DNA of 25,527 nucleotides from a virus: positions 1-25,527 of IMG/VR virus record IMGVR_UViG_3300022594_000028. One strand, written 5' to 3'. A program made the translations under genes and the position numbers. This document shows, in pieces, positions 1 through 25,527 of the stretch; positions within the stretch are counted from its first letter, which is position 1; each line of letters starts with the position of its first letter. A model generated the notes under the pieces. The model had not been told where the DNA came from and made no database searches. It was given only the letters and a program-made list of their open reading frames with translations.

Positions 1-279
1 CACCCTACCCTTGCGGATCACATCAAGGCTGGTGGAACTGTTAAGGATCTTGCAGATACTTATGCCAATATCTACACACGTAAACTAGGTGTGACTGTAC
101 CTGACTCAACTCAAAACAAAGACATCATGGCTGCGGTTACGCACCCTAATGGTCCTATCAATCAGAATGATTTTGAGACTTCGTTACAGGCTAACCCTAT
201 CTGGCGCACAACGCCAGAAGCACACAACATTGCTTCCAACTTTATAGATACTATTGCTAAGACTTGGGGATTAGGATAA
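1..279 (+). CDS. C-terminal end of a phage internal virion or structural protein (5' partial)
   Basis: The reading frame is open from the first base and ends with TAA, so only the last 92 residues of a longer protein are present. They are soluble and mostly helical in character, with no membrane segment. A stretch around residues 40-70 (DP-less 'ITHPNGPIN' region followed by DFETSLQANPIW) resembles the end of large virion proteins encoded upstream of scaffold and capsid genes in environmental phages. That resemblance is from memory and not tested. The stop codon overlaps the ATG of the next gene (TAATG), so the two are probably co-translated. Function is inferred from position only: an internal (DNA-ejection) or portal-associated protein. 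Confidence 0.5.
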   Translation, partial: HPTLADHIKAGGTVKDLADTYANIYTRKLGVTVPDSTQNKDIMAAVTHPNGPINQNDFETSLQANPIWRTTPEAHNIASNFIDTIAKTWGLG

Positions 280-1403
280 TGGCTAGCGATCGTATTGTTG
301 ATAGAGGTTATGTAGATACATCAACTCTTGCTGGTATTGCTAAAGCATCGGCAAATAATGCTGCTGGTTATTCAGCAGCACGTACCGTAGAAAATCCAGG
401 GCCAACAGTTAATACATCTAATGTTGTTGCTCCAGTATCTGGTTACTCCGCTGCTCGCGATATAGAAAATCCAACACCCAATGCGGGTGGAATTACTCCA
501 GATCAGCAAACAAAAGATGCTTTTGCTCAGATGGCAGATCAGTTACGTCAATGGGGACTTGGTTCTCTTGCTGATGTATACACATCACTAGCAGTTAAAG
601 GTGAGACGGCAGCCAGCGCACTTAATAAAATTAAGTACGATACTAGCATTAACCCAGCAACAGGTAAGGCTTGGAATGCAGACTATGCTGCTCGCTTTGC
701 TGGTAATGCTGCGCGTGTAGCAAAAGGTCTTAACGCTATGACTGAAGGCGCATACCTTGCGGCTGAAGATTCATATGCTAATACATTAAAGTCTTACGGC
801 TTAGGCAACATGCTTAGCACTGATCGTTCTGCAAATGAAAAGATGTTTGCTAATTACATCGGCAATGATCTAGATCAAACAGAGTTTGCTAACCGTATTA
901 AGGTTGCAAGCGATAGCGTTATTAACGCTGACCCGCAGGTAATGCAAACCTTTAAGACTTACTATGGCACGCTTACTACTAGCGACTTAGTTGCTTACGC
1001 ACTTGCTCCTGATGAGACACTACCTAAGTTGAAGCAGCAAATTGCTGCAGCACAAGTAGGCACAGCAGCCACAGAGCAGGGACTATCTGTTGATGCTACA
1101 CGTGCTAACTACCTAGCCCAGCAGATGGGTGGATACGGCAGCCTTGGTAACGTGGCTGGTATGTATCAGAATGCTGCTGAAGCAACTGGTCGTGGTACAA
1201 CACTCAGCAATATCTATAATCAGTCTGGCATTAAGTATGACCAGACTACTGCTGAGAATGAATACTTACTTCAAAGCAATGATGCAGCAGCAACGCGCAA
1301 GCGTCTTGCATCACTAGAACGTGCCTCGTTCTCTGCCGACTCTGGAGTTAATCCAATGGCAGGAAACCTTGCTAGTGCAAGAACAGTACAAGGTAAGTTC
1401 TAA
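279..1403 (+). CDS. Putative internal virion / DNA-ejection protein
   Basis: A 374-residue protein rich in Ala, Asn, Ser and Tyr. The ATG at 279 overlaps the upstream stop as TAATG and was preferred to an in-frame ATG 15 bases earlier. Near the N-terminus the motif GYSAAR-x-(V/I)-ENP-x-P occurs twice, about 35 residues apart, and a weaker form (LASARTVQ) ends the protein. The middle (residues 75-330) is helical with many short Ala-rich helices and no transmembrane segment. The place directly before the scaffold and capsid genes suits a minor head or ejection protein. I recognise the general type from uncultured phages but cannot name a family. A tape measure is unlikely at this length and position. 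Confidence 0.5.
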   Translation: MASDRIVDRGYVDTSTLAGIAKASANNAAGYSAARTVENPGPTVNTSNVVAPVSGYSAARDIENPTPNAGGITPDQQTKDAFAQMADQLRQWGLGSLADVYTSLAVKGETAASALNKIKYDTSINPATGKAWNADYAARFAGNAARVAKGLNAMTEGAYLAAEDSYANTLKSYGLGNMLSTDRSANEKMFANYIGNDLDQTEFANRIKVASDSVINADPQVMQTFKTYYGTLTTSDLVAYALAPDETLPKLKQQIAAAQVGTAATEQGLSVDATRANYLAQQMGGYGSLGNVAGMYQNAAEATGRGTTLSNIYNQSGIKYDQTTAENEYLLQSNDAAATRKRLASLERASFSADSGVNPMAGNLASARTVQGKF

Positions 1404-1532
1404 ATAGATTCCCGATGTGGACCAGCCAGCCCCACACGGTGTAACAGTCTGGTAGTAGAAGCCATCCTAAGTTCCCCGATTTAGGTATGCGGTCTGCGAA
1501 ATCAACTAACGATATATGGGAGGACGGTTGCT
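1404..1532 (+). promoter_or_regulatory. Structured untranslated leader before the scaffold gene
   Basis: This 129-base gap is the longest non-coding stretch in the otherwise tightly packed virion block. It can form two small stems: TGTGG/CCACA (1416-1420 with 1432-1436, 11-base loop) and CCTAA/TTAGG (1466-1470 with 1481-1485). An alternative pairing GATTT/AAATC uses 1479-1483. The element TTCCCGAT (1409-1416) recurs as TTCCCCGAT (1472-1480). A strong ribosome-binding site GGGAGGA (1518-1524) lies 8 bases before the ATG at 1533. No convincing sigma-70 promoter was found. It may be a processing site, an attenuator or a late-gene leader. Confidence 0.4.
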
Positions 1533-2009
1533 ATGAGCAACAATTACTGGGACGAAGATGAAGACGATATGGATACACCTCAGCAGAACTTGGAAGGCAA
1601 CGACTTAATTAAGCAGTTGCGTAAAGCCAAGCGTGCAGATGAGAAGCGTATCAAAGAATTGTCTGAACAACTTGAAGGATTCTCTAAAGCGCAACGAGAG
1701 TCGGTAATCAAGAAAGTCCTAGAAACAAAAGGTGTAAGCCCAAAGGCTGCACGTCTGATCGTCAACGATCTTCAAGACATTAACGAGGAGTCAGTTGCAA
1801 ACTGGCTCGATGATAATGCTGAGATCTTTGGCTTAGATGTACAGCAGGCACAGCCTGAACAAACACTAGATCGTGCGGCACTACGCCAGCAGGATGTAGT
1901 AACACAGCAGGCGCTTACGCCTGACCGTTCTGAAGATGCAGCGATGCGTCTCAATGAGGCTACATCAGCCGAAGAGATTATCGCAATGATTCAGTCGGGT
2001 AACTTTTAA
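1533..2009 (+). CDS. Capsid scaffolding protein
   Basis: A 158-residue, highly charged protein. It has an acidic N-terminus (residues 6-13 almost all Asp/Glu), a predicted coiled coil at about residues 24-56 (alternating Lys/Arg and Glu with Leu and Ile heptads), then a small helical region and a Gln-rich linker, ending in a short helical tail (EEIIAMIQSGNF). This composition and size, and the place one gene before the major capsid protein, are typical of phage scaffolds, which guide procapsid assembly and then leave the shell. A GGGAGGA ribosome-binding site decides the ATG. No protease motif is visible. The call rests on composition and order rather than on a specific family match. Confidence 0.75.
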   Translation: MSNNYWDEDEDDMDTPQQNLEGNDLIKQLRKAKRADEKRIKELSEQLEGFSKAQRESVIKKVLETKGVSPKAARLIVNDLQDINEESVANWLDDNAEIFGLDVQQAQPEQTLDRAALRQQDVVTQQALTPDRSEDAAMRLNEATSAEEIIAMIQSGNF

Positions 2010-2047
2010 ACCAACCGATACTAACCCCTCATAAGGAGGTGCAATAA

Positions 2048-3217
2048 ATGGCTAATGCATATACAACCACTGGCTCCAACTCGCTTGGAGGTACAGTAGG
2101 TGGTGCTGGTCTCGTACAGAAGGCGTATGATCGTCTTATCGAGTTCGCACTCCGTGCACAACCACTTATCCGCTCCGTAGCAGATAAGACCCCAGCCCGT
2201 CAGAGCATTCCTGGCTCATCTGTAGTCTTGCAGCGTTACGTTGACTTGACCAAGCAGACAACTACTCTCACAGAGCAGACTGATCCAGATGCTGTAGCAC
2301 TTGCTACACCAACATACACCACCATTACTCTTGCTGAGTATGGTAACGCAGTACTCGTTACACGCGCTCTCGAACTCTTCAGCCTTGCTGACGTAGATCC
2401 AGCCGTTGCTAACATCATTGCGTTCAACATGGCAGACTCAATCGATGACGTTGCACAGAACGTACTCCGCACAGGACAGAACGTTCTCCGTGCTGGTAAC
2501 TACACATCTACTGCAGGCATCACATCTTCAGACACATTCACCTCAGCACTTGCTCGTAAGACAACTGCTAAGTTGCGTGCTAACAAGGCTATCCCACGTA
2601 AGGGTTCACTTTACTGGGCAGGTATCCACCCAGAAGTTTCACACGATCTCCGTGCTGAGACAGGCGTAGGATCATGGCGTCAGCCACACGAATACCAGAG
2701 CAACGATGCTATCTGGGCAGGCGAAATTGGAACATACGAAGGTGCATTCTATGTTGAATCACCACGTCTTTTCAATGACTTCTCAGGTGCTGCTAAGTCA
2801 ACATCAACAACCACAACAACTGCTGCTGCTGCATCAGGTGCTGTCGTTATTGCTGTCACTTCTACATCAGGTATCTTGGTATCTGACACTGTAGCAGGCA
2901 CAGGTATCGCTACTGGTTCACAGGTTGTATCTATCTCAGGTACAAACGTCACACTTGATACCGCAGTTACATCTGCTGGTGTTACATCAGGTGCGTCAAT
3001 CACCTTTACACATGAGACAAAGGTATTCAATACCTACTTCGCTGGACAGCAGGCACTTGCCGAAGCCGTCGCCGAAGAGCCACATGTTGTTATCGGACCA
3101 GTCGTTGACAAGTTGATGCGTCACCGTCCACTCGGATGGTATGGCGTTCTCGGTCATGCGATCTACCGTGAAGAAGCACTCTACCGTGTAGAGACATCTT
3201 CCTCAATTAACTACTAA
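2048..3217 (+). CDS. Major capsid protein, N4-gp56-like, with inserted beta domain
   Basis: A 389-residue protein behind a perfect AAGGAGGT site (2033-2040). The body (residues 20-250) contains the features of the N4 gp56 family of HK97-fold capsid proteins: an N-terminal helical arm with KTPARQSIPGSSVVLQRY, then an EYGNAVLVTRALE strand-helix region, and a C-terminal segment (residues 322-389) with HVVIGPVVDKLMRHRPLGWYGVLG. Between them, about residues 251-320, lies a Thr/Ser/Val-rich insert whose repeats (GTGIATGSQVVSISGTNVTL) look like a small all-beta domain common in virion proteins. The insert probably projects from the capsid surface. Family assignment is from memory; the role as the main shell protein is well supported by size, order and the strong ribosome-binding site. 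Confidence 0.82.
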   Translation: MANAYTTTGSNSLGGTVGGAGLVQKAYDRLIEFALRAQPLIRSVADKTPARQSIPGSSVVLQRYVDLTKQTTTLTEQTDPDAVALATPTYTTITLAEYGNAVLVTRALELFSLADVDPAVANIIAFNMADSIDDVAQNVLRTGQNVLRAGNYTSTAGITSSDTFTSALARKTTAKLRANKAIPRKGSLYWAGIHPEVSHDLRAETGVGSWRQPHEYQSNDAIWAGEIGTYEGAFYVESPRLFNDFSGAAKSTSTTTTTAAAASGAVVIAVTSTSGILVSDTVAGTGIATGSQVVSISGTNVTLDTAVTSAGVTSGASITFTHETKVFNTYFAGQQALAEAVAEEPHVVIGPVVDKLMRHRPLGWYGVLGHAIYREEALYRVETSSSINY

Positions 3218-3232
3218 TAGTTGACTGACTGC

Positions 3233-3264
3233 AGGGCTGAGAACGGCGAACACGACTCAGCCTT
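3233..3264 (+). terminator. Hairpin after the capsid gene (attenuator or partial terminator)
   Basis: A 9-bp stem (3233-3241 with 3256-3264, one G-U pair) encloses a 14-base loop, 16 bases after the capsid stop. No run of T follows, so it is not a standard intrinsic terminator. It may protect the 3' end of the capsid message or reduce downstream expression. Confidence 0.45.
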
Positions 3265-3291
3265 GTGGTAAGTCCACTACTAAGGAGCAGC

Positions 3292-3552
3292 ATGACTAAG
3301 TATTACTTGACTCCTCCTACTGAGGAGTACGGTCCAGCAGGTGGCGGGCGTTTGTTTATTCGCTATCGCTTGACACGTGGGGTCAGCCTCATGATGAACG
3401 GTGGCGTGTGGTCTACTACAACATTCCCAACTGAGGATGTTATGAAAGCAGCAGACTTGTTCTACTTAGGTGGACATGAATACGAAATTAACAAAGGGAT
3501 CTACGACAGCCTTACGGCTCAGGGATTTGGGGCGTACGTTAGGGCGGTATAG
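3292..3552 (+). CDS. Small hypothetical virion-region protein
   Basis: An 86-residue protein starting at the ATG behind AAGGAG (3282-3287); an upstream in-frame GTG lies in the hairpin and was rejected. It has an N-terminal YYLTPPTEEYGPAGGG segment, two short beta-like stretches around residues 20-45, and a C-terminal helical region ending in GFGAYVRAV. There are no cysteines, membrane segments or catalytic motifs. The position straight after the capsid gene suggests a head-completion, decoration or connector role, but no family is recognised. Its stop overlaps the GTG start of the next gene (TAGTG). Confidence 0.6.
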   Translation: MTKYYLTPPTEEYGPAGGGRLFIRYRLTRGVSLMMNGGVWSTTTFPTEDVMKAADLFYLGGHEYEINKGIYDSLTAQGFGAYVRAV

Positions 3553-4010
3553 TGGACAATTCATTATGTATTGAAAAGGGACACATCACAAAAATTGTAA
3601 ACATTAATCCGTTTACATATGAGCCAGAGTATTACGGCTGCACACGGTGTGATGCTAGGTCAAATACCAAGTGGGTAGACATTGAAGAAAAGCCAATCGA
3701 TCACAGCAAGTGTGACTACGATCCTTGCTTTGGATGCAAGGCTCGCGGTTTGCAGTTGATGACTGGCGATGCAGCAGGCAACATTATTGCCAGCGGTACT
3801 ACCCAAAAGAAGTGGGACAAAGAGTTGCAGTTATACAGGGACGCCAAAGCACAAGGCGTACAACCTGCTGGCACTTCAACAAAAGCAATACGTGCTGCGC
3901 TTACAGCAAGTGAGACTCTTAACAAGGCTTACAATGCAAACAAGATGCCAGCAACACAACACATTACAAAAGAAACCGTAGCAGTAATGAAAGAAATGGG
4001 AACAATATAA
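3552..4010 (+). CDS. Cysteine-rich zinc-ribbon-like protein of unknown function
   Basis: A 152-residue protein with a GTG start that overlaps the previous stop. The N-terminal half has six cysteines in pairs: C6, CTRC (about 30-33), C54 and C59 with CFGC (59-62), which could bind one or two zinc ions. The C-terminal half is basic and helical (KKWDKELQLYRDAKAQGVQPAGTS region, then a Lys/Ala-rich helix) without cysteines. Similar proteins seem common next to capsid genes in phages of uncultured actinobacteria, in my recollection, but their role is unknown. A nucleic-acid-binding head component or an assembly factor are both possible. It overlaps the next gene by TAATG. Confidence 0.6.
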   Translation: MDNSLCIEKGHITKIVNINPFTYEPEYYGCTRCDARSNTKWVDIEEKPIDHSKCDYDPCFGCKARGLQLMTGDAAGNIIASGTTQKKWDKELQLYRDAKAQGVQPAGTSTKAIRAALTASETLNKAYNANKMPATQHITKETVAVMKEMGTI

Positions 4011-4204
4011 TGGCTGCAATGCGACCAATGTCTGCTAAGTCAGACAAGAAGCAAGATGCAAAAGCAATGTCAGGAATGAAGCCTTTCCAGAAGGCAGCAT
4101 TCAAGAAGGCTGATGCAAAGATGGACAAGAAGAAGCCAACTGCTAAGGCAGACATGAAGATGGATAAGGCTTTGGCTAAGAAGATTATGAAGAAGGGCAA
4201 GTAG
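4010..4204 (+). CDS. Very basic Lys/Met/Ala-rich small protein
   Basis: A 64-residue protein in which roughly a third of residues are lysine, with Met and Ala filling most of the rest and repeated K-A-D-x-K-M-D-K units (about residues 34-58). There is no hydrophobic core, so it is probably disordered and binds nucleic acid or an acidic partner. TAATG overlap with the preceding gene indicates coupling. A role in neutralising packaged DNA, like other basic head proteins, is a guess from composition and from the neighbouring basic genes. Confidence 0.55.
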   Translation: MAAMRPMSAKSDKKQDAKAMSGMKPFQKAAFKKADAKMDKKKPTAKADMKMDKALAKKIMKKGK

Positions 4205-4205
4205 C

Positions 4206-4358
4206 ATGTGCGTTGAATGCGGATGCACTGATGCCAACGGCAATCAGATGCGAGTAACAATCAAGGCTGGCGTTCGCGTCGCCGAAGGTCAGAGCGCAGA
4301 CATCATCAAAGGCTTTGACGTACCACCACCAACAGCAGAAAGAAATAAGGTAATGTAA
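4206..4358 (+). CDS. 50-residue CxxCxC small protein
   Basis: ATG at 4206, one base after the previous stop, and TAA at 4356-4358 immediately before the next ATG. The N-terminus has three cysteines in MCVECGCTD (C2, C5, C7), followed by a beta-like stretch (MRVTIKAGVRVAEG) and a Pro-rich end. The exact fit between its neighbours supports it being real. The cysteine cluster could bind zinc or another metal. No family is recognised. Confidence 0.6.
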   Translation: MCVECGCTDANGNQMRVTIKAGVRVAEGQSADIIKGFDVPPPTAERNKVM

Positions 4359-4592
4359 ATGGCTAATGAATACATGCAGTCAAATGTCAATGGTGCTGGA
4401 CTCGTTCCTCCACACAAGACACGTAGCAAGGCAACAGATTTCTCATCAGCAGGATCAGACTTCTATGGCGGAGTAGGACCAGGAACTGCTAACGTAGTTC
4501 CACCACGCTCAGCACAGGGTGCAACTGCTAACGGTCCATCACAGTTGGTACAGGGTATCTACACCCAGCCAGCAGGCGGACGTAAGATCTAA
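4359..4592 (+). CDS. Gly/Ser/Pro-rich small hypothetical protein
   Basis: A 77-residue protein of low complexity, rich in Gly, Ala, Ser and Pro, without cysteines or hydrophobic segments. It starts directly after the previous stop and ends two bases before the next ATG. It is probably mostly unstructured. Its place in the run of small virion-region genes suggests a minor head or tail-connector component, but nothing in the sequence shows a function. Confidence 0.55.
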   Translation: MANEYMQSNVNGAGLVPPHKTRSKATDFSSAGSDFYGGVGPGTANVVPPRSAQGATANGPSQLVQGIYTQPAGGRKI

Positions 4593-4594
4593 GA

Positions 4595-4831
4595 ATGCCT
4601 AATCGCATTCCAACGGGAAGTATTACTACACCTCCAGTTCGCAAGTCTGCAGCAGCACACCCAGCAGTAAAGCCTGTTGAGAATGCTGGTAGCAAGATTG
4701 TAAACAAGGGTGGGTATACAACCACATACAACTCAAAAGGTCAGCCTACATCCATTAAGGATAACAAGTCTGGCGCTACTGCAGGTACTGCATACACCAA
4801 GGGTTTCCTCGGTGGCGGAGGTACTAAGTAA
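4595..4831 (+). CDS. Basic Gly/Thr-rich small hypothetical protein
   Basis: A 78-residue basic protein. The N-terminus is Pro- and Ala-rich; residues 37-60 (KIVNKGGYTTTYNSKGQPTS) look like a short beta hairpin; the tail is Gly-rich (FLGGGGTK). It overlaps the next gene by one base (TAATG). No family is recognised. It shares the basic, disordered style of its neighbours. Confidence 0.55.
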   Translation: MPNRIPTGSITTPPVRKSAAAHPAVKPVENAGSKIVNKGGYTTTYNSKGQPTSIKDNKSGATAGTAYTKGFLGGGGTK

Positions 4832-4992
4832 TGCCTAAGGGCATGGGATTCAAGGCAGCACAGAAAGACATCTCTAAAAAGTCTAACGTCTCCATGAAAT
4901 CCGCTGGTGCAATTCTTGCAGCCAGCACACGTAAGGCAAGTCCTTCTGCAAAGAAGGCAAATCCAAATCTGAAGAAGGTTAAAGGAAAATAA
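4831..4992 (+). CDS. 53-residue lysine-rich protein
   Basis: ATG at 4831 overlaps the previous stop and the TAA at 4990-4992 abuts the next ATG. About a third of the 53 residues are Lys or Arg, with Ser and Ala (MPKGMGFKAAQKDISKK at the start, NPNLKKVKGK at the end). A short helix with an AGAILAAST stretch lies in the middle (residues 25-33). The composition suggests DNA binding or a disordered basic peptide. No known family. Confidence 0.6.
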   Translation: MPKGMGFKAAQKDISKKSNVSMKSAGAILAASTRKASPSAKKANPNLKKVKGK

Positions 4993-5250
4993 ATGTTAGA
5001 CCCAAGACTGAAGCGAGCAGGAGTGTCAGGCTTTAACAAGCCTAAGCGCACACCTAGTCATCCAACCAAATCACATGTTGTTGTGGCTAAAGAAGGAACA
5101 CAGGTTAAAACTATTCGCTTCGGTCAACAGGGTGTAACTGGCGATCACAAGCCAACAGCACGTCAGGCTTCATTCAAAGCCCGTCATGCTAAGAACATTG
5201 CCAAGGGCAAGATGAGTGCCGCATACTGGGCAGACAAGGTGAAGTGGTAA
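4993..5250 (+). CDS. Conserved basic phage protein (RYKARH / SAAYWxxKxKW type)
   Basis: An 85-residue basic protein. Residues 25-48 form a beta-like segment containing VKTIRFGQQGVTG, and the end has SFKARHAKNIAKGKMSAAY followed by WADKVKW. The pattern IRFG - (F/Y)KARH - KMSAAYW - KW recurs in small proteins of many phages and some giant viruses, and I recognise it from environmental phage genomes next to capsid genes. Its function is not known; a nucleic-acid-binding virion protein is plausible. The stop overlaps the ATG of the next gene. It is the most recognisable of the small genes between capsid and tail. Confidence 0.65.
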   Translation: MLDPRLKRAGVSGFNKPKRTPSHPTKSHVVVAKEGTQVKTIRFGQQGVTGDHKPTARQASFKARHAKNIAKGKMSAAYWADKVKW

Positions 5251-5531
5251 TGGGAATACATGCTCGCGTAGGTTCAACACTTACAGATGAACTAAACCGC
5301 CTTGCTAATGGTGGCGGATCTTACCCAGATAAATCTGCATACCTAGCAGATCAAGGCGCAGCAAGCGCATGGGCTGGAGTCAATCCACCTATGGCTGTAC
5401 AAGGCGCACTTAATAAGAAGTATGGTATTACTGATCCCAAGTTGTACTTGGGTATCACTGGTGTATGTAATGCACTTGCAGGCACAACAGGACTAGATGC
5501 CGTAACCGCACTACGACAGGTGGCTTTTTAA
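5250..5531 (+). CDS. Small hypothetical protein, possible head-tail connector
   Basis: A 93-residue protein. ATG at 5250 overlaps the previous stop (TAATG); an in-frame GTG six bases earlier was not chosen. It is helical, with a Gly-rich loop (residues 21-25, NGGGS) and a C-terminal half (residues 55-93) that could form two helices. No cysteines or membrane segments. It overlaps the next gene by TAATG. Position before the adaptor-like protein suggests a head-completion part, but the sequence itself gives no function. Confidence 0.55.
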   Translation: MGIHARVGSTLTDELNRLANGGGSYPDKSAYLADQGAASAWAGVNPPMAVQGALNKKYGITDPKLYLGITGVCNALAGTTGLDAVTALRQVAF

Positions 5532-6427
5532 TGGCAACTACATTTCTTGACATCATCAACGATGTCCAACTTGACCTTAGTGGTTTTACCTACCGTCAAG
5601 ATCGTGTTACCTATTTAACACAGGCTGCTACAAGCGGCGACTTAATTTTATATGTAGCCTCAACTGAGAACATTGGTAAGGGTATCCTTGAAATTGAAGA
5701 TGAGATGATCTGGGTAGACTCATACGATCGTCAGTCTAATACAATTACTGTTGCGCCTTTTGGTCGCGGCTACAACTCAACAGTTGCGTCAACACATAGT
5801 GCTAACTCTAAGGTAGTTATTACTCCTACCTACCCACGCGTAGCAATCAAGCGTGCTATCAACGATACTATCAATGCTGTATACCCAAAGGTATTTGCAG
5901 TTGGTACTACCGCTGTATCATTCCTTGCTAGCCGTACTACTTACCCAGTACCAGCCGAAGCAATTCAGATTCTTTCAATGGCATGGCAGTCTGTTGGACC
6001 AACCAAGGAATGGCTACCTATTCGCCAGTGGCGTTGGGATCCAATCGCATTTCCATCTGCGTTCCCTACTGGTCGTACTGTATCTGTATACGACAACGTT
6101 CTTCCAGGTCGTACTATTAACATTGTGTATGCACACTTGCCAGTTACAATGACAAGCATTACAGATGACTTTGAAACCGTAACTGGTTTGCCCATCTCTA
6201 TGCGAGATGTAATTATCTACGGCGCAGCATGGCGTTTGTCTTCGTACATTGATCCAGCCCGTGTATCTATTACAGGTGCAGCCGCTGACGAATTTGATAC
6301 CAAGCGACCATACGGTTCTGGTGCAAACATTACTAAGCAACTCCTTGCTCTTTACACACAGCGTCTTGAAGAAGAATCGCTGAAGCAGAAGATCCAGTTC
6401 CCAACCCGCGTCCACTACAGCCGATAG
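5531..6427 (+). CDS. Putative head-tail adaptor / neck protein
   Basis: A 298-residue protein. Residues 30-95 form a beta domain with the pattern 'SGDLILYVAST - LEIEDEMIWVDS - ITVAPFGRGYNST - HSANSKVVI', which is also found in the N-terminus of the next gene. The remainder has a helix (PRVAIKRAINDTINAVYPKV) followed by beta segments and a C-terminal helical part (residues 255-298). The order helix bundle plus beta domain is reminiscent of tail-tube or neck adaptors that follow capsid genes, and similar proteins occur in this position in environmental phages. The exact role, adaptor or tail-tube subunit, is not determined. TAATG overlap with the upstream gene supports coupling. Confidence 0.55.
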   Translation: MATTFLDIINDVQLDLSGFTYRQDRVTYLTQAATSGDLILYVASTENIGKGILEIEDEMIWVDSYDRQSNTITVAPFGRGYNSTVASTHSANSKVVITPTYPRVAIKRAINDTINAVYPKVFAVGTTAVSFLASRTTYPVPAEAIQILSMAWQSVGPTKEWLPIRQWRWDPIAFPSAFPTGRTVSVYDNVLPGRTINIVYAHLPVTMTSITDDFETVTGLPISMRDVIIYGAAWRLSSYIDPARVSITGAAADEFDTKRPYGSGANITKQLLALYTQRLEEESLKQKIQFPTRVHYSR

Positions 6428-6435
6428 GTAGATAG

Positions 6436-7758
6436 ATGACAATTCGTAAGTACACCTCCCGATCACAGCAAACAACTATTACTAGTGCGTTTACTTCTGG
6501 GGCTACCTCAATTAACGTAGCGTCTGCATCTACCTTACTGGGTGGCATTCCTGCCTCCTCGCTTACAGGTGGCGTTACATTCACAGTTGTAATTGACCCA
6601 GATACATCGCTTGAAGAAATTGTAGATGTAACCTCTGCCAGTAGTAACAACCTTGTAATTACTCGTAACATTGACGGTTCATCTGCACAGGATCACTCTG
6701 CTGGTGCAGTAGTTCGACACATGGTTATTGGTCGCGATCTTCGCGAACCTAATGCTCATGCTGAAACTGGCACAGGAGTTCACGGTCTTGCATCTACCTC
6801 AGTAGTTGTAGGTACGTTTGATACTCAGACTCTTACCAACAAGACTCTTACTGCTCCAGTAATCACGGGTTTAAGTAATCCAACCAACAGTGGTGATGCA
6901 GCAAACAAAGCGTACGTTGATGTTATTGCTGGATCTGCTACTGCTGCTGCTACCTCAGCAACTTCTGCTGCTGCTAGCGCAACTGCTGCTGCAACCAGCG
7001 CGACAAGCGCGGCTGCTTCTGCTACCGCTGCAGCAACAAGTGCTAACAGTGCTTCTGCTTTTGCAACTACTGCTAGTGGTTCTGCTACTACGGCTACTGC
7101 GCAAGCAACTGCTGCGTCTACATCCGCTACATCTGCAGCGGCATCTGCTACAACTGCTAGCAACTCTGCTACTACCGCGACGACTCAGGCTACTGCTGCT
7201 GCTACATCTGCTACATCAGCGGCTGCGTCAGCAACCGCTGCTGCTACCAGTGCTACATCTGCCGCGGCTTCAGCCACGGCTGCTGCTACTTCTGCTACAT
7301 CTGCTGCTAATAGTTTAACAAGTATAACAGGACAGACTGGTTCTGGCTTAGTCCGTGATATGGGATTGGTCACAGACGCAGATACAACTACATCTACATA
7401 TATAAACATTGCTACCGTACAAGCACAGGCAGCCACAAGCGCAGCATCTGCTGCCACATCTGCTACGGCAGCAGCCACATCTGCTACCTCGGCAGCAGCC
7501 TCGGCTACAACAGCCTCTACGCAGGCTACAGCAGCCGCTACAAGCGCGACTAGCGCAGCAGCCAGTGCTACTGCAGCCGCAACTTCGGCGTCCTCAGCAG
7601 CCACCTCAGCCAGTTCAGCAGCAGCGTCAGCCACAACCGCTGCTTCATTCATTCCGTCTCAAACGGGTAACAGTGGCAAGTTCCTTACCACGAACGGAAC
7701 GACCGCTTCGTGGACATCTCAAACAACTATCGCACCTGATTGGGGTACAGTACCATGA
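6436..7758 (+). CDS. Tail-fibre protein with Ala/Ser/Thr repeat shaft
   Basis: A 440-residue protein. The N-terminal beta domain (residues 12-100) resembles that of the preceding adaptor-like protein and may attach the fibre to the virion. Residues 126-145 carry TQTLTNKTLTAPVI, a motif often seen in phage tail fibres. Residues 166-292 and 329-404 are nearly pure Ala, Ser and Thr with a seven-residue rhythm (AATSATS/AAASATA), expected to form a long trimeric coiled-coil shaft. A short non-repeat piece (residues 293-328) breaks the shaft. The end (SFIPSQTGNSGKFLTTNGTTASW) is a typical fibre connector. ATG at 6436 follows AGGTAG. The stop overlaps the next start as ATGA. Confidence 0.78.
   Translation: MTIRKYTSRSQQTTITSAFTSGATSINVASASTLLGGIPASSLTGGVTFTVVIDPDTSLEEIVDVTSASSNNLVITRNIDGSSAQDHSAGAVVRHMVIGRDLREPNAHAETGTGVHGLASTSVVVGTFDTQTLTNKTLTAPVITGLSNPTNSGDAANKAYVDVIAGSATAAATSATSAAASATAAATSATSAAASATAAATSANSASAFATTASGSATTATAQATAASTSATSAAASATTASNSATTATTQATAAATSATSAAASATAAATSATSAAASATAAATSATSAANSLTSITGQTGSGLVRDMGLVTDADTTTSTYINIATVQAQAATSAASAATSATAAATSATSAAASATTASTQATAAATSATSAAASATAAATSASSAATSASSAAASATTAASFIPSQTGNSGKFLTTNGTTASWTSQTTIAPDWGTVP
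6931..7311 (+). repeat. In-frame Ala/Ser/Thr heptad repeat, block 1
   Basis: About 127 codons built from GCT/GCA, ACT/ACA, TCT/AGC repeated with a 21- to 42-base period. The units share protein sequence but vary in codons, so they are old or kept diverse. All six frames are open in much of it, which produces spurious antisense frames. Confidence 0.8.
7420..7647 (+). repeat. In-frame Ala/Ser/Thr heptad repeat, block 2
   Basis: A second block of about 76 codons with the same amino-acid rhythm as block 1 but a more GC-rich codon choice (GCAGCC, GCCTCG). The two blocks are separated by about 108 bases of ordinary coding sequence. Confidence 0.75.
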
Positions 7759-8213
7759 GTTTCGCTTACCAACGCCGCAGAGGTACAACCGCTGCTCACA
7801 CTTCATTCACTGGCTTGGCTGGAGAACTTACCGTTGACACCGACAAGAATACAGTTGTTGTCCACGATGGTTCTACCGCAGGTGGCTTCCCACTATCCAA
7901 GCAACGTACGGCTTTTGCAAGCACATCAGGAACTACCTACACATTGGCACTTGCTAATGCTGACAACGGTGTAATTACAACCAGCGGTTCTGCTGTCACT
8001 GTAACTGTCCCTGCCTCTGTCTTCAACACAGGCGATGTCATCACCGTGATCCAGAACGGTGCTGGTCAGGTTACCTTCTCAGCAGCAGGTGGAGTAACTA
8101 TCAACTCTACTGGTGCTACTGCTACTGCTCCCAAGATTCGTGCTCAGTATGCAGCGGCTCAGGCTATCTGCACATCGTCTAACGTCTTCACCATTATAGG
8201 AGACATTGCCTAA
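7755..8213 (+). CDS. Tail-fibre protein with Mtd-like N-terminal domain
   Basis: A 152-residue protein. ATG at 7755 overlaps the previous stop (ATGA); an in-frame TTG 15 bases earlier was not chosen. Residues 4-50 have RRRGTTAAHTSFTGLAGEL and TVVVHDGSTAGGFPL, the signature of the small N-terminal beta domain found in many phage fibres (as in the major tropism determinant). Residues 55-152 are a beta-rich segment (VTVTVPASVFNTGDVITVI and VTFSAAGGVTIN). This is probably a fibre or baseplate-tip protein. It has no chaperone-like part. Its TAATG overlap with the next gene joins it to the receptor-binding modules. Confidence 0.7.
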   Translation: MSFAYQRRRGTTAAHTSFTGLAGELTVDTDKNTVVVHDGSTAGGFPLSKQRTAFASTSGTTYTLALANADNGVITTSGSAVTVTVPASVFNTGDVITVIQNGAGQVTFSAAGGVTINSTGATATAPKIRAQYAAAQAICTSSNVFTIIGDIA

Positions 8214-8797
8214 TGACCTCCATCCTCTCAGGCGTAGTTGCCTCGGGTAAGACGGGGCATCTAAGCAATCCTATTGTTGGTTCATTTGATGCGTTGGCTA
8301 CGGTAACGGTAGATGCTAGTGGTGCTTCAAGCGTTACATTTACTAGTATTCCGCAGACATATACTCATCTACAGATTCGCGCTATCGCTCGAAACAGTCA
8401 ATCTGGAAGCACTGACCATTTTGCGCTTTTGCAAATGGGCAATGGCTCGGTAGATACTGGCTCAAACTATTCTACTCACTATCTTTTTGGTGACGGTGCT
8501 TCTGCTGGAGCAGGTGCAGTTGCTAACGGAGCCACTATTTACGCGTCTCTTTCCGTAGACAATGGCGCACTAGCAAATGCTTTCGGTGCTGGAGTTATTG
8601 AAATTCTTGACTATACCAACACAAATAAATACAAAACTGTAAGAGCATTAACTGGCGATGATAGAAATGGCGCTGGTGCCGTATCTCTTTCTTCTGGTTT
8701 GTGGATGAATACGGCAGCAGTTAATACAATTTCATTTACTGTTAGTGCGGCAAACTGGCAGCAGTACACTCAATTCGCACTTTACGGAGTAAAATAA
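8213..8797 (+). CDS. Receptor-binding module 1 of a tandem paralogous set
   Basis: A 194-residue beta-rich protein. It shares a frame of motifs with the next two genes: GASSVTF-x-SIPQ-x-YT near residue 37-52, a NYST...GDGAS segment in the middle, an IEILDYTNTNKYKT segment, then SLSSGLWMNTAAVNTISF and a C-terminal QYTQFALYGVK. This looks like one compact jelly-roll-like domain. The three genes lie in a row in the fibre region, so cell-surface binding is the likely role. No enzymatic motif is visible. Confidence 0.65.
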   Translation: MTSILSGVVASGKTGHLSNPIVGSFDALATVTVDASGASSVTFTSIPQTYTHLQIRAIARNSQSGSTDHFALLQMGNGSVDTGSNYSTHYLFGDGASAGAGAVANGATIYASLSVDNGALANAFGAGVIEILDYTNTNKYKTVRALTGDDRNGAGAVSLSSGLWMNTAAVNTISFTVSAANWQQYTQFALYGVK

Positions 8798-8798
8798 C

Positions 8799-9317
8799 AT
8801 GGGCGTAACTACATCAACAGCCAATGCTGGAAATACAATGGTGCCTTTATTTACTCAAACATTAGGTACGGCAGCCGCATCCGTTACATTCTCATCTATC
8901 CCACAAGGATATACAGATTTATTTGTAGTACTTAATCATAAGTCAGCAAATACATCTGATGGCTCTACTCGATGTGTAACTAATCAGACTGGTTCAATTT
9001 ATTCCACCACATTTCTTGACGGAAATGGCTCATCCGCTTCATCTTTTAGAGATGGAACAAGCGCCTATTTTCGCCCTGGTTTTTTGACAGCAAGCACTAA
9101 AGGTTACGCTACAACAATAATTCAATTTATGAATTATTCAAATACTACGACTTATAAAACAATGCTTACTCGTTATAGTACGGCAGATAACGAAGTATTG
9201 ACAGCAGTTTCTCTTATGGCAAACACTGGTGCTATTAACTCACTTACCTTTAGCACTGATACTACGGGATTTTTTGCTGGCAGTACCTTTACCATCTACG
9301 GCATCCAAGCGGCATAA
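8799..9317 (+). CDS. Receptor-binding module 2 of the tandem set
   Basis: A 172-residue protein that starts one base after the previous stop and has the same order of motifs: ASVTFSSIPQGYTDLFV (residues 27-43), GSIYSTTFLDGNGSSASSF, IIQFMNYSNTTTYKTML, and a C-terminal SLTFSTDTTGFFAGSTF-TIYGIQ. Sequence between the motifs differs strongly from module 1, as expected for fast-evolving binding surfaces. The N-terminal tail (residues 1-20) differs from the others. Role inferred from position and from similarity to its neighbours. Confidence 0.62.
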   Translation: MGVTTSTANAGNTMVPLFTQTLGTAAASVTFSSIPQGYTDLFVVLNHKSANTSDGSTRCVTNQTGSIYSTTFLDGNGSSASSFRDGTSAYFRPGFLTASTKGYATTIIQFMNYSNTTTYKTMLTRYSTADNEVLTAVSLMANTGAINSLTFSTDTTGFFAGSTFTIYGIQAA

Positions 9318-9329
9318 GGGGAAATAACT

Positions 9330-10568
9330 ATGGCAACTGCTAATAACAAAAACTATGTCCTTCTCGAGAGAATCACCGTCGGAGCCTCTGGCGCATCATC
9401 GGTAACCTTCAACAACATTCCTCAGACGGGTTATACCGATTTGAAGGTTGTTGGTTCGCATCGCTCCGATGCGAGTGGTTCAATTTATTCAACTACTTAT
9501 ATTAGATTTAATGGAGATACCAATAACGCTAACTATTCAAGCAAAATGCTTGATGGTGCTGGAAGCGGTACACCAACATCTTTTGCCAATTACTTATATT
9601 GGGTTGGTCAAGGCGCTACATCTACTACTAATACTTTTGCAAGTAGTGAAATGTATATTCCTAACTATACAAGTTCTAATAAGAAGTCAGTTAGTTTTGA
9701 ATCCGTAATAGAAAACAATGCTACAGGTGCTTACATTGATCTTGGAGCAGGATTATGGCAAGGCACAAGTGCAATTACTTCAATCACTATTTATAACAAT
9801 GGTTCAAATTACTTGCAATACTCCACCTTCTCCCTCTACGCCCTCAGCGCAGTAGGCACAACACCTACTATCGCTCCTTACGCTAGCGGCGGAGACATTA
9901 TCCAAACAGACGGCACTTATTGGTATCACGCTTTTATCAACTCGGGATTCTTTACGCCTAATAAGGGCATGTCGTGTGATTACCTCGTTGTCGCAGGTGG
10001 TGGCGGTGGCGGTGCTTCTGATGGCGGTGGTGGCGGAGGCGCGGGTGGACTTCGTTCAACAGTAACTACTACTGGTGGTGGAGGCTCTCTTGAGTCTGCC
10101 CTATCACTCGCTGCCAATACTTCATATACAGTAACCATTGGCGCAGGCGGCGCTGGTGGTGCAGTAGGTTATGGAAATAGAGGAGCATCTGGCAGTAACT
10201 CAGTCTTTGCATCCATCACTTCAGTAGGTGGTGGCGGTGGAGGCGCTGGCAGTGTCGGCGCAAACTATTCATCACATAATGGTGGTAACGGTGGAAGCGG
10301 TGTTGCTATCTCTGCACTTGCAACTATCACTGGAACTGGTGTAAGTAATTATTACGCAGGTGGCGGTGGCGGTGGTGCAGGTGATGGTAGTGGTGGAACT
10401 GGTGGAACTGGCTCTGCTGGAGGCGGAAACGGTGGTGGGTTTTACGGAAATTCTGGAACTGCCGCAACTGCCAACACTGGTTCTGGAGGAGGAGCGGCTG
10501 CTTACGGCGGCGGCGATTCAGGCGGAGCAGGTGGTTCAGGTATCGTAATCGTGAGGTACGCAATCTAA
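9330..10568 (+). CDS. Receptor-binding module 3 fused to a glycine-rich adhesin domain
   Basis: A 412-residue protein. Residues 17-172 repeat the module of the two preceding genes (GASSVTFNNIPQTGYTDLKV, SEMYIPNYTSSNKKS, GLWQGTSAITSITIY, QYSTFSLYALS). Residues 173-218 are a connector (FFTPNKGMSCDYLVVAGGG begins the next part). Residues 222-412 are glycine-rich with repeated GGGGGGA and GGAGG blocks split by variable loops, ending in GGSGIVIVRYAI, a common ending of phage Gly-rich fibre proteins. Known adhesins with this composition stack polyglycine helices and bind host outer-layer receptors through the loops. The start at 9330 follows GGGGAAATAACT. The most likely primary host-range determinant of the window. 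Confidence 0.72.
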   Translation: MATANNKNYVLLERITVGASGASSVTFNNIPQTGYTDLKVVGSHRSDASGSIYSTTYIRFNGDTNNANYSSKMLDGAGSGTPTSFANYLYWVGQGATSTTNTFASSEMYIPNYTSSNKKSVSFESVIENNATGAYIDLGAGLWQGTSAITSITIYNNGSNYLQYSTFSLYALSAVGTTPTIAPYASGGDIIQTDGTYWYHAFINSGFFTPNKGMSCDYLVVAGGGGGGASDGGGGGGAGGLRSTVTTTGGGGSLESALSLAANTSYTVTIGAGGAGGAVGYGNRGASGSNSVFASITSVGGGGGGAGSVGANYSSHNGGNGGSGVAISALATITGTGVSNYYAGGGGGGAGDGSGGTGGTGSAGGGNGGGFYGNSGTAATANTGSGGGAAAYGGGDSGGAGGSGIVIVRYAI

Positions 10569-10843
10569 TGGCAACATACTACGCAAAGATAGAAGATAAT
10601 AAAGTTACTCAAGTTATCGTTGCAAGTGCTGACTTTGTGGCAACGCAAGAAGGTACTTGGGTAGAGACATTTATGGATGGCGGCAAGCATTACAACTATG
10701 CTGGCATCGGATATGGCTGGGACGGCACAGGGTTCTTCCCACCACAGTGCCATCCAGAAGCAGTACTAAACAAGACAACTTACCTATGGGATTGCACCAA
10801 CGCAGACCATACGATCACACCAATGGAGACACCAAATGTCTGA
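10568..10843 (+). CDS. Small conserved fibre-associated protein
   Basis: A 91-residue protein beginning ATYYAKIEDNKVTQVIVASA and continuing with EGTWVETF, NYAGIGYGWD and FFPPQCHPEA. This arrangement (Y-A-K-I-x-D-N-x-V-x-Q-V-I-V, then NYAGIGY) is seen in small proteins next to tail fibres in many environmental phages. Such proteins are thought to be fibre caps or assembly factors; I am sure of the type but not the role. The TAATG start overlap and 8-base overlap with the following gene indicate co-expression. Confidence 0.65.
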   Translation: MATYYAKIEDNKVTQVIVASADFVATQEGTWVETFMDGGKHYNYAGIGYGWDGTGFFPPQCHPEAVLNKTTYLWDCTNADHTITPMETPNV

Positions 10844-11069
10844 TACACCTACACGCATCGAAGTAGACTGCACCACTGGTGAAGTCAAGGAGATTCCTCT
10901 AACTCCAGATGAGATCGCAGCAAACAATCAAGCAGCAGCACAGGCAGCAGCAGATGCTGCAGCCCGCGAAGCAGCAGCACAGGCTGAGGCTGACGCAAAA
11001 TTAGCAGCACAGGCAAAGTTGCAGGCACTTGGTTTAACTGGCGAAGAGATCGCAGCAATCACTAAGTAA
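10836..11069 (+). CDS. Small Ala/Gln-rich coiled-coil protein
   Basis: A 77-residue protein overlapping the previous gene by 8 bases. After a short N-terminal beta part (TRIEVDCTTGEVKEIPLTPDE), residues 28-65 form an Ala/Gln/Glu-rich helix (AQAAADAAAREAAAQAE pattern), and the end (LGLTGEEIAAITK) is a short amphipathic helix. It resembles small tail proteins that follow fibre genes and could be an assembly chaperone or a trimerising stalk piece. Confidence 0.58.
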   Translation: MSDTPTRIEVDCTTGEVKEIPLTPDEIAANNQAAAQAAADAAAREAAAQAEADAKLAAQAKLQALGLTGEEIAAITK

Positions 11070-11147
11070 ATGCTTGACGAGTTTGCTGATGCCCCACGCC
11101 ATCCGTTGGATGGGGTAGATGATATGGAACAATCAATACTATTTTAA
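11070..11147 (+). CDS. Possible 25-residue peptide
   Basis: ATG at 11070 directly follows the previous stop and the frame ends with TAA at 11145-11147, just before the ribosome-binding site of the next gene. The peptide is acidic (MLDEFADAPRHPL region, then DGVDDMEQSILF). Its exact fit in the gap is suggestive, but such a short frame may occur by chance. Confidence 0.3.
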   Translation: MLDEFADAPRHPLDGVDDMEQSILF

Positions 11148-11156
11148 GGAGTGCCC

Positions 11157-13130
11157 ATGTCGGGTCGTGACATTACCGAAGGTCGTGCAACGCGAGCCAT
11201 TGCTGTAGACATGAGCATGGGTTCAGGAAGTATCTGGCAAAACACTGGTATCCAGTATGACTTTGCTATTGGTGGTATTCCTTTCCTTGCTGGTATTACT
11301 GAAAAAGATCCATACATCCGTTCAACTGCACAGTTCCGTAAGAACCAATTCGATTCACTCCGTGATCCAGGCGAGCAGTCACTATCTACATGGTGGCTGC
11401 GTAGCCAGTCGTCTTTTCATACAGGTGCAGGTATAAACTTCTACGATCCATTTGCTAATCCATATAGCCCTACCCTTGGATCTAACTCATACCGTTATGA
11501 CAAGTCATTAGGTGTAGAAACATTTGATACTGAAGGACAAGTAACATTACTCAACCGTCCTAACTTAACGCAGACAACTACATCTGCAACTGAAATCTTT
11601 TCAGTACAAGTATCAGGTGCTGATCGTATTCTTGTACATGATGGTGCTGCAATTAAATTAACTGATGGCACTACAAGTGGCATGACTACGTTATCTTCTG
11701 GCGTATCCTCTACCATCTACGCTTCATGCTCCGATGGAACTAAGGCTTACTACATTGACGCAGCGCACATTGTTAGCGTGCCACTTACTGGTGGTTCTAC
11801 TAGCGCAGTGCGTAACATATCAGGAACAGTTACATCTGCAAAGATGGCATATGTTAAAGAGCGTTTAATTGTAGGTATTAACAATGCTATCTATGAAGTA
11901 CCCGCCACGGGTGGCGGTGGTTCTATGCCGTCTCCGCTTTATACTCACCCAGATCCTAACTGGCGTTGGACTGGTATAGCAGAAGGTGGCACAGCCATCT
12001 ATGCATCAGGTTATGTAGGCACACAATCATCTGTAGTTAAGTTTACTCTTGATAACAGCGGCGTATTACCTACACTTACCTCAGCAATTACAGCCGTTGT
12101 AGTACCAGATGGTGAGATTATCCATAACATTTATATCCATCTTATGGCATATATAATCATTGGCACTAGCAAGGGCGTACGCATTGGTGCTATAGATAAC
12201 CAAGGTGCTATCACCTACGGTGGTCTTATGATTGATACCGACTATCCTATCCGTGGAATGATGGGACATGATAGTTATATCTATTGTGCTGGTACATTTG
12301 ATAACATTGTAGATGGTGCTTTGTATCCAGGTGTATATGTAATTAACTTAGGCAGTGAGATCTCTGCTGGTACATTTCAGTTTGCTTATTCAACGCATGT
12401 GTATGCTGAAGCCTATACAAATCATAATGCTGTTGACGTTTGCTTCTTGGGTAACACTACACAACTAGCCTTCCTTGTAGGTACTGCTGTTAAAACAATT
12501 CAACCTGCGGCTACTAGCCTATGGGTGCAGTCAGCCACAGAACTATATCCATCTGGCTGGTTACAGACTGGTTACATTCGGTATAACACACTGGAACAAA
12601 AGAACTTTAAGCGCATTGTAGGTCGTGGTAATTACGCAAATGGTTCTATGACTATATCAACACACGATCTTGGTGGCAATCTATACGACGCAGTTTCGTA
12701 TGACGCTAGCATTGGTAACCCAGAAGTTACAATCACGCAACCAACAGGCGCGCAAGACGCGCTGGGGTTGCGCTTTACATTGTACAGAGACGGAACAGAT
12801 AACACACTTGGTCCAGTCTTTAAGGGCTATCAGTTAAAAGCAGTACCCGCTTCACCCCGTACAAGAATTATCAAGGCTCCGTTGCTTTGTTATGACGTAG
12901 ACACTGATAAGTACAACTCATCCGTTGGATATGAAGGCTATGCTGCAGAGAAGTTGTTTGCACTAGAGAACATTGAAGCAGCAGGTGACGTTGTCACATG
13001 GCAAGACTTCCGCACTGGCGAGATTGCTCAGTGTTTAATCGAGGAGATTATCTTTACAGATACAACTCCACCTGATAAGAAACTTACAGGCTTCGGCGGT
13101 ATTGTTTCCCTGACCATTAGAACGGTATAA
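11157..13130 (+). CDS. Large tail protein (beta-propeller-like)
   Basis: A 657-residue protein, the largest in the window. AAGGAG (11146-11151) decides the ATG at 11157 over an in-frame GTG six bases earlier. The N-terminal 100 residues contain DSLRDPGEQSLSTWWLRSQ. Residues 110-430 have many repeated short beta stretches (for example DRILVHDGAAIKLTDG, KAYYIDAAHIVSVPL, GTAIYASGYVG, SYIYCAGTFD), the look of WD-like or tail-tube beta-propeller blades. The C-terminal part has YASPRTRII-like and VVTWQDFRTGEIAQCLIEEI segments, resembling domains that close minor tail proteins. Likely a tail hub, nozzle or fibre-attachment protein of a short or simple tail. No enzyme motif was identified. Confidence 0.6.
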   Translation: MSGRDITEGRATRAIAVDMSMGSGSIWQNTGIQYDFAIGGIPFLAGITEKDPYIRSTAQFRKNQFDSLRDPGEQSLSTWWLRSQSSFHTGAGINFYDPFANPYSPTLGSNSYRYDKSLGVETFDTEGQVTLLNRPNLTQTTTSATEIFSVQVSGADRILVHDGAAIKLTDGTTSGMTTLSSGVSSTIYASCSDGTKAYYIDAAHIVSVPLTGGSTSAVRNISGTVTSAKMAYVKERLIVGINNAIYEVPATGGGGSMPSPLYTHPDPNWRWTGIAEGGTAIYASGYVGTQSSVVKFTLDNSGVLPTLTSAITAVVVPDGEIIHNIYIHLMAYIIIGTSKGVRIGAIDNQGAITYGGLMIDTDYPIRGMMGHDSYIYCAGTFDNIVDGALYPGVYVINLGSEISAGTFQFAYSTHVYAEAYTNHNAVDVCFLGNTTQLAFLVGTAVKTIQPAATSLWVQSATELYPSGWLQTGYIRYNTLEQKNFKRIVGRGNYANGSMTISTHDLGGNLYDAVSYDASIGNPEVTITQPTGAQDALGLRFTLYRDGTDNTLGPVFKGYQLKAVPASPRTRIIKAPLLCYDVDTDKYNSSVGYEGYAAEKLFALENIEAAGDVVTWQDFRTGEIAQCLIEEIIFTDTTPPDKKLTGFGGIVSLTIRTV

Positions 13131-13131
13131 T
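13102..13131 (+). promoter_or_regulatory. Candidate promoter for the lysis cassette
   Basis: TTGTTT (13102-13107) and a perfect TATAAT (13126-13131) are separated by 18 bases. The ATG of the next gene starts 6 bases after the -10 hexamer and has only a weak ribosome-binding site, which would fit a leaderless transcript. The TATAAT overlaps the stop codon of the large tail gene, so chance is possible. Confidence 0.3.
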
Positions 13132-13136
13132 TTGAA

Positions 13137-13391
13137 ATGTCCTCAGACGTAGCCACAATTGTTTATTCATATTTCTTTGTAACTGCAGCAGTACTAGCAG
13201 GCATCAGCATGGTAGCCAAGCATACTATCCGCACACATACTGATGAACTTAAAGATAAGTTAGCAAAGATTGAATACGCTTTATACAATGACGGACACAC
13301 TGGACTTATCAATAAGGTAGATCAACTGATCGAGAACCAAAACATTATTAAAATTGATGTAGAAGTTATGAAGGCAAAGGCGGAACAGTAA
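13137..13391 (+). CDS. Small membrane protein with coiled coil, lysis-associated
   Basis: An 84-residue protein with one transmembrane segment (about residues 7-27, VYSYFFVTAAVLAGISMVA) and a charged helical tail (residues 33-84) with coiled-coil character (DELKDKLAKIEYAL, then INKVDQLIENQNIIKIDVEVMKA). The layout N-out or N-in TM plus cytoplasmic coiled coil is seen in holin-like and antiholin-like proteins beside phage endolysins. There is no clear Shine-Dalgarno sequence. The stop overlaps the next ATG (TAATG). Confidence 0.55.
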   Translation: MSSDVATIVYSYFFVTAAVLAGISMVAKHTIRTHTDELKDKLAKIEYALYNDGHTGLINKVDQLIENQNIIKIDVEVMKAKAEQ

Positions 13392-13480
13392 TGGGATTTA
13401 CTACTATACTTCCAGAGCCAGCATGGGGCACACCTACAATTCCTACACCCGACTGGTATGAGGATGAAGATGACGAATAG
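13391..13480 (+). CDS. Possible 29-residue acidic peptide
   Basis: A short frame with TAATG overlap to the preceding gene. The peptide has a Pro/Thr-rich middle (PEPAWGTPTIPTPDWY) and an acidic end (EDEDDE). Its end overlaps the endolysin start in another frame and contains the endolysin ribosome-binding site, so it may serve to carry ribosomes into that gene. Function unknown. Confidence 0.4.
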   Translation: MGFTTILPEPAWGTPTIPTPDWYEDEDDE

Positions 13481-13955
13481 TATTCAAGCACAAGCAGTAG
13501 TAGCCAAGGCTAAGTCACACCTAGGTTACAAAGAAGGTACTAACAACAACACGATCTTTGGTACATGGGCAGGCATGAACCACCAGCCATGGTGCGCTAT
13601 GTTTGTATCGTATGTATTTAATGAGGCAGGTTGCTTAGATTTAATCAAGCAGAACGCAAAGGGATTTGCGTCATGCATACAGATGAATCAGTGGGCACAT
13701 GCTAAAGGCATGGCAGTTAGCCTATCTGAAATTCAGGCTGGAGATATTCTTCTCTTTGCTTTTACAGGCACACAGCCTGAGCACACTGGCATTGCACTAG
13801 GACCTATCGATCCTCACACGCATTTAATTCCTACTATCGAAGGCAATACTGCCGATAGCCACGCAGGTAACCAAGCAAACGGTGACGGCGTGTACTTAAA
13901 GTACCGAGCACAGACCTCAGTATGTGCCGTTATCAGACCGAAATGGAGCAAGTAA
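13470..13955 (+). CDS. CHAP-domain endolysin (amidase or endopeptidase)
   Basis: A 161-residue protein. GAGGA (13460-13464) favours ATG at 13470; two in-frame ATGs lie just upstream (13458, 13464). The CHAP fold of NlpC/P60-like cysteine peptidases is shown by PWCAMFVSYVF (catalytic C42), EHTGIALG (catalytic H105) and TIEGNT (E124/N126 region). Such enzymes cut peptidoglycan peptides or amide bonds. The whole protein is catalytic domain; no separate cell-wall-binding domain or signal peptide is visible, so it needs a holin to reach the wall. It is followed directly by a holin-like gene (TAATG overlap), a standard lysis pair. Confidence 0.85.
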   Translation: MTNSIQAQAVVAKAKSHLGYKEGTNNNTIFGTWAGMNHQPWCAMFVSYVFNEAGCLDLIKQNAKGFASCIQMNQWAHAKGMAVSLSEIQAGDILLFAFTGTQPEHTGIALGPIDPHTHLIPTIEGNTADSHAGNQANGDGVYLKYRAQTSVCAVIRPKWSK

Positions 13956-14197
13956 TGAACATCTCACCAAAGGTATGGACAGTCCTTGGCACTTACGCAC
14001 GGGCTTTCATTGCTGCTATGGCAGCCTCATACATGACAGGTAACACTAGCGTTAAGAACATCTTTGCTGCTGGAGTAGCATCAGTTCTACCTGTAATCCT
14101 ACGCTGGGCTAACCCAGGGGATCAGTTCCCTGCTGCACCTAAGCCTTTAATCAAGGCTGCTGCCGTTGTAGACGGCGAGACTAACCCTGTAGCATAG
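13955..14197 (+). CDS. Putative holin
   Basis: An 80-residue protein starting at the ATG that overlaps the endolysin stop. It has two likely membrane segments (about residues 8-28 and 32-50, VWTVLGTYARAFIAAMAASY and FAAGVASVLPVILRW) with a short loop, and a C-terminal tail rich in Ala, Pro and Lys. This size and topology, and the gene order, are those of a class II holin, which would open the membrane to release the endolysin at the end of infection. It could also be an antiholin. It is the last gene before the terminator. Confidence 0.7.
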   Translation: MNISPKVWTVLGTYARAFIAAMAASYMTGNTSVKNIFAAGVASVLPVILRWANPGDQFPAAPKPLIKAAAVVDGETNPVA

Positions 14198-14235
14198 GGT
14201 TTAAACGGGCTAGAAGCCCTCTCTAAGACAAGAAG

Positions 14236-14279
14236 ACCCCGCTCTGGTACATTAACCTACCAGGCGGGGTTCTTTTTTT
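14236..14279 (+). terminator. Strong intrinsic terminator at the convergence point
   Basis: A 7-bp GC-rich stem (14236-14242 with 14264-14270), one bulged T, and a further 6-bp stem (14244-14249 with 14258-14263) with an 8-base loop, followed by TCTTTTTTT. Two small hairpins (14183-14201 and 14207-14219) lie just upstream. It closes the plus-strand virion and lysis block; the reverse strand has a T-rich flank and may also be stopped there. Confidence 0.92.
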
Positions 14280-14283
14280 GTGC

Positions 14284-14472
14284 CTACTTTTTCTTGGTGG
14301 TCTTCTTGCTGACCACAACACTAGACTCTTCGTCTAGTTCTTCAATGCGTTCTAGTAGTTCATATAAGTAGGCACGACGACGACGGCTGGTTGCCCAGTT
14401 AATTGTGACCACAATAACTTCTCGAATAGCAATACCTGTAAGTACTGCGCTTACTGTTGACCAGTAGTTCAT
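14284..14472 (-). CDS. Small membrane protein, last gene of the minus-strand block
   Basis: A 62-residue protein with a hydrophobic N-terminal segment (about residues 5-27), then four arginines (RRRR at about 30-33), an acidic helix (LYELLERIEELDEE) and a basic end (KKTTKKK). The basic residues after the membrane segment suggest an N-out, C-in orientation. Its ATG overlaps the WhiB stop as ATGA. No family is recognised; a role in membrane or superinfection functions is possible. Confidence 0.6.
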   Translation of the reverse strand: MNYWSTVSAVLTGIAIREVIVVTINWATSRRRRAYLYELLERIEELDEESSVVVSKKTTKKK

Positions 14473-14732
14473 ATAACACGCTCTTCCATATAGACGGGCT
14501 TGGGTACGATATTAAGTTGTCGACGTGTGAAGGATCGCTGCTTGTAGTTAGTGCCAGCCCACCATCCCTGCACATCGTTGTGTAAAGCATACTCCATACA
14601 CTGAGTGCGTACTTCGCATGATGCACAAATCTTTTTAAGCATAGTCTCATACTCGTATGGACCAGGGCTATCAGTAAAGAATGCTTCTGTGTCTAAGCCA
14701 AGGCAACGAGCCTCGTCTTTCCATTCGTTCAC
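14469..14732 (-). CDS. whiB: WhiB-family iron-sulfur transcription regulator
   Basis: An 87-residue protein with the four WhiB cysteines: C10, then C36-x2-C39-x5-C45, which bind a [4Fe-4S] cluster, and the turn GWWAG (residues 56-60, variant of GVWGG), followed by a basic region (about residues 64-71) that could contact DNA. WhiB proteins are confined to actinobacteria and their phages; host versions bind the sigma factor region 4 and adjust transcription, and phage copies can repress host WhiB genes. GTG start with GGAGGA a few bases ahead. It sits at the downstream end of the early-type operon, ahead of a small membrane protein. Confidence 0.93.
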   Translation of the reverse strand: MNEWKDEARCLGLDTEAFFTDSPGPYEYETMLKKICASCEVRTQCMEYALHNDVQGWWAGTNYKQRSFTRRQLNIVPKPVYMEERVI

Positions 14733-14894
14733 TTATCCTCCAGTTGAGTAGAACCCACTGCCATTAAACTTAATGGCTGGTGATGACCATACACGTACCA
14801 TTGTTTCTCCGCAAGTGGTACATGGTGGCAGCATAGGATCTTCTAGTTCGACAATGCTGTTGCATGTGTTACATTTGAAATCATATCTAGGCAT
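14733..14894 (-). CDS. FmdB-like zinc-ribbon protein
   Basis: A 53-residue protein: MPRYDFKCNTC, then a second pair in PPCTTCG (C8, C11, C25, C28), then VRVWSSPAIKFNGSGFY and STGG. The order of two CxxC knuckles and the VxSxPAIKFxGxGFY end is that of the FmdB putative regulatory family (Zn-ribbon). The first eight bases overlap the end of the preceding gene. It lies directly before WhiB, and its stop overlaps the ribosome-binding region of WhiB, so both are probably translated together. Function in phages is unknown; a small nucleic-acid-binding or transcription-related factor is likely. Confidence 0.85.
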   Translation of the reverse strand: MPRYDFKCNTCNSIVELEDPMLPPCTTCGETMVRVWSSPAIKFNGSGFYSTGG

Positions 14895-15072
14895 CGTTAC
14901 ATCCATCTATCTCTGTCGGTGCGGTGGCTATCGCCCCGCATTCTACGCATGTTTGTTCTAGCAGGTACATGCCAATGGTTCTATCTTCTTGATCCCATAT
15001 GACACGTACGTTCCACATCTCACAACCACAGATGCAGGTGAATATAGGTTCTCCTCTAAGGTCGAACGTCAT
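14887..15072 (-). CDS. Small cysteine-rich zinc-binding protein
   Basis: A 61-residue protein with CICGC (about residues 13-17) and CVEC (about 42-45), spaced like a two-knuckle zinc ribbon, with beta strands between (MWNVRVIWD, IGMYLLEQ). The stop overlaps the start of the FmdB-like gene by 8 bases and its ATG overlaps the glycosyltransferase stop (ATGA). No named family is recognised; similar proteins seem common in actinobacterial phage genomes. Confidence 0.65.
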   Translation of the reverse strand: MTFDLRGEPIFTCICGCEMWNVRVIWDQEDRTIGMYLLEQTCVECGAIATAPTEIDGCNDA

Positions 15073-15764
15073 TGCTTGTTGTTCCAGAAGAACTTGTAGT
15101 ATTCAATGTCAAGTGCAAACCGCTTCATATGTTTTACAACTGCACCTGTATGTGTAAACAATGGCACACCTGCCTTACCCATGAGACGGAAGAAGTTAAT
15201 ATCTTCTGATACAAACTGTTCGCCTACTCCTGTTTCGTTAAAGTAGGAAATGCTTCCGTGGGTTCGACGCATAGCGGACACTGCGTTTCTGTGCATGAGC
15301 ACAAAGCCAAACCCTGCTGAACCAACTTGGATAACTGCATTTGCTGGGAGTGGGTGTACATATGCAATCTGGAAATCATCTCCTTCTACCCAGTTGAATA
15401 CTGCTGGGTACGGAGCCATGAGGCTACGCTCGTTTTCTTTAGATATGAAGTAAGTACCTGTAACTACAGGCTTGTTGATTGGATCTGCTGTCGCCCATAC
15501 TTTTTGTAGGGCTTCTGCTGTTACCTCAATGTCGCTGTCGATCCACAAGATCCAGTCATAGTCTGTCTTGTCATACCAATGTTCAAGTGCAGTCTGGCGT
15601 TGCCGTCCGATCTGGTTACCTTGTACACGCATGGCTGAGTGAATTGGAATTGAGTTTGTAATTATGTTGTAGACAATACCCTCAGCAAACTTACCATCTA
15701 CACTGCCGCCATCGCACCAGCATAGAAGGATACGATCACTCGACTTCGACTTCGATGGGTTCAT
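15069..15764 (-). CDS. GT-A-fold glycosyltransferase
   Basis: A 231-residue protein. The DxD metal and nucleotide-sugar motif is DWILWIDSDIEV (D76 and D78 from the chosen start), preceded by GNQIGRQRQTAL, and followed by PVVTGTYFI, GSAGFGFVLM and SEDINFFRLM (acid motif) and VVKHMKRF. These match family-2-type inverting GT-A enzymes. Substrate is unknown: it may decorate host surface sugars, virion proteins or modified DNA bases. Two starts are possible: ATG at 15764 (chosen; less overlap with the upstream gene) or 15812; neither has a clear ribosome-binding site. The adjacent genes are a sigma-like factor and a zinc ribbon. Confidence 0.75.
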   Translation of the reverse strand: MNPSKSKSSDRILLCWCDGGSVDGKFAEGIVYNIITNSIPIHSAMRVQGNQIGRQRQTALEHWYDKTDYDWILWIDSDIEVTAEALQKVWATADPINKPVVTGTYFISKENERSLMAPYPAVFNWVEGDDFQIAYVHPLPANAVIQVGSAGFGFVLMHRNAVSAMRRTHGSISYFNETGVGEQFVSEDINFFRLMGKAGVPLFTHTGAVVKHMKRFALDIEYYKFFWNNKQ

Positions 15765-16413
15765 GGTCTGTTGATTCGGTATGTTCGGATTCCTCTTGTG
15801 TGTCTTCGTCATGTTGTGGTCGCCATCCGCCTAGGTTTTTGATAAGTGAATTGATTGCACGCTGTACTTTCATACGCGCACCATCTGGTGTGCTGTCCAT
15901 ATCCTTGGCTAGCACTGACCAGTCAGGTTGCTCTACGCTAAAGCGTAGGCGCAAGATGTTTTGCTTGGCTTCAGATAGTTTGTAATAACCTGATGCTATA
16001 TCTGAGCGCAGCGATAGCCAGTTGTTACCATCAGTAACATCACCGCTACCAAACTTAGAGTTAAGATCTTGGATCTTAGTTGGGATCTCGTAAGTTTCAC
16101 CAATGATCGAAGGCAAGAATGCTTCGACAACTGATGGGTCGTAGTAGTACAAGTCAGACATATCGTACCCAGCGATGCGCGACTTCTCGCGCTCGCAATA
16201 CTTTAACGCAGCATTACGCAATGACTTGGCTGTAAGTTTCTCACGATCCTTTTCTGGTAACGCGCTCCACTCTTTGTACTTACGTGGGTGTCCGACAAAC
16301 CAGAACCATAGTTCCTGCGCTATGTCCTCTGCTTCTACCATTGCATACTTGCGATGATACTCAGCGGCTAACGTATTAACCATGTCTTTATATTCAAATA
16401 CATAATCATTCAC
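15736..16413 (-). CDS. Sigma-70-like (ECF-type) transcription factor
   Basis: A 225-residue protein with a region-2-like helix pair (residues 1-55, VEAEDIAQELWFWFVGHP, like the DVVQETFLRV motif) and a region-4-like helix-turn-helix (about residues 144-190, LSEAKQNILRLRFSVEQPDWSVLA, followed by MKVQRAINSLIKNL). The middle (residues 85-140) is longer than usual, and the tail (195-225) is very acidic (many Glu, Asp, His). Short region-2/region-4 proteins occur in phages as sigma factors or as DNA-binding regulators. GTG start overlaps the upstream stop as GTGA. It may direct late-gene transcription; the lack of a classic promoter before the virion block is in line with this but not proof. Confidence 0.6.
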   Translation of the reverse strand: MNDYVFEYKDMVNTLAAEYHRKYAMVEAEDIAQELWFWFVGHPRKYKEWSALPEKDREKLTAKSLRNAALKYCEREKSRIAGYDMSDLYYYDPSVVEAFLPSIIGETYEIPTKIQDLNSKFGSGDVTDGNNWLSLRSDIASGYYKLSEAKQNILRLRFSVEQPDWSVLAKDMDSTPDGARMKVQRAINSLIKNLGGWRPQHDEDTQEESEHTESTDHEPIEVEVE

Positions 16414-17150
16414 GGCAGCATTACCTGTCCATTAATGATAGGTACTGCATGTGGTGTTACGTTCTTTTTGTTATCTTGCACAAGGATACCAATGCCTTGC
16501 TGCCAGTTAGCGTTACCACTGGTGAGGTAACTAGCCTGCGACATATCCATCATGTGTCCTACTTCAAGACCAAACAATGTGTGTGTCTTGCCATAGAAAC
16601 CACGTGTCTCATGCTGTAGTCCTACTCTGTGTGTGTGACCACACACTACTGACTTGCCAATTGAACGTGCAAGGTTCAGTGCTGTAGCACCAGGTGCACG
16701 GTTAAGTGCGCCTTCATCACCATGTGCCATTACCCAACCAGGTAGTAACTCATGCATGCGATGCAGGTATGTGATACCTAAAGAAGAATACCCCAGTAGT
16801 TCTTCGATCTGAAGAGACTTCAGACTGTTGAACGCTGGGGCATACTTACGCATGTAAGTATCTATGCGATCCGTATGATTAGATCGCTGGATAATAAATG
16901 GTTTCTTACCCAGTGCCTTACGATAACGAGACATGATCTCGTTGGTCTTATCAATTCCATCTTGCAATGTACTAGCGTACTCACCCGCCATGCCTTTGTT
17001 CCAACGACTAGGCTCAGGTGCATCTAGTTCATCACCTACACACCAGAGTTCATCTGGTTTGTAGTCACTAATAAATCTAATGGTTGCATCTACAGTCTTG
17101 CTATCATGGTAAGGGATCTGAAGATCACTTAGAACAACAATCCGTTTCAC
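16410..17150 (-). CDS. Calcineurin-like metallophosphoesterase
   Basis: A 246-residue protein with the five metallophosphatase blocks: SDLQIPYHD (residues 8-16, D9), GDELD (39-43), SNHTDR (about 90-95), AHGDEG (about 142-147) and GHTHR (171-175). The first block has Gln instead of the His of D-x-H and the third has SNH in place of GNH, both seen in phage branches of the family. The GTG at 17150, behind CGGAGA, gives the natural start (MKRIVVLSDL); an upstream ATG at 17204 would extend it by 18 residues into the preceding gene. Substrate unknown: nucleotide, DNA end or phosphoprotein. Confidence 0.85.
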   Translation of the reverse strand: MKRIVVLSDLQIPYHDSKTVDATIRFISDYKPDELWCVGDELDAPEPSRWNKGMAGEYASTLQDGIDKTNEIMSRYRKALGKKPFIIQRSNHTDRIDTYMRKYAPAFNSLKSLQIEELLGYSSLGITYLHRMHELLPGWVMAHGDEGALNRAPGATALNLARSIGKSVVCGHTHRVGLQHETRGFYGKTHTLFGLEVGHMMDMSQASYLTSGNANWQQGIGILVQDNKKNVTPHAVPIINGQVMLP

Positions 17151-17445
17151 ATTCGTTCTCCGCTCGGATACCAGCCCATTGTCCACGCTGGACAAGTAGT
17201 CCAATTATGGCATAGTTTGCTAGGTCAAGGAGCGTATCCTCTATGGATTCGTAGTTCGGCGTGTCGTTGTTTGTATCTATAAGGTTGTTGAGTCGGGCTA
17301 ACTTATCGTACATGCGTACGCGTAATCCGTTCATTGCACCACCAGGTGCACCTGAAATGTTCATGGGACCATAGTCTTCATGCTTCTTGTAAAGTGTCTG
17401 AAGTAAGTGCTGCACAATGGTTTCAGCGTCTTGTTTATTTTTCAT
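17125..17445 (-). CDS. DUF1599-like nucleotide-modification-associated protein
   Basis: A 106-residue helical protein with KHEDYGPMNISG, GLRVRMYDKLARLNNLID and SIEDTLLDLANYAIIGLL. This order is that of the family called nucleotide modification associated domain 1 (DUF1599), found beside genes for modified deoxynucleotides or as a MazG-like all-alpha fold. Cys-rich end (CETDCCSK). It overlaps its neighbours at both ends, so it is part of the operon. It may hydrolyse or bind a nucleotide, but no activity is shown for this branch. Confidence 0.75.
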   Translation of the reverse strand: MKNKQDAETIVQHLLQTLYKKHEDYGPMNISGAPGGAMNGLRVRMYDKLARLNNLIDTNNDTPNYESIEDTLLDLANYAIIGLLVQRGQWAGIRAENECETDCCSK

Positions 17446-17740
17446 CTAATATATCCTTGATGCTATCATCGAAGTCTTTCATGGCTTGGTCAATGGCAAT
17501 CTCTTCCCAGATCCTATCAGCCTGTCCGTCTTTAGTGGAAACTAAAATTGCAGCCATTGCTACAATCAGACGCTTGCCTTCTTCTACGTCTTCACCTACT
17601 GTGTCATAGATGTCGTGCAATACTTGAAGCACGTCCATCATCCGTGTCTCTGACACGGGGATACCTACAGTAAAGTTAAGGTGATCGCAGTGATCCCAGA
17701 AACTATTGTCCAGTGGTAATGCATTCCCTGATTCGCTCAT
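17435..17740 (-). CDS. Hypothetical protein after the TOPRIM primase
   Basis: A 101-residue acidic protein. ATG at 17740 was chosen over an in-frame GTG 12 bases earlier, which also lies inside the preceding gene. It is helical with a central hydrophobic helix (RLIVAMAAILVSTKDG, too short and mixed for a membrane segment) and an acidic C-terminus (FDDSIKDILDEK). No motif or family is recognised. Overlap with both neighbours supports coding. Confidence 0.55.
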   Translation of the reverse strand: MSESGNALPLDNSFWDHCDHLNFTVGIPVSETRMMDVLQVLHDIYDTVGEDVEEGKRLIVAMAAILVSTKDGQADRIWEEIAIDQAMKDFDDSIKDILDEK

Positions 17741-18338
17741 CGATCCACTCACTCTCTTGTTTGACTATCACACTATTAACGTCTTCACCATCAGGCATAC
17801 TGATAATGTTTACATTGCCTAACTCACGGCTAACTTTCTTGCCGAACTCTAGACCAGCAGCGTCACCATCTGCAAGTACAATCACTACATCGAAGTCATC
17901 TAGTATTTTGTTGTAGTGTGGTTTCCAGTTGTTAGCACCAGGAATACCAATGGTTGGATGCTCAGTTTTAACTGACATCATCATGCAATCAAACTCACCT
18001 TCGGTGATGCAGATGTATTTGTCTGCAACAAAGCAAGCCTGTGTATTAAACATGGTTGTCTTGCTACCTACTAAGCCTAGATACTTAGGGTCTTCACCAT
18101 GCATGCTGCGGAATCTAATATCAACTACACCTGAAGGTGTAATGTATGGAATAGCAATGCGTCCTTTGTACTGCTCATGACCTGGAACGGGATCGTCTAC
18201 TACTCCCAGATGAAATACTTGCGCCTCTTCTACCGAGAGATGACGGCTTGATAGATACTCTGTTGCGAGATCTATCTTGCTGGCGTATCTCTGTGTTGCC
18301 TGTAGCAAGAACTGACGCTGCGAACTGGACAGCCTCAC
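17703..18338 (-). CDS. TOPRIM-domain primase, catalytic part of a split DnaG-like primase
   Basis: A 211-residue protein. Residues 14-60 match the helical part that follows the zinc finger in DnaG-type primases (YASKIDLATEYLSSR, then HEQYKGRIAIPY). The TOPRIM core shows ITEGEFDCMM (catalytic Glu113) and VLADGDAAG (Asp157 and Asp159), needed for metal binding during primer synthesis. The start is a GTG at 18338 placed 8-9 bases after AAGGAGG, which lies inside the CHC2 gene; an in-frame stop (TAA) lies about 30 bases upstream. So this protein is translated on its own and overlaps the CHC2 gene by 164 bases in another frame. It should work with the CHC2 protein and the RecA-fold helicase. Confidence 0.88.
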   Translation of the reverse strand: MRLSSSQRQFLLQATQRYASKIDLATEYLSSRHLSVEEAQVFHLGVVDDPVPGHEQYKGRIAIPYITPSGVVDIRFRSMHGEDPKYLGLVGSKTTMFNTQACFVADKYICITEGEFDCMMMSVKTEHPTIGIPGANNWKPHYNKILDDFDVVIVLADGDAAGLEFGKKVSRELGNVNIISMPDGEDVNSVIVKQESEWIDERIRECITTGQ

Positions 18339-18558
18339 GATAATCTCCTCCTTCTTTAAACATGATTAGGGAATAGGTATCACCCTTAACGCCACAGCCA
18401 TGGCATATGAATGCGTTGTGATCGTAGTTAACTGCTGCACTTGCGTGACTATCTTCGTGAAACGGACACTTCATCTTACGCCAGCCACCACCGTGTGCTG
18501 GTGGTGTTGCACCTAAGTACACTAGGTACTCTTCAATGCTTGGCTTCTCCTTGTCCAA
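18175..18558 (-). CDS. CHC2 zinc-finger primase subunit, N-terminal part of a split primase
   Basis: A 127-residue protein with CPFHEDSHAS (C31, H34) and FICHGCGVKGD (C52, C55), the CHC2-type zinc-binding domain that recognises template DNA in DnaG and gp4-type primases. TTG start with AAGGAG just ahead; no ATG is available. Residues 90-127 are Arg/Ser-rich and out of style with the rest, being encoded by the region that is shared with the TOPRIM protein in a different frame. This tail is basic and could still bind DNA. The zinc finger and TOPRIM are normally on one polypeptide in DnaG. Confidence 0.88.
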   Translation of the reverse strand: MDKEKPSIEEYLVYLGATPPAHGGGWRKMKCPFHEDSHASAAVNYDHNAFICHGCGVKGDTYSLIMFKEGGDYREAVQFAASVLATGNTEIRQQDRSRNRVSIKPSSLGRRGASISSGSSRRSRSRS

Positions 18559-18886
18559 GTGCTCTCCTTAATAAATCTACATACACATGACCAGGCATAG
18601 TGCAATACCAATCGGCTGGGCTTCCCCTACCCACACGCTTGTGCCACACCACGCCTGTCCATGCATTATCGTTAGCCATTTCGGTTAACAATTCTTCTGT
18701 CCATCCAGCCAAGTTCATCTTGGCGTGGTTCTTAATCTCGATTGTAACTCCAGGTATACCTGAGATGTCACCCTTGTCTAGGGTAGCACCAGCCAAGCGC
18801 CGATCAACATACGGAAACCATTGCTTTAGATACTTAACGACATCGCGTTCCGCTCCCGAGCCTTTGGCTTTGGCTGCACTACTCAT
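18533..18886 (-). CDS. PD-(D/E)XK nuclease, Holliday-junction-resolvase-like
   Basis: A 117-residue protein with the small archaeal-resolvase-like arrangement: GSGAERDVVKYL (E13), a Arg/Leu-rich strand (VDRRLAGATLDKGDISG, D40) and IPGVTIEIKNH (E50, K52). These make up the metal site of the PD-(D/E)XK fold. In phages it may resolve branched DNA before packaging or act in recombination. The ATG overlaps the helicase stop (ATGA), and the C-terminus overlaps the CHC2 start. Alternative: a VRR-NUC-like or restriction-type nuclease of the same fold. Confidence 0.75.
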   Translation of the reverse strand: MSSAAKAKGSGAERDVVKYLKQWFPYVDRRLAGATLDKGDISGIPGVTIEIKNHAKMNLAGWTEELLTEMANDNAWTGVVWHKRVGRGSPADWYCTMPGHVYVDLLRRALGQGEAKH

Positions 18887-19698
18887 ACTGGCATCTCCAT
18901 TTGTTTGTGATCTCTAAATGTATCTTCGAGATACATAGATCCAGGATCAAACGACAGCGTAACGTATGTGTTACCAGTGAAGTCTGCTTTACCATAGCGA
19001 TTCTTTACTGGTGCAACGCATAGGAATGCGTCTTGTCCTTGCATCATCTGCCCTACTGTAAGTACCATAGCAGGGATCTGCGCTACCATACCCTGCAATG
19101 CAGAGCGTGGCTGACAAGGAAAACCTTGTGCGCCTTCCTTGGTATGGTGCAGTACAAGTACACATGCGTTGGTATCGCGAGCAAGATACTTCAACTCTTT
19201 CATAACCTGTCGCATGCCAGCAAACTCTTCATGTCCATCAATAGCAATGTCCATTAGATTATCTACAACTATAAGGGTAGGTGATCTACCCCACATAGTC
19301 TCGAATGCTGACACCTCATCGTCAAGATCTTTGAGTGAGGGGCTAGGCTCGAACGACCAGTACAGATTGTTGAACTCTCGTAAGAGTTCTTCTGCCCGTG
19401 CTGGGTCAGTCTTTAGCATATGCTCTGCTGCTTGCTGTGTGATCTTGGCTTTCATTGCGAGTAAACGCATAGCCATTGTGTGTGCATTGGTGTCGGCAGA
19501 AAAGTATAGTGTTGGTTGTTTTAGTCTTGCTGCCACATGCAATGCAATAGATGACTTACCTGCGCCTGGAGTACCCGCGATGATAGTTACCTCTGCTCTA
19601 CGCAGAATGATTCCTTCTCGCTGGAAAGCCTGAAAAGGTGGGGGCAATGGTTCGCCACCCACCTCTGGCTTGCCGACACTACGGCGTAATGTTTTCAT
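18883..19698 (-). CDS. RecA-fold ATPase, DnaB-like replicative helicase
   Basis: A 271-residue protein with Walker A GTPGAGKSS (residues 42-50), a DnaB-style segment YFSADTNAHTMAMRLLA (65-81), Walker B LIVVDNL (142-148, D146) and a conserved LVLHHTKEG (about 176-184). It is the size of a lone helicase core, without the N-terminal primase-interacting domain of DnaB. It may be the replicative helicase or a RecA/KaiC-like recombination ATPase. Its place between the Cys/His protein and the resolvase and primase genes favours replication. ATG at 19698 is next to the upstream stop. Confidence 0.82.
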   Translation of the reverse strand: MKTLRRSVGKPEVGGEPLPPPFQAFQREGIILRRAEVTIIAGTPGAGKSSIALHVAARLKQPTLYFSADTNAHTMAMRLLAMKAKITQQAAEHMLKTDPARAEELLREFNNLYWSFEPSPSLKDLDDEVSAFETMWGRSPTLIVVDNLMDIAIDGHEEFAGMRQVMKELKYLARDTNACVLVLHHTKEGAQGFPCQPRSALQGMVAQIPAMVLTVGQMMQGQDAFLCVAPVKNRYGKADFTGNTYVTLSFDPGSMYLEDTFRDHKQMEMPV

Positions 19699-20148
19699 TT
19701 ATGCTTTTGTTTGATCTGCCTGGAATGTATTCCATGCTGGGTCGTTAGCCTTGATGTACTGAGTAGCACACTTGCTTGGATCACCCTGCTTGGCTGGGCA
19801 GAAGTAGCCCTTGTATGGACCGAACTTACCAGTGAGTCCGTGGATGCGAGTCATTGCACCATGAGGACACATGCGTGAGCCTGCACCTACTGATGCTGTT
19901 GGTTCGTCAGCGAATGATCCGCCGAATGCAGTAGCAATTGCTGCTGCCTGTGGGTGTGGTGGTACTGCTGCATTAACTGGTGCGCTACCACGCACTGCTG
20001 CTTCTAGTTCTACAACTGCAGACTTAACTGAGTCGAGTGATAGTGCTACTACCTGATCTAGTTCAGCACCTGATTCTGCACGTACAGTAACAAGCGAACC
20101 TGCTGCTGTCTTAACAGTGATACTGATTGGGGCTTCTGTACTGCTCAT
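19699..20148 (-). CDS. Cys/His-motif protein between exonuclease and helicase
   Basis: A 149-residue protein. The N-terminal half (residues 1-55) is a beta part (ISITVKTAAGSLVTVRAESG) and an acidic helix; a Pro/Ala-rich linker follows (61-90). Residues 92-149 contain MCPHGAMTRIHG and GYFCPAKQGDPSKCATQYI, with C93, H95, C117 and C127, which could bind zinc. The order and place next to the exonuclease and helicase suggest a single-strand-DNA-binding or recombination mediator role, but there is no direct proof. AAAGGAG before the ATG lies inside the end of the exonuclease gene. Confidence 0.62.
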   Translation of the reverse strand: MSSTEAPISITVKTAAGSLVTVRAESGAELDQVVALSLDSVKSAVVELEAAVRGSAPVNAAVPPHPQAAAIATAFGGSFADEPTASVGAGSRMCPHGAMTRIHGLTGKFGPYKGYFCPAKQGDPSKCATQYIKANDPAWNTFQADQTKA

Positions 20149-20149
20149 G

Positions 20150-20926
20150 TTACTCCTTTGTTAGTGGTGTTACTAGTGTCTTCTTTGTATCGCGGAAGGC
20201 TCGCACCTTCATTGCTAACTCGATACCCTTCCATCCTTGCTTGATGTCAACGAAGTGTAGTTCACACTTGCCACTACCTGCTGGTAGATGGACAATGATT
20301 CCTCGCTCTTGGTTAACATCTCCCCAAGTAGAACGGGTTGCCGTAGCAGGGTCGTACGGCAAGCCGTGTGCGTACACTGCTAACTGCATAGCAATCTTAT
20401 TAGGGTAGGAAATACTACCAGTCTTTAGGTCAGAGATAAACAACTCGCCCTTGTATCGAACGATACGATCTGGTGTGCCTGCGATCTTGTACTTATCTAG
20501 CACACAGAACTGTTCGATGTTTACATTTTCAAAATCTTTAGTTGCTTCCGCATACGCTTGAATGTCTGCTGTGTAATCGTCTGGTATAACGCCGAGGTCT
20601 TCGCCTCGATCATACTTTTCGGTAAGCGTATGGATAGCAGTACCAATCGTGGCTTGCTTGGTTGCACCTGCAGCCTCCATTGCATCTTCAACTAGTTTGT
20701 CCATTTCTAATTTGTTATCTCGGTGTGCTGATGCAGCAAGCAATAGGTCTGGACGCAGTGTTAATCCTGCTGCAGCCATGCGTAACTTCCATGCTACTAG
20801 TGCAGTGCCATCATCTAATGAACCTGCAACTGTAGTTGTTCTTGTATATGGTACTGGCTTGCCACCTTTGGGTGGCACTACCATTGGTCTGCCATACTTG
20901 TCTCTAGGTATCTCTAACTCTGCCAT
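20150..20926 (-). CDS. RecB/Cas4-like PD-(D/E)XK exonuclease
   Basis: A 258-residue protein with the full RecB-nuclease motif set: TAIHTLTEKYDRG (H99), IAGTPDRIV (D153), LFISDLKTG (D166, K168) and QLAVYAHG (Q181, Y185; QxxxY). This enzyme type digests DNA ends and in phages supports recombination-dependent replication. It lies upstream of the Cys/His protein, helicase, resolvase and primase genes. Its ATG is preceded by AAAGGAGA (20931-20938), which is perfectly complementary to the loop of a hairpin 12 bases upstream, so its translation may be controlled by RNA structure (see the leader entry). Confidence 0.88.
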   Translation of the reverse strand: MAELEIPRDKYGRPMVVPPKGGKPVPYTRTTTVAGSLDDGTALVAWKLRMAAAGLTLRPDLLLAASAHRDNKLEMDKLVEDAMEAAGATKQATIGTAIHTLTEKYDRGEDLGVIPDDYTADIQAYAEATKDFENVNIEQFCVLDKYKIAGTPDRIVRYKGELFISDLKTGSISYPNKIAMQLAVYAHGLPYDPATATRSTWGDVNQERGIIVHLPAGSGKCELHFVDIKQGWKGIELAMKVRAFRDTKKTLVTPLTKE

Positions 20927-20930
20927 GTGT

Positions 20931-20990
20931 TCTCCTTTGTTTGTCTAGTAGTAGGTAGGTAAAGGAGATTCAAAACCTACCTACTCCTAG
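20931..20990 (-). promoter_or_regulatory. Leader hairpin / H-type pseudoknot candidate that masks the exonuclease ribosome-binding site
   Basis: Read on the minus strand: an 11-bp perfect stem (20985-20975 with 20960-20950) holds a 14-base loop that ends in TCTCCTTT (20968-20961). This is an exact 8-nt complement of AAAGGAGA at 20938-20931, the ribosome-binding site of the exonuclease gene. The 6-base first loop and 11-base last loop fit H-type pseudoknot geometry. Outside a single G-A mismatch, 4 more bp (CTAG/CTAG) extend the stem and would compete with the pseudoknot, offering a two-state switch. No matching riboswitch class is recognised. Confidence 0.6.
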
Positions 20991-20999
20991 TTACCTAAT

Positions 21000-21026
21000 C
21001 ATATCATAGTAGACGGCTATGATATG
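21000..21026 (-). terminator. Perfect 10-bp hairpin over the stop codon of the upstream gene
   Basis: CATATCATAG and its inverse CTATGATATG (21000-21009, 21017-21026) enclose a 7-base loop. The stem includes the stop codon of the DNA-binding protein gene. No T-tract follows on the minus strand, so it may be a weak terminator, an mRNA end-stabiliser or a protein-binding palindrome. Confidence 0.5.
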
Positions 21027-21457
21027 TCGTTGCCGCAGTGCGGGCAAGCCTTACGCTTACGCCCATGCAACTCCGCAACAATTCCATCTGCATTATCTAG
21101 GTGATAATAAACTTTACAGCCGTCACGTACTGTAGTACCACGAATGATAGCACCTGATAGATGTAGTGCTGACAACACGCCACTTGCAGTGCCGTGATGT
21201 ACCTGTGCTAACTCAGCAAACTCTTTCCACGTTAGCCCGTGCTTGTGCTGTTTTAAATATGCTAACGCTAATTGCTGGTTATTTATTTCCTTGCCCGAGT
21301 TGGCGTTGTCAATAGCACGTGCTTCGGATGTATCACTACCTGACCAACCAGCCGTGCCTTTGTATGGTACGTATGCTTTGAATGCATTGTCATGATTTTC
21401 TTTAAGTTCATTGCAATGGTCGCATATATTATTAATCCATAAGTGTCGACAACTCAT
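21017..21457 (-). CDS. Winged-helix-like DNA-binding protein with terminal Cys pairs
   Basis: A 146-residue protein. ATG at 21457 overlaps the upstream stop (TAATG); an ATG 15 bases earlier was not chosen. The middle (residues 60-115) has a helix-turn-helix look: NNQQLALAYLKQHKHGLTWK, then ELAQVHHGTASGVLSALH, the pattern of a winged helix in which the second helix contacts DNA. Cysteines at both ends (C3, C12, C15 and CPHCG near the C-terminus) may each bind zinc or form one site together. A transcription regulator or replication factor are both possible. Confidence 0.62.
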   Translation of the reverse strand: MSCRHLWINNICDHCNELKENHDNAFKAYVPYKGTAGWSGSDTSEARAIDNANSGKEINNQQLALAYLKQHKHGLTWKEFAELAQVHHGTASGVLSALHLSGAIIRGTTVRDGCKVYYHLDNADGIVAELHGRKRKACPHCGNDIS

Positions 21458-21846
21458 TAGTCTTCTTCCCATACATCAGATATATCTAGTGATATAACTT
21501 CTACATCACCAGAGCCAATGTCTATGCTAATGTCTTCTCCAATGCAGTCGATTGCATCGAGATCATTTTCAGCAGAATACCCCGTAACTCTTGCTTCGAT
21601 AAGGACTGTAGCATAGTAGGTACGACGGATGATGTCTGATCCGATAGAGCGAAGGACTTCGTTAACGTCATCACGATTGATGCCTGTGCTACCGTCTTCC
21701 CATTCGAGGTTGTTAAAGAAGTTGTATACTTCTCGGATAGCACTAGTGTATTGGCGTTTCCATTCGTCACTTGTGTTTGCCTTCCCTAATGCTTCGTTTA
21801 CTTCAAACTCATTGTAAGTTGTGTTACCAATTGTAATTGTATTCAC
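21457..21846 (-). CDS. Hypothetical protein with acidic C-terminus
   Basis: A 129-residue protein. GTG at 21846 was chosen because AAGGAG lies 5 bases ahead; a longer frame with an earlier ATG would start inside the palindromic leader. The N-terminal part is basic-neutral (ITIGNTTYNEFEVNEALGKA), the middle helical (EWKRQYTSAIREVYNFFNNL), and the C-terminus acidic with repeated I-D-I and S-L-D-I-S units. No family is recognised. Confidence 0.6.
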   Translation of the reverse strand: MNTITIGNTTYNEFEVNEALGKANTSDEWKRQYTSAIREVYNFFNNLEWEDGSTGINRDDVNEVLRSIGSDIIRRTYYATVLIEARVTGYSAENDLDAIDCIGEDISIDIGSGDVEVISLDISDVWEED

Positions 21847-21911
21847 TTGATCTCCTTGTCTAGTTGTAGTGTCCCGTGTTCGCTGCTGGCGGGACCACCC
21901 AGCGTCCAAAT

Positions 21912-21954
21912 GAGTCATGGATCTAGGATCATGGACTCGTGCGATTCTTATATA
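21912..21954 (-). promoter_or_regulatory. Candidate promoter -10 box with overlapping palindromic operator
   Basis: On the minus strand TATATAAGAAT (21954-21944) resembles a -10 element, but no clear -35 is visible. Just downstream, near the expected start point, an imperfect 27-base palindrome runs from 21912 to 21938: GAGTC/GACTC arms with GATC-TAG-GATC in the centre. A regulator bound there would block the promoter of the next operon. The gap 21847-21996 otherwise holds no gene. Confidence 0.35.
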
Positions 21955-21996
21955 TCTATTTAGGTATGCGCATTACCATGTAGATATACAAGAAAC

Positions 21997-22998
21997 TTAT
22001 GCAGTAAGTAAGGACAATGCCTTGGTCTTGATACGTTCGTTCTTGCCGCTGATGGTGGCTAGCGCACGCTTGTCCGCGCCACCAGAAGCGTAGTGATCTG
22101 CATACTCAACTACTGCCTGCCATGCACCGAAGGCTGTGCCTCGGATGTTCTCTTGTGTAGGGCTAGAGTTATAAATCTCAAAGGCTTTGTCGCGTGCAAC
22201 TAACGCAATGGTTTGCTGCTTGCGCTCACCTTGTGATAGGTATTGGTATGGTGCATCTTCAATGTGTGATGGCAATGACCATACACTCTTAAAGATTTCT
22301 TTAGCCTGTTGCTTATCAATAGCACGCTGCTGCAACTTCAATGCTACATCTTCATACTCTTGGATACCTTGGTACGCAAGGGTAGTAATGTTACGGATGT
22401 CATTGACTGACAACTCGGCATTGGTTGTGTGCTTCATGGTATAGGTAAGTGCATTGCGTCGCTGCTTACCTGCAATTAAGTTAGTGATTTGATTGGCGCA
22501 GAAGATACGCTCGATCACTGGCTTAACTACAACTGCAGACGAACCATCATGTGAAGTACATGCTAGCAAGAACGCAGCATGTGGATCACCTGATACATAC
22601 ACACCATTAGGCAGTTCCATAAGCATCCATACATTGGCACCGCCATTGTATTCACCTGCTGCTGTGTAACGTACATCACCTGAATCTACCAGTACATCTA
22701 GTGCGCTGAACACTTCCATGTTTTGCACGATCTTGTACTTAGTACCGACAATACCAATGACTGAGTTCTCATTGTCTTTGCCTAGTTTGATTACAGCATT
22801 ACGCTTAGGTACATCATAGTAATCAGTGACAAACTCGTAGTCATTAACGTCACGGGTTACGTATGCCTGTAGTGGGGCTGTCATTACTTCCCAGTCTAGC
22901 CCTGCTTGCTTGGCTACACCTACTGCTGTAGTTGCATTTACTGCTGTGCCGCCCCGCGTCCATGCGTTGCGGCGATTGTTTACTAGTACTGATGTCAT
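21997..22998 (-). CDS. DUF932-like phage/plasmid protein
   Basis: A 333-residue protein. The ATG at 22998 behind AAGGGG was chosen over one 33 bases upstream. Recognisable stretches are VGTKYKIVQNMEVFSALDVLVD, VWMLMELPNGVYVSGD, FLLACTSHDGSSAVVVKPV and RIFCANQITNL (about residues 85-200), the pattern of the DUF932 (phage/plasmid-like TIGR03299) family. The C-terminal third is helical. The family is common on phages and plasmids and its biochemical role is unknown; a link to recombination or to anti-restriction has been suggested by others but is not seen here. It is followed by a 150-base gap with the candidate operator. Confidence 0.8.
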   Translation of the reverse strand: MTSVLVNNRRNAWTRGGTAVNATTAVGVAKQAGLDWEVMTAPLQAYVTRDVNDYEFVTDYYDVPKRNAVIKLGKDNENSVIGIVGTKYKIVQNMEVFSALDVLVDSGDVRYTAAGEYNGGANVWMLMELPNGVYVSGDPHAAFLLACTSHDGSSAVVVKPVIERIFCANQITNLIAGKQRRNALTYTMKHTTNAELSVNDIRNITTLAYQGIQEYEDVALKLQQRAIDKQQAKEIFKSVWSLPSHIEDAPYQYLSQGERKQQTIALVARDKAFEIYNSSPTQENIRGTAFGAWQAVVEYADHYASGGADKRALATISGKNERIKTKALSLLTA

Positions 22999-23008
22999 TG
23001 TTATCCCC

Positions 23009-23368
23009 TTACCATGATGCTTGGTACTCAAAGACTGCGTCTTCAGTACTTTGATCTATGATTGTATTTAGTTTGTCAATTGTTTCTTGGATGTCTAGCC
23101 AATAGTCTTCGTCGATCTCATCGTTACCAAAGAAGAAGCCAGCCGTAGGTGGTAGTACTTCTGCTGCTAACTCTGCATCTTTAGTTTTAATTAAAGATTC
23201 ACACAAATCACGAAGCAAGATTATATCCTGCTTGCGTACCTCGATAGGAGTGCAGTCATCAACACCATCGTTGATGGTGTCAACAAACCAACCATGAATA
23301 GCATTAGACTTGCGCCAGTATGCTACCTCTGTTACTTCTTTTTCATACAACCACATATCAAGACCCAT
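23009..23368 (-). CDS. Conserved 'MGLDMxLY' family protein
   Basis: A 119-residue protein starting MGLDMWLYEKEV and continuing VAYWRKSNAIHGWFVDTI, DGVDDCTPIEV. This MGLDM - YWRK - IHxWF - DGxDDC order is found in a conserved family of phage and bacterial proteins of unknown function. Longer frames with an ATG further upstream overlap the preceding gene and were rejected because the signature begins at 23368. Acidic and soluble, no membrane segment. Confidence 0.72.
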   Translation of the reverse strand: MGLDMWLYEKEVTEVAYWRKSNAIHGWFVDTINDGVDDCTPIEVRKQDIILLRDLCESLIKTKDAELAAEVLPPTAGFFFGNDEIDEDYWLDIQETIDKLNTIIDQSTEDAVFEYQASW

Positions 23369-23369
23369 G

Positions 23370-23900
23370 TTACTTATCCTCTCCGAAGATACCTGCTTTG
23401 ACTGATGCGTGTACTTCATTGCGCATTTTGGCGAACTGATTAGCATGCCAACCTGCCTTAAATACACGGCGCAACAACTGAGCCAACGCATAGTTTTCGC
23501 TTACGTTAGCAAGGTATGTGTCTGCTAGTTCTGCATCTTCACCTTCATAGATGAATGCTGCTGCTACTGTGATAGGTGCGTCAGAGTATTTGTTTTCTGG
23601 TGCATGCTTAGCCACTTCGGTGAGTGCATCAATGTACTGCTGACGGTTCTCATCTGTAACTAATCCCATAACATAGTCACGTACCTGAAGGTCACGCATG
23701 CCTGTTAGTACAGCAGCAATGGTTGCATCTTCAACTACATTGTCTGCATGATTATGAATTAGATTAAAGTTATTAAGATACATCTCAGCAATTTCTGCTG
23801 CTGCTTGCTGGTCTTTACTACCACCATCGAACTGTCCGTGTTCGTCTTGTGTTGTTGTTGCTGTTTCAATTGCTGTGATTGTGTCTAGTACTGCGTTCAT
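23370..23900 (-). CDS. DUF4192-like protein
   Basis: A 176-residue protein. The ATG at 23900 behind AAAGGAGATA is strongly preferred to the longer open frame. The C-terminal half has RDYVMGLVTDENRQQYI, then ITVAAAFIYEGEDAELADTYLANV and YALAQLLRRVFKAGWHANQF, the pattern of DUF4192 (actinobacterial proteins of unknown function, seen in Mycobacterium and Streptomyces phages). The family match, from memory, supports an actinobacterial host. The stop TAA lies one base before the next ATG region. Confidence 0.65.
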   Translation of the reverse strand: MNAVLDTITAIETATTTQDEHGQFDGGSKDQQAAAEIAEMYLNNFNLIHNHADNVVEDATIAAVLTGMRDLQVRDYVMGLVTDENRQQYIDALTEVAKHAPENKYSDAPITVAAAFIYEGEDAELADTYLANVSENYALAQLLRRVFKAGWHANQFAKMRNEVHASVKAGIFGEDK

Positions 23901-23922
23901 TGCTATCTCCTTTGTTAGTTGT

Positions 23923-24360
23923 TTAGTACCAGCCGTGAGTACGACTGTGTGCCCAAGCCACGCTTGGCTTACCGTATCGTGCATGTATATACGACAGCCC
24001 CCGCGCAACTTGTTGCGGGGCTGGAGTTCCAGGTTTCATATCTAACATCTGAGGTATGCCACCTGCATGCTTGTGTGTCCACCGATCCTCGTCATGGTTG
24101 TATGCCATGGGGTTCCAGTGGGATTCATTAGTCCATAACTTATCTAGTGCTTTCCACTCACTGCGATTCCATTCGGGATACATCATGTTCATGTAGCCAC
24201 GAGCATATGCTTTAGCCATGCGTGGTGTCCACACTTTGGGTCCAACCTCAACACACTTAGGGTCATGTGTTACCCAGTTGACGTATGCCTTTAATGGAAT
24301 GCCGATTAAGGTAGCAAGTGTAAGTATAACTGTGCTACTTATAGATAAGTAACGTCTCAT
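23923..24360 (-). CDS. Exported lytic transglycosylase-like protein
   Basis: A 145-residue protein. Residues 1-24 form a signal peptide or single anchor (MRRY then a hydrophobic STVILTLATLIGIPL). The mature part has a goose-lysozyme/SLT-type pattern: EWNRSEWKALDKLWTNESHWNPMAYN (catalytic Glu at about residue 79), AGGIPQMLDM (GIPQ at 101-104) and ARGLSYIHARYGKPSVAWAHSRTHGWY at the end (split: ARGLSYIHARYG, then KPSVAWAHSRTHGWY). Members cut the glycan strands of peptidoglycan. Being secreted and encoded with early genes rather than with the lysis cassette, it may loosen the wall or act against competitors. GGAG precedes the ATG. Confidence 0.8.
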   Translation of the reverse strand: MRRYLSISSTVILTLATLIGIPLKAYVNWVTHDPKCVEVGPKVWTPRMAKAYARGYMNMMYPEWNRSEWKALDKLWTNESHWNPMAYNHDEDRWTHKHAGGIPQMLDMKPGTPAPQQVARGLSYIHARYGKPSVAWAHSRTHGWY

Positions 24361-24483
24361 TTATTCTCCGATCATTTCTTCCATAGTATCGTAGTCGTTG
24401 GGGACACATTCATCTTCGTGGCGTTCATCGCAACGCTCACATATCTTAGTGTCATCCCCGTCTATCCAACGTGGCTCGCTCAT
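24361..24483 (-). CDS. 40-residue acidic CxxC protein
   Basis: ATG at 24483 overlaps the upstream stop as ATGA, and its TAA directly abuts the ATG of the transglycosylase. The peptide has KICERCDERHEDECVP with C15, C18, and C26, and is acidic. A small metal-binding protein; no family is recognised. Exact fit between genes supports it. Confidence 0.6.
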   Translation of the reverse strand: MSEPRWIDGDDTKICERCDERHEDECVPNDYDTMEEMIGE

Positions 24484-24728
24484 GCTTCGCCGCCGTTGGC
24501 TGTGTCACTTGGTTCCTGTGGTGCATTGCTTGATACTACTTCAATAGATACACGCAAGGCGTTAGCCTTTAATGTATCTGCCCATTCTTTTCCATAAGTC
24601 AGGGCTATCTTTGCTAGTGCTGCCTTCTCAACTTCTCGTTGGTCTGGTGTGTATGGCATCTCGCATGTTGTTACTAGGATAAAGTCTTCCGTCTGGAAGA
24701 GTACATCTACTGTGATTAGATCTGACAT
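24480..24728 (-). CDS. Hypothetical acidic protein
   Basis: An 82-residue protein behind TAAGGAGATATA. A beta-strand N-terminus (LITVDVLFQTEDFILVTTCEM is the opening, seen in pieces LITVDVLFQ and DFILVTTCEM) is followed by a helix (REVEKAALAKIALTYG) and a Ser/Pro/Gly-rich end. No catalytic or DNA-binding motif is seen. It overlaps the small CxxC gene downstream (ATGA). Confidence 0.6.
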   Translation of the reverse strand: MSDLITVDVLFQTEDFILVTTCEMPYTPDQREVEKAALAKIALTYGKEWADTLKANALRVSIEVVSSNAPQEPSDTANGGEA

Positions 24729-24801
24729 TATATCTCCTTAGATTATGGTCGGCATCCACATTGCTTGGTGGATACTAGGTGGTCACCGCATAGTATATCC
24801 A
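24729..24801 (-). other. Short intergenic with imperfect hairpin
   Basis: GGATACTA (24770-24777) and TAGTATATCC (24791-24800) can form an 8-bp stem with a two-base bulge around a GGTGGTCACC centre. It lies between a stop and the next ribosome-binding site. No promoter is clear. Confidence 0.25.
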
Positions 24802-24981
24802 TTAGAAAGGGCGTGGACTGTGGTAGTTGGCGCAGTGATCTGCTTTCATACGAATACGAGTCCGCAGATTTCTATTTTCTGCTAATAGATTTCTGTTAGC
24901 ATATGCTGTTATAAGTACAAGGCAAGATGATATTGCTAGTGCTAGGCAAACTATAATTATATCTACTGGTGATAGGTACAT
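24802..24981 (-). CDS. 59-residue membrane protein
   Basis: ATG at 24981 with AAGGAGATC 5-6 bases ahead and TAA at 24802. Residues 5-27 form one transmembrane helix (PVDIIIVCLALAISSCLVLI), followed by a basic, Asn-rich tail (NRNLLAENRNLRTRIRMK). The basic tail should lie in the cytoplasm. The distance to the flanking genes and the strong ribosome-binding site support it. Unknown family; possible superinfection-exclusion or anchor role. Confidence 0.65.
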   Translation of the reverse strand: MYLSPVDIIIVCLALAISSCLVLITAYANRNLLAENRNLRTRIRMKADHCANYHSPRPF

Positions 24982-25174
24982 GATTGATCTCCTTGGAATT
25001 GCAGTTGGACGCGCTGTCCTCCGTTAGTTTACACAAGCCCCCCGCAGGGGGGCTGCTTTGATCGCAACCATTATCTTTATCAGATAGACAGGACTAGATG
25101 TCCTGTCTGTCTGGTTGGTGGTCACAAAAAAAATAGACGAGGTGAGCCGAAGCCCACCCCGTCTGCTTTATAGG
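24982..25174 (-). other. Intergenic with terminator and two further hairpins
   Basis: A 193-base gap without genes. It contains a perfect 8-bp AGCCCCCC/GGGGGGCT hairpin with a GCA loop (25036-25054), a perfect 9-bp AGACAGGAC/GTCCTGTCT hairpin (25086-25108), and the terminator at 25126-25164. The GC-rich hairpin is followed on the minus strand by TTGTGT, not a T-run. No sigma-70 promoter is evident. Confidence 0.45.
25126..25164 (-). terminator. Intrinsic terminator of the SSB-like gene
   Basis: On the minus strand a 13-bp stem (two G-U pairs) capped by a C(TTCG)G tetraloop is followed by ATTTTTTTT. It lies 11 bases after the stop of the SSB-like gene and is one of the two clearest terminators in the window. 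Confidence 0.93.
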
Positions 25175-25525
25175 TTAGTTAGTAACTACCTCGAACACTT
25201 CCAACTGAAGTTGTGGCGCACGGCGTGCTGACTCAGCCACGTCCTGGCGACGATCGAACTTGGTAACCAAGCGACCTTTGAGGGTGACTACCATGGTTTC
25301 TTCCTGACCTTGGCGAGCACCATCTAGCGAGGTGATGTCTTTAACCACGTCACCATCTAATCCTACAATGTTAATGCCAGCCACGTAAACTGCACGGTCA
25401 GCAGTTCCGTCTGAGAGGCGGGAGTAATCGCGCTGATTCAACCAGCCAGTTACTAGTGTTCCGCGTGAGCCTGAGAAGGTCTTGATGTTCTTGATGGTAC
25501 CTGAGATCGTTACTGTATTTTCCAT
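25175..25525 (-). CDS. SSB-like OB-fold protein
   Basis: A 116-residue beta-rich protein. It opens with VTISGTIKNIKTFSGSRGTLV, has several more strand-like stretches (RAVYVAGINIVGL, MVVTLKGRLVTKFDRR), and ends with PQLQLEVFEVVT. The order and the GRLVTKFDRR segment suit a single-strand-DNA-binding OB-fold protein. Such a protein would coat unwound DNA with the helicase and primase encoded downstream. No aromatic cluster or acidic tail typical of bacterial SSB is present, so the assignment is likely but not certain. The ATG is two bases from the window end, so the ribosome-binding site and any promoter lie outside. Confidence 0.65.
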   Translation of the reverse strand: MENTVTISGTIKNIKTFSGSRGTLVTGWLNQRDYSRLSDGTADRAVYVAGINIVGLDGDVVKDITSLDGARQGQEETMVVTLKGRLVTKFDRRQDVAESARRAPQLQLEVFEVVTN

Positions 25526-25527
25526 TT

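Follow-up and report, generated by a model that had tools for sequence, protein, structure and literature searches.

What is the function of a strong hairpin that lies directly ahead of the first gene of a phage replication operon and carries in its loop the complement of that gene's ribosome-binding site (RBS)? The question arises from the window, by which we mean the whole stretch of 25,527 nucleotides analysed here, a 25.5-kb record of an uncultivated virus whose WhiB gene marks it as an actinophage. An earlier note on this DNA suggested that the leader may hide the RBS of an exonuclease gene in an H-type pseudoknot. Covariation in related phages supports the predicted capacity of the leader to form such a structure, and the leader is probably a cis-acting, RBS-sequestering H-type pseudoknot that controls translation of an exonuclease/helicase/primase operon.

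Organization of the leader and its operon

The elements of the locus, with S1 and S2 denoting the two helices and L1 to L3 the loops of the predicted pseudoknot, are as follows.

17703 to 20148, minus strand: downstream operon genes, namely a Phage_gp49-like 149-aa Zn-ribbon protein, a DnaB-like helicase, a RusA-like resolvase and primase pieces
20150 to 20926, minus strand: PD-(D/E)XK (RecB/Cas4-like) exonuclease, 258 aa, first gene of the operon (phrog_466, E = 1.9e-66; PDDEXK_1)
20931 to 20938, minus strand: RBS, AAAGGAGA, the 3' strand of S2 (sequence reading)
20939 to 20949, minus strand: linker L3, 11 nt, with the 3' CTAG at 20948-20945; long enough for an 11-bp stem
20950 to 20960, minus strand: 3' arm of stem S1, ACCTACCTACT (sequence reading)
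20961 to 20968, minus strand: anti-RBS, TCTCCTTT, the 5' strand of S2; exact complement of 20938-20931, covarying with the RBS across clades
20969 to 20974, minus strand: pseudoknot loop L1, TTTGAA; TTTTGG in most relatives of group F1 (defined below)
20975 to 20985, minus strand: 5' arm of stem S1, AGTAGGTAGGT; pairs 11/11 with the 3' arm, and S1 covaries in relatives
20987 to 20990, minus strand: 5' CTAG of an optional stem extension; pairs with 20948-20945, present in the minimum free energy (MFE) fold, competes with the pseudoknot
20998 to 21006, minus strand: extended -10 element TGA-TATGAT (TGnTAnnnT), with a weak -35 match at spacer 16
21001 to 21025, minus strand: dyad ATATCATAG-CCGTCTA-CTATGATAT, spanning the preceding gene's stop codon and part of the promoter region; outside the pseudoknot

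Read along the minus strand, the order is TATGAT-TAGGTAA-CTAG-G-AGTAGGTAGGT-TTTGAA-TCTCCTTT-ACCTACCTACT, followed after ACCTACCTACT by A-CTAG-ACAAAC-AAAGGAGA-ACAC-ATG, the last being the exonuclease start codon at 20926-20924. The proposed perfect stem of 11 bp is present with all of its pairs, and the 14-nt apical loop TTTGAATCTCCTTT (20974-20961, minus strand, by sequence reading) does end in TCTCCTTT, the exact complement of the RBS AAAGGAGA 22 nt downstream. The loop lengths given earlier are likewise correct (L1 = 6, L2 = 0 and L3 = 11), as is the presence of four additional CTAG/CTAG pairs (20990-20987 with 20948-20945) beyond one mismatch, a G.A at the base of S1. Judged by S1, S2 and these loop lengths, the leader belongs to the H-type class of predicted pseudoknots, with a fit that is sterically marginal in clade 2. 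The gene behind it had been described as a RecB/Cas4-like nuclease heading a replication and recombination operon, an identification borne out by the phrog_466 match and by a match to the Pfam family PDDEXK_1 above that family's cut-off.

The extended -10 element, TGATATGAT, ends seven nt before the hairpin in the window, and the predicted transcription start (approximately 20991-20990) would coincide with the first base of the hairpin. Of the leaders described below, about two thirds carry a similar extended -10 ahead of the stem, usually at a distance of 4-9 nt, and many of those from clade 2 lack it. As the -10 ends a few nt before the stem in most groups, the hairpin probably constitutes the 5' end of the mRNA. 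No U-tract terminator was found after the hairpin in the window, and hence no separate small RNA is predicted.

Upstream of the leader, the arms of the dyad at 21025-21001 covary in relatives by inspection (TAG/CTA, TAA/TTA), with the loop CCGT often conserved; this dyad may serve as an operator or form a hairpin at the 3' end of the gene before it. The product of the gene directly upstream (21472-21017, minus strand, 151 aa) has a zinc ribbon at its C terminus and a weak MarR-like match that stays below threshold; it is a candidate regulator of the leader promoter.

The earlier note had considered a chance origin of the 8-nt match unlikely, and scans of random sequence lead us to reject it. 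In a scan of the window requiring a stem of at least 6 bp and a loop/RBS match of at least 7, both exceeded by the stem (11) and match (8) observed here, the exonuclease start is the sole gene start with the arrangement. Markov-random versions of the window yielded 0.17 matches per window at a stem of at least 6 and none at a stem of at least 8, and under stricter criteria four randomized genomes produced a single match in 2.16 Mb, i.e. 0.019 (about 0.02) per 40 kb. In the real genomes with matches, the strict search pointed to the operon-head nuclease only, save for one 7-bp match in one of them (L449).

Distribution among freshwater actinophages

By scanning viral contigs with the exonuclease, the loop sequence, the helicase and the split nuclease described below, we gathered 185 distinct leaders in 45 clusters, all from freshwater actinophage contigs, including the two cultivated Planktophila phages F5 and E7 (PMC10202952). 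They fall into four broad groups and single outliers. The window-like group F1 combines the loop TTTTGGCTCTCTCCTTGT with the RBS CAAAGGAGA or CAAGGGAGA; a group with a split PD-(D/E)XK nuclease uses CTCTCC/GGAGAG as loop and RBS; clade 2, to which F5 and E7 belong, uses TCTCCTGTC/GACAGGAGA; and group T5 uses GTCTCCTT/AAGGAGAC. The outliers show CCTTTCT/AGAAAGG (L468), CTCCTTTG/CAAAGGAG (L260) and CTCTCTC/GAGAGAG (L501).

Relatives that keep the nuclease and lack the stem, which the earlier note would have held against a pseudoknot, do exist, but they are leaderless or their start codon overlaps the upstream gene; having no leader at all, they do not contradict it. For the same reason the records examined from cultured phages of Mycobacterium, Streptomyces and similar hosts, with an exonuclease about 40% identical, provide no test of the leader, as the start overlaps or abuts the upstream gene. 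Searches of bacterial genomes with the helicase or the exonuclease found no host or prophage relatives.

Several variations on the locus were observed in this survey. In one set of relatives (L382-L388, L530-L545) the promoter -10 nearly touches the nuclease ATG, and the mRNA is apparently leaderless. The split of the operon-head replication nuclease is recurrent: in L145, L147, L170 and L214 (and L308, L310-L381) it is broken into a 62-aa ORF for the N-terminal part and a second ORF for the C-terminal part, several such loci have a 45-49-aa zinc-finger-like ORF between the halves, and L329 encodes an intact 253-aa nuclease (PDDEXK_1, Cas4-like). Five leaders (L170, L214, L229, L230, L250) have a long linker that contains another stretch complementary to the loop (GAGAGAGC or GAGAGAGA versus GCTCTCTC); if the loop paired there instead, the RBS would stay accessible. 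In two others (L428, L441) GAGACAC on the stem's 5' side is the complement of GTGTCTC in the loop, and the resulting alternative stem would compete with both S1 and the anti-RBS.

Covariation of the two helices

Covariation in relatives had been named as a check on the proposed structure, and both the stem and the loop/RBS pairing recur throughout the 185 leaders with compensating changes. In the clade-2 alignment (A2), 14 of the 18 lower pairs of S1 show double-sided changes, and 97.5% of its cells are paired, as against 45-49% when the arms are slid. Across clusters several kinds of pair occur at every position close to the loop; the sequence of the stem has thus been freely replaced and its pairing kept. 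S2 is 98.8% paired in the same alignment, its changes being almost all wobble-preserving, with two broken cells. Since the MAFFT alignment across clades (A1) places S2 out of register, S2 was counted by anchoring on CTCC/GGAG; likewise, a custom stem finder was used because weak inner pairs made the apical loops from RNAfold too small.

Between groups the loop and the RBS shift jointly, from TCTCCTTT/AAAGGAGA to CTCTCCTT/AAGGAGAG, GTCTCCTT/AAGGAGAC (recoded in L435, L449 and L465), CTCCTGTC/GACAGGAG (Planktophila phages F5 and E7) and CCTTTCT/AGAAAGG (L468). Nearly all leaders retain a loop:RBS match of at least 7 nt; weak or broken matches are seen in L248, L253, the L261 group, L265 and L518. 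The mean score of loops against their own RBS is 7.12, a value lowered by the stem finder having misplaced the stem in five clusters (L368, L370, L320i, L326i, L526), compared with 5.39 for shuffled loops and 6.46 +/- 0.15 after exchange of RBSs between clusters (z 4.4, p 2e-5, in permutations that treat clusters as independent and ignore their relatedness). As GGAG is found in nearly every RBS, the CTCC of the loop is partly uninformative, and the case for compensation therefore rests on the flanking pairs. With CTCC/GGAG held fixed, and clusters again taken as independent, the flanking S2 pairs number 147 versus 130 +/- 5 in swapped sets (p 0.0009); the +5 pair alternates between U-A and G-C (p < 1e-4) and the -2 pair between C-G and G-C (p 0.04). 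Independent compensations between loop and RBS may be few, perhaps three or four.

The earlier note had cautioned that any loop complementary to an RBS also mimics the anti-Shine-Dalgarno sequence of 16S rRNA. This concern is reduced: the loops CTCCTGTC and CCTTTCT follow RBSs that depart from the 16S complement, and mimicry alone fails to explain them. Taken as a conserved RNA element, the leader very probably has two genuine helices.

Geometry and energetics of the alternative folds

Plain folding, which is unable to represent a pseudoknot, gives the extended hairpin as the MFE structure of the leader (-22.1 kcal/mol, z -1.8), and in this structure the RBS is unpaired. We therefore examined the helices in an A-form model, whose parameters and assignment of the deep and shallow grooves are general knowledge. 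In this model L3 must span about 42-47 A across an 11-bp stem and its 11 nt reach about 72 A, such that a stem of 11-13 bp leaves sufficient linker in the window. With the CTAG extension formed, 6 nt would be left for over 50 A, and the extension and the pseudoknot are hence predicted to be mutually exclusive in the window; helix geometry in this way supports the competition between extended hairpin and pseudoknot proposed earlier. In clade 2 a stem of 18 or more bp is near the limit for a 9-nt linker (59 of 60 A). With a pseudoknot penalty of 9.6 kcal/mol, the pseudoknot is estimated to be more stable than the simple hairpin by 1.4-5 kcal/mol in six leaders; these rough figures suggest a near-balance that would suit a switch.

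These considerations allow a tentative scheme. Transcription would start at the hairpin, which would fold first and display the anti-RBS in its apical loop; when the first gene's RBS has been transcribed, the loop could pair with it, and the H-type pseudoknot so formed in vivo would block binding of the 30S subunit. Extension of the lower stem would tighten the linker and free the RBS. A phage protein, an RNA chaperone or ribosome competition are candidate triggers that may shift this balance, and the shift would limit or time the output of the operon. The function of the leader is thus likely to be that of a cis-acting translational repressor of its operon.

Probable cis action and alternative explanations

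The position of the element relative to the first gene bears on whether it acts in cis. In L056 a 69-aa gene has been inserted between the hairpin and the exonuclease; the loop matches the RBS of the inserted gene, and the displaced exonuclease has an RBS of its own, CCAGGAGG, which no longer matches the loop. A small gene has been inserted in many clade-2 phages too, with the hairpin and a matching RBS in front of it, and in L320-L378 the element is kept ahead of the inserted first gene. That the element stays before whichever gene is first argues for cis action on the first cistron.

The RBS side of the pairing is a phage-wide motif rather than one unique to the leader, because in Planktophila phage F5 GACAGGAG also precedes seven other genes, none with a hairpin. 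The same motif stands before the ATG of 4-9 genes in five clade-2 phages and of 0-1 in other genomes, with no occurrence in the F1 phages tested or in the leaderless relative L384. AGGAGAC is among the commonest RBS 7-mers (5-8 genes) in four phages with the loop GTCTCC, and is frequent in T5 phages. As a separate observation, L547 (OX376641.1) and G010-G013 use GACAGGAGAA as an RBS motif specific to their lineage, in front of 4-9 genes; it deviates from the 16S complement and is missing from the leaderless relative.

That the genome-wide RBS motif tracks the loop (GACAGGAG in clade 2, AGGAGAC with the loop GTCTCC) could mean that the hairpin, or a fragment processed from the leader, acts in trans by pairing with several phage mRNAs at the RBS motif they have in common, as the loops of some bacterial regulatory RNAs bind Shine-Dalgarno sequences; the pairing in cis would then be a side effect or autoregulation. 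Were this so, one 5' leader would coordinate translation of a phage regulon whose shared RBS motif (GACAGGAG of the Planktophila type, AGGAGAC in others) co-evolves with the loop. We regard this as unlikely, given that the element always lies directly upstream of its own first gene, and favour the simplest reading, namely that the leader gene uses the preferred RBS of its phage and the loop follows it.

The conservation within clades of loop bases outside the anti-RBS (TTTTGG, GAGTAC) is what would be expected if a phage or host protein bound the hairpin together with a conserved loop (TTTTGG..CTCTCC or GAGTAC..), repressing translation or protecting the mRNA, with the loop/RBS complementarity secondary. 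T4 gp32 and gp43 offer precedents for such an operator (PMC3014915). However, this conserved part differs between clades and the complementarity to the RBS is common to nearly all leaders, which makes a protein operator improbable. It is distinctly improbable that the leader is solely a 5'-terminal stabiliser, in which a strong stem slows mRNA decay and a pyrimidine-rich loop fits the RBS incidentally: strong stems are found everywhere and transcription is predicted to start at the stem, but the covariation of loop and RBS is left unexplained. A DNA-level element (a replication or recombination site extruded as a hairpin) or a transcription terminator or attenuator, as the location at the head of a replication operon might suggest, can be practically dismissed, with no U-tract terminator found and the element always placed shortly before a start codon and matching the RBS of that gene even when the first gene is a different one.

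Relationship to known regulatory RNAs

As a predicted sequestering pseudoknot the leader can be set beside several characterized systems. In the repZ leader of IncI-alpha plasmids a hairpin loop pairs with a site just upstream of the translation start, and this pairing activates translation and is countered by an antisense RNA. Against Rfam 15 the window matched no family at the gathering threshold. The preQ1-II riboswitch (RF01054) is similar in that an anti-Shine-Dalgarno sequence in the 3' part of a hairpin loop fully occludes a downstream RBS by forming a pseudoknot with it (PMC11625349). The RF01054 model scored 26.2 bits for the window (E 0.0096) and 25.7 bits for L038, relative to a gathering threshold of 47 bits, and did not match eight other loci. 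Moreover, preQ1-II has the HLout topology with a P4 hairpin in the linker and lies upstream of queT in Bacillota, whereas the window leader has an 11-nt linker free of a hairpin and lies upstream of a PD-(D/E)XK nuclease in actinophages. Membership in preQ1-II is rejected on score, topology and context.

The gene 32 leader of T4, T2 and RB69 resembles the one studied here as a phage leader pseudoknot before a DNA replication/recombination gene. The T4 pseudoknot lies 67 nt upstream and nucleates binding of gp32 over the RBS, which is outside the pseudoknot and separated from it by an A+U-rich tract; in the window leader the RBS is itself a strand of S2, and the first gene of the operon is a nuclease, unlike in an autogenous operator of the gene 32 type. 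With the RBS within the predicted pseudoknot, we reject such an operator on topology. In the preQ1-I type III riboswitch AAGG is occluded in the second helix of an H-type pseudoknot, and the rpsO operator of ribosomal protein S15 is another pseudoknot (mentioned in PMC3014915); both control translation in response to a known ligand (preQ1 or S15), and Rfam detected no sequence similarity between them and the leader. The leader would function as other RBS-sequestering pseudoknots do, and we consider it a new family among them; we found no description of this actinophage element in the literature.

Biological implications

Phage translational switches built on pseudoknots have rarely been described, and the T4 gene 32 leader was regarded in 2010 as perhaps the sole viral case of autoregulation (PMC3014915). 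The leader family reported here is present in many uncultured viruses of abundant freshwater actinobacteria, where it heads the replication/recombination operon, and its presence in the two cultivated Planktophila phages (E7 and F5) makes it testable. It also offers a clean natural data set for the co-evolution of an RBS and its sequestering partner.
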